Of a stretch of 37,462 nucleotides of DNA, positions 1 to 37,462 are shown piece after piece. The notes under the pieces were generated by a model. That model was not told the DNA's origin, made no database searches, and was given only the letters and a program-made list of their open reading frames with translations. Numbering within the stretch: the first letter of the stretch is position 1; the number at the start of each line of letters is the position of its first letter. This DNA is from Actinomycetota bacterium (lineage in GTDB: Bacteria; Actinomycetota; Thermoleophilia; Solirubrobacterales; Thermoleophilaceae). A program made the translations under genes and the position numbers. The stretch lies in the NCBI GenBank assembly GCA_019246335.1, contig JAFAQQ010000109.1, forward strand, positions 1 through 37,462, in the 5' to 3' direction.

Positions 1-63
1 GTGGCGCTGCTCGACGAACCAGTCGAACCAGTGCGGGAAGAGCGTGAAGACGTCGATCCGCAC
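1..63 (-). CDS. trmD: tRNA (guanine37-N1)-methyltransferase, N-terminal fragment
   Basis: Only the first 21 codons lie in the window; the gene runs off the left edge. Reading the minus strand from a GTG at 63 gives RIDVFTLFPHWFDWFVEQRH after the start residue, which matches the TrmD amino terminus (usual pattern RIDVxTLFPxxF, the first strand of the trefoil-knot SAM-binding domain). TrmD methylates G37 of tRNAs and prevents frameshifting. It starts only 16 nt after the khpA stop, so it is very probably co-transcribed with rpsP and khpA. Identification rests on a short peptide plus strong synteny. Confidence 0.85.
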   Translation of the reverse strand, partial: MRIDVFTLFPHWFDWFVEQRH

Positions 64-79
64 AGGCCGGCGTCCGAGC

Positions 80-313
80 TCAGTCGATCACGTCGATGAG
101 CACGCGCCGTCCCTCGCCGGAGGCTGCCGCGCGGACGACCGTGCGCAGGGCGTTCACCGTACGGCCCCCGCGGCCGATCACCTTGCCGACGTCCCGCTCC
201 GCGACGTGCAGCTCGTAGACCACGGTCCCGTCCTCGTCCTCGAACGACTCGACCTCGACGGCGTCCGGTTCGTCGACCAGCGCCCGCGCCAGGTACTCGA
301 CGAGGTCCTTCAC
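80..313 (-). CDS. khpA: KH-domain RNA-binding protein KhpA
   Basis: This 77-residue protein is a single KH domain. The RNA-contacting GXXG loop is visible as IGRGGRT near residues 46-52, followed by the helix NALRTVVRAA. In Gram-positive bacteria KhpA binds RNA, often with KhpB/Jag, and affects cell division and elongation. It sits between rpsP (7 nt upstream) and trmD (16 nt downstream), its usual place. The length is typical. The start is an in-frame ATG just after the rpsP stop. rimM, often found between this gene and trmD, is absent here. Confidence 0.93.
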   Translation of the reverse strand: MKDLVEYLARALVDEPDAVEVESFEDEDGTVVYELHVAERDVGKVIGRGGRTVNALRTVVRAAASGEGRRVLIDVID

Positions 314-320
314 GCCCGCG

Positions 321-572
321 TCAGGACGGAGACGAGATGCCGCTGATCCGCATCAGCCGGCGAACGGTGTCCGTCGGCTGCGCCCCGCGGTCGAGCCAGT
401 GCCGCAGACGCGCCTCGTCGAGCTCGACCTCCGAGGGTTCCGTCTGGGCGTTGTAGCGGCCGATCGTCTCGATCACGCGACCGTCGCGCGGAGACCGCTG
501 GTCCGCGACGACCACTCGCCAGATCGGGTTCTTGCGCGAGCCGACGCGCGTCAATCTCACTCTTACGGCCAT
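321..572 (-). CDS. rpsP: 30S ribosomal protein S16
   Basis: The 83-residue product begins MAVRVRLTRVGSRKNPIWRV and has the S16 signature of a basic N-terminal strand followed by VVADQRSPRDGRVIETIGRYN. S16 is needed for assembly of the 5' domain of the 30S subunit. Length and N-terminus match the family, and the ATG at 572 is the natural start. The gene is followed closely by khpA and preceded by ffh on the same strand with a gap of about 57 nt. The ffh-rpsP-khpA-trmD order is a classic bacterial cluster. Confidence 0.97.
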   Translation of the reverse strand: MAVRVRLTRVGSRKNPIWRVVVADQRSPRDGRVIETIGRYNAQTEPSEVELDEARLRHWLDRGAQPTDTVRRLMRISGISSPS

Positions 573-629
573 GTCCTCAGCTCATCTCGATCGTGAAGGC
601 GCGCGAACGTTAGCGGCACGGCACGCCGA

Positions 630-1961
630 TCAACGCCCGCCGGCGAGCTGGGACAGCGACGGCATCTTCCCCTGCTGAAGCTGCCGCATCACCTTCTGCA
701 TCTGCCCGAACTGCTTCACGAGCTGGTTCACGGCCTGCACCGTCGTGCCCGATCCGCGCGCGATCCGCCGCCGCCGGGAGCCGTTCAGGATCTCCGGATG
801 CGCGCGCTCCTCGGGCGTCATCGAGGTGATGATCGCCTGGAGGCGGTCCAGGTCGCGGTCGTCGACCTTCAGATCGCCGAGGCCCAGGCCGCTCACCCCG
901 GGGAGCATCTTGAGGAGCCCCGAGAGCGGCCCCATGCGGCGCACCTGCTTCATCTGCGCCAGGAAGTCGTCGAGCGTGAACTGCTGCTTTCGGATCTTGC
1001 GCTCGAGCTCGGCGGCCTGCTCCTCGTCGAACTCGCGCTCGGCCTTCTCGATGAGCGTCATCATGTCGCCCATGCCGAGGATGCGCTGCGCCATCCGGTC
1101 GGGGTGAAAGCGCTCGAAGGCCTCGAGCTTCTCGCCGGTCGAGGCGTAGAGGATCGGCTTCCCCGTCACGGCCTTGACGGACAGCGCGGCGCCGCCTCGC
1201 GCGTCGCCGTCGAGCTTCGTCAGCACCACCCCGTCGAACTCGGCGGCGTCCGAGAACGCCTCGGCGACGTTGACGGCGTCCTGGCCGGTCATGGCGTCGA
1301 CCACGAGCAGGACGTCGTGTGGCTTCACCCGCTTCCGGATTCGGGCGAGCTCCTCCATCAGCTCGCGGTCGACGTGCAGGCGGCCGGAGGTGTCGACGAT
1401 CAGGACGTCGCGCTCCTCCGCGCGCGCCCGGTCAACCGCCCAGGCGGCGATCTCCACGGGATCGGGATCGGTTCCCTGCTCGTACACCGCCGCGCCCGCG
1501 GCCGAGCCGACCTTCACGAGCTGGTCGACCGCCGCCGGCCTGTACGTGTCGCACGCGGCGAGCGCCACGTCCCTGCCGTGCTCCTCCCGCAGGTGGCGGG
1601 CAAGCTTGGCGCAGGCGGTGGTCTTGCCCGAGCCCTGCAGGCCGGCCATCAGCACGATCGTCGGGGGACGCGGCGCGAACGCGATGTCGCGCGCGCTCCC
1701 GCCCATCAGCGCGGTGAGCTCCTCCCCCACGAGCTTCACCACCTGCTGCCCGGGATTCAGCGCGTCGAGCACCTCGCCTCCACGGGCTCGCTCGCCGACG
1801 GCCGCGGTGAACTCCTTGACGACCTGGAAGTTCACGTCCGCCTCGAGCAGCGCGAGCCGGACCTGGCGCATCGCCTTGGCGACGTCCTCCTCGGTCAGCT
1901 TCCCGCGTGAGCGGACGTCGGAGAGCGCGGACTGCAGCCGATCGGAGAGGGTCTCCAGCAC
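630..1961 (-). CDS. ffh: Signal recognition particle GTPase Ffh
   Basis: The 443-residue protein is the SRP54 homologue that binds signal sequences and 4.5S/SRP RNA and delivers ribosomes to FtsY at the membrane. An N-terminal helical domain is followed by the G domain: P-loop GLQGSGKTT near residues 107-115, DTYRPAAVDQL, DTSGR and TKLDGDARGG. The C-terminal methionine-rich M domain (about 300-430) includes GPLSGLLKMLPG and the RNA-binding SRRRRIARGSGT motif. Its partner ftsY lies about 5 kb away on the same strand. Length and start are typical. Confidence 0.97.
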   Translation of the reverse strand: MLETLSDRLQSALSDVRSRGKLTEEDVAKAMRQVRLALLEADVNFQVVKEFTAAVGERARGGEVLDALNPGQQVVKLVGEELTALMGGSARDIAFAPRPPTIVLMAGLQGSGKTTACAKLARHLREEHGRDVALAACDTYRPAAVDQLVKVGSAAGAAVYEQGTDPDPVEIAAWAVDRARAEERDVLIVDTSGRLHVDRELMEELARIRKRVKPHDVLLVVDAMTGQDAVNVAEAFSDAAEFDGVVLTKLDGDARGGAALSVKAVTGKPILYASTGEKLEAFERFHPDRMAQRILGMGDMMTLIEKAEREFDEEQAAELERKIRKQQFTLDDFLAQMKQVRRMGPLSGLLKMLPGVSGLGLGDLKVDDRDLDRLQAIITSMTPEERAHPEILNGSRRRRIARGSGTTVQAVNQLVKQFGQMQKVMRQLQQGKMPSLSQLAGGR

Positions 1962-1998
1962 CGCGTTCAGGCTACTTCCTGGGAACGCGAGCCCGCGC

Positions 1999-2838
1999 TC
2001 AGCGGCAGTACGCGACGGCGGTCAACTTCCCGATCAGGGCTTCGAACTTGAGCGCGCCCACCTGCCAGCCGCGGGCGCCCTTTCTTTTTATCGACCTGAG
2101 CTGGAGCGCTCCGTAGCCGGAGCCGTAGTGCTGGGAGCGCACGCCGCCCATCACGAGCGAGTGCCCTGCGGGGCACTTCGCCGTGACGGTGCCGGTCTTC
2201 ATCGGTTGGATCTGGATCGCGTGGGTGACGGTGGTCAGCTGCTCGTTGCCCGGCGTGCAGTAGGCGATCGCCTCGATCTGCCCGGCCACCGAGCCGTCGT
2301 TGATGCCGCCGACGCGCCACTTTCGGGGGCTAACCCGCTCGAGGTTGTCGACGTAGACCTCCGCGTGCTGGCCGTCTGTGGCGATGTCGGAGCGGAAGCC
2401 CCCGAGGGCAACCGATGACCCGCTCGGGCACTTCGCCACGACCTGCCCGCGAACGCCATCGGGCGCCAGTGTCTTGCTGGCGCTCACCGTGGTGGGCTTG
2501 GGCCCGGATCCGCAGTACGCGATCGCGGTAGCGCTGCCCGTCCCGCCTTCGAAGTCGCGCTGCTCGTTCACGGCGGAGACATTCAGCTTCCGGCCGCTGA
2601 CGGTGAGGGCGGACGGGTGCACGTATGGCCCCAGATTCGAAAGCGTGGTGCTGAAGCCGCCCAGCAGCGGCCGCTCCCCCTTGGCGCACTTGGGGCTCGC
2701 CGTGCCCGCGGCGTGGAAGACGAGCGTCTTCGTGCTCTTCTGCGTCGCGGCGAACGCGACCGCTGTGATCAGGAGCAGGGCCGCCGCGAGCGGGGTGGCC
2801 ACGCGCAGAAGGCGCGACGCGTTACGCCGGGGCGGCAC
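1999..2838 (-). CDS. Secreted protein with three tandem CPxG...AYC repeats
   Basis: This protein of about 279 residues (GTG start at 2838) opens with a basic stretch and a hydrophobic segment (LAAALLLITAVAFAA), which looks like a Sec signal peptide. The rest is three repeats of about 80 residues. Each begins with C-x-x-G then GG (CAKGERPLLGGF, CPSGSSVALGGF, CPAGHSLVMGGV) and ends in AIAYC or AVAYC, so each carries one cysteine at either end, perhaps a disulfide. I know of similar repeats in uncharacterised actinobacterial exported proteins but cannot assign a function. The start overlaps the SPFH stop by 17 nt; an internal GTG at 2802 is the alternative. The ORF-track extension to 3126 is a shadow. 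Confidence 0.8.
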   Translation of the reverse strand: MPPRRNASRLLRVATPLAAALLLITAVAFAATQKSTKTLVFHAAGTASPKCAKGERPLLGGFSTTLSNLGPYVHPSALTVSGRKLNVSAVNEQRDFEGGTGSATAIAYCGSGPKPTTVSASKTLAPDGVRGQVVAKCPSGSSVALGGFRSDIATDGQHAEVYVDNLERVSPRKWRVGGINDGSVAGQIEAIAYCTPGNEQLTTVTHAIQIQPMKTGTVTAKCPAGHSLVMGGVRSQHYGSGYGALQLRSIKRKGARGWQVGALKFEALIGKLTAVAYCR

Positions 2839-3736
2839 GATCCCGTCCGCCGGCGCCCGTCCCGCCGTCGCCCGGCGACTGGATCGCCGAGCCGAGCTGC
2901 CCCAACGCCTGCGTGAACTCGCTCGGGATGATCCACACCTTGTTCGACTCGCCCTGCGCGATCTGCGGCAGCATCTGCAGGTACTGGTAGGCGAGCAGCT
3001 TCGGATCGGCGTCGCCCTCGTGGATGGCCCGGAAGACCCTCTCGATCGCCTTCGACTGGCCCTCCGCATAGAGGACCTGCGACTCGCGCTGCCCCTCCGC
3101 GCGCAGGATCGCGCTCTGCTTCTCACCCTCGGCGGTCAGGATCTGGGACTGCTTGTAACCCTCGGCCTGGAGGATCGCGGCCCGCCGGTCGCGCTCCGCC
3201 CGCATCTGCTTCTCCATGGCCTCCTGGATCGATCCCGGGGGGTCGATCGACTTGATCTCGACCCGGTTGACGCGGATCCCCCACTTGCCGGTGGCCTCGT
3301 CGAGCACGGTGCGCAGCTCGGCGTTGATCTTGTCGCGCGAGGTGAGCGTGTCCTCGAGCGTCATCCCGCCGATCACGTTGCGCAGCGTGGTCACGACGAG
3401 CTGCTCGATGGCCTGGATGTAGTTGGCGATCTCGTAGCTCGCGGCGCGCGGGTCGTTGACCTGGAAGTAGACGACCGTGTCGATCCCGAGGACGAGGTTG
3501 TCCTCGGTGATCACCGGCTGCGGCGGGAAGGAGACGACCTGCTCGCGGAGGTCGATCAGGGGCCTCACGCGGTCGACGAACGGGACGAGCAGGGCGAGGC
3601 CCGCGTCGAGCGTGCGGTGATAGCGACCGAGGCGCTCGACGATCCCGGCGCGAGCCTGCGGGACGATGCGGATCGACCGCAGCACGACCACAAGGACGAA
3701 GAACGCGACGGCGAGCAGCACGATGAGGCCGGCCAC
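2822..3736 (-). CDS. Stomatin/prohibitin-like SPFH (band 7) membrane protein
   Basis: The 304-residue protein has one N-terminal membrane segment (AGLIVLLAVAFFVLVVVL) followed by the band 7 domain, starting IRIVPQARAGIVERLGRYHR, a hallmark of the paraslipin/SLP-2 group. A charged coiled-coil stretch follows, with repeats QAEGYKQSQ, TAEGEKQSA, RAEGQRESQ and YAEGQSKA. The tail is Gly/Ala rich. These proteins form large rings in membrane microdomains and usually pair with NfeD. Here NfeD lies 2.7 kb away beyond an opposite-strand gene. I take GTG at 3736 as start because it directly precedes the membrane helix; the longer ORF has no domain support. Confidence 0.92.
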   Translation of the reverse strand: MAGLIVLLAVAFFVLVVVLRSIRIVPQARAGIVERLGRYHRTLDAGLALLVPFVDRVRPLIDLREQVVSFPPQPVITEDNLVLGIDTVVYFQVNDPRAASYEIANYIQAIEQLVVTTLRNVIGGMTLEDTLTSRDKINAELRTVLDEATGKWGIRVNRVEIKSIDPPGSIQEAMEKQMRAERDRRAAILQAEGYKQSQILTAEGEKQSAILRAEGQRESQVLYAEGQSKAIERVFRAIHEGDADPKLLAYQYLQMLPQIAQGESNKVWIIPSEFTQALGQLGSAIQSPGDGGTGAGGRDRAAPA

Positions 3737-3842
3737 GCGGGCAGCATACCCCTGGCGCGAGGCCCGCGCGCGCGGTTGACCCGTCGTCGGACGCCGCTCC
3801 CCGTGACACAATCCCGGCCGTACCCCTGCCCCGGCGGCGACG

Positions 3843-6443
3843 ATGCCTGACATGCACACCAACGGGGACGGGCTCGCCCCGGAAGACAAGCGACTGGCCG
3901 TCCAGAGCGCCGTAGCGCGTGCCCTCACGGGAGCGAGTAGCGAAGTCGAGGCGGGCCGGCGCGTGCTCGAGTCGATCGGAGCGACGCTCGGCTGGCGGCT
4001 TGGAGCGCTCTGGGAGGTGGCGCCGGCGGGAGACGTCATCCGCTGCGTCGAGAGCTGGCACGCCGGCGCCGAGGCCGAGCGCGCGAAGCCCTTCGAGGAG
4101 GCGAGCGCGGAGCTGGCATTCGAGCCGGGGATGGGCCTGCCGGGCCGGGTCTGGGCCGAGGAGGCGCCGGCGTGGATCCGCGACGTCACGCAGGACCCGA
4201 ACTTCCCGCGAGCGGCCGTCGCGGCGAGCTGCGGGATGCACGGGGCCTTCGCCTTCCCCATCCGCTCGCCGCACGGGATCATCGGCGCGGTCGAGTTCTT
4301 CACGGAGGACGCGGCGGAGCCCGACGACTACCTGCTCGACCTGATGGTCACGATCGGCCACCAGCTCGGGCAGCAGATCGAGCGCGCGCGCGCGGAGGCC
4401 GCCGTGCGCGCGAGCGAGGCGCGCAAGGCCGCGATGCTCGACGCCTCCCTCGACTGCATCGTCTCGATGGACCACCGCGGCTGCGTCATCGAGTTCAACC
4501 GCGCCGCGGAGCAGACGTTCGGGTACTCGGCCGCCGAGGTGATGGGGCGGGACATGGCGGAGCTGATCATCCCGCCGTCCCTGCGCGAGCTTCACCGCAA
4601 CGGCCTGCGGCGCTACCTCGAGTCCGGGGTCGGCGAGGTGCTCGGCCGGCGCGTCGAGCTCACGGGCATGCGCTCCGATGGCAGGGAGTTCCCGGTCGAG
4701 CTCACCATCACCCGGATCGAGCTCGAGGGGCCACCGACCTTCACGGGCTTCATCCGCGACATCAGCGATCGTCGCAAGCGTGAGGAGTTCGACCGGTTCC
4801 TCGCGGAGGCGGGCGCGCTGCTCGGTCGCTCGCTCGACCTCGACGAGACGCTCACGTCCGTCACCCGGCTCGCGGTGCCGGCGATCGCGGACTGGTGCAC
4901 GATCGACCTGCTCGCGGAGGACGGGTCGATCCGGCGCGCGGCCGCGGCGCACGTCGATCCCGCGAAGGCTGAGCTCGCGTACGAGCTGGGTCGCCGCTGG
5001 CCCTCGAAGCTCGACGACCCGGGTGGTTTCGGGAAGGTGATCCGCACCGGCGAGCCCGAGCTCTACGAGGAGCTGCCCGCCGTCGTGATCGAGGATTCGC
5101 TGGCCGACCGCGAGTACCGCGAGACCGTTCGGTCGCTCGGCCTGAGGTCGATCGTCATCGTCCCGCTGCAGGCTGGCGGTGGGTCGATCGCGGGCGGCCT
5201 GGCGCTCGTCATGGCGGAGTCCGGGCGTCGCTTCTCCGAGGACGACGTCGTGCTCGCTCTCGAGCTCGGCCGCCGCTGCGCGATCGCGATCGAGAACGCG
5301 CGCCTCTACCGCGAGCGCGCCGAGATCGCCCATACCCTGCAGCAGAGCCTCCTCCCGCCGCGGCTTCCCGCGATCCCCGGAGTGTCCGTCGAGGCGCGCT
5401 TCCGGCCCGCCGGTGAGGGGGTCGAGGTGGGCGGCGACTTCTACGACGTCTTCCCGATCGATCGCTCCACGTGGGCGGTGACGATCGGCGACGTCTGCGG
5501 CAAGGGCCCGCAGGCCGCCGCGCTCACCTCCCTCGCCCGCTACACCGTGCGCGCGGCCACCATGCACGAGCGAAGCCCGGATCGCGTGCTCGCGACGCTC
5601 AACGAGGCGATCCTGCGGGATCGCTCCGAAGACCGCTTCTGCTCAGCCGTCTTCGCCCTGATCGGCGCCGAGCACGACACGCTGCGGGTGGAAGTGGCCT
5701 CCGGAGGCCATCCGCTGCCGCTCGTGGTGCGCCGCGACGGCGGGGTCGAGGAGGTCGGGCGCAGTGGGCTCCTGCTCGGCCTCTGGGACGATGCCCGGGT
5801 CGTTACGGAGTCGGTCGAGCTCGGCCCCGGCGACGCGATGATGTTCTACACCGACGGGGTCACGGACGCGCTGGCTCCGGCCCGGATCATCGACCAGCAG
5901 GCGCTGGCCCAGTTGCTCGGAAGCTGCGCCGGCAAGGGCGCGGCCGCGATCGCCGAACGGGTCGAGGGCACGGTCGTCGACACGCCCGAGGCGGAGCCCC
6001 GGGACGACATCGCGCTGCTCGTCCTCGGGGTCGAGGCGCCGGCGGTCCTCGCCGGCGAACGCCGCGACGGCTTCGAGCTGACGCTGGAGAACCGGCCGCA
6101 GGCCGCCGCGGCCGCACGCGCGGCGGTGGGCCGGCTCGCGGGCACGCTCCAGCCGCACGTGGTGGACGACCTGAAGGTGCTGGTCACCGAGCTGGTCAGC
6201 AACGGCTGCCGGCACGCCGGCGGGGAGACGCTCTGGGTCGACGTCGGCGTGGCCGACTGGGTCGTCACGATCTCGGTTCGCGACGGCGGACACGGCTTCG
6301 AGCCGGCGGAGCCCTCGCGCGACCTCGACGTCGAGTCGGGCCGCGGCCTCTTCATCGTCGACGCGCTGGCCGACCGCTGGGGCGTCGACTCGAGCGCCGG
6401 TACTCGCGTCTGGGCCGAGATGGACCTGCCGCGGCGACGCTAG
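3843..6443 (+). CDS. GAF-PAS-GAF sensor with PP2C/SpoIIE phosphatase and HATPase (RsbU/RsbW-like) domains
   Basis: The 866-residue protein has a GAF domain (about 18-180), a PAS domain (about 197-308, with MDHRGCVIEFNRAAEQTFGYS), a second GAF (about 317-495) and a PP2C-type SpoIIE phosphatase (about 498-735). The phosphatase shows metal-site motifs GGDFYDVF, GDVCGKG, YTDGVTDA and RDDIALLVL. A GHKL ATPase domain closes it (about 744-866; ELVSNGCRHAG, VRDGGHGF, GRGLFIVDALADRW). This is the architecture of actinobacterial partner-switching regulators, where the phosphatase acts on an anti-sigma antagonist and the ATPase resembles an anti-sigma kinase. No STAS antagonist or sigma gene lies nearby. 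No transmembrane segment is seen. An ATG at 3852 is an alternative start. Confidence 0.93.
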   Translation: MPDMHTNGDGLAPEDKRLAVQSAVARALTGASSEVEAGRRVLESIGATLGWRLGALWEVAPAGDVIRCVESWHAGAEAERAKPFEEASAELAFEPGMGLPGRVWAEEAPAWIRDVTQDPNFPRAAVAASCGMHGAFAFPIRSPHGIIGAVEFFTEDAAEPDDYLLDLMVTIGHQLGQQIERARAEAAVRASEARKAAMLDASLDCIVSMDHRGCVIEFNRAAEQTFGYSAAEVMGRDMAELIIPPSLRELHRNGLRRYLESGVGEVLGRRVELTGMRSDGREFPVELTITRIELEGPPTFTGFIRDISDRRKREEFDRFLAEAGALLGRSLDLDETLTSVTRLAVPAIADWCTIDLLAEDGSIRRAAAAHVDPAKAELAYELGRRWPSKLDDPGGFGKVIRTGEPELYEELPAVVIEDSLADREYRETVRSLGLRSIVIVPLQAGGGSIAGGLALVMAESGRRFSEDDVVLALELGRRCAIAIENARLYRERAEIAHTLQQSLLPPRLPAIPGVSVEARFRPAGEGVEVGGDFYDVFPIDRSTWAVTIGDVCGKGPQAAALTSLARYTVRAATMHERSPDRVLATLNEAILRDRSEDRFCSAVFALIGAEHDTLRVEVASGGHPLPLVVRRDGGVEEVGRSGLLLGLWDDARVVTESVELGPGDAMMFYTDGVTDALAPARIIDQQALAQLLGSCAGKGAAAIAERVEGTVVDTPEAEPRDDIALLVLGVEAPAVLAGERRDGFELTLENRPQAAAAARAAVGRLAGTLQPHVVDDLKVLVTELVSNGCRHAGGETLWVDVGVADWVVTISVRDGGHGFEPAEPSRDLDVESGRGLFIVDALADRWGVDSSAGTRVWAEMDLPRRR

Positions 6444-6464
6444 TCGCGCGGCGCGGAGCGTGCG

Positions 6465-6890
6465 CTACTCGGAGACGAGCGCCGTGGCGCCGTCGATCTT
6501 CATTACCTCGACGCGCGCTCCAGCCTCCAGCACATGGTCCTCGTCGTACGGGCGGGCCGTCCAGACCTCGCCGCCGATCTTGACCATCCCGTGATCGGCG
6601 TCGACCCGCTCGAGCACGACGGCGCGCTGGCCGATGAGGGCGGCGGCTCCGCTCCGCACGCGGGCCGGGGTGTGCATGTGCCTCTTTGCTATCGGCCGGA
6701 CGATCGCGAGCGATGCGATCGAGCCGGCGACGAAGGCCCCCAGCTCCAACGGGAGGGAGGCGCCGGCGAGCGCCACCAGCGCGGCGAGGACGGCCGCGAG
6801 CGCCAGCGGGCCGAGGAAGAGCCCGAGGGTGAGGACCTCGCCGCCCGCCAGGATGGCCGCGACGACCAACCAGATCGCCCAGTCCGGCAC
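6465..6890 (-). CDS. NfeD-like membrane protein with C-terminal OB fold
   Basis: The 141-residue protein has an N-terminal block of hydrophobic helices (AIWLVVAAILAGGEVLTLG, LALAAVLAALVAL, FVAGSIASLAIVRPI) and a soluble C-terminal OB-fold domain from about residue 80 (LIGQRAVVLERVD, GMVKIGGEVWTARPYD). This is the short NfeD1b form, which works with SPFH/stomatin proteins in membrane quality control. The partner SPFH gene (2822-3736) is on the same strand but separated by the convergent sensor/phosphatase gene. The NfeD stop lies 21 nt from that gene's stop. The start is 18 nt downstream of the ftsY stop, so it may share the ftsY transcript. Confidence 0.9.
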   Translation of the reverse strand: MPDWAIWLVVAAILAGGEVLTLGLFLGPLALAAVLAALVALAGASLPLELGAFVAGSIASLAIVRPIAKRHMHTPARVRSGAAALIGQRAVVLERVDADHGMVKIGGEVWTARPYDEDHVLEAGARVEVMKIDGATALVSE

Positions 6891-6908
6891 GGACCGATCG
6901 TAACCCGG

Positions 6909-7907
6909 CTACCCGCCGGACACGCCCAGGAGGGCGCGCGCGAAGTCGTCGGGGTCGAAGGGGCGCAGGTCCTCGAGCCCCTCTCCGATGCCGATCAGCT
7001 TCACCGGGACGCCTAGCTCCTGCGCGATGGCGAGCGCGATCCCGCCCTTTGCCGTTCCGTCGAGCTTGGTCAGCACGATGCCCGTCACGTCGACGGCCTG
7101 CTTGAAGAGGAGCGCCTGGCGGAGTCCGTTCTGCCCCGTGGTCGCGTCGATCGTGAGCAGCGTCTCGTGCGGAGCGCCGGGGAGCTGGCGGTCGATCACG
7201 CGGCGCACCTTCGCCAGCTCCTCCATCAGGTGCTCCTGGGTGTGGAGGCGACCCGCCGTGTCGATAATCGCGACGTCGCGGGTGCGCGAGCGGGCCACCT
7301 CGACCGCGTCGTAGGCCACGGCGCCGGGGTCGGCGCCCTCCGCCGCGCGAACGACCTCGGCCCCGGCGCGCTCCCCCCAAGCCGCGAGCTGCTCGACCGC
7401 GGCCGCGCGGAACGTGTCCGCGGCGCCGAGGACGACCGACAGGCCGAGCTCGTTTCGCAGGTGCCATGCGATCTTGCCGATCGTGGTGGTCTTGCCCGTC
7501 CCGTTCACGCCGGTGACCAGGACCACGGCGGGCCTGGCGCGCAGGTCGATCGTGTCGTCCCCACCGCGCGCGGCGTCGGCCAAGAGCTCGCATAACCGGC
7601 CGGTCAGCGCCTCGCCGCCTGCCAGGCCGCCGGAGCCGGCCTCGGTCTCGAGCCGCTGGACGATTGCCGCGGTCGTCGGCGCGCCGACATCGGCGTAGAT
7701 GAGGGTCTCCTCCAGCCGCTCCCAGGCATCGTCGTCCAGGGTCTGGAAGACGCTGGCCTGCAGCTCCGCGCCGAGGGCCTGACGGCTCTTCGCCATGTTG
7801 TCACGCAGGCGTGCGAAGAACCCGCGGCGCTGCTCCTCGGGCTCCGGCTCGGCGAGCTCGGCACGGTCGTCGCCTGCGACGAAGAGCTCGCGCCAGGTGC
7901 GGGCCAT
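6909..7907 (-). CDS. ftsY: Signal recognition particle receptor FtsY
   Basis: The 332-residue SRP receptor GTPase docks Ffh-ribosome complexes at the membrane. A short acidic N-terminal region (about 10-27) precedes the N domain, and the G domain carries GVNGTGKTTTIGK near residue 133, DTFRAAAVEQL, DTAGRLHTQ and TKLDGTAKGG. The short acidic A region is typical of actinobacteria, which lack the long E. coli A domain. The ATG at 7907 is the only sensible start. A 165-bp spacer with a large inverted repeat lies upstream, so the RNA leader of ftsY may be structured. NfeD follows immediately. Confidence 0.96.
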   Translation of the reverse strand: MARTWRELFVAGDDRAELAEPEPEEQRRGFFARLRDNMAKSRQALGAELQASVFQTLDDDAWERLEETLIYADVGAPTTAAIVQRLETEAGSGGLAGGEALTGRLCELLADAARGGDDTIDLRARPAVVLVTGVNGTGKTTTIGKIAWHLRNELGLSVVLGAADTFRAAAVEQLAAWGERAGAEVVRAAEGADPGAVAYDAVEVARSRTRDVAIIDTAGRLHTQEHLMEELAKVRRVIDRQLPGAPHETLLTIDATTGQNGLRQALLFKQAVDVTGIVLTKLDGTAKGGIALAIAQELGVPVKLIGIGEGLEDLRPFDPDDFARALLGVSGG

Positions 7908-7934
7908 CTAGATGATCGATTCCGAATCCGTGTG

Positions 7935-8049
7935 CCCCTGGGGCGGCGAAAATCCAGCTGGCGAAGGACGCAGGGCGAAGTCCATGCATGAATGCATGGA
8001 CGAGCCCGAAAACGCACGCCCAGCGAAGATTTGCAGCCGCATCCAGGGG
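7935..8049. repeat. 115-nt interrupted inverted repeat (possible structured RNA or palindromic element)
   Basis: The spacer between ftsY and the hydrolase gene folds on itself almost completely. Paired blocks from outside in are CCCCTGG/CCAGGGG, GCGGC/GCCGC, AAATC/GATTT, CTGG/CCAG, CG/CG, GGGC/GCCC and TCCATGCAT/ATGCATGGA around a GA centre. They are separated by small internal loops; the two largest (AAGGACGCA and GAAAACGCA) face each other and both end in ACGCA. On the plus strand the loops are purine rich, as in structured RNAs. On the minus strand it would lie in the ftsY leader, 27 nt before the start. I do not recognise the family. Confidence 0.8.
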
Positions 8050-8072
8050 TGCAGGGGTTTGGGATGGGTCAT

Positions 8073-8921
8073 CTACGGCAGGAATGCCAGAGCGCGGTCC
8101 AGCACGACCTCGGGCTTCTCCTCGGGGAGGAAGTGGCTCGCGCCCGGCACCCGCTCGACGTCCATGTCGTCGGCGTGCTCGCGCCAGCTCTCGGTGACCG
8201 AAGCCCCGAGGGGGTCGGACTGGCCGATCAGCAGTCGAGTCGGCACCGTGAGCCGGTAGCGATTGAACTCGCCCGCCGCCAGCGGGCGCAGCTCGTGGAG
8301 CAGGAAGGTGCGGTACATCTGCACCGTGGCGTTCGCGTAGTCCGGCCGCTTGACCGCGTCCTCGTAGACCCGCAGCTCCTCGTCGCTGAAGGTGCCGGCC
8401 TTGCGGGCCGCCTGGAGGAGCATGCGCGGAAAGCCGAATCGGATGGAGAGCCGCCCGATGACCGGGCCGCCGAGGACCAGCTGGTACCACGCCGTCAGAA
8501 GCGTCCGCGGACTGATCGCTCCCGGCGATGGCCACGGAGGCGGGATGGAGAGCGGCATGAAGCGCTCGAAGCGCTCGGGGTTCTGCAGCACCGCGATGAA
8601 CCCGGCGAAGGCGCCCCAATCGTGGCCGACGTAGCGGGTGCGCTCGATGCCGAGCGCGTCGAGGAGCCCGACCAGGTCGGCGGCGAGCTGGGACTTGAGG
8701 TAGCCCGACCGGGGAGCAGCCGACCACCCGTGTCCGCGAAGGTCGGGGCAGATCACGCGAAACCGCTCGGACAGCGGGCCGATGAGGTGCCGCCACATGA
8801 ACCAGTGCTGCGGCCAGCCGTGCTGGAGCACAAGCGGGTCGCCAGCGCCGGCCTCCGCGTAGTGCATGCGCAGGCCGTCGACCTCCGCATAGCGGTGCTG
8901 GACACCATCGACGTGCGGCAT
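8073..8921 (-). CDS. Alpha/beta hydrolase, epoxide hydrolase/dehalogenase type
   Basis: The 282-residue protein has the oxyanion-hole motif HGWP (residues 34-37), PDLRGHGWS and the nucleophile elbow VGHDWG, with Asp101 where esterases have Ser. An Asp nucleophile is typical of epoxide hydrolases and haloalkane dehalogenases. Later come a probable acid in QSDPLGAS and the catalytic His in GASHFLPEE. The substrate cannot be told. ATG at 8921 is chosen; a GTG at 8933 is the alternative. The gene lies 38 nt downstream of the smc stop on the same strand, so it is probably read from the smc transcript. Its metabolic role among housekeeping genes is unclear. Confidence 0.88.
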   Translation of the reverse strand: MPHVDGVQHRYAEVDGLRMHYAEAGAGDPLVLQHGWPQHWFMWRHLIGPLSERFRVICPDLRGHGWSAAPRSGYLKSQLAADLVGLLDALGIERTRYVGHDWGAFAGFIAVLQNPERFERFMPLSIPPPWPSPGAISPRTLLTAWYQLVLGGPVIGRLSIRFGFPRMLLQAARKAGTFSDEELRVYEDAVKRPDYANATVQMYRTFLLHELRPLAAGEFNRYRLTVPTRLLIGQSDPLGASVTESWREHADDMDVERVPGASHFLPEEKPEVVLDRALAFLP

Positions 8922-8959
8922 CTCGAGCGTCACGGGCGGGACTCTATGGACCGCCCGTG

Positions 8960-11900
8960 CTATGCGGCCTGGACGCCCTCGTCGGCCCGCGCCGGGGCCC
9001 GCTCGAACCGCCGCCCGCGGCGCTCGCCCTGGTCGTCGTGGTCGTCGTGCTCGCCGTGCTCGCCGTCCGGCGGCGGAAGCCTGCGTGAGACCACCTTCGA
9101 GACGCCGTCGCCGCCCATGCTGACCCCGTACAGGCAGTCGGCGGCGTCCATCGTGCGCTTCTGGTGGGTCACCACGATGAACTGCGCGCGGTCGCAGTAG
9201 CGGCGCAGCAGCTCCAGGAAGCGGTCGATGTTCGCGTCGTCGAGGGCGGCCTCGACCTCGTCGAGGATGTAGAACGGGCACGGCCGCGCCAGGAACACGG
9301 CGAACAGGAACGCGAGCGCGACGAGCGACTTCTCTCCGCCCGACATCAGCGAGAGCCGCTTCGCCGACTTGCCCGCCGGGGTCACCTCGATCTCGACGCC
9401 GGGGTCCGTGGGAGCCGGAGCGGCCTCGTCGTCACCCGCCGCGGTGGCCCCCGCGGTGGCCGGGCCTTCGTCGCCGGCGACGGCGGCCCCGTCGAGATCG
9501 GCGTCGTCCGCGTCCTCGCTGCGGCCTCCGAGGACGGGGCGCGGACCCTCCGGCTGCACCAGCCGCAGCCGCCCGCGACCGCCCGGGAACAGGTGCCCGA
9601 CCACGTCCTCGAAGCTTCTGGCGGCGGCCTCGAAGGTCTCGTCGAAGCTCTGCCGGATTCGCCGGTCGGTCTCGCGGATCAGCCCCCGGAGCTCCCCGAT
9701 GGCGGACTCGAGGTCCCCGCGCTGGCGCTCCAGCTCCTCGACGTGCGCGACCGCCTCCTCGTACTCCTGGGCGGCCAGCGGGTTGACCGGACCGAGCTGC
9801 TCGCGCCGGCGCGCGAGGCGTTCCACGCGCGCCTCGAGGTCGGCGCGGCGCTCGTCGCCGAGGTCGTCGTCCCGCGCCTGGACCGCCGGCTCGCCCTCCT
9901 CGCGCCGGAGCGCGGCGACGAGGGCGGCGCGCTCGGACTCGACCTCCCCGGCGGCGTCGCGAGCCTGCTGGGCGCGCACCTCCGCCGAGGTGACCGCGTC
10001 CGCGGCCTCGCGCAGCGAAGCCTGGATCTCGGCCTCCTCGCGGGCGCAGGCCCGCAGCTCGGCCGCCGTCGACTCCCCCCGCTGCTCACCGGCCGCGAGC
10101 TCGCGCTCGGCGGCGTGGCGGCGCGCGTTCACGGCGTCGAGCGCGGTGCGCAGCGCGGATTCCGCGCGGTCGGCCGCCGCCGCCACGTCTGCCTGCGCGG
10201 ATGCTCCCCGCTCGAGGGCGGCCAGCCGTCGTGCGCGGCGCTCCACGAGCCAGTCCGTGCGGTGCAGGGAGTCGGCGGCGGCGGCCCGATCGCGTTGCAC
10301 GGAGCGCAGCGCGCCCTCGGCGCGGTCGCGGCGGTCGATCGCGGCCCCGGCGGCCTCCCTCGCTCCGGCGGCCGCCCGATCCGCGTCCCGCTGCTGGCCC
10401 TCGGCCTCCATGGCGGAGGCCCGCAGGCGCTCCAATCGCGCGGTCTCGGCCAGCAGGCGGCCCTCGCCCCCGGCGGGCGCCCGGCGCAGCTCCCCCGTCG
10501 CGGCGAAGTAGGCGCGACCGTCCGCCGTGGCGGCGACCCCCCGGAAGGAGTCGGGCAGCGCGTCGAGGGACCGGACGAGCCAGGCGTCGTGGAGCACCCG
10601 CGACAGGGCGGATCCGAGCGCACGGGAGGTGCGCACGCAATCGAGCAGCGGCCGCGCGCCGGGGACGGGTGGCGGGACCGCCCGGGCCGAGGGCTGGAGC
10701 CCTCCCCCCACCACGAGGGCGCTGCCGCCGCGATCGGACGCTTCGTCCAGAACGGCCTCCGCCTCGCCTCGCGACCGCACGAGCGCTGCAGCGGCGAGAC
10801 CGCCCAGCGCGGCGGCGACCGCCATCTCGCACCCGGGCTCCACCGCGAGCTCGGAGGCGACCGCGGGATGGTCCCCGGCCGGGCCCTGCGCCGTCGCGAC
10901 GAAGCGTTGGGCCGCCGCGAGATCGGCACCCGCGGCCGCAGCGCGCGCCGCCGCCTCCTCGGCCTCGCGGTCGGCCGCGATGCGATCTCGCCGCGCGCCC
11001 TCGACCGCCGCGTCCGCCTCCTCGAGCTCGCGCCGGCAGGCATCGAGCGCGGAATCGAGCTCTTCGGCCCGCCGCAGGCGCGAGGCCTGGGGCGGCGCGA
11101 TGCCATCCCGTCCGTCGGCGGCAAGGAGCTGGTGCTCGCGTCGCAGCCGGTCAGCCGCGGCAGCCGCTCGGCGCGCGACCTCCTCGGCTCGCTCGAGCCG
11201 GATGGCGATGCGCTCGCCGGCCGACCGCGCCCCGAAGCCGCGGGCTGAGAGGGCCTCGCGCGAGCGAGCGTGCGCCGCGAAGGCCTGCTCGGCGGCCTCA
11301 CGCCGGTCGGACACCGCAGCGAGCCGCCCCTCGAGCGCGTCGCGCGCCGAGCGCGCCTCCGAGGACGCCGCCTCGGCGCCGGCCAGGTCACGCAGCGACC
11401 GCCCGCACGCGTCGCGGACCAGCTCGAGGCGCGCCTCGAGCTGCTGGGTGCGAAGGCGCTCGTGCAGCTCCGCCGCCTCGGCCTGGCGCTTGAGCGGGCG
11501 GAGGCGAGACCGCGCCTCGCGCTCGACGTCCAGCACGCGCGCGACGTTGTCCTCCGTCCGCTCGAGCTTCAGCTGCGCCCGGCGGCGGCGCTTGCGGTGC
11601 TTGCCGAGCCCGGCGGCCTCCTCGATGAGCAGCCGGCGGTCGCGTGGCTTCGAGTGGACGATGGCCTCCACGCGCCCCTGCGAGACGACCGAGTGCATCT
11701 CCCGCCCCAGGCCGGTGTCGGATAGCGCCTCGAGCACGTCGACGAGCCGGCACCGCGCGCCGTTCAGGCGGTACTCGCTCTCGCCGTCACGGTCCAGGCG
11801 GCGGGCGATCGCGATCTCGGAGAACCCGCCTTCGAGCGTGCCCGCGGGATTGTCGATCACGACCTCGACCTCCGCGGCGCTCCGCGAGGAGACGCCGTGC

Positions 11901-12106
11901 CCGCCCGCGAAGATCACGTCCTGCATGGTCTGGCCGCGCACCGCGAGGGGGCTCTGCTCCCCGAGCGCCCAGAGCACGCCGTCCGTGATGTTCGACTTGC
12001 CCGAGCCGTTAGGGCCGACGATCACCGAGACGCCCGGGGCGAAGTCGAGCCGCGTGCGGTCCGGGAAGGACTTGAACCCCCTGAGCGTGATGCGCTTGAG
12101 GTGCAT
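8960..12106 (-). CDS. smc: Chromosome segregation ATPase SMC
   Basis: The 1048-residue protein has an N-terminal ATPase half (FKSFPDRTRLDF; Walker A GPNGSGKSN), a long Ala/Arg/Glu-rich coiled coil, a hinge region in the middle, a second coil, then the C-terminal ATPase half with signature LMSGGEKSL and Walker B/D-loop YILDEVEAALDDANI. SMC with ScpA/ScpB organises and segregates chromosomes; scpA and scpB are not here. It is shorter than the usual 1150-1200 residues and has an Ala/Asp/Gly-rich insertion just before the C-terminal head, plus a His/Asp-rich tail. The ATG overlaps the rnc stop by one base (TGATG). Confidence 0.96.
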   Translation of the reverse strand: MHLKRITLRGFKSFPDRTRLDFAPGVSVIVGPNGSGKSNITDGVLWALGEQSPLAVRGQTMQDVIFAGGHGVSSRSAAEVEVVIDNPAGTLEGGFSEIAIARRLDRDGESEYRLNGARCRLVDVLEALSDTGLGREMHSVVSQGRVEAIVHSKPRDRRLLIEEAAGLGKHRKRRRRAQLKLERTEDNVARVLDVEREARSRLRPLKRQAEAAELHERLRTQQLEARLELVRDACGRSLRDLAGAEAASSEARSARDALEGRLAAVSDRREAAEQAFAAHARSREALSARGFGARSAGERIAIRLERAEEVARRAAAAADRLRREHQLLAADGRDGIAPPQASRLRRAEELDSALDACRRELEEADAAVEGARRDRIAADREAEEAAARAAAAGADLAAAQRFVATAQGPAGDHPAVASELAVEPGCEMAVAAALGGLAAAALVRSRGEAEAVLDEASDRGGSALVVGGGLQPSARAVPPPVPGARPLLDCVRTSRALGSALSRVLHDAWLVRSLDALPDSFRGVAATADGRAYFAATGELRRAPAGGEGRLLAETARLERLRASAMEAEGQQRDADRAAAGAREAAGAAIDRRDRAEGALRSVQRDRAAAADSLHRTDWLVERRARRLAALERGASAQADVAAAADRAESALRTALDAVNARRHAAERELAAGEQRGESTAAELRACAREEAEIQASLREAADAVTSAEVRAQQARDAAGEVESERAALVAALRREEGEPAVQARDDDLGDERRADLEARVERLARRREQLGPVNPLAAQEYEEAVAHVEELERQRGDLESAIGELRGLIRETDRRIRQSFDETFEAAARSFEDVVGHLFPGGRGRLRLVQPEGPRPVLGGRSEDADDADLDGAAVAGDEGPATAGATAAGDDEAAPAPTDPGVEIEVTPAGKSAKRLSLMSGGEKSLVALAFLFAVFLARPCPFYILDEVEAALDDANIDRFLELLRRYCDRAQFIVVTHQKRTMDAADCLYGVSMGGDGVSKVVSRRLPPPDGEHGEHDDHDDQGERRGRRFERAPARADEGVQAA

Positions 12107-12846
12107 CAGCCGCCCCCCCCCGGCGCCGGGGGCCAGTCCTCCTCGATGCGCTCGAGCGCCTGCGAGGCCGCCTCCTGCTCGGCGGCCTTCTTGGTCCTGC
12201 CCCGGCCCCGGCCGATCTCCTCACCGCCAACCTCGGCGATCGCGACGAAGCTCCGGTCGTGCGCCGGGCCTCGCGCCTCGACGATCCGGTAGGCCACCAC
12301 CTCCGCCCTGCGGGCGAGCCCCTCCTGGAGGTTGGACTTGTGATCCTCGGGACTCTCGACCGCCGCGTCGATCAGCTCTGCGAACGCTTCGACGACCGCC
12401 GGCGCGACACGCTCGATCCCGAAGGCGAGGTAGGCGGCGCCGATCACGGACTCGCATACGGACGCGAGGATGCGCTCGCTCTCGATCAGGACCTCCGCGT
12501 TCTTGCCGACACCGTCCGGTGCCGCCGCGCGGAGGCGGTCGGGCACGCCGAGCGCGCGGGCCACCTCCGCGCACGCCCCGCGCGAGACGGTCTGCGCGCG
12601 CAGCTTGGTGAGACGCCCCGCCCCCCAACCCTCGAAGCGCGGGAAGATGTGGTCCGAGATCGCGAAGCTCAGCACGACGTCGCCGAGGAACGCGAGTCGC
12701 TCGTACGAGTCGCTGCGTCGCTCGACCCACGACGAATGGGTGAAAGCCTTCGACGCAAGGTCTTCCGGCAGCTCGTCGAGGAGGGAGGCGAGCGTTTCCA
12801 GGGTTCCAGGCGAGCGCGGACGCTCAGGGCGCCCGCTGCGGGACAT
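12106..12846 (-). CDS. rnc: Ribonuclease III with altered active site
   Basis: This 246-residue protein has an RNase III domain (about 15-150) and a dsRNA-binding domain (about 175-240; KSNLQEGLARR, TKKAAEQEAASQAL). It should cut dsRNA during rRNA and mRNA processing. The signature helix reads ERLAFLGDVVL instead of the usual ERLEFLGDAVL, and the second motif reads ILASVCESVIGA instead of ILADxxEAxIGA. Two of four acidic metal ligands are therefore Ala52 and Ser129, while Asp56 and Glu132 remain. I chose ATG 12846, overlapping the acpP end by 23 nt; the longer ORF start at 12921 lies well inside acpP. The C-terminus is a glycine run encoded by nine G. Confidence 0.92.
   Translation of the reverse strand: MSRSGRPERPRSPGTLETLASLLDELPEDLASKAFTHSSWVERRSDSYERLAFLGDVVLSFAISDHIFPRFEGWGAGRLTKLRAQTVSRGACAEVARALGVPDRLRAAAPDGVGKNAEVLIESERILASVCESVIGAAYLAFGIERVAPAVVEAFAELIDAAVESPEDHKSNLQEGLARRAEVVAYRIVEARGPAHDRSFVAIAEVGGEEIGRGRGRTKKAAEQEAASQALERIEEDWPPAPGGGG
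12113..12121. repeat. Nine-base C/G homopolymer at the rnc-smc junction
   Basis: Nine consecutive C on the plus strand form a G9 run on the coding strand, encoding the last glycines of RNase III just before its stop and the overlapping smc ATG. The smc frame stays open upstream through the run, so a -1 shift on G_GGG_GGG would join RNase III to SMC. It may equally be an unimportant or error-prone homopolymer. Confidence 0.7.
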
Positions 12847-13078
12847 GGGCGGCCACGAAATCGGCGACCTTGCCGACCGTGTCGAGGCGCGCCACCTCGT
12901 CGTCCGGGATGCGTATGCCATAGGTGTCCTCGAGCTCGACGACCAGCTCGACGAGGTGCAGGGAGTCGGCGTTCAGGTCCTCCTTGAAGCGCGTGCCTTC
13001 GTGGATGGACGCGGCATCGACCGCGAGCTCGGCGGCCAGGTGGTCCCGGACCCGCGCGAACACCTCGTCCCTGGTCAT
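12824..13078 (-). CDS. acpP: Acyl carrier protein
   Basis: The 84-residue acidic protein carries the 4'-phosphopantetheine site in NADSLHLVEL (Ser39), followed by the recognition helix VVELEDTYGIRIPDDEV. It carries growing acyl chains in fatty-acid synthesis and supplies acyl groups to PlsX. The ATG overlaps the plsX stop (ATGA), so the two are translationally coupled, and rnc follows with an overlap. The plsX-acpP-rnc-smc order is common across bacteria. The length is typical. Confidence 0.95.
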   Translation of the reverse strand: MTRDEVFARVRDHLAAELAVDAASIHEGTRFKEDLNADSLHLVELVVELEDTYGIRIPDDEVARLDTVGKVADFVAAHVPQRAP

Positions 13079-14070
13079 GACCGGGTCCCGACGCTAACAG
13101 CGGGCGCGGACGCGGCGGCGAGCGATCCGCTCTCGCGCAGCGCCGCCTCCGTGCGCTCCACGACGCCCTCCTCGACGGCCCGATGGGCGAGCTGCACGGC
13201 CGTGGCCACGCCGGCCGGGGTCGCGTTGCCGTGGGTGATGAACGCGACGCCGCGAAGGCCGAGCAGGATGCCCGCGCCGACGGCGTCCTGGTTCAGCTCG
13301 GCGCGCAGCCGTTGCGCCTTCCCGCGGATGAGGAGGCCGCCGAGCGTCGAGACGGCGCCGGACCGCACGGCGTCTCTCACCGCCCGCATGACCGTGTTGG
13401 CGGTCCCCTCGACGGCCTTCAGCGCGACGTTCCCGGTGAATCCGTCGGTGACGACGACGTCGAGCTCGCCGCCGGCGATGTCGTCGCCCTCGACGTTGCC
13501 GGCGAAGCTCAGGGGCCCGCCGGCGAGCAGCCGGTTCGCCTCCACCACCTCGTCCGTCCCCTTCTTCGCCTCCTCCCCGACCGAGAGCAGGCCCACCCGC
13601 GGCCGGGCGACTCCGTGGACCGCCTCCATGTAGGCGGCGCCCATGTAGGCGAACTGGACGAGCCATTCCGCCCGCCGGTCGACGCTGGCGCCGCAGTCGA
13701 GCATCAGGACGGGCCGCCCGGGGACCGGGATGCGCACGGCTACCGCCGGGCGGTGGACGCCGCGCATGCGCTTCAGGTGCAGCAGGCCGGCCGCCAGGGC
13801 GGCGCCCGTCGAGCCCGCGGTCACGAACCCGCCAGCGCGCCCGTCGTGCACGGCCCGCGCGGCCTGGACGATCGAGGCGTCCGGATTGTTGCGGACGGCG
13901 CGCGCCGGATCGTCATCGTTGGTGATCGCCACGGGGGCGTCGACCACGTTCGGGTAGCCCTCCAGCTCGGCCACGGGGCCGAAGATCGTGACCGCTACGC
14001 CGGAGCGGCGCCCGCCCTCGGCGACGTTGCGCGGACCACGGTCCGCGCCGTTCGCGTCGAGCGCGATCAC
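13075..14070 (-). CDS. plsX: Phosphate acyltransferase PlsX
   Basis: The 331-residue enzyme converts acyl-ACP to acyl-phosphate, the first step of the PlsX/PlsY route to phosphatidic acid. Recognisable stretches are IALDANGADRGP at the N-terminus, GFVTAGSTGAALAAGL, DCGASVDRRAEWLVQFA and VVTDGFTGNVALK. The family usually has DAMGGD near the N-terminus; here it reads DANGAD, a small deviation. Start is GTG at 14070, 10 nt from the rpmF stop. It is coupled to acpP by a four-base overlap. It acts as a peripheral membrane enzyme. Confidence 0.95.
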   Translation of the reverse strand: MIALDANGADRGPRNVAEGGRRSGVAVTIFGPVAELEGYPNVVDAPVAITNDDDPARAVRNNPDASIVQAARAVHDGRAGGFVTAGSTGAALAAGLLHLKRMRGVHRPAVAVRIPVPGRPVLMLDCGASVDRRAEWLVQFAYMGAAYMEAVHGVARPRVGLLSVGEEAKKGTDEVVEANRLLAGGPLSFAGNVEGDDIAGGELDVVVTDGFTGNVALKAVEGTANTVMRAVRDAVRSGAVSTLGGLLIRGKAQRLRAELNQDAVGAGILLGLRGVAFITHGNATPAGVATAVQLAHRAVEEGVVERTEAALRESGSLAAASAPAVSVGTRS

Positions 14071-14080
14071 GCCTCGGAGG

Positions 14081-14266
14081 CTACTCGGGCTCGGCGGGAG
14101 CGGTGACCTCGCGGCCCCTGTAGGTCCCGCATACGCGGCAGACCCGGTGCGGCAGGACCGGCGAGTGGCACTGCGGGCACGACTGGAGGCCCGGCGGCGT
14201 GATCCTGTGCTGCGACCGTCGCTTGCCAGTCCGCGAGTGCGACTGCTTCTGCTTCGGGACCGCCAT
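14081..14266 (-). CDS. rpmF: 50S ribosomal protein L32 (zinc-binding form)
   Basis: The 61-residue protein begins MAVPKQKQSHSRTGKRRSQH, the typical L32 N-terminus, and contains CPQC and CRVC, the four cysteines of the zinc-binding C+ form. It is a late-assembling 50S protein near the peptidyl transferase region. DUF177-rpmF-plsX is a conserved gene order linking translation and lipid synthesis. The length is typical. Confidence 0.97.
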   Translation of the reverse strand: MAVPKQKQSHSRTGKRRSQHRITPPGLQSCPQCHSPVLPHRVCRVCGTYRGREVTAPAEPE

Positions 14267-14317
14267 CGGCGGCGTGAGGATAGCCCACCGGGCCCGCCGC
14301 GCAGGCGCGCGCAGGAG

Positions 14318-14833
14318 CTACTCCAAGCGCAGCTCGCCCAGCTTCGACCACCTCCGATCCGGGGCGCGCTCGTGCGCGTGCTCCGGGCCTGCCTGGTTCA
14401 GGTTCTCGCCGCAGGTCGCGCACAGGCCGAGGCAATCGTCGCGACAAACGATTTGCGGAGGGAGGGCGAGAGCGAGGGCATCGCGGACCCACGCGTGCAC
14501 GTCGAGCTCGTCCCCGTCGAGGTAGGGCGAGCGCAGCTCGTCCCCGCCGCCGGGCTGGTCCACCTCCCGCGCGTCGATCGACATCCGCGCATCCGCCTCC
14601 TCGAGGCATCGCATGCACGGGCCCGCGAGGACGGCGTCGAAGCGAAGGCGCAACGAATAGCCATGGCTGGTGCGCGCGGCGTCCAGGACGACGGGCGCAC
14701 GCCCAGCCGCGGGCGAGTAGATCTGCCCGCCGAACTCCAGCCGGTCGACGGCCACCTGCAGGCGCACCTGCCGGGCCTGCCCCGACGCGAGCTGAAGGCG
14801 GCCCAGGTCGAACACGTCGGTGAGCGGGGCCAT
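14318..14833 (-). CDS. DUF177 (YceD-family) protein
   Basis: The 171-residue protein belongs to the YceD/DUF177 family always found before rpmF. A central PCMRCLE motif and a C-terminal CRDDCLGLCATCGENLN motif give cysteines that may bind a metal. YceD-like proteins are linked to 23S rRNA accumulation or ribosome assembly, but the molecular activity is not settled. It sits 51 nt upstream of rpmF on the same strand. ATG 14833 gives the expected N-terminus with FDLGRLQLASGQ. Confidence 0.9.
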   Translation of the reverse strand: MAPLTDVFDLGRLQLASGQARQVRLQVAVDRLEFGGQIYSPAAGRAPVVLDAARTSHGYSLRLRFDAVLAGPCMRCLEEADARMSIDAREVDQPGGGDELRSPYLDGDELDVHAWVRDALALALPPQIVCRDDCLGLCATCGENLNQAGPEHAHERAPDRRWSKLGELRLE

Positions 14834-14878
14834 CCCGTCAAACCGTAGACGGCGGGGCTCGCCGGCGGCGCGCGCCGG

Positions 14879-15358
14879 CTACGGGTTGTTGCACTCCACC
14901 GGCCCGCTGTAGTTCGGCGGCGGCGGAGGGTTCTGGCAGCCAGGGTCCGACTGGATGATCTTCTTTCCCTCGGGGCTGTTCGCGGGCGGGCCGCCATAGC
15001 CCGGCGGGTCCGGTGCGCAGGATCCCGAAGACGTCGTGTACTGGCCGTTCGGGCACTGGCCGGCCGCGCTCCGGGCCGCGTGCTTCGCAGGCGGCGGCGC
15101 CTGGGTCCCGCCGGCGCCGTCCTTCCCCCCCTGCTTCGTCCCGTCCGCGAACCCGCGTCCGTAGGCGCTCGAGCGCGCATGCCGATAGGCGTCGGCCCGC
15201 GCGGACGCGAACGCCGAACGCTCGGCGGCGGCCCGGGCGCTCCGGGCATCGGCCGCGGTGTGCCTGCTGGAATGGCCGATCTCGTAGCCCGCGAACGCCG
15301 CGGCCACCACCGCGGCCACGATCAGGGCGCCGAGCGCCGTCGCGCGCGAGGTCGTCAA
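14879..15358 (-). CDS. Small Ala/Gly-rich membrane-anchored protein, paralogue B
   Basis: The product is about 159 residues if it starts at TTG 15358, whose TTGA overlaps the stop of the upstream gene. One N-terminal hydrophobic helix (ALGALIVAAVVAAAFAGYEIGHS) is followed by an Ala/Arg/Gly-rich stretch with small residues at regular spacing (ARADAYRHARSSAYGRGFADG). The low-complexity tail is rich in Pro/Gly with four cysteines (QCPNGQ, SCAPDP, GCQNPPPP, ECNNP). The GYxxGHS junction after the helix matches the neighbour, so the two look like tandem paralogues. The tail is probably extracytoplasmic. Function unknown. The ORF-track start at 15634 would overlap the upstream gene almost fully and is not favoured. 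Confidence 0.7.
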   Translation of the reverse strand: MTTSRATALGALIVAAVVAAAFAGYEIGHSSRHTAADARSARAAAERSAFASARADAYRHARSSAYGRGFADGTKQGGKDGAGGTQAPPPAKHAARSAAGQCPNGQYTTSSGSCAPDPPGYGGPPANSPEGKKIIQSDPGCQNPPPPPNYSGPVECNNP

Positions 15359-15699
15359 GGCGTGCCGCCCTGGCCGCTCTGGCCGGAGCCCCCCTGGGCG
15401 CGCTGCCCGCCGCCGCCGGCGGAGCCGCCGCTCGCCGATGCGGCCGCCGCCCTGAACGCCTTGTCGTAGCCGGCCCTCCGCCCAGCCGCGTAGCCGGCGC
15501 GGTCGCCGGCGCGGGCCCCGTCGCTCGCGCCGCGCGTCCGTCCGGCCTCCGCACCCGCCGCGCGGGCGCGAGAGAGGTCGGCGCCGCCCGAGTGGCCCGC
15601 CGCGTAGCCGATCCCGCCGGCCGCGAGCACGCACGCGACCGCCACTACCACCCAGACCGCGCGCGGTTCGGATCTCGTGCTCGCCACTGTCGATCTCAC
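15355..15699 (-). CDS. Small Ala/Gly-rich membrane-anchored protein, paralogue A
   Basis: The 114-residue protein has a short basic N-terminus, one hydrophobic helix (AVWVVVAVACVLAAGGIGYAAG) and an Ala/Gly/Arg region with a G or A about every four residues (AEAGRTRGASDGARAGDRAG, then GYAAGRRAGYDKAF). The tail is Gly/Gln/Ser rich. The spacing suggests a tightly packed helix. GYAAGHS after the membrane helix resembles GYEIGHS in the next gene. The start is GTG 15699 (a GTG five codons later is possible). The stop overlaps the TTG start of paralogue B. I do not recognise a named family. Confidence 0.7.
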   Translation of the reverse strand: MRSTVASTRSEPRAVWVVVAVACVLAAGGIGYAAGHSGGADLSRARAAGAEAGRTRGASDGARAGDRAGYAAGRRAGYDKAFRAAAASASGGSAGGGGQRAQGGSGQSGQGGTP

Positions 15700-15729
15700 G
15701 GCGGAGGGCAGCCGCCCTCGACCGGGTAG

Positions 15730-16191
15730 CTACCCGACCTGGGCCTCCTCGCGGCCGGCCAGGCGATCGCGCCCGCGCTGCACCGCGGCGGTGAACTTGG
15801 TCAGGTTGACCTCGAGCGTGTTGAGGATGTCGTCGGCGTAGTCCTCGGCCCCGAGCCGGATCTCGCGCTCGCGCGTCCGCGCCTCCTCCACGATGTCCTC
15901 CGCCTGGCGCTCCGCCTGCTTCACGACCTCCTCCTGCGAGATCAGGCGCGACTGCTCGTCTCGAGCCTCCTTGAGGATCCGCTCCGCCTCGCGCTTCGCC
16001 TCGGCGAGCATCTCCTGCCGCTCCTTCACGATCCAGCGGGCCTGCTTGATCTCCTCGGGGATAGTGGCGCGCATCTGGTCGAGGATGTCGTAGACCTCTT
16101 CCTTGTCGACGCGCACCTGGTCGGTGAGCGGGACCGGCTTAGCGTTGTGGATCTGGTCGTCGAGCTTGTCGATCAGGACGAGTACGTCCAT
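15730..16191 (-). CDS. DivIVA/SepIVA-like coiled-coil protein
   Basis: The 153-residue protein starts MDVLVLIDKLDDQIHNAKPVPL and continues as a strongly charged coiled coil (AEAKREAERILKEARDE, VKQAERQAEDIVEEARTRE) ending in a short polar tail. N-terminal sequence and position match the actinobacterial DivIVA-like septal protein found near coaD, rnc and DUF177, called SepIVA in mycobacteria, where it acts in division and polar growth. It resembles an ATP synthase b subunit in composition but has no membrane helix. It starts 10 nt after the coaD stop, suggesting co-transcription. Confidence 0.85.
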   Translation of the reverse strand: MDVLVLIDKLDDQIHNAKPVPLTDQVRVDKEEVYDILDQMRATIPEEIKQARWIVKERQEMLAEAKREAERILKEARDEQSRLISQEEVVKQAERQAEDIVEEARTREREIRLGAEDYADDILNTLEVNLTKFTAAVQRGRDRLAGREEAQVG

Positions 16192-16200
16192 TTACACCCC

Positions 16201-16710
16201 TCAGTGTGTAGAGCGCCTGAGTGCCTGCTCCAACCGGGCCGCGACTCTTTCCGGCACCAAGCCTGACAGGTCTCCACCGAACATCGCCAGCTCCTTCACC
16301 CCGCTCGAGCTCAGGAACGTGTACTGGGGCGAGGAGAACATGTAGATGCTCTCGATGTCGGGTGCCATCTTCCGGTTCAGCTGGTTCATCTCGAACTCGT
16401 ACTCGAAGTCCGAGATCGCGCGGAGACCCTTGACGATCGCTGTCGCGCCGTGCTCCCGGGCGAAATCGACGAGGAGCGTATCAAAGGGTTTTACCTGCAC
16501 ATTCGCCAAATCCTGGACCTCGTGCTCGATGAACTCGACGCGGTCGGCGGCCGGAAAGACGGTCTTCTGCTTGCGGACAGGCTGGTTGACGACGCCCACG
16601 ATGACGCTGTCGAAGACCTGCGCGGTGCGCTTGATGATGTCGACGTGGCCGAGCGTCACGGGGTCGTAGGTGCCCGGGCATACCGCCGTCCCCTTGTTGC
16701 TATCGGTCAT
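16201..16710 (-). CDS. coaD: Phosphopantetheine adenylyltransferase
   Basis: The 169-residue enzyme transfers AMP from ATP to 4'-phosphopantetheine, giving dephospho-CoA. The nucleotidyltransferase motif TYDPVTLGH (Thr14 to His22) and the family pattern ISDFEYEFEMNQLNRKM are present, along with the C-terminal SSSGVKELAMFGGD. Length is typical for a hexameric bacterial PPAT. The ATG overlaps the rsmD stop by 11 nt. recG-rsmD-coaD is a widespread gene string. Confidence 0.97.
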   Translation of the reverse strand: MTDSNKGTAVCPGTYDPVTLGHVDIIKRTAQVFDSVIVGVVNQPVRKQKTVFPAADRVEFIEHEVQDLANVQVKPFDTLLVDFAREHGATAIVKGLRAISDFEYEFEMNQLNRKMAPDIESIYMFSSPQYTFLSSSGVKELAMFGGDLSGLVPERVAARLEQALRRSTH

Positions 16711-17245
16711 CCGGGGCGCGGTGGATCGTGATCAGCGTGTCGCCGTAGGTCCGCTCGTCCGATTGCGGCAGACCGAGGGCCAGGGGCGAGCGCTTGTCTG
16801 ATTCGGAGAGGATCACGGCGTCGGGGGCCAGCACGCCGGGCAGGTGCTCGGTCAGCGGCCCCCCCAGGCGGGCGGCGGAATCATATGGGGGGTCGAGGAG
16901 GACGACGTCGAACGCCTGTCTACCCCGGCGCCGGCGGAGCCACGCGAGCGCGTCGCCGGTGACCACGGCGGCCCGCTCCGCCGCCCCCACGGCAGCGAGG
17001 TTGCGGCGGATGACCTCCACCGCGGCGCGGTCGCGCTCGACGAAGGTGGCGTGCCCGGCCCCCCGTGAGAGCGCCTCGATCCCGAGCGCGCCGGAGCCGG
17101 CGAAGGCGTCGAGGACGCGCAGCCCGTCGAGCGGCCCGAGGATCGCGAACAGCGCCTCGCGCACGCGGTCGGCCGTGGGTCGGGTGGACCGGCCGGGCGG
17201 GGCGCGGAGGGGACGCCCGCGAAACTCTCCGGCGACGACCCTCAG
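16700..17245 (-). CDS. rsmD: 16S rRNA (guanine966-N2)-methyltransferase RsmD, probable CTG start
   Basis: The 181-residue enzyme methylates G966 of 16S rRNA. Motifs are the SAM site VLDAFAGSGALGIEALSRGA and the catalytic DPPY (LLDPPYD). The family normally starts MRVIAGEFRGR or similar. Here the matching LRVVAGEFRGR is preceded by no ATG, GTG or TTG between it and the recG stop, but the Leu is CTG with GGAG eight bases upstream (17254-17257). I therefore infer a CTG start. The only alternative is a start well inside recG giving a low-complexity extension. Overlaps coaD by 11 nt. Confidence 0.9.
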   Translation of the reverse strand: MRVVAGEFRGRPLRAPPGRSTRPTADRVREALFAILGPLDGLRVLDAFAGSGALGIEALSRGAGHATFVERDRAAVEVIRRNLAAVGAAERAAVVTGDALAWLRRRRGRQAFDVVLLDPPYDSAARLGGPLTEHLPGVLAPDAVILSESDKRSPLALGLPQSDERTYGDTLITIHRAPDDR

Positions 17246-17309
17246 CGGCGCGACTCCGGGCGGGGCGACGGCGGCCGGCGGCCGAGGCTCGGCCGCTCGA
17301 GGCGCCGCG

Positions 17310-19451
17310 TCACGCGGCGATGCGCCCGGAGCGCTCGGCGAAACGCGAGGCTCTGGCCGCGCCGAGCAGGGCGTGCTCCGGCGCCTCGAGGTGGGCATCG
17401 CGCGAGAGGATCTCCTCGGCGATCCGGTGGGTGCGCTCCAGGAGGTCGGCGTCGTCGGGCAGCCGCGCGACCCGCAGCTCGCGCTCCCCGTGCTGCCGCG
17501 TCCCGAGCACCTCTCCGGCCCCGCGGATGGCCAGATCGACCTCGGCCAGCGTGAAGCCGTCGCTCTCCTCCGCCAGCGCGCGCAGCCGCGGCTGGTCCGG
17601 ATCGCCGAACAGGATGCAGAGCCCCGGGTGCCGGCCCCGCCCCACCCGGCCGCGGAGCTGGTGGAGCTGGGAGACGCCATACCGCTCGGCCGACTCGACG
17701 AGCATCACCGTCGCGTTCGGCACGTCGATCCCGACCTCGATGACGCTGGTGGCGACCAGCACGTCCGCCTCGCCGGACGCGAAGGCGCGCATCGCCTCGG
17801 CCTTGCGGCGGGCGCTCATCTGGCCGTGGATCAGCTCGACCCGGTGCGCGCGGAACTCGTCGTCGGCGAGCCGCTCGGCCTCCGCCGTCGCGGCGCGGGC
17901 CTGCAGGACCTCGGACTCCTCCACCAGCGGGCAGACGACGAAGACCTGCCGGCCGGCCGCGATCTCCTCGCAGGCGCGCTCGTAGACGCGGCGGCGGGCA
18001 CGCGCGCCGTCGACCACGTGGGTGCCGATCGCCTGGCGGCCCGCCGGCAGGTCGCGCAGGATCGAGCAGTCGAGGTCGCCGTAGCGCATGAGCCGGTACG
18101 TGCGCGGGATCGGCGTGGCGGTGAGGTGCAGCACATGCGGCGAGCGGCCCGGCGGCGCCTTCTCCTCGAGAGCGGTCCGCTGCCGCACGCCGAAGCGGTG
18201 CTGCTCGTCGACGACCGCGAGCGCCAGGGCGCGGAACTCGACGGTGTCCTCGATCAGGGCGTGCGTGCCCACGACCAGCCCGAGCTCTCCGGACTCGAGG
18301 CGGGCGAGCACGTCGCGCCGGCGGGCGGTCGGGGTCGACCCCGTGAGGAGCGCGATGGGAACGTGTCCGCCGAGCAGCTGGTCGAGCGTCGCCATGTGCT
18401 GCTCGGCGAGCGTCTCGGTGGGCGCCATGAGCGCCGCCTGCCGGCCGTTCTCGAGGGCTCGCAACATCGCGTGGAGCGCGACCACGGTCTTGCCCGAGCC
18501 GACCTCGCCCATCAGGAGCCGCTGCATCGGCCGCCCTGAGGCGAGGTCGGCGTCGATCTCCGCGATCGCCCGGTCCTGGTCGCCCGTGAGCCGAAACGGA
18601 AGCGAGGCGAGCCAGGGGCCGGCGAGCTCGCCGGTGGGGTCGAGCTCGATCGCGCTCAGCGCCTCCTCGCGCGCGCGGCGGCGCCCGACGTACTCGAGCC
18701 CGAGCACCAGCAGCTCGTCGAACGCGAGCCGGCGCCGGGCGAGCTCGGTCTCGTCCTCGTCGTCGGGGAAGTGGAGGGCGTCGAGCGCCGCGGCCCGCTC
18801 AGGGAGCCGCTCGGAGGCGCGCAGGAGCGACGGCAGGGGCTCGACCGTCTCGCCCTCGAGCGGCCGCGCCCGCTTTACGAGCTCGCGGATGCGGTCCGAG
18901 GTGACGCCCTCCGTGGCCGGGTACACGGGCGTGAGCCCCTCGGCTCGCACGTCGGCGGCCGTCACCCCGGGCGCCGCCTCGTAGGTCGAGACGACGAAGC
19001 TGTTGCGCCGCCGCGTGTCGGCGCGGCCGTGCAGCACGGCCCGCGTGCCGGGCGGGAGCCGGTCCACGACCCACGGCTGGTTGAACCAGACCGCCTTCAT
19101 CGTCCCGCCGTCGTCTGTGACCGTGGCCTCGACCACCGAGACGCGGCCGCGCGTCCGCCGGCGCGCGATCCTGCGGATGTCCGCGATCACCGTCGCCTCG
19201 TCGCCGGGCGCCAGCGCCGCGATCGGACGCGCCTCGCGGCGGTCCTCGTGGCGGAACGGCAGGTGCTCGAGCAGGTCTCCGAGGGACGCGATTCCCAGCG
19301 TCTCGAGCGCCGCCGACGTGCGCCGGCTGGTGCGCGGGAGCGGCGCCGCGAGGCGCGACGCCCTGGGCGCGGTGCGCGAGCCGGCGGTCAGCTGACGCCG
19401 GTCGAGCGGCTGCACGCTCGCGAAGCGAAGCGGTACATCGGCGGCGGACAT
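17310..19451 (-). CDS. recG: ATP-dependent DNA helicase RecG
   Basis: The 713-residue helicase remodels stalled forks and branched DNA. An N-terminal wedge (OB-fold) domain is followed by the helicase core: Walker A LMGEVGSGKTVVAL, a DEQH box (VVDEQHRFGVRQR), TATPIPRT, and the C-terminal half with SVIEVGIDVPNATVM and QLRGRVGRG, ending in the TRG-type region. Length is normal for an actinobacterial RecG. The ATG at 19451 is the ORF start. DAK/fakA lies upstream and rsmD downstream, the classic order. Confidence 0.96.
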   Translation of the reverse strand: MSAADVPLRFASVQPLDRRQLTAGSRTAPRASRLAAPLPRTSRRTSAALETLGIASLGDLLEHLPFRHEDRREARPIAALAPGDEATVIADIRRIARRRTRGRVSVVEATVTDDGGTMKAVWFNQPWVVDRLPPGTRAVLHGRADTRRRNSFVVSTYEAAPGVTAADVRAEGLTPVYPATEGVTSDRIRELVKRARPLEGETVEPLPSLLRASERLPERAAALDALHFPDDEDETELARRRLAFDELLVLGLEYVGRRRAREEALSAIELDPTGELAGPWLASLPFRLTGDQDRAIAEIDADLASGRPMQRLLMGEVGSGKTVVALHAMLRALENGRQAALMAPTETLAEQHMATLDQLLGGHVPIALLTGSTPTARRRDVLARLESGELGLVVGTHALIEDTVEFRALALAVVDEQHRFGVRQRTALEEKAPPGRSPHVLHLTATPIPRTYRLMRYGDLDCSILRDLPAGRQAIGTHVVDGARARRRVYERACEEIAAGRQVFVVCPLVEESEVLQARAATAEAERLADDEFRAHRVELIHGQMSARRKAEAMRAFASGEADVLVATSVIEVGIDVPNATVMLVESAERYGVSQLHQLRGRVGRGRHPGLCILFGDPDQPRLRALAEESDGFTLAEVDLAIRGAGEVLGTRQHGERELRVARLPDDADLLERTHRIAEEILSRDAHLEAPEHALLGAARASRFAERSGRIAA

Positions 19452-19543
19452 CCGACTCTCATATACAGCGAGGGGTGGTCGTCGCCGCGCCGACGGGCAC
19501 GAGCCCGGGCGCGTTCGCCGAGCTCACCGCTCCATCGACGCGT

Positions 19544-19561
19544 GTCGATCGAGCGATCGAC
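19544..19561. terminator. Inverted repeat directly after the DAK stop codon
   Basis: GTCGATCG-AG-CGATCGAC is a perfect 8-bp inverted repeat abutting the DAK stop on the minus strand. It could end or attenuate transcription before recG, or be a DNA-binding site; no T-run follows. Evidence is the symmetry and position only. Confidence 0.35.
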
Positions 19562-21211
19562 CTACTCGGCGCAGAGGAGCCACCACCAGGTCGGCTGACC
19601 GCCCGCGTGGTAGTCGAGCTCGACGCCCGCCGGCAGCGCCCTCTCCACGGCCTCCCGGCCGAGAGGCGCGTCCGCGCCCACGATGCAGGTGAGGACCTCG
19701 CTGCCCTCGGCGACGCTCCGCATCACGGAGCCCAGGGTCGCCTCGGGCTCCCCCCAAGCCACCATCTCCTCCCCCACGTAGCCCACCGCGTCGCCCGTGT
19801 CGAACCGGCCGGCGGGGTCGGGGCGGGCGGCGCCGGCCACGCCCCCGGTCGTCACCGCCTCGAGCTCCCGGGCGAGCGTCGCCGCGTTCTCGGCCGCCGG
19901 CGCGTCGCGATCGAATGCCAAGAGCGCCGGGATGGCCGCCTGCTGGGACCGCGTGGGGACGACGCGGACGCTCTTCTCCGAGAGCTCCGCGGCGCGCTCC
20001 GCCGCCAGGATGACGTTGGGGCTGTTCGGGAGGAGGACGACCCCCCGCGCGGCCGCCGCGTGCACGCCCGCGAGGAGGTCGTAGGTCGAGGGGTTGAGCG
20101 TCGGCCCGCCATCTGCGACCTGCGCGCCGAGGCCCTCGTACAGGGCGGCGATGCCGGGACCGTTGACGACCGCGACGACGCCGCACTCGGCCACCTCGCG
20201 GTCGGGGCCACCGTCCCGGAGCCGCTCGTCGCGCTCGGCCACCTGCTCGCGCATGTCGGCTACGTCGAGGCGCGACACCGACCCCGCGTCCTCGAAGAGC
20301 GCCACGGCGCGGTCCGGCTCGTCGGTGTGGACGTGGACCTTGAGCGTCTGGCGGTCGCCGACCACGAGCACGGAGTCTCCGAGCTGCTCCAGCTCAGGAA
20401 CGAAGCGGCTCGACTCGAGGCCGTCGCCGGTAACCGCGAAGTTCGTGCAGTAGCGGAAGCGGCTTGACTCGTGGCCGTGGGCGTGATGCAGCGCGCCAGC
20501 CGGTGCGGCGTGGTGCTCGAGCTCCGGCGGGCGGTCGCCCCGGAGGGCGCCGATCAGCCCCGCCATGATTACCGTGAGCCCGTACGCCCCGGCGTCGACC
20601 ACGCCCGCCTGCCGCAGTACGTCGAGCTGCTCCGGGCCCCGCTCCACCGCCTCCGTCCCGGCGGCGAGCGCTCGATCGAGCACCTCGGCGAGCAGCTGGT
20701 CCTGGGTGGTGGGCTCGACCCCCTCCGCCAGCCGCCGGGGCTCCATGTGCGCGAGCTCCTGCGCCACCCGGTGCGCCATGGCGCGCACGGCGGTGAGCAT
20801 CGTCCCCTCGGCCGGATCGCGGACCGAGCCATACGCCGCGTCGGCCGCGCGGGCGAGCGCCGCGCTCACGAGGATCGGGTCGACGAGCTCGCCGGGCCGC
20901 GAGGCCAGCTCCTCGGCCGCGCCCCGCACGATCTGCGAGAGGATGACGCCGCTGTTGCCGCGCGCCCCGAGCAGCGCTGCGCGCGCGACCGCGGCCACGA
21001 GCTCGTCGCGGCCCACTTCGTCGATCGGCTGGCCGTTGATCCGGTCGAGCTCGCTCAGGACCGCGCGCAGGGTCATCGCCATGTTGTCGCCGGTGTCGCC
21101 GTCCGCGACCGGGAACACGTTCAGGTCGTTGACCTCCTGGCGGCGGCTCTCGAGCTCCGCGCAGGCCGCGGCGACCGCGCGCCGGAATCGGACGATGCTG
21201 GGGTCCGACAT
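19562..21211 (-). CDS. DAK1/DegV-linked fatty acid kinase-like protein (FakA/YloV family)
   Basis: The protein of about 549 residues has the DhaL/DAK2 nucleotide-binding domain at the N-terminus (NDLNVFPVADGDTGDNMAMTL, with the metal-binding Asp residues; LLGARGNSGVILSQIVRG) and the FakA-type middle and C-terminal domains. FakA phosphorylates fatty acids held by FakB/DegV proteins; no degV is in the window. It lies upstream of recG as in many Gram-positive bacteria. I start at ATG 21211 (MSDPSIVRFRR); the ATG at 21220 is equally possible. The gene is divergent from fmt. Confidence 0.92.
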   Translation of the reverse strand: MSDPSIVRFRRAVAAACAELESRRQEVNDLNVFPVADGDTGDNMAMTLRAVLSELDRINGQPIDEVGRDELVAAVARAALLGARGNSGVILSQIVRGAAEELASRPGELVDPILVSAALARAADAAYGSVRDPAEGTMLTAVRAMAHRVAQELAHMEPRRLAEGVEPTTQDQLLAEVLDRALAAGTEAVERGPEQLDVLRQAGVVDAGAYGLTVIMAGLIGALRGDRPPELEHHAAPAGALHHAHGHESSRFRYCTNFAVTGDGLESSRFVPELEQLGDSVLVVGDRQTLKVHVHTDEPDRAVALFEDAGSVSRLDVADMREQVAERDERLRDGGPDREVAECGVVAVVNGPGIAALYEGLGAQVADGGPTLNPSTYDLLAGVHAAAARGVVLLPNSPNVILAAERAAELSEKSVRVVPTRSQQAAIPALLAFDRDAPAAENAATLARELEAVTTGGVAGAARPDPAGRFDTGDAVGYVGEEMVAWGEPEATLGSVMRSVAEGSEVLTCIVGADAPLGREAVERALPAGVELDYHAGGQPTWWWLLCAE

Positions 21212-21286
21212 CGCCCGCATGTTCTACACCCGCCGGAGGCCGACCGGCATCCGGAACGCCCCTGACCGGCGGCTACGGTGTTCGGC

Positions 21287-22189
21287 GTGCGGACCGTCTA
21301 CCTCGGGACATCCGACTTCGCGGTGACGGTCTTGGAGCGCCTCGCCGCGAGCGACCACAGGCCCGCGCTGGTGGTGACCCGCCCCGACCGCCCCCGCGGT
21401 CGAGGCCGCCGTCTCGCCTCGCCGCCGGTCGCCGAGTCGGCCCGCGCGCTCGGGCTCGAGCTCCTGCAGCCCGACAGCGTGAACTCCGACGAGGCGCGCG
21501 CGGCCGTCGCCGGGACCTCGCCCGACGCCGTCTGCATCTGCGCGTACGGCGCGCTGATCCGCGAGCCCCTCCTCTCCGAGCACCCCATGCTCAACGTGCA
21601 CCCCTCGCTGCTGCCCCGCTGGCGCGGCGCCGCCCCGATCGAGCGCTCGATCGAGGCGGGCGACCCGGAGACCGGGGTGTCGATCATGCGCCCGATCATG
21701 GAGATGGACGCCGGGCCGGTGTGCCTGCAGCGGCGTGAGCCGATCCATCCCGACGACGACTACGGCTCGCTCTCGGCGCGGCTCGCCCCCCTGGGCGGCG
21801 ACCTGCTCGTGGAGGCCCTGGACACCTCCCCGCCGTTCGTCGAGCAGCCCGCCGACGGCGTTACGGTCGCGCCGAAGATCGAGGCCGCCGACCGGGCTCT
21901 CGACCCGTCGCTCGACGCAGCCGCGAACGAGCGGCGCGTGCGGGCGCTGACCCCGCACGTCGGCGCCTACGTGGTGCTGCCGGGGGACGAGCGGTTGCGC
22001 GTGCGCCGCGCGGCGGTGTCGGACGCACCCCCGCCGCCGCCGTCCGAGCTGGCCGCGGACGGAGACCGCCTGTTCTACGGGTGCGTCGACGGTGCGCTCG
22101 AGCTGCTCGAGGTTCAGCCGGCCGGCGGGCGGCCGATGGATGCGGGCGCCTACCTGCGCGGGCACGGCGCGCGCGTAGGCCGCGGCTGA
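21287..22189 (+). CDS. fmt: Methionyl-tRNA formyltransferase
   Basis: The 300-residue enzyme formylates initiator Met-tRNA. It starts RTVYLGTSDFAV, matching the usual MRIVFMGTPDFAV, so I take the GTG at 21287 rather than 21278. The catalytic region LNVHPSLLPRWRGAAPIERS has the Asn and His of the active site, and the Asp lies in MEMDAGP. A C-terminal tRNA-binding OB domain follows. rsmB starts 7 nt after the stop, a conserved fmt-rsmB pair. Together with def (at 31062) it covers both ends of the formyl-methionine cycle. Confidence 0.95.
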   Translation: MRTVYLGTSDFAVTVLERLAASDHRPALVVTRPDRPRGRGRRLASPPVAESARALGLELLQPDSVNSDEARAAVAGTSPDAVCICAYGALIREPLLSEHPMLNVHPSLLPRWRGAAPIERSIEAGDPETGVSIMRPIMEMDAGPVCLQRREPIHPDDDYGSLSARLAPLGGDLLVEALDTSPPFVEQPADGVTVAPKIEAADRALDPSLDAAANERRVRALTPHVGAYVVLPGDERLRVRRAAVSDAPPPPPSELAADGDRLFYGCVDGALELLEVQPAGGRPMDAGAYLRGHGARVGRG

Positions 22190-22196
22190 CGCACGC

Positions 22197-23531
22197 ATGG
22201 CGGCGACCCCCGCTCGCCGCTGCGCTCACGCCGTGCTCGGCCGCGTGCTCCACGACGGCGCCTACGCCGACCGCGCCTTCCGGGCCGAGGCGGATCGCCT
22301 CGGTCTCGATCCGCGCGAGCGTGCCTTCGCCCAGCGCCTGGCGTACGGCGCGGTCCAGCGCCTGCGGACGGTGGACTGGGTCGTCGAGCAGCTCGTGGAC
22401 CGGCCGCTCGCCGCGCTCGACCCGCCGGTGCTCGATGCGATCAGGCTCGGGGTCCTGCAGATCGCCTGGCTCGACGGTGTGCCGCCGCACGCCGCGGTCG
22501 ACCAGACCGTCGAGCTCGTCGCGGCCGCGGCCCCGCGAGCGCGGGGCTTCGCGAACGCGGTGATGCGGAGCGCGGCGCGCGGAGCGCCGGCGCTTGTCGC
22601 GCCGCTGTCGGACTCGACCCCGGAGGACGCCGCGCTCACGCACTCGCATCCGGACTGGCTGGCGGCGGCCTGGTGGGACACGCTCGGCGCCGCCGCCGCT
22701 CGCGCGCTCATGAACGAGGACAACGAGCCCGCGGAGAGCGCTGTCCGCGCGAACGCGCTCCGGGGAACGCGCGACTCGGCCATCGATGCGCTCGTGGCCG
22801 ACGGTGCGGACGCCCGCCCGGGAGACGCCGTGCCCGAGGCGATCGTGATCACGGGCGCGTACGACGTCCACGGATCGAAGGCGTTCGCCGCCGGCATGGT
22901 GATGCCGCAGTCGCGCGCGTCGATGCTCGTGGGCCATGCCTGCGCCCCGGATCCCGGCGAGCGCATCCTCGACATGTGCGCGGCGCCGGGGGCGAAGGCG
23001 ACACACATCGCGGCGCTCATGGGCGACGCCGGGGAAGTCGTCGCGGTCGAGCGGAATCCGGCCCGGGCGGACGAGCTGCGAACTAACTGCGAGCGCCTCG
23101 GAGCACGGTCGGTCTCGGTGCGTACGGCCGATGCCAGACATCCCGTCGAGCCCGAGGGGTTCGACCGGATACTGCTCGACGCCCCCTGCTCGGACCTCGG
23201 CACGCTCCAGTCGCGGCCCGACGCGCGCTGGCGGCACGACCCGCGCTCGGTCGCGGGCCTCGCCGACCTCCAGCGCGGCCTGCTCGACGCGGCCGCCGGG
23301 CAGCTCCGGCCCGGAGGCGTCCTCGTCTACTCGACATGCACGATCTCCAGCCCGGAGAACGGTGCGCAGATCGACGGCCTGCTCGACCGCCGGCCCGAGC
23401 TCGCCGCCGACGCGCTCGGCCACGAGTGGCCCACGTTCGCGTCGCGCGACGATCCGCGCTACCTGCAGCTGCTTCCGCATCGAGACCGGACAGACGGATT
23501 CTTCGTCGCCCGGCTGCGACGCACCGGCTAG
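22197..23531 (+). CDS. rsmB: 16S rRNA (cytosine967-C5)-methyltransferase RsmB
   Basis: The 444-residue enzyme has an N-terminal NusB-like RNA-binding domain (about 1-140; RCAHAVLGRVLHDGAYAD) and a Rossmann methyltransferase domain with SAM motif DMCAAPGAKATHIAALMG. The two m5C cysteines are in DAPCSDLGTL and YSTCTISSPENGAQID. The first motif has SDLG where SGTG is common. It follows fmt by 7 nt with an ATG start and is clearly co-transcribed. Length is typical. Confidence 0.95.
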   Translation: MAATPARRCAHAVLGRVLHDGAYADRAFRAEADRLGLDPRERAFAQRLAYGAVQRLRTVDWVVEQLVDRPLAALDPPVLDAIRLGVLQIAWLDGVPPHAAVDQTVELVAAAAPRARGFANAVMRSAARGAPALVAPLSDSTPEDAALTHSHPDWLAAAWWDTLGAAAARALMNEDNEPAESAVRANALRGTRDSAIDALVADGADARPGDAVPEAIVITGAYDVHGSKAFAAGMVMPQSRASMLVGHACAPDPGERILDMCAAPGAKATHIAALMGDAGEVVAVERNPARADELRTNCERLGARSVSVRTADARHPVEPEGFDRILLDAPCSDLGTLQSRPDARWRHDPRSVAGLADLQRGLLDAAAGQLRPGGVLVYSTCTISSPENGAQIDGLLDRRPELAADALGHEWPTFASRDDPRYLQLLPHRDRTDGFFVARLRRTG

Positions 23532-23564
23532 CGCGAGCGCCGGGTTCGCAACAATCAGCGCGAC

Positions 23565-23792
23565 ATGGAGTCCGCCAGCCCGCTTGGACGCCCTTCGTGC
23601 CCGGCCTGTGGCGAGCCGTGGCTCAGCCCGACCAACCTGCCGGGCCGGTACCGCTGCGTCTACTGCCTGCGCAGGTTCGAGCTGCGCTCCGACTGCCCGA
23701 ACTGCGGCGCGCACTCCACGATCGCTCGCATGTCGGACACGGCGAACGTCGAGTGCCGCAACTGCGGCGGAAGCATGCTGCGCCCGATCTGA
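23565..23792 (+). CDS. Small double zinc-ribbon protein (YfgJ-like)
   Basis: The 75-residue protein has four CxxC motifs (CPAC, CVYC, CPNC, CRNC), enough for two zinc ribbons. The layout, with a second knuckle reading LRSDCPNCGAHSTI, resembles the small enterobacterial protein YfgJ/DUF1407, whose role is unknown. It starts 33 nt after rsmB and may be on the same transcript. The convergent flippase gene ends 13 nt beyond its stop. The intact reading frame and dense cysteine pattern argue that it is real. Confidence 0.8.
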   Translation: MESASPLGRPSCPACGEPWLSPTNLPGRYRCVYCLRRFELRSDCPNCGAHSTIARMSDTANVECRNCGGSMLRPI

Positions 23793-23805
23793 TTACGCGC
23801 CCGGC

Positions 23806-25152
23806 TCATGCTCGCCTGTACAGGCCGTACAGCAGCGCGCACAGGACCGCCGCGCCAGCGAGGTACGCGAGCTCCACCTGCAGCACCCTCCCGCCGACCC
23901 GCGGCGCGACGAGCAGCACCACGAAGGCGGCGGCGGCCACGCTCCAGCAGATGGCCGCGTCGCGGGCGCGCCCGCGCGCGAGCGCTGCCTGGTTGAGCGT
24001 GGCGGCCGACAGGTAGAGGCCCATCCCCGCTGCGACGGCGACGAGGCCGCCGCGGGCGTAGCGACCGTGGCCGAAGGCCGCGTGCATCAGCGTCGGGCCT
24101 ACGGTCAGCAGCAGGACTGCGACGATTGCGGCAAACGCCGCGACCGCGAGGATCGTGCGTGTCACCGCGCGCCGGAACGGGTCCTCGTCGCCGGCCGCCC
24201 GGAGTCGCGTCAGATGCGGCAGGATCGAGGTCTGCACGGCCTGGAAGAGCTGCAGCGGGGCCCGCGCGATCAGGAGCACGTTGAAGGCGAACCCCGCCAG
24301 GGCCGCCGCACCCTGCGCCGCCGTGGCCTTAACGAGGAGGGGGCCGGCGTTGAGGAAGGTCTGCTCGGCGAGCATGATCACGAGCACCGCGCCAGCGAAA
24401 CCGGCGCCCCGTGCCAGGGTCAGCTCGCCCTCGGCCGCCGGCACTCCGGGCTCGGCTTGTCGCGACCGGCGCAGGCGCCGGCGAAGCGCCCACGGCACGA
24501 CCGACAGGGACAGCAGTGGGGCCGCCGCGATGCCCAGGGCGACCGCGGTCTGCCCGTGGGAGATGCCGATGACCGCGACGATCGCGAACGCGCACCGCGA
24601 CGACGACTCGACCAGCACCAGGATGCCGTACAGGCCAAACCGCCGGTGTCCGGCCAGGAACCCGCGCGCGAAGTAGCTCGCGGCGTAGCTCGGCACCGCA
24701 GCGACCATGATCCAGTAGAGCGCCGGCGCCCCACCGAGCAGGCCGTGCTGGAGGGGGTGGCGCAGCGCCAGCGCCGCCGCGACGAACAGGGCCGCCAGCG
24801 CACACTGGATCGTGGCGGCGACGCGCAGGTGCTCCCGCCCGGTCGACCCGCGTGCCTCGCGGTCGGCGATGGTGCGCGACAGGAGCTGCTCCACCGGCCG
24901 GTAGAGGACTGAGACGACGACGAAGACCGCCGACCACAGCAGCGCGATCCCGCCGTACGCGGAGCTGGTCAGGGCATGGCTCGCGAGGGCGAAGTACGCG
25001 TAGGTGACCACCCCCGTCGAGGCGATCCCGACGGACAGGGCCGCCGCCCCCCGGCCGTACTCCGACGTCGAGCTGAGGGGAAGTTTTGGGTCGCCATAGC
25101 GACCACAAATGTCCCCTCGGGCGGAAACCGGTCGCGACTCGGGCGCGCTCAA
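23806..25152 (-). CDS. Polytopic flippase of the MOP (Wzx/MurJ-like) type
   Basis: The protein of about 448 residues has around a dozen hydrophobic helices spread over its length, with few charged loops, such as AYGGIALLWSAVFVVVSVLYRP and LAGFAFNVLLIARAPLQLFQ. Size and helix pattern fit polysaccharide or lipid-linked oligosaccharide flippases (PF01943/MOP superfamily). I choose the TTG at 25152, which overlaps the methyltransferase stop (TTGA); the ORF-track extension to 25653 is shadow. Downstream of a glycosyltransferase and a methyltransferase it probably exports a surface glycan precursor. Substrate unknown. Confidence 0.85.
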   Translation of the reverse strand: MSAPESRPVSARGDICGRYGDPKLPLSSTSEYGRGAAALSVGIASTGVVTYAYFALASHALTSSAYGGIALLWSAVFVVVSVLYRPVEQLLSRTIADREARGSTGREHLRVAATIQCALAALFVAAALALRHPLQHGLLGGAPALYWIMVAAVPSYAASYFARGFLAGHRRFGLYGILVLVESSSRCAFAIVAVIGISHGQTAVALGIAAAPLLSLSVVPWALRRRLRRSRQAEPGVPAAEGELTLARGAGFAGAVLVIMLAEQTFLNAGPLLVKATAAQGAAALAGFAFNVLLIARAPLQLFQAVQTSILPHLTRLRAAGDEDPFRRAVTRTILAVAAFAAIVAVLLLTVGPTLMHAAFGHGRYARGGLVAVAAGMGLYLSAATLNQAALARGRARDAAICWSVAAAAFVVLLVAPRVGGRVLQVELAYLAGAAVLCALLYGLYRRA

Positions 25153-25769
25153 TCGAGTCCGACGAGCGCGAGCGTCCACGGCAGCGGGGTGCGCACCTCG
25201 AGGACCCGGCCGTGGCGCGTGAGCAGCGAGTGGAACCCGACCTTCGACCAGTGGTTCACGTGACCGGGCGTATCCCCGAGCCGCGACAGGTACGCGCCGC
25301 GCGCCAGGTTGAGCAGCCGCCAGATGGGCTCGCGCGGCACGGATACCAGCAGCCTGCGCCGGGCGACCCTCGACATCTCGGCGAGCACCGCGTCGGGGTC
25401 CGGGACGTGCTCGAGCACCTCGATCCCGGCCACCAGGTCGAACTCGCCCGCGCCGAAGGGAAGCGACTCGGCGCGCGCGGCGGCGAACTCGAGGTTGGCC
25501 CGGCGGCGCGTATCCCATTCGGCCCGCAGAACCGGGTCGTCGAGGTCCACCCCCACCACCCGTCCGGCGCCGAGCCGCTCCGCCCACTCCGAGGTGAGGA
25601 CGCCTTCCCCGCAGCCGACGTCGAGGACCGACTCGGGCGCGGCGCGATCCCACAGCTCGTCGAGGGCCTCCCTGAAGCCGGCGACGAGGCGCCTGGCGAC
25701 CGGATTACCCGATCCGTACTTGTCGTAGAGGTTGCCGGTGGGTACCGCGGCCGCCGGGGCCCCGCTCAC
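25149..25769 (-). CDS. SAM-dependent methyltransferase, class I (methyltransferase 11/12 type)
   Basis: The 206-residue enzyme has SAM motif I VLDVGCGEGVLTSEWAERLG, the acidic end of strand 2 (VVGVDLDD), and GIEVLEHVPDPDAVLAEMSRVA. The N-terminal NLYDKYGSGNPVARRLVAGF is typical of methyltransferases in polysaccharide clusters. The GTG start overlaps the glycosyltransferase stop (GTGA) and its own stop overlaps the flippase TTG, so all three are translationally coupled. It probably methylates a sugar or lipid-linked intermediate; the substrate is not visible. Confidence 0.88.
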   Translation of the reverse strand: MSGAPAAAVPTGNLYDKYGSGNPVARRLVAGFREALDELWDRAAPESVLDVGCGEGVLTSEWAERLGAGRVVGVDLDDPVLRAEWDTRRRANLEFAAARAESLPFGAGEFDLVAGIEVLEHVPDPDAVLAEMSRVARRRLLVSVPREPIWRLLNLARGAYLSRLGDTPGHVNHWSKVGFHSLLTRHGRVLEVRTPLPWTLALVGLD

Positions 25770-26833
25770 AGCTTCAGCGCCTCGCGCCCGCCGTCGCCTC
25801 CGGTCGCGGGCGCCGAGCCGGCGCCGGTCGTGGGCTGGTCGACGGCCGCCGCCGCCGGGCCTTCGCCCGGCTCGTAGTGCGACGGCGCCACGCCGAGGTG
25901 GAGCTCGACCCGCCGGACGCGCTCGAGCACCCGCTGCTGCAGCACGCGGCTTCCGGCCAGGATGTCGCCCACCACGCCGAGGGCGGCGAGCTGCACCGCC
26001 GCCAGGAAGAGCACCGCGCCGAGGATCACGGACTGGATGTGGCCCCTGCCGCCGCCCTCGATCAGGAAGTAGAGGAAGCGGACCCACAGGACGAGCGCGC
26101 CGACGAAGAGGACGAGCGCCGCGGACATGAACACCCGGAGAGGCTCGTACAGCGCGTAGATGCGGAAGATCGAGATCGCGCCCTGGCGCACGTAGGAGGC
26201 CGTCGAGTGGAACAGGCGGGACTCGCGCGTCTTCGCATTCGTGCGGATCGGCGTGTGCTCGACGGCGACAAGTCCCTTGCCGGCCTGGATGATCGTCTCG
26301 AGCGTGTACGTGAACCGCGACACGACCTGAACCTGGATGGCCGCCTCCCGGTTGTAGGCACGAAAGCCGGAGGTCGTGTCCGGGATTTCCGTCTCGGATG
26401 CGCGACGCACGATCGCGCTGCCGACCCGCTGGAGGCGCTTCTTCACTCGGGAGAACTCCTTGACCGAGCCCACGGCGCGGTCACCGACCACCATGTCGGC
26501 GCGGCCGGCGAGGATGGGCTCGACGAGCTTCGGGATGTCGCGAGCGTCGTACTGGTTGTCGGCGTCGGTGTTCACGATCACGTCGGCGCCGAGCTTCAGG
26601 CACGCGTCGAGGCCGGCCTGGAACGCGGCCGCGAGCCCCTTGTGGTTCGTGAGGCGGACGATGTGGTCGACCCCGTGTGCGCGCGCGACCTCAACCGTGC
26701 GGTCCCGTGAGCCGTCGTCGACAACCAGCCATTCGACCGCGTCGAACCCCTCCACCGCGCGCGGGAGGTCGCCGAGGGTCGCGGGCAGCTGAGTCTCTTC
26801 GTCGAAGCAGGGGATCTGGACGATCAGCTTCAT
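25766..26833 (-). CDS. Family 2 glycosyltransferase with C-terminal membrane helices
   Basis: The 355-residue protein starts MKLIVQIPCFDEETQLPATL and has the GT-A motifs VVDDGSRDRT and NTDADNQYD (the DxD metal site). Two C-terminal membrane helices follow (VFMSAALVLFVGALVLWVRFLYF; VILGAVLFLAAVQLAALG), as in polyprenyl-phosphate glycosyltransferases of the DPM1/GtrB type. It probably loads a sugar onto a lipid carrier at the inner membrane. The last 40 residues are low-complexity Pro/Ala/Gly. First gene of the three-gene surface-glycan unit, divergent from ribD. Confidence 0.9.
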   Translation of the reverse strand: MKLIVQIPCFDEETQLPATLGDLPRAVEGFDAVEWLVVDDGSRDRTVEVARAHGVDHIVRLTNHKGLAAAFQAGLDACLKLGADVIVNTDADNQYDARDIPKLVEPILAGRADMVVGDRAVGSVKEFSRVKKRLQRVGSAIVRRASETEIPDTTSGFRAYNREAAIQVQVVSRFTYTLETIIQAGKGLVAVEHTPIRTNAKTRESRLFHSTASYVRQGAISIFRIYALYEPLRVFMSAALVLFVGALVLWVRFLYFLIEGGGRGHIQSVILGAVLFLAAVQLAALGVVGDILAGSRVLQQRVLERVRRVELHLGVAPSHYEPGEGPAAAAVDQPTTGAGSAPATGGDGGREALKL

Positions 26834-26923
26834 GCGGCCGGTCGCCAAGAGGCTAGTCGCCCGGGTGGATCGTGCGCCACCCAGCAGGCCCATCCGATGC
26901 CCCGACCCGGGACGCCGCAGATT

Positions 26924-26932
26924 CGAGTCAAC
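26924..26932. promoter_or_regulatory. Half-site of the ribD upstream palindrome
   Basis: CGAGTCAAC here is identical to the right arm of the perfect palindrome 37 bp downstream. It could be a second, weaker site for the same regulator, or a chance match. Confidence 0.35.
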
Positions 26933-26968
26933 CAGCCCGAATGCAGGAAGAAGCAGCCCCGCTGGTAC

Positions 26969-26988
26969 AGTTGACTCGCGAGTCAACT
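26969..26988. promoter_or_regulatory. 20-bp perfect palindrome upstream of ribD (candidate operator)
   Basis: AGTTGACTCGCGAGTCAACT is perfectly symmetric and sits 21 bp before the ribD ATG, between the divergent glycosyltransferase gene and the riboflavin operon. The TTGAC/GTCAA arms look like a dimeric regulator site. It lies next to a TACAGT hexamer (26966-26971) that could be a -10 box. No FMN riboswitch motifs were recognised in the spacer, so control may be at the DNA level. The regulator is unknown. Confidence 0.6.
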
Positions 26989-27009
26989 TCCGACCCCCGG
27001 AGCTCGAAA

Positions 27010-28137
27010 ATGGCTCAAATAGCAGGATCCGAGCGCGATTTGCGCCACCTGACCCGGGCCATCGAGCTAGCCGCGCAGGCCCGCGGCATGACGAGTCCAA
27101 ACCCGCTCGTGGGAGCGGTCGTGGTCAAGGAGGACAGGGTGATCGGCGAGGGCCTCCACACCGGCGCCGGCGAGCCGCACGCCGAGCGCGCCGCGCTCGA
27201 CGCTTGCACGGAGAGCCCCGACGGAGCCACCCTCTACGTCTCGCTCGAGCCCTGCTGTCACACCGGGCGGACCCCGCCGTGCACCGACGCGATCGTCGAG
27301 GCCGGCGTCCGGCGTGTCGTGATCGCATCCGACGACCCGACGCCGAAGGCGAGCGGGCGCGGCCTCGGCATATTGCGCGACGAGGGCGTCGCGGTGGACG
27401 TCCTCGACGGCGAGGTGTCCGAGCGCGCCCGGCTGCTCAACCAGCCCTTTCGCAAGCACGCGCGGACGGGGAAGCCGCTCGTGATCCTCAAGTGGGCGAT
27501 GACGATGGACGGGAAGGTGGCCACGAGCAGCGGCGACTCTCGCTGGATCTCGGGGAAGGCGAGCCGCGCCCGTGCGCACCGGTGGCGGGCGGAGGTCGAC
27601 GCGGTGGCGGTCGGGATCGGCACGGCGCTCGCCGACGATCCCCTGCTCACCGCGCGTGTGGAGGCCGTCGCGCGGCAGCCGAGGCGGGTGGTGTTCGACT
27701 CCGAGGCGCGGCTGCCGCTCGAGGGGCAGCTTGCACGCAGCCTCGACGACGCCCCCGTCGTCGTGGTCTGCTCGCGGGCCGCGCCGCGCCGCCACGTCCA
27801 GGCGCTCGAGGCGGCGGGCATCGGCACGGTGACCGTCAGCGGGCCGAACGAGACCGCCCGCGTGAAGGCCGCGCTCGACGAGCTCGGCGCGCTCGAGATC
27901 CAGTCGCTCCTCGTCGAGGGCGGGCCCCACCTGGCCGGCGCCCTGGCCGACGCGGGCGAGGTGGACGAGGTGCGCGTGTTCGTCGCGCCCCTCCTCGCCG
28001 GGGGTCGCCGCTCGCGCACCGCCGTGGAGGGCCAGGGCGTGGAGCTGATCCGCGAGGCGGCGCGTCCCGCCTCCGCCACCGAGGTCGAGCGGATCGGCGA
28101 CGACGTGCTGATCTCGGCGCGCCTCAGGGAGTGGTGA
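27010..28137 (+). CDS. ribD: Bifunctional riboflavin deaminase/reductase RibD
   Basis: The 375-residue protein converts the product of GTP cyclohydrolase II to the ribityl-aminopyrimidine phosphate. The N-terminal deaminase domain has the zinc site PHAERAAL and SLEPCCHTGRTPPC. The C-terminal reductase domain begins ILKWAMTMDGKVAT and has the NADPH-binding LVEGGPHLAGAL. ATG 27010 is preceded by GGAG at a 7-nt spacing, so it is favoured over the longer ORF start at 26872. The stop overlaps the ribE ATG by one base. Confidence 0.95.
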   Translation: MAQIAGSERDLRHLTRAIELAAQARGMTSPNPLVGAVVVKEDRVIGEGLHTGAGEPHAERAALDACTESPDGATLYVSLEPCCHTGRTPPCTDAIVEAGVRRVVIASDDPTPKASGRGLGILRDEGVAVDVLDGEVSERARLLNQPFRKHARTGKPLVILKWAMTMDGKVATSSGDSRWISGKASRARAHRWRAEVDAVAVGIGTALADDPLLTARVEAVARQPRRVVFDSEARLPLEGQLARSLDDAPVVVVCSRAAPRRHVQALEAAGIGTVTVSGPNETARVKAALDELGALEIQSLLVEGGPHLAGALADAGEVDEVRVFVAPLLAGGRRSRTAVEGQGVELIREAARPASATEVERIGDDVLISARLREW

Positions 28138-28721
28138 TGTTCACGGGACTGGTGGAGGCCACCGGGACGGTCACACGGGTCGAGCCCGCCCCGGAGGGAG
28201 CGCGGATCGAGGTGCGCGCCGAGCTGGCGCGGCGGCTCGAGCCAGGCGGCTCGGTCGCGATCAACGGGGTCTGCCTCACGGCGACCGCCGTTGGGAAGGC
28301 GGGCTTTGCGGCCGATGTGATGGCCGAGACGCTCCGCCGCTCGTCGCTCGGACCGCTCGCCGCCGGGGACGAGGTGAACCTCGAGCTGCCCGTGGCCGCC
28401 GGGGCCCCGCTCGGCGGGCACATCGTGCAGGGCCACGTGGACGGCACCGGCACGATCCGATCCGTGCGCGAGGAGGGGATCGCGCGCGTCGTCGGCGTCG
28501 CCTGCGATCCGTCGCTCCTGCGCTACGTGGTCGAGAAGGGCTCGATCGCGATCGACGGCGTGTCGTTGACCGTTGCGGGGGTTGATGACGAGTCGTTCGA
28601 GGTCTCGCTCATCCCGGAGACGCTCGAGCGCACGACCCTCGGCGCCGCGGCGCCGGGCCGCCTCGTGAACCTCGAGGTCGACGTCGTCGCGAAGTACGTC
28701 GAGAGCCTGGTGCGCGCGTGA
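28137..28721 (+). CDS. ribE: Riboflavin synthase alpha subunit
   Basis: The 194-residue protein starts MFTGLVEATGTV, the canonical start of riboflavin synthase, and contains two lumazine-binding barrels: GSVAINGVCLTAT in the first and GSIAIDGVSLTVAGVD in the second, with GHIVQGHVDGTG between. It dismutates two 6,7-dimethyl-8-ribityllumazine molecules into riboflavin. The ribD stop and ribE start share one base, and the ribE stop overlaps the ribBA GTG (GTGA). The ORF-track line from 26832 covers it in frame with a shadow extension. Confidence 0.96.
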   Translation: MFTGLVEATGTVTRVEPAPEGARIEVRAELARRLEPGGSVAINGVCLTATAVGKAGFAADVMAETLRRSSLGPLAAGDEVNLELPVAAGAPLGGHIVQGHVDGTGTIRSVREEGIARVVGVACDPSLLRYVVEKGSIAIDGVSLTVAGVDDESFEVSLIPETLERTTLGAAAPGRLVNLEVDVVAKYVESLVRA

Positions 28722-30043
28722 CCGACCACCCGTTCAGCGGCATCGAGGAAGCCCTCGAGGACATCCGCGCCGGGCGGATGGTCGTCGTGTGCGACGCCGA
28801 GGACCGCGAGGACGAGGGCGACCTCGTGATGGCCGCCCACCTGGCCACGCCGGAGGCGATCGACTTCATGGCGCGCGAGGGGCGCGGCCTCATCTGCCTG
28901 GCGCTGACGCCGGACCGGTGCGACGAGCTGGGCCTCGACCTCATGTCCGCGAAGAACGAGTCTGCCTTCCAGGGCGCGTTCGACGTCTCGATCCGGGCGG
29001 GCGACGGCGACCGGGCTCACACCATCCAGGTCGCGATCGATCCGTCCGCTCGGCCGGAGGACCTGGTCCAACCCGGGCACGTCGTACCCCTCCGCGCACG
29101 GCCCGGCGGCGTGCTGGAGCGCGCCGGCCAGACGGAGGCCGCCGTCGACCTCGCGAGGCTCGCCGACCTCAACCCCGCCGGCGTCGTCTGCGAGGTGAAG
29201 AACGAGGACGGCACGATGGCGCGCGTCCGCGACCTCGCCGCGCTGAGCAGCGGTCACGGCCTGCGGATGATCACGGTCGCCGACCTCATCGCGTACCGCC
29301 GCCGCCACGACAAGCTGGTCGAGCGCGTGGTGGAGGCCAGCCTCCCGACCGAGTTCGGCGAGTTCAACGTGGTGGGGTTCCGCTCGCTGGTCGACGACAA
29401 GCACCACGTGGCGATGGTCAAGGGCGACGTCGCGGGCGAGGAGGACGTGCTGGTGCGTGTGCACTCCGAGTGCCTGACCGGCGACGTGTTCCACTCGCTC
29501 CGGTGCGACTGCGGCCAGCAGCTCGAGAGCGCGCTGAGGCTGATCGAGGCCGAGGGGCGCGGCGTGCTCCTCTACCTGGCCCAGGAGGGTCGCGGGATCG
29601 GGCTGCTGAACAAGCTCCGCGCGTACCGGCTCCAGGAGGAGGGGCTGGACACGGTCGACGCCAACCTGGAGCTCGGAATGCCCGCCGACCTGCGCGACTA
29701 CGGGATCGGCGCCCAGATCCTGGTGGACCTCGGGCTGTCGAGCATCCGGCTGCTCACCAACAACCCCAGGAAGATCGTCGGGCTCGAGGGCTACGGCTTG
29801 ACCGTGACCGACCAGCTCCCGATTCAGCACGCGGCGACCGAGCACAACCGCGACTACCTGCGGGCGAAGCGCGACCGCCTCGGCCACCTCCTCCACCACC
29901 AGGGCCTCGCGCTCGACGAGGAGATGATCCACGAGGAGCGCTCGCGCGACCGGGCGCGCGGCCGCGACGCCCGCGCGACCGGGGCGATGCGGCCGGCTCC
30001 GCTGGGCCATGGGGACGAGCCCCCGGAGCGACCCGGTGGCTGA
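28718..30043 (+). CDS. ribBA: RibBA: GTP cyclohydrolase II fused to a degenerate DHBP synthase domain
   Basis: This 441-residue protein has an N-terminal RibB-type domain (about 1-205) and a C-terminal RibA domain (about 210-400). RibA looks intact: the zinc ligands lie in SECLTGDVFHSLRCDCGQQ, followed by EGRGIGLLNK. RibB keeps DAEDREDEGDLV and the PGHVVPLRA stretch but lacks the GVTTGxSAADR loop: only GDG separates IRA from DRAHTI. GHTEA is GQTEA, with Gln138 in place of the catalytic His. DHBP synthase activity is therefore doubtful. Start is GTG overlapping the ribE stop. The C-terminal 40 residues are low complexity and overlap ribH. Confidence 0.93.
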   Translation: MTDHPFSGIEEALEDIRAGRMVVVCDAEDREDEGDLVMAAHLATPEAIDFMAREGRGLICLALTPDRCDELGLDLMSAKNESAFQGAFDVSIRAGDGDRAHTIQVAIDPSARPEDLVQPGHVVPLRARPGGVLERAGQTEAAVDLARLADLNPAGVVCEVKNEDGTMARVRDLAALSSGHGLRMITVADLIAYRRRHDKLVERVVEASLPTEFGEFNVVGFRSLVDDKHHVAMVKGDVAGEEDVLVRVHSECLTGDVFHSLRCDCGQQLESALRLIEAEGRGVLLYLAQEGRGIGLLNKLRAYRLQEEGLDTVDANLELGMPADLRDYGIGAQILVDLGLSSIRLLTNNPRKIVGLEGYGLTVTDQLPIQHAATEHNRDYLRAKRDRLGHLLHHQGLALDEEMIHEERSRDRARGRDARATGAMRPAPLGHGDEPPERPGG

Positions 30044-30479
30044 GGATCCCGCCGCGCCGGTCTACGCGATCGTGGCGTCGCGCTTCTACGAGGAGCTCGC
30101 GAACCGGCTGGTCGAGGGCGCCGAGCGGGTGTTCCGGGAGGCCGGCGCCGGTTACGAGGTGCACCCCGTCCCCGGCGCGTTCGAGCTGCCGCTCGCGGCG
30201 AGCTACTGCGCGGGGTCCGGCCGCTACGTCGGCGTTGCCTGCCTCGGCGCGGTGATCCGAGGCGAGACCGACCACTACGAGTACGTCTGCTCCGAGGCGG
30301 CGCGCGGGATCGCCCGGGTCTCGCTCGACACCGGAGTCCCGTGCGCCTTCGGCGTGCTCACCGTCGAGAGCATGGAGCAGGCCGTGGCGCGCGCCGGCGG
30401 TGGCACGCGGCACACGGGCGAGGACGCCGCGCGGGCGGCGCTGCGGATGGTGGAGCTGCGGGCGCAGCTCCACGGCTGA
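30036..30479 (+). CDS. ribH: 6,7-dimethyl-8-ribityllumazine synthase
   Basis: The 147-residue protein condenses the pyrimidine with DHBP to give lumazine, the RibE substrate. Motifs are VPGAFELPLAA, GAVIRGETDHYEYV and FGVLTVESMEQAVARAGG (family GVLTxxNxEQAxxRAG). I choose GTG 30036, which has GGAG 7 nt upstream (30025-30028), over ATG 30009, which has no clear site. It overlaps the ribBA stop by 8 nt. The last codons and the stop are part of a 25-bp repeat present three times. Confidence 0.93.
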   Translation: MAEDPAAPVYAIVASRFYEELANRLVEGAERVFREAGAGYEVHPVPGAFELPLAASYCAGSGRYVGVACLGAVIRGETDHYEYVCSEAARGIARVSLDTGVPCAFGVLTVESMEQAVARAGGGTRHTGEDAARAALRMVELRAQLHG

Positions 30480-30541
30480 GCGGGGACCCCCGCTCCACGG
30501 CTGAGCGGATACCCCAGCTCCACGGCTGAGCGGATACCGGC
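30467..30541. repeat. Three 25-bp tandem repeats covering the ribH stop codon
   Basis: The unit GCTCCACGGCTGAGCGG followed by about eight bases occurs at 30467, 30492 and 30517 with an exact 25-bp period. The last two copies share ATACC where the first has GGACC. The first copy encodes the end of RibH and its stop. This looks like recent slippage or duplication. Confidence 0.9.
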
Positions 30542-30544
30542 TCA

Positions 30545-30584
30545 TTGGTGGATTGACCGTGCCATAGCACTGTCAATCCACCAA
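30545..30584. terminator. Strong hairpin between ribH and rpmB
   Basis: TTGGTGGATTGAC and GTCAATCCACCAA form a perfect 13-bp stem. Inside it, after one mismatch, GTGC/GCAC pairs around a CATA loop. It probably ends the rib transcript before rpmB, though no T-run follows; a protein-binding site is the alternative. Confidence 0.6.
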
Positions 30585-30616
30585 CGAACGACCCGCCGCC
30601 GCTACCCTTCCGCGCC

Positions 30617-30808
30617 GTGCCCAAGGTCTGTCACGTATGCGGCAAGGGGCCCGCGTTCGGGCATAGCCGCAGCCACTCCATGGTCGCCACGAAGCGGCGC
30701 TTCGAGCCGAACCTCCAGAAGGTCCGCATCATGGTCGGGGCCACGCCATCGCGCGAGTACGTCTGCACCCGCTGCCTGAAGGCGGGCAAGGTGCAGAAGG
30801 CCGCCTGA
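30617..30808 (+). CDS. rpmB: 50S ribosomal protein L28
   Basis: The 63-residue protein (GTG start) reads [20 protein letters not shown] at its N-terminus and has a second CTRC pair near residue 51, giving the zinc-binding C+ form of L28. The basic core NLQKVRIMV matches the family. L28 stabilises the 50S E-site region. It stands alone 32 nt after a hairpin. In many relatives rpmB lies beside DAK/recG; here it is about 9 kb from them. Length is typical. Confidence 0.95.
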
Positions 30809-31061
30809 GCCAGCAGCGGCGGTCGCAGCCCTCCCATCGAGCGACTCCATTGCGTGATCTGGCGCTTCGCCACTCGCGGGGCGGAATCGGGGTGGCGAAA
30901 TCGCCCGGCCCGGGTTAGGTTGGTCGGAGAGCTTGCTGGCAGTGCGGACTCGCCCATGACCGCGCCGTAGCAGCCGCGATCGCCGACCGCCGGCGGTCGC
31001 GGCGCCGCCGGCCGCCGCGGCTCGCCGTCTCGAGCTAGGCAGCCGCGTCTGTGCGCTCTGG
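30809..31061. other. Convergent intergenic region between rpmB and def
   Basis: No gene is supported in these 253 bp. It holds an imperfect inverted repeat (GGCG-c-TTCGCCAC at 30861-30873 against GTGGCGAA-at-CGCC at 30892-30905), a 16-bp palindrome CGACCGCCGGCGGTCG at 30984-30999, and the second copy of the def tail repeat. The two symmetric elements are candidates for terminating the converging transcripts; neither has a T-run. No tRNA-like fold was recognised. Confidence 0.5.
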
Positions 31062-31087
31062 CTAGGCAGCCTCTTCTGTGCGCTCTG
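31034..31087. repeat. Two 27-bp tandem repeats covering the def stop codon
   Basis: GCTAGGCAGCC followed by GCGTCTGTG or CTCTTCTGTG and CGCTCTG appears twice with an exact 27-bp period. On the minus strand the copies read PERTEEAA-stop and then PERTDAAA-stop in the same frame, so the end of def, stop included, was duplicated. Confidence 0.9.
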
Positions 31088-31688
31088 GCTGCCGCAGCGC
31101 CCGGATCGCCTCCTTGCGCTGGTCGCGCGAGGTCCTGTCGAGGATGAGAACCCCGTCGAGGTGGTCGATCTCGTGCTGGATCACGCGAGCCTCGAGCCCC
31201 GACGCCTCGACCAGGCGGTCCTCGCCGGTCTCGTCTCGAGCGCGGACGCGCACGTGGACCGGGCGCTCCACGTCCACCTGGACGCCGGGGATCGAGAGGC
31301 AGCCCTCCTCGGCGACCTCCTCCTCTCCCGCCACCCACTCCACCTCCGGGTTGACGAGCGCGATCACCGGAGCATCCTGCCCGACGCGATAGACGAGGAC
31401 CCGCTGCGACACCCCGAGCTGGGGCGCAGCGAGACCGACCCCGAACGCGTCGCTCATGATGCCCGCCATCCGGGCGACCTGGTTGCGCAGGGTCTCGTCG
31501 AAGCGGTCGACGGGCGTGGCCCGGCTCTTCAGGATCGGGTCCCCGTAGCGGCGGACGAACGACATCGCCGCGACGCGGCGGGCCTCGACCTCGGGGTCGA
31601 GCCGCGGCTGCTCGTCGGCCTCGGGGTCGAGCGGCTCGTGCAGCTGGGGCTCGAGCTCGCCGGTGCTCTCGTGCCGCTCGTCGTCCAC
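31062..31688 (-). CDS. def: Peptide deformylase
   Basis: The 208-residue metalloenzyme removes the formyl group from nascent chains. All three motifs are intact: GVGLAAPQLG, EEGCLSIPG (metal Cys) and QHEIDHLDG (HExxH). An acidic N-terminal extension of about 40 residues (DDERHESTGELEPQ and following) precedes the catalytic domain, which starts FVRRYGDPILK. An internal ATG at SFVRRYG would give a standard-length enzyme, so the long start is less certain. The gene lies 92 nt downstream of priA on the same strand. Confidence 0.95.
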   Translation of the reverse strand: MDDERHESTGELEPQLHEPLDPEADEQPRLDPEVEARRVAAMSFVRRYGDPILKSRATPVDRFDETLRNQVARMAGIMSDAFGVGLAAPQLGVSQRVLVYRVGQDAPVIALVNPEVEWVAGEEEVAEEGCLSIPGVQVDVERPVHVRVRARDETGEDRLVEASGLEARVIQHEIDHLDGVLILDRTSRDQRKEAIRALRQPERTEEAA

Positions 31689-31780
31689 GGGCCGAGTTTA
31701 AGGGCGATCTCACCCCAGCCCGGGCGCCATCGTGCCCGGCGGGCTCTCGCGGCCGCCGCCGCGGGCCTGCGCCGCGCGCG

Positions 31781-33967
31781 CTACTCGGGGTCGACGTCGA
31801 CCGAGAACGACGCGCCGCGCAGCGTCTGGTCACCTGCTGCGGACTCAACCGCGCGCCGCACCGCCGCGACGGCGCGCACCCGGGCGGACTCGTCGGCCGG
31901 GGCCTTCAGCAGCACCTGCGCGCGCTCCCGCCCCGCGCGCCGGAACAGCGGCGCCGGGCCGAGGACGGCGGCGACCGAGGGATCGATGGCCTCGTGGATG
32001 CGCGTCGCGGCCGCCCGCTCGGGCCCTGGCTCGCGCGAGGAGCACACGACGCGGATGAGGTGAGCGAAGGGTGGATAGCCGAGCGCCCGCCGCCGCTCCA
32101 GCTCGCCGGTCACGAAGCCGCCGGCGTCGTGGGCCGCGGCGTACCGGAGCGCCCGCACCGACGGATCGAGGCACTGGACGATCACTCGGCCGCCCCGTGG
32201 TCCCCGGCCGCTGCGACCTGCGAGCTGCGATACGAGCGCGAAGGTTCGCTCCTCCGCGCGGAAGTCGGGAAAGCGCAGCGTGGCATCCGCGTCGAGGACG
32301 ACGGCCAGAGTGACCTCGGGGAAGTCGTGACCCTTGGCGACCATCTGCGTGCCGACGAGCACGCCCGCCTCGAGCGAGTCGAAGCGGCGGAGCAGGGCGG
32401 GCACGGCGCCGCGGTCGCCCGCTGAATCGGCATCGAGGCGCAGGACGGGCAGCGGCGAGAGCTGGCGGGCGAGCTCGTGCTCCAGGCGCTCCGTCCCGAT
32501 CCCGTGGCGGGCGAGCGACACCGAGCCGCAGTCCGGGCAGGCGGCCGGCACCGCCTCCGAATGCCCGCAGTGATGGCACGCCACCCGCCCGGTCGTGCGG
32601 TGCAGGACGAGCGTGACGTCGCAATCCCGGCACTGCCACACGCGCCCGCACGAGCGGCACGAGAGGAAGTTGGACCACCCGCGCCGGTTGAGCAGGACGA
32701 TGGCCTTCTCCCGGCGCTCGCGAACCGCGGCGAGGGCGTCGAGCGTGCGCTCGTGCAGCACGCCCTCCGCCTCGAGCGACCCCACCAGCTCGACCGGCGG
32801 GAGGGGCCGTCCGTCGACGCGCTCGGGGAGCACGAGCCGCTCGAGGCGCAGCATGCTCTCGGGGCGCGGCGTGGCGCTGCCGGCGATGAGGACCGCGCCG
32901 GACTGCTCGGCTCGCCGCTCTGCCACCCGGCGGGCGTCGTAGCGCGGATCTCCCTCCTGCTTGTAGGAGGAGTCGTGCTCCTCGTCGATCACGATCAGGC
33001 CGAGGTCGCCAACCGGCGCGAAGACCGCCGAGCGCGGACCGACGCACACCCTCGCCTCCCCCCGCCGCAGCCGCAGCCACTCGTCGTGGCGCTCGCCCTG
33101 GCCGAGCCGCGAATGGAGGATCGCCACCGTGTCGCCGAAGCGCTCCTCGAAGCGGGCCGCGGTCTGAGGCGTGAGCGCGATCTCGGGCACGAGCACGATC
33201 GCGGACCGCCCGCGCTGGAGCGCCGAGGCCACGGCGCGGAGGTAGACCTCGGTCTTGCCGCTTCCGGTGACCCCGTGGAGCAGCAGCCCCGCGCCTCGGC
33301 AGCCGGGCGACTCCAGCCGCCGTTCGATCTCCCCGAGCGCCGCCCGCTGGAAGGGCGTGAGCTCGAGCCCCTGCGGCGCGAGCGCCCCGACGCCGACCAC
33401 CCCTGGCCGCCGCCGCTGCTCCACCCTGTCAAGCTCGATCAGCCCGCGCGCCTCGAGCGCCCGGAGGGTCGAGTGGTCGCACTCCGCCGCCCGCACGAGC
33501 AGCGCCGCCGGCCGGGGGCCCTCGACCAGGTGCTCGAGGGCCGCGCGCTGCCGCGGCCCGAGCCGGTCGTCTCCGGAGAGCGCGGTGCGGCCCGCGGCCG
33601 TCATCTCGGCGGTGAGCGCGAGCCTGACCCCGACGCGCGGAAGCCCGCCGGTCCCCGTGCCTGGAGGGAGCACCAGCGCGAGTCCGCGCGCGGGGGTCGA
33701 GCAGTACTCGTCCCCGACCCAGAGCCCGAGGCGGACGAGCTCCGGCGGCACCCCGCTCTCGAGGGCCGCGAGCGGCTCGACCAGCCGCTCCGGCGGCAGA
33801 TCGCTCTCCTCCGCAAGTCCGACCACCACCCCCAGCAGACGGCGCCGGCCGAACGGGACGACGAGCATCGAGCCCACGTCCACCTGCGCCATGTCGCCCG
33901 GCAGGCGGTAGTCGAACGGGCCTCGCAGGGCGCGCGCCGGGGTCAGCGGCTCGACCTTGGCGATCAC
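31781..33967 (-). CDS. priA: Primosomal protein N' (PriA helicase)
   Basis: The 728-residue protein restarts collapsed replication forks. An N-terminal DNA-binding domain (AKVEPLTPARALRGPFDYRL) precedes the helicase core with Walker A GVTGSGKTEVYL and the DEEH box IDEEHDSSYKQE. The zinc region has cysteines in CRSCGRVWQCRDCD, CHHCGH and CPDCG. The C-terminal half follows with GTQMVAKGHDFPEV and QLAGRSGRG. Unlike many actinobacterial PriA proteins, which lack helicase motifs, this one keeps them. GTG start at 33967. Divergent from the PH-domain gene with a 50-bp spacer. Confidence 0.95.
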   Translation of the reverse strand: MIAKVEPLTPARALRGPFDYRLPGDMAQVDVGSMLVVPFGRRRLLGVVVGLAEESDLPPERLVEPLAALESGVPPELVRLGLWVGDEYCSTPARGLALVLPPGTGTGGLPRVGVRLALTAEMTAAGRTALSGDDRLGPRQRAALEHLVEGPRPAALLVRAAECDHSTLRALEARGLIELDRVEQRRRPGVVGVGALAPQGLELTPFQRAALGEIERRLESPGCRGAGLLLHGVTGSGKTEVYLRAVASALQRGRSAIVLVPEIALTPQTAARFEERFGDTVAILHSRLGQGERHDEWLRLRRGEARVCVGPRSAVFAPVGDLGLIVIDEEHDSSYKQEGDPRYDARRVAERRAEQSGAVLIAGSATPRPESMLRLERLVLPERVDGRPLPPVELVGSLEAEGVLHERTLDALAAVRERREKAIVLLNRRGWSNFLSCRSCGRVWQCRDCDVTLVLHRTTGRVACHHCGHSEAVPAACPDCGSVSLARHGIGTERLEHELARQLSPLPVLRLDADSAGDRGAVPALLRRFDSLEAGVLVGTQMVAKGHDFPEVTLAVVLDADATLRFPDFRAEERTFALVSQLAGRSGRGPRGGRVIVQCLDPSVRALRYAAAHDAGGFVTGELERRRALGYPPFAHLIRVVCSSREPGPERAAATRIHEAIDPSVAAVLGPAPLFRRAGRERAQVLLKAPADESARVRAVAAVRRAVESAAGDQTLRGASFSVDVDPE

Positions 33968-34017
33968 GTCTTCGACGGTAGGCGCAGGGCCGGACGACCC
34001 GCGGGTACGCTTCGACG

Positions 34018-34509
34018 GTGGAGCTCAGCCCCGGCGAGTCCGTGATCTTCTCGGGCCGGCCCTCCTGGCGCTCGATCCTCGGCTTCTACTTCTTCGGCCT
34101 CGTGATCGCCGCGGCCATCGGCGTCGGTGTGGGGTTTGCCGCCGACCTCGGCGTCGGCGTCGCGGCCGGCGTCGCCGTCTTCCTCGTCGTCGTCGCAGCC
34201 GGGTGGCTGAAGCGCGCGTTCACCAAGTACACGATCACGACGCGCCGCCTTCGGGTCCGGCGCGGCGTGCTCAGCCGCCAGGTCCAGGAGACGCGGCTCG
34301 ACCGGCTTCAGGACCACAGCATCAGGCAGAGCCTGATGGAGCGGATCCTGCGCGTCGGCACGGTCGACTTCGACACGGCGGCCGACGAGCAGGGCGACCT
34401 GTTCAGGTTCGAGGGCGTCGACCACCCCGAGGCGATCATCCTCTCGATCGACCGCGCGATCCAGCAGACCGGCGCCGGCGTGCCGCCCGCCCCCGCCGAC
34501 CCCCGATAG
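34018..34509 (+). CDS. Membrane protein with bacterial PH domain (DUF304/bPH2)
   Basis: The 163-residue protein (GTG start) has an N-terminal stretch ELSPGESVIFSGRPSW, then two membrane helices (ILGFYFFGLVIAAAIGVGVGF; VGVAAGVAVFLVVVAAGWL). A soluble PH-like domain follows (YTITTRRLRVRRGVLSRQVQETRLDRLQDHSIRQS). The TxxRLxxRRGxL and LxxIQD-type motifs identify the bPH2/YdbS-like family. Function unknown, possibly membrane sensing. The C-terminus is Pro/Ala rich. Its stop is 9 nt from the convergent DUF488 stop. Confidence 0.88.
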   Translation: MELSPGESVIFSGRPSWRSILGFYFFGLVIAAAIGVGVGFAADLGVGVAAGVAVFLVVVAAGWLKRAFTKYTITTRRLRVRRGVLSRQVQETRLDRLQDHSIRQSLMERILRVGTVDFDTAADEQGDLFRFEGVDHPEAIILSIDRAIQQTGAGVPPAPADPR

Positions 34510-34518
34510 CGCCGCGGG

Positions 34519-35052
34519 CTACGCCGGGCGCAGGTGCTCGACGGCTGCGCCGTGGTCGGACGCCATGCGCTCCGCGATCAGCGCGCGGTGGCACGCCTCC
34601 GGCGCTGCCTCGACGCAGAACAGGGCCGTGGCCGAATCGCGCGGCATCGACTCGACGATCGCTCCGAGATCCACCCGGTCGAGGACCTGCGCGAGGTAGC
34701 CGTCGCGGTACGCCGCGGCGATCCGCCGGCGCGAGCGAGGCCCGACGCCGCCGCGCTTGTCCTCGTCGAACTGGGCCTTGCGAAGCTCCGCGCTCGGTGC
34801 GAGCTCGAGGTGGTGGCGGTACTCGATCCCCGCCTCGTCGAGCGCGGCCTGAAGTCGCTTGGCGTTCGCCCAGGCGTACTCCGCCCCGCGCACCCCGCGC
34901 CGCCGCCGGACGTCCATCAGCAGCCCGACGTCAGCCCGGCGCAGCGCTTCCAGGAACCCGTCGCGGGTCAGCCCGTACACCCCGATCGTCACGACCCGGC
35001 GCGAAGCGCGCCGGCCGGACGCGGGGGCAGGGCGATCGCTCATCTCAGCCAC
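34519..35052 (-). CDS. DUF488 family protein
   Basis: The 177-residue protein has the DUF488 features: VTIGVYGLTRDGFLEALRRADV at the N-terminus, LLMDVRRRRGVRGAEYAWAN and the C-terminal CVEAAPEACHRALIAERM, which matches the family's CxExxPxxCHR motif. DUF488 proteins are widespread and uncharacterised; the conserved Cys/His may bind a metal or act catalytically. It follows metK by 35 nt on the same strand. A start at the second Met (35043) is also possible. Confidence 0.88.
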   Translation of the reverse strand: MAEMSDRPAPASGRRASRRVVTIGVYGLTRDGFLEALRRADVGLLMDVRRRRGVRGAEYAWANAKRLQAALDEAGIEYRHHLELAPSAELRKAQFDEDKRGGVGPRSRRRIAAAYRDGYLAQVLDRVDLGAIVESMPRDSATALFCVEAAPEACHRALIAERMASDHGAAVEHLRPA

Positions 35053-35087
35053 CTAGGGCACCCGCGACCACCCGGGCGCCGGCGCGC

Positions 35088-36326
35088 TCAGGCGGTGGCG
35101 GTCTCCCTGGCACCGAGGCCCGCGGCCTCGCGCAGGGCGTCGGCCTTGTCGGTCTTCTCCCAGGTGAAGTCGTGGTCGTCACGACCGAAGTGCCCGTAGG
35201 CCGCCGTCTTCTGGTAGATGGGCCGGTGAAGTCGCAGGTACCGGCGGAAGGCGCCGGGGCGCAGGTCGAAGTGCTCGCCGATCAGCCGGGCGATCGTGTC
35301 GCGGTCGACGCGCTCGGTCCCGTACGTCTCGACCATCAGCGAAACGGGATGCGCGACGCCGATCGCGTAGGCCACCTGGATCTCGCAGCGGTCGGCAAGC
35401 CCGGCCGCGACCACGTTCTTCGCCACGTAGCGCGCGGCATAGGCCGCCGAGCGGTCGACCTTCGAGGGGTCCTTGCCGGAGAACGCGCCGCCGCCGTGCC
35501 GGGCGGCGCCGCCGTAGGTGTCGACGATGATCTTGCGGCCGGTCAGCCCGCAGTCGCCCATCGGGCCGCCGATCTCGAACTTGCCCGTCGGGTTGACCAG
35601 GAAGTTGTCCAGGAGCTTCCTCTCCTCATAAAGCTCGGCGGGGAGGATCGGATGCACGACGTGCTCCCACAGGTCGGGCTTGATGAGCGTCTCGGAGTCG
35701 ACGCCGGGCTTGTGCTGGGTCGAGATCAGGATCTTCTCGATCTCGATCGGACGCCCGGACTCGTAGCGCACGGTCACCTGGGTCTTGCCGTCCGGACGGA
35801 GGTAGGGCATGATCTCGGCGCGGCGCGCCTCCGCCAGCCGGTGGGCGAGCCGGTGAGCCAGCGAGATCGGCATCGGCATGAGCTCCCGGGTCTCGCGCGT
35901 GGCGTAGCCGAACATCATGCCCTGGTCGCCCGCGCCGGCCAGGTCGAGCTCGTCCTCGTCGGAGGGGTCGTGGCGCGACTCGTAGGCCTGGTCCACGCCC
36001 TGCGCGATGTCCGGCGACTGCTCGTCGATCGCGGTGATCACCGCGCACGTGTTGCAGTCGAATCCGCAGGCGGCGTCGTCGTAGCCGATTCGGCGCACCG
36101 TCTCGCGCACGATCTTCGGCACGTCGACGTAGGTCGTGGTGGAGATCTCCCCGGACACCAGCACGAGGCCGGTGTTGACCAGGGTCTCACAGGCCACGCG
36201 GCCGTTCGGGTCGTCGGTCATCACGGCGTCGAGCACACCGTCCGAGATCTGGTCGGCCATCTTGTCCGGATGGCCCTCGGTCACCGACTCGGAGGTGAAG
36301 AGGAAGTCGCCGCCCGCTGCGTTCAT
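35088..36326 (-). CDS. metK: S-adenosylmethionine synthetase
   Basis: The 412-residue enzyme makes SAM from methionine and ATP. Motifs are [20 protein letters not shown] at the N-terminus, the flexible-loop neighbourhood [12 protein letters not shown], the P-loop-like [16 protein letters not shown], and [11 protein letters not shown] near the end. ATG 36326 directly precedes the conserved N-terminus; the ORF-track extension to 36890 is a shadow. Only 23 nt separate it from the der stop, leaving no room for a SAM riboswitch, so it is likely read from the der transcript. It supplies TrmD, RsmB, RsmD and the glycan methyltransferase. Confidence 0.97.
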
Positions 36327-36349
36327 CGCGCCGAGAGTAGCGGCCGCCG

Positions 36350-37462
36350 CTAGCGCGCCGCCCCGGTCGCGGCGCGGCGCCGGGCGGCCTGACGCCCGCG
36401 ATACTCGATCAGGAGCGGGACACCCTGCAGGCCGTAGCGCTCCCGCAGCCGGTTCTCCAGGAAGAAGCCGTAGTCGCGCGTGAGCCGGGACCGGTCCGAG
36501 ACCTGGACCGCGAAGCGCGGCGGGCGGGTGGCGAACTGGGTCATGTAGAGGAGCTTCAGGCGCCGCCCCCGGAGCGCCGGCGGCTGGCGGGCGGACTGGA
36601 GGTCCGACAGGAACCGGTTGAGCTCGGGCGTCGGGATTCGCAACGACGCCCGCTCCCCCAGCTCGAGCGCCCGGGCCAGCAGCCTGCGCACCCCGCGGCC
36701 GGTCGTGGCGGACGTGGTCAGGACCTCGGGCCGCAGCCGCAGCCGCGCCGCGACGCGCTCCTTCACGTCCTCGAGGTCGGCTCGGGCGATGTCCCACTTG
36801 TTCATCGCGATCACGGTCGCGCAGCCCTTGACCATCGCCAGCTCGGCCGCGCGGAGGTCCTCGCTCGTCAGCCCCTCGAAGGCGTCGCACACGACGATCG
36901 CGACGTCCGCCCGCTCGGCGGCTCGCTCCGAGCGGAGCTGGGCGTACCAGTCCACTGTCCCGGCGACCTTGCCGCGGCGTCGAAGCCCGGCCGTGTCCAC
37001 GAGCACCACCGGACGGCCCTCGACCTCGAGGCGCGTGTCGATCGCGTCGCGCGTGGTGCCCGCCCGCTCGGAGACGATCACGCGCTCCTCCCCGAGAAAG
37101 GCGTTGACGAGCGAAGACTTCCCCACGTTCGGCCGTCCGATCACGGCCAGGCGCGGCGCGCCGGCCTCGGGTGGCTCCTCGGCCTCCGGCTGCGCGCCGC
37201 TGCCGTCCGGCGCCACGCCGCGGTCGGACTCGAGCGCCTCCACCACCCGGTCCAGAAGGTCGCCGGTCCCCAGCCCGTGCGCGGCAGAGACGGCCACCGG
37301 CTCGCCGAGCCCGAGCCGGTGGAGCTCGGCGGCGTCGGCGATCCGCGCGGGGGAGTCGACCTTGTTCGCCGCCACCACGACCGGCACCGGGGCGCGCCGA
37401 AGCTCGGCCGCGAGCTCCTCGTCTCCCGGCCGCGCTCCGGCGGGCGCGTCGACGCAGAGCAC
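36350..37462 (-). CDS. der: GTPase Der (EngA), 3' portion
   Basis: The frame is open to the right edge, so the N-terminus is missing; 370 residues are present. They include the end of the first GTPase domain (AANKVD and VSAAHG), an acidic linker, the complete second domain ([50 protein letters not shown]) and the C-terminal KH-like domain ([45 protein letters not shown]). Der is an essential 50S assembly GTPase. The Met/Val at 37462 is an internal residue, not the start. Confidence 0.95.

What the first reader, a model, noticed from the sequence alone, without database searches (positions are those of the whole stretch)
7935..8049. 115-nt interrupted inverted repeat fills the ftsY upstream spacer
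Seven pairs of complementary blocks nest in order around TCCATGCAT-GA-ATGCATGGA, with facing internal loops that both end in ACGCA. About 35 base pairs are found with only short loops, far beyond chance for a 165-bp spacer. On the plus strand the loops are purine rich (GA, GAAG, GAAAACGCA, CGAA), which is typical of structured RNAs. On the minus strand it would form the ftsY leader. It may be a new ncRNA, a cis-regulatory leader, or a palindromic mobile repeat.
Basis: seen in the sequence. Interest (0 to 1): 0.7.

Follow-up and report, generated by a model that had tools for sequence, protein, structure and literature searches.

The report
Class-wide mobile palindrome in operon junctions
The hairpin beside ftsY is one copy of a roughly 165-base repeat found in dozens of places in many soil bacteria of one class; it apparently jumps, lands between neighbouring genes, and brings its own stop signal and often a ribosome-binding-like sequence, so the landing may do little harm.

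Summary
The inverted repeat is real, but it is the inner part of a larger element: a 165-nt palindrome, AGATGA...TCATCT (window 7910-8074), that fills the gap between an alpha/beta-hydrolase gene and ftsY. It is a dispersed repeat: 26 covariance-model matches in this 2.5-Mb draft genome, matches in 46 of 61 relatives (up to 60 per genome) and in 73 of 150 genomes of the class Thermoleophilia; outside the class only in one family of the phylum. No Rfam family matches. Pairs covary strongly, and wobble pairs fall mostly on the plus strand, so the folded plus strand (RNA or single-stranded DNA) is what selection sees. Yet 87 of 103 copies between co-directional genes lie antisense to them. Empty sites in relatives fit insertion without target duplication, often at a stop/start junction; the ends restore a stop codon, and about a third of arms carry a Shine-Dalgarno-like sequence near the junction. 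It is a MITE-like mobile palindrome, comparable to ERIC or BIME but a distinct family. Y1/RAYT, IS110, IS630 and reverse transcriptase were not detected in this genus: the mobilising enzyme is unknown. A cis-regulatory ftsY leader is not supported.

The parts
7910..8074 (+). Whole element, palindromic ends AGATGA...TCATCT, 165 nt; plus strand is the folded strand
   Evidence: Sharp common boundaries of copies, empty sites, fold
7910..7945 (+). Left outer arm
   Evidence: Pairs with 8038-8074; arm pairs kept by G-U rather than A-C across copies
8038..8074 (+). Right outer arm; with flanking A it gives the TAG stop (8073-8075, minus strand) of the hydrolase gene
7946..8037 (+). Conserved core shared across the class
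   Evidence: Covariance model R2, 90.5 bits, E 2.2e-20; covariation
7964..7972 (+). Left side of conserved internal loop, AAGGACGCA
   Evidence: Nearly invariant in 33 cores
8008..8016 (+). Right side of the internal loop, here GAAAACGCA, consensus GAGGACGC: changed in this copy
7981..8000 (+). Apical hairpin TCCATGCAT-GA-ATGCATGGA
   Evidence: eight covarying pairs
6909..7907 (-). ftsY (SRP54-type GTPase); ATG 2 nt from the element end
   Evidence: Pfam PF00448, E 5.1e-72
8073..8933 (-). Alpha/beta-hydrolase gene whose stop codon is formed by the element end
   Evidence: Pfam PF00561, coordinates

Best explanation
It is one copy of a non-autonomous mobile palindrome (about 165 nt) spread through the class Thermoleophilia. 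Shown: high copy number; mostly unshared positions and empty sites in relatives; palindromic ends AGATGA...TCATCT or AGTG...CACT; a conserved fold specific to the plus strand; frequent placement with one end in a stop codon and the other next to a start codon; strong antisense bias. Inferred: the plus strand, as RNA or single-stranded DNA, is recognised through its conserved core (GGAC/GGAC loop and GA loops) by an unidentified enzyme, which joins the palindrome between two bases without a target duplication longer than 1 bp, often at T^RRTG stop/start overlaps. The end bases AG recreate a TAG or TAA stop for the upstream gene, and in about a third of arms a GGAG-like sequence sits near the junction, so operon expression can survive. 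Insertions with the plus strand in the sense direction are removed by selection or made less often. The copy here is changed in the conserved loop and may no longer be active.
For: 12 further copies at 84-96% identity in the same genome with common ends and unrelated flanks; 46 of 61 relatives, up to 60 copies, 73 of 150 in the class. Empty sites: ftsY junction in G002, C44, C29, C119 in G001/G002. Covariation: 16 of 25 pairs changed on both sides, 91.3% cells paired against 24-39% when slid. Strand: plus more stable in 114 of 124, G-U 449 against A-C 78 in the arms. Placement: 87 against 16 antisense among co-directional gene pairs; start codon exactly one base past the minus-strand 3' end in 21 of 63, past the other end in 1; SD-like tetramers 36 of 123 against 16.6 shuffled.
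Against: No mobilising enzyme found. No transposition was observed directly, and empty sites come from other species, so ancestral bases are uncertain. The ftsY site is filled in two species, so some copies persist or are re-hit. Orientation bias has two possible causes that were not separated. Gene calls are from a simple codon-usage caller.
Confidence: 0.8

Rival explanations
1. A conserved trans-acting or antisense small RNA gene family transcribed from the plus strand at many loci, kept because the RNA does something for the cell rather than because it moves.
For: Plus-strand-specific folding and strong covariation with invariant loops; copies lie antisense in operons.
Against: Positions mostly not shared between species, empty sites, copy bursts within genomes; no promoter-like or terminator-like site at the locus by a simple scan.
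Confidence: 0.12
2. A cis-regulatory intercistronic element acting in the mRNA (minus strand), for instance processing, stalling at the stop codon or coupling translation across the hairpin; in this copy an ftsY leader.
For: Sits between stop and start codons, SD-like sequence in about a third of arms. REPs within 15 nt of a stop codon are reported to lower translation (PMC12306157); ERIC affects mRNA depending on orientation (PMC2229807).
Against: The minus strand folds worse and A-C mismatches fall on it; G002 lacks it at ftsY; flanking genes are mostly unrelated. May be a side effect of an insertion.
Confidence: 0.1
3. A REP/BIME-type element moved as single-stranded DNA by a Y1 (HUH) RAYT transposase.
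For: Strand-specific hairpin, no target duplication, ends that supply a TAG stop as reported for GTAG REPs (PMC3733652).
Against: Y1_Tnp found in none of the 31 genomes of the family, although most carry the element, while the search rang in 5 of 14 control genomes. Length and core unlike 20-40 bp REPs.
Confidence: 0.08
4. An ERIC/RUP-type MITE with TA target duplication, moved by an IS630/Tc1-mariner transposase.
For: TA at both ends in the window copy and C44; C44 empty site has a single TA.
Against: C29 and C119 junctions do not fit TA duplication; only 24 of 63 copies have A after both ends; DDE_3 not found in G000, G001, G002.
Confidence: 0.07

Closest known systems
ERIC / IRU sequences of enterobacteria (127 bp)
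   Same: Imperfect palindrome of similar size, intergenic, many copies, co-transcribed with neighbours, orientation matters for mRNA effects (PMC2229807)
   Different: ERIC has TA ends and target duplications (PMC2229807); here no duplication model fits better. Different sequence, core and host class
REP / BIME / REPIN with RAYT
   Same: Strand-specific hairpin, high copy, element ends give TAG stops to neighbours (PMC3733652)
   Different: REPs are 20-40 bp with GTAG tag and RAYT genes; here 165 nt, no GTAG-tag architecture, no Y1_Tnp in the family
RUP of pneumococcus (107 bp), IS630-type MITE
   Same: About 100-bp intergenic non-autonomous repeat
   Different: RUP targets TA and shares TIRs with IS630-Spn1 (PMC2229807); no such partner found here
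bcr1 of the Bacillus cereus group
   Same: About 155-bp mobile intergenic repeat with proposed structure and no known enzyme (from memory; paper not held)
   Different: Unrelated host; sequence not compared here

Membership tests
MITE-like non-autonomous mobile palindrome (general kind) | Short, non-coding, terminal inverted repeats, many dispersed copies | tested here: met
MITE-like non-autonomous mobile palindrome (general kind) | Insertion polymorphism (filled and empty sites) | tested here: met
   between species
MITE-like non-autonomous mobile palindrome (general kind) | Autonomous partner with the same ends | tested here: inconclusive
   None found; only four enzyme families searched in draft genomes
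ERIC | TA at termini with target duplication | tested here: not met
ERIC | ERIC consensus sequence | not tested
   No direct alignment made
REP/RAYT | Y1 transposase of the RAYT type in the genome | tested here: not met
REP/RAYT | 20-40 bp palindrome tagged GTAG or CGTC | tested here: not met
   Length 165 nt; ends AGATGA/TCATCT or AGTG/CACT
IS630-type MITE (RUP) | DDE_3 transposase available | tested here: not met
   Absent in G000, G001, G002; present in 11 of 61 relatives
Known structured RNA (Rfam 15) | Match to a family model | tested here: not met
   No match at E up to 1
New structured RNA family | Compensatory changes and strand-specific pairing | tested here: met
New structured RNA family | Transcription of the folded strand | not testable with these tools
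   No transcript data; promoter scan empty
cis-regulatory leader of ftsY | Conserved upstream of ftsY in the sense strand | tested here: not met
   Absent at the G002 junction; fold is antisense; present beside many other genes

The most novel reading that the evidence does not exclude
The element is a mobile hairpin moved as folded single-stranded RNA or DNA by machinery not yet described: it joins itself without target duplication at stop/start overlaps of operons, in a preferred direction relative to the start codon, and carries its own stop codon and often a ribosome-binding site.
Probability: 0.3. Interest if true: 0.85.

Novelty: new variant of a known kind. Interest (0 to 1): 0.6.

Why it matters
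It is a large family of structured repeats, absent from Rfam and not found in the papers searched, that sits at stop/start junctions of operons across a whole bacterial class. Its plus-strand-specific fold, the 21-to-1 polarity towards start codons and the failure to find four common mobilising enzyme families in the window's genus make the question of how it moves directly testable. It also shows how selfish DNA can be nearly invisible to an operon by bringing its own stop codon and, in many copies, a ribosome-binding-like sequence.

Tried and rejected
Rfam at loose threshold: nothing. TA target duplication: suggested first by the ftsY and C44 sites, rejected on C29, C119 and the flanks of 63 copies. 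Y1/RAYT, reverse transcriptase, IS110 and IS630: not detected in the window's genus. First covariance model R1 had a structure string shifted by one column; dropped and rebuilt as R2. Promoter and terminator scan at the locus: nothing. Papers on Thermoleophilia or Conexibacter repeats: nothing relevant in the held library. Resemblance of GGACGCA to the c-di-GMP-I riboswitch core and of the hairpin to attC sites was considered from memory only; Rfam gave no riboswitch match, and the ends do not fit the attC core site as I recall it.

Full report
WHAT WAS CLAIMED AND WHAT IS THERE. They are there, and more: outer arms 7909-7941 and 8043-8075 pair as well. The stretch 7909-8075 folds on the plus strand at -106.4 kcal/mol, z -11.8, none of 200 shuffles as good; on the minus strand at -75.5, z -5.7; as plus-strand DNA at -49.2, z -6.4. 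The element fills the space between the stop of an alpha/beta-hydrolase gene and the ATG of ftsY, both on the minus strand.

IT IS A REPEAT. The window lies in a 2.5-Mb draft genome, G000. DNA search finds 12 further copies, 84-96% identical, most over nearly the full length, plus fragments. The copies share sharp ends, TAGATGA...TCATCTA, while flanks are unrelated. Several contigs end inside a copy, so the count is probably low. Congeners G001 and G002 have 14 and 10 DNA matches.

A SHARED CORE ACROSS THE CLASS. More distant copies share a core of 88-92 nt: GCGAAAACCGAGC-stem-AAGGACGCA-GGG-hairpin-CCC-GAGGACGC-stem-GCGAAGGTTTGCAGC. In an alignment of 33 cores, 16 of 25 pairs have changes on both sides, 91.3% of cells pair (24-39% when the partner is slid 1-3 columns), and no shuffle of 500 reaches the covariation score. 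The structure was derived from the same alignment, which favours it on cells paired. The internal loop has GGAC on both sides, which would allow a symmetric tandem G-A motif; that is inference. Named hits of a DNA pattern are mostly Thermoleophilia, Solirubrobacterales and related soil actinobacteria. No Rfam 15 family matches at E up to 1.

WHICH STRAND IS FOLDED. The plus strand is more stable in 40 of 41 cores as read from the table and in 114 of 124 full hairpins. In the outer arms G-U outnumbers A-C oppositions 449 to 78, in the core 95 to 17. Copies are related, so these are not independent events, but they come from many species. Selection therefore sees a folded plus strand, either RNA or single-stranded DNA; these data do not separate the two.

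WHERE IT SITS. With a simple codon-usage gene caller, 128 distinct copies give 87 between two genes on the minus strand, 16 between two on the plus strand, 10 convergent, 8 divergent. So the folded strand is usually antisense to the operon it sits in. The upstream gene's stop lies 33-38 nt from the core in most full-length copies, that is, in the element end. Among 63 copies with scored ends, the start codon of the next gene lies exactly one base past the minus-strand 3' end in 21, and past the other end in 1. Typical junctions read ...GGAGGAGTCACT|GATG or ...CACT|AGTG. The flanking bases are A/A in 24, and A or T on the stop-codon side in 55. An SD-like tetramer lies near the end in 36 of 123 minus-strand arms against 16.6 in shuffles, and in 41 of 123 plus-strand arms against 23.5: about a third of arms, an enrichment of roughly two-fold, concentrated about 10-14 nt from the end. 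In the window copy there is no clear SD.

EMPTY SITES. In G002 the hydrolase stop overlaps the ftsY start, CCC-TGATGG, with no element. For other copies a query of joined flanks finds unfilled relatives: C44 in G001 reads GGGC-TA-ACCTC; C29 in G002 reads CACGCTGCTACTC where the filled copy is CACGGCT|AGATGA...TCATCT|GCTACTC; C119 in G001 reads CCTTTCTGTTCGG where the filled copy is CCTT|AGATGA...TCATCT|TGTTCGG. One model fits: a palindrome AGATGA...TCATCT placed between two bases, no duplication above 1 bp. A TA duplication fits C44 and not C29 or C119. These are different species, so ancestral bases are not certain.

RECENT MOVEMENT OR HOMOGENISATION. The ftsY site is filled in both G000 and G001. 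The G000 copy is 96% identical to another G000 copy and 88% to its G001 counterpart; the G001 copy likewise resembles G001 copies most. Either the site was hit twice or copies within a genome are homogenised. In another gene pair shared by G001 and G023 the element has opposite orientation. Most flanking genes are not shared between copies of different species.

WHAT MOVES IT. Unknown. Y1_Tnp (PF01797) gives nothing in the 31 genomes of the family, with controls ringing. RVT_1, IS110 DEDD and DDE_3 are not found in G000, G001 and G002 although present in some relatives. Genomes are drafts, and other families were not searched.

MECHANISM, BEST GUESS. Plus-strand folding and the invariant core suggest recognition of a single-stranded hairpin by an enzyme or binding factor; the palindrome is then joined at sites such as T^RRTG. 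AG at the end makes TAG or TAA with the flank, and the SD-like sequence in some arms may support the next start. The antisense bias may come from selection against the more stable hairpin in the mRNA or from polarity of insertion; the 21-to-1 figure does not decide between them. The window copy has GAAAACGCA in place of GAGGACGC and TCCAG in place of TCGAG, so it may be inactive.

COMPARISON. It works like ERIC, BIME, RUP and probably bcr1 as a small non-autonomous intergenic palindrome. It is not ERIC by its junctions, not REP/RAYT by size and enzyme, not an IS630 MITE by junctions. GTAG REPs also lend TAG stops to neighbours (PMC3733652), REPs within 15 nt of a stop codon are reported to affect translation (PMC12306157), and ERIC effects on mRNA depend on orientation (PMC2229807). 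Hence a local effect on ftsY or the hydrolase is plausible but secondary.

VERDICT. Observation confirmed and extended; mobile repeat supported; ftsY leader not supported; a plus-strand RNA remains possible and needs transcript data.

Noticed in passing
L024 (G000:C8), 1508-1914: Four tandem copies of the core, period 102, between what look like rpsR and rplI (genes recognised by eye); the same gene pair carries one copy in G010.
   Followed up: partly
L047, L065 (G002), L062 (G001): Copies with an extra palindromic insertion in the left half of the core (for example GGTCGCCGCTGTATACGCG...), as if a second small repeat had landed in the first.
   Followed up: no
L001 and L058: The ftsY copies of G000 and G001 resemble copies in their own genome more than each other (96% against 88%): repeated insertion or homogenisation.
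   Followed up: partly
L028 (G001) and L049 (G023): Same gene pair with the element in opposite orientation in two genera.
   Followed up: no
L267 (G254, family f12): A clear copy with long arms in a family outside the class; f12 is the only such family seen.
   Followed up: no
L319, 640-669 (IMG/VR contig): One viral-collection contig matches the core pattern; may be a misassigned host contig.
   Followed up: no
window 1071-1811 (-): Second SRP54-type GTPase homologous to FtsY (probably Ffh) in the same gene cluster as smc and ftsY.
   Followed up: no

What the first reader, a model, noticed from the sequence alone, without database searches (positions are those of the whole stretch)
26924..26988. 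Perfect 20-bp palindrome instead of an FMN riboswitch before ribD
AGTTGACTCGCGAGTCAACT lies 21 bp before ribD, with an identical half-site CGAGTCAAC upstream. Riboflavin operons are often under FMN riboswitch control, but none of its conserved motifs were recognised here. This suggests a transcription factor controls ribD, and perhaps the divergent glycan genes too.
Basis: partly seen in the sequence, partly recalled or inferred. Interest (0 to 1): 0.5.

Follow-up and report, generated by a model that had tools for sequence, protein, structure and literature searches.

The report
Fatty-acid repressor site controlling riboflavin operon
The palindrome in front of the vitamin B2 (riboflavin) genes is almost certainly a binding site for a fatty-acid-breakdown repressor of the FadR type, which would tie the making of flavin cofactors to the flavin-hungry enzymes that burn fatty acids.

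Summary
In detail: AGTTGACTCGCGAGTCAACT (26969-26988) is a perfect palindrome 21 bp before ribD, and no FMN riboswitch is found in the window or, above cut-off, in any of 61 genomes of the order. The palindrome is the core TTGACT-SRYS-AGTCAA. It occurs 0-7 times per genome (169 sites in 61 genomes; mirror control 1). Of 149 sites inspected, 134 lie directly upstream of etfB, acyl-CoA dehydrogenase, thiolase or 3-hydroxyacyl-CoA dehydrogenase genes, a nitrilase-TetR operon, or ribD. That TetR protein resembles the fatty-acid repressor FadR of Bacillus, carries the site in front of its own operon, and is missing in a family that has no sites. At ribD the core is kept (at least 11 of 12 bases) in 20 of 28 genomes of the window's family and 7 of 12 of another, while flanks are near-random. 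It sits just downstream of a predicted extended -10 box. Best reading: an acyl-CoA-responsive FadR-like repressor controls the whole ribD-ribE-ribBA-ribH operon, supplying FAD/FMN when beta-oxidation is switched on. Binding and ligand are inferred, not shown.

The parts
26969..26988 (.). Perfect 20-bp palindromic operator; conserved core TTGACT-CGCG-AGTCAA at 26971-26986
26963..26971 (+). Predicted extended -10 promoter element TGGTACAGT, abutting/overlapping the operator; predicted transcription start about 26977-26979 (centre of the palindrome)
   Evidence: Sequence; raised conservation at -12 to -4 relative to the core across 14 f1 ribD sites
26999..27002 (+). Likely Shine-Dalgarno GGAG of ribD
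   Evidence: sequence
27010..28137 (+). ribD (deaminase/reductase), first gene of the controlled operon
   Evidence: Pfam RibD_C and dCMP_cyt_deam_1
28137..28721 (+). ribE (riboflavin synthase alpha, two lumazine-binding domains); start approximate
   Evidence: Pfam Lum_binding, 2 stretches
28718..30043 (+). ribBA (DHBP synthase + GTP cyclohydrolase II)
   Evidence: Pfam
30009..30479 (+). ribH (lumazine synthase), the only copy found in the genome
   Evidence: Pfam; single PF00885 hit in own genome
26924..26932 (+). Extra half-site CGAGTCAAC; not conserved, probably chance
25766..26833 (-). Divergent family-2 glycosyltransferase gene; not a conserved neighbour of the operator
   Evidence: Pfam Glycos_transf_2; neighbours differ in relatives

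Best explanation
The palindrome is an operator of a FadR-like TetR-family repressor of fatty-acid beta-oxidation (in this genome the protein at contig C17:8485-9129, minus strand). A dimer sits on TTGACT-N4-AGTCAA immediately downstream of the ribD -10 box and blocks transcription of ribD-ribE-ribBA-ribH. When fatty acids are available, acyl-CoA binds the repressor and releases it. This induces the electron-transfer flavoprotein, the acyl-CoA dehydrogenases, thiolase and hydroxyacyl-CoA dehydrogenase, the repressor's own operon and, in this clade, riboflavin synthesis, so FAD/FMN supply rises together with the flavoenzymes that need it. Shown here: the site, its conservation, its shared occurrence with beta-oxidation/ETF genes and with the TetR gene, and its place relative to promoter-like sequences. 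Inferred: binding by this TetR, repression, acyl-CoA as ligand, and the cofactor-supply rationale. Repression must be partial, because ribD and ribH appear to be single-copy.
For: (1) Core TTGACT-N4-AGTCAA: 4 exact sites in this genome and 0 in control; 53 of 61 order genomes have sites, 169 in total against 1 for the mirror pattern. (2) Of 149 sites inspected, 137 lie within 260 bp upstream of genes encoding acyl-CoA dehydrogenase (46), EtfB (27), thiolase/3-hydroxyacyl-CoA dehydrogenase (22), the nitrilase-TetR operon (22), RibD (17) or a CitE/MaoC pair (3) (domains confirmed for G000 proteins and one nitrilase fragment). (3) The TetR protein is FadR-like: best PDB matches are B. subtilis FadR 1vi0/3whb (profile E 2e-25) and Bacillus FadR-type 5gp9/5gpc; Pfam TetR_C_4 YsiA-like; best NCBIfam hit is FadR. 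Its operon is preceded by an exact site in 20 genomes, with near-matches in at least 13 more; in G005/G019/G041, where no nitrilase gene lies directly upstream of the TetR gene, the site is 64-82 bp before the TetR gene itself. (4) Sites and TetR co-occur (Fisher p 9e-5, not corrected for relatedness); family f4 lacks both. (5) At ribD: exact core in 18 of 28 f1 and 3 of 12 f3 genomes, 11/12 bases in 2 and 4 more; null for at least 11/12 in 150 bp about 2e-5. f3 ribD sites (GACC centre) are identical to f3 acyl-CoA dehydrogenase sites. (6) Core identity among 14 f1 ribD sites 96%, flanks 32-36%. (7) Recognition-helix residues VAYGLVYHYF invariant in 33 TetR orthologues from f1-f3. (8) Thermus FadR binds a similar palindrome (TTRNACYNRGTNYAA) before 3-hydroxyacyl-CoA DH/thiolase/acyl-CoA DH (PMC5597230).
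Against: No binding or expression data. Four genomes with sites gave no TetR orthologue (G009, G017, G045 are 74-87% complete, but G026 is 99%). In G000 itself the site before the nitrilase-TetR operon is degenerate (TTGATTGACCAGTCGG). The ribD site is absent in 8 of 28 f1, 5 of 12 f3 and all f2 genomes tested, so control of ribD is labile. The f1 ribD sites favour a CGCG centre, whereas most other sites have a GA or GG half-site centre, leaving room for a paralogous regulator. The TetR falls below the NCBIfam FadR cut-off (97 of 200 bits).
Confidence: 0.83

Rival explanations
1. A different transcription factor, for example a paralogous TetR or the two-HTH MerR-type regulator encoded near the nitrilase-TetR operon, binds the motif; the FadR-like TetR is only a neighbour.
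For: A MerR-type gene lies directly next to the operon in G000 and within about 1-9 kb upstream in several relatives. MerR-type LiuR proteins regulate related pathways (own knowledge). G026 has sites but no TetR found.
Against: The site directly precedes the TetR operon in 20 genomes and follows the TetR gene when the nitrilase gene is not directly upstream of it. The MerR gene lies at varying distances. MerR proteins act from within a long -35/-10 spacer (own knowledge), whereas the ribD and acyl-CoA dehydrogenase sites lie downstream of the -10-like box.
Confidence: 0.1
2. A riboflavin-specific regulator uses a ribD-only palindrome.
For: The CGCG centre is commonest at f1 ribD sites.
Against: The same core, including CGCG-centred copies, lies before acyl-CoA dehydrogenase, thiolase and hydroxyacyl-CoA dehydrogenase genes (G007, G009, G013, G055), and f3 ribD sites are the same as f3 beta-oxidation sites.
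Confidence: 0.04
3. The palindrome acts as RNA (hairpin, attenuator or unrecognised riboswitch) in the ribD leader.
For: A palindrome can fold as a hairpin, and ribD operons are commonly under FMN riboswitch control.
Against: No RF00050 hit. At etfB and thiolase promoters the same palindrome lies upstream of the -10-like box, so it would not be transcribed. The ribD leader is predicted to be about 10-30 nt, and in G008/G013 the start codon is 1 nt after the core.
Confidence: 0.02
4. Chance palindrome with no function.
For: Short palindromes do occur.
Against: Conserved before ribD in two families with near-random flanks, and part of a site set with a mirror control of 1 against 169.
Confidence: 0.01

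Closest known systems
FadR of Bacillus (TetR family; PDB 1vi0, 3whb/3whc, 5gp9/5gpc)
   Same: TetR fold with YsiA-like C-terminal domain, closest solved relatives; target classes (ETF, acyl-CoA dehydrogenase, thiolase) and autoregulation match the fatty-acid degradation regulon.
   Different: About a quarter identity; below the NCBIfam equivalog cut-off; operator is TTGACT-N4-AGTCAA; the riboflavin operon is an additional target.
FadR of Thermus thermophilus HB8 (PMC5597230)
   Same: Palindromic operator TTRNACYNRGTNYAA with ACT/AGT half-sites; targets 3-hydroxyacyl-CoA dehydrogenase, thiolase and acyl-CoA dehydrogenase.
   Different: 15-bp instead of 16-bp core; the paper does not mention riboflavin or etf genes.
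FadR of Sulfolobus acidocaldarius (PMC6449355)
   Same: TetR-family acyl-CoA-responsive regulator of fatty-acid genes with a 16-bp dyad motif.
   Different: Archaeal, no flavin gene mentioned.
FMN riboswitch (RFN element, RF00050)
   Same: Controls ribDEBAH operons in many bacteria.
   Different: Not found here; an FMN-independent, DNA-level operator takes its place.
RbkR of archaea (own knowledge; no open paper read)
   Same: A DNA-binding protein controlling riboflavin genes.
   Different: RbkR is a riboflavin kinase fusion; here the control is by a catabolic repressor.

Membership tests
FadR-type TetR repressor regulon (as in Bacillus/Thermus) | Regulator with TetR_N HTH domain | tested here: met
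   PF00440, 61.6 bits
FadR-type TetR repressor regulon (as in Bacillus/Thermus) | FadR/YsiA-like C-terminal domain | tested here: met
   PF08359 25.9 bits against cut-off 21; FadR structures are the best PDB matches
NCBIfam NF053878 (Bacillus FadR equivalog) | Score above curated cut-off of 200 | tested here: not met
   97 bits; so FadR-like, not that equivalog
FadR-type TetR repressor regulon (as in Bacillus/Thermus) | Operators before beta-oxidation and ETF genes | tested here: met
FadR-type TetR repressor regulon (as in Bacillus/Thermus) | Operator before the regulator's own operon | tested here: met
   20 exact plus at least 13 near matches
FadR-type TetR repressor regulon (as in Bacillus/Thermus) | DNA binding released by long-chain acyl-CoA | not testable with these tools
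   needs protein
FadR-type TetR repressor regulon (as in Bacillus/Thermus) | Operator overlaps promoter (repression) | tested here: inconclusive
   Operator just 3' of -10-like box at ribD/acyl-CoA dehydrogenase genes, over a -35-like TTGACT at etfB/thiolase; promoters are predicted only
FMN riboswitch (RF00050) | Covariance-model match upstream of ribD | tested here: not met

The most novel reading that the evidence does not exclude
In one bacterial order the complete de novo riboflavin operon has been brought, without an FMN riboswitch, under the acyl-CoA-responsive repressor of fatty-acid degradation: feed-forward cofactor supply, in which flavin synthesis follows the expected demand of ETF and acyl-CoA dehydrogenases rather than flavin levels.
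Probability: 0.72. Interest if true: 0.65.

Novelty: new variant of a known kind. Interest (0 to 1): 0.56.

Why it matters
Bacterial riboflavin synthesis is usually seen as controlled by flavin-sensing RNA, and where the riboswitch is missing (for example Mycobacteriaceae, Bacteroidaceae and Cyanobacteria, PMC3766115) the control is unknown. Here a concrete, testable replacement is named: a fatty-acid catabolic repressor whose other targets include the flavoproteins ETF and acyl-CoA dehydrogenase. It would be an example of cofactor supply tied to the pathway that uses it. It also gives a predicted beta-oxidation regulon for an order of mostly uncultured soil actinobacteria. Five literature searches found no report of a riboflavin operon in a FadR-type regulon; a ChIP peak of the Pseudomonas TetR PA3973 at nrdR-ribD (PMC9736018) is the only faint parallel. 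Subscription journals were not searched.

Tried and rejected
FMN riboswitch: not found in the window or above cut-off in 61 genomes. Exact 18-mer as regulon probe: one exact copy, too strict; TTGACT-N4-AGTCAA was needed. The first coordinates for ribD were one base off (frame error); the ATG is 27010. A seeming palindrome CTACCCTCGGGTAG before ribD in family f4 was considered as a second operator, but it varies and contains the TACCCT -10 type seen at other promoters here, so it was dropped.

Full report
Observation. The palindrome AGTTGACTCGCGAGTCAACT is at 26969-26988, perfect, 21 bp before the ribD start codon at 27010. Pfam shows that the genes behind it form a complete riboflavin operon, ribD-ribE-ribBA-ribH, with touching or overlapping frames. 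The half-site CGAGTCAAC at 26924 is real but absent in the two nearest relatives. No FMN riboswitch is found in the window or, above the cut-off, in any of 61 genomes of the same order, while the search works in controls.

From palindrome to regulon. The exact 18-mer occurs once in the genome, but the relaxed core TTGACT-N4-AGTCAA occurs four times, with none for the mirror control. In 61 relatives 53 genomes have it, 169 sites in total against one for the control (sums of the table). I read 149 sites with their flanks. 137 have, within 260 bp downstream, a gene for acyl-CoA dehydrogenase, EtfB, thiolase, 3-hydroxyacyl-CoA dehydrogenase, a nitrilase followed by a TetR gene, RibD, or (3 sites) a CitE/MaoC pair. 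The labels were made with references taken from the same set; Pfam confirms the domains for the G000 proteins and for a nitrilase fragment from G008. Twelve sites were not assigned. The refined core TTGACT-SRYS-AGTCAA is largely confined to the order: 8 of 116 genomes from other families of the class have one site each, and in at least seven of these eight the neighbouring gene is again an acyl-CoA dehydrogenase.

The regulator. Among 13 TetR proteins of the genome one, at C17:8485-9129, is FadR-like: best PDB matches are Bacillus FadR structures (1vi0, 3whb, 5gp9), its C-terminal domain matches the YsiA-like family, and the best NCBIfam hit is FadR, below its cut-off. Orthologues (57-88% identity in most, down to 52%) are in 51 of 61 genomes. 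An exact site precedes the nitrilase-TetR operon at about 0.85-0.97 kb from the TetR match in 20 genomes, and near-matches in others; in genus g4, where no nitrilase gene lies directly upstream of the TetR gene, the site stands 64-82 bp before the TetR gene itself. Family f4 has neither sites nor the TetR. Co-occurrence gives Fisher p 9e-5, uncorrected for relatedness. Recognition-helix residues are invariant across f1-f3.

ribD as a member. ribD has an exact core in 18 of 28 testable f1 genomes and 3 of 12 f3 genomes, and an 11/12 core in 2 and 4 more; none in 13 f2 and 5 f4 genomes. The chance of at least 11/12 in 150 bp is about 2e-5 in shuffles. Among 14 f1 sites the core is 96% identical pairwise and the flanks 32-36%, with a second raised block TGGTAnnnT directly upstream (the core value is biased upward because exact sites were chosen). 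That block reads as an extended -10, which puts the predicted start of transcription inside the palindrome. At acyl-CoA dehydrogenase genes the site is likewise downstream of a -10-like TATCCT/TACCCT; at etfB and thiolase genes the TTGACT of the site itself reads as a -35 with a -10-like hexamer further on. Both layouts suit a repressor, and the second cannot be an RNA element. The gene opposite ribD differs between relatives, so the operator belongs to ribD.

Mechanism and limits. The likely mechanism is repression by a FadR-like dimer, lifted by acyl-CoA, so that flavin synthesis rises with ETF and acyl-CoA dehydrogenases. Binding, repression and ligand are inferred from homology and site position. 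RibH is single-copy in this 94%-complete genome, as is full-length RibD, so repression cannot be total; a second RibBA-like gene without a site lies at C43. A MerR-type regulator near the TetR operon is the main rival. G026, 99% complete, has sites but no TetR found.

Comparison and novelty. Thermus FadR has a similar operator and the same core targets, without flavin genes mentioned; Sulfolobus FadR has a 16-bp dyad. No paper found links a riboflavin operon to a FadR-type regulon; a Pseudomonas ChIP peak at nrdR-ribD for the TetR protein PA3973 is a faint parallel. FMN-riboswitch-free riboflavin operons elsewhere are of unknown control. I rate it a new variant of a known kind. The order is probably Solirubrobacterales (Thermoleophilia), judged only from the titles of related records.

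Noticed in passing
L258:4124-4831 (G000:C17:10123-10830, minus strand): A MerR-family-like regulator with apparently two HTH regions lies beside the nitrilase-TetR operon, and within about 1-9 kb in several relatives.
   Followed up: partly
L293 (G000:C43:18264-18833): A second RibBA-like protein (DHBP synthase domain) outside the rib operon, with no FadR-like site upstream; it may provide FadR-independent basal synthesis.
   Followed up: partly
L081, L210, L214, L216 (f3 genomes G051, G057, G053, G032): A recurring variant TTGACTTTGTAGTCAA, in G051 before a gene that looks like a Rieske-type dioxygenase; its odd centre suggests a separate regulator.
   Followed up: no
window 19562-21220, minus strand: A DAK2/FakA-like protein (possible fatty acid kinase subunit) is encoded a few kilobases from the FadR-like-regulated rib operon.
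   Followed up: no
L066-L070, L291 (family f4 ribD upstream regions): CTACCCTCGGGTAG-like near-palindromes before ribD in genomes that lack the TetR and its sites; probably -10 sequence, but a replaced operator is possible.
   Followed up: partly
L101 (G031:C12:72483-72631): Sub-threshold FMN riboswitch match (25 bits, cut-off 66) in one f2 genome.
   Followed up: no
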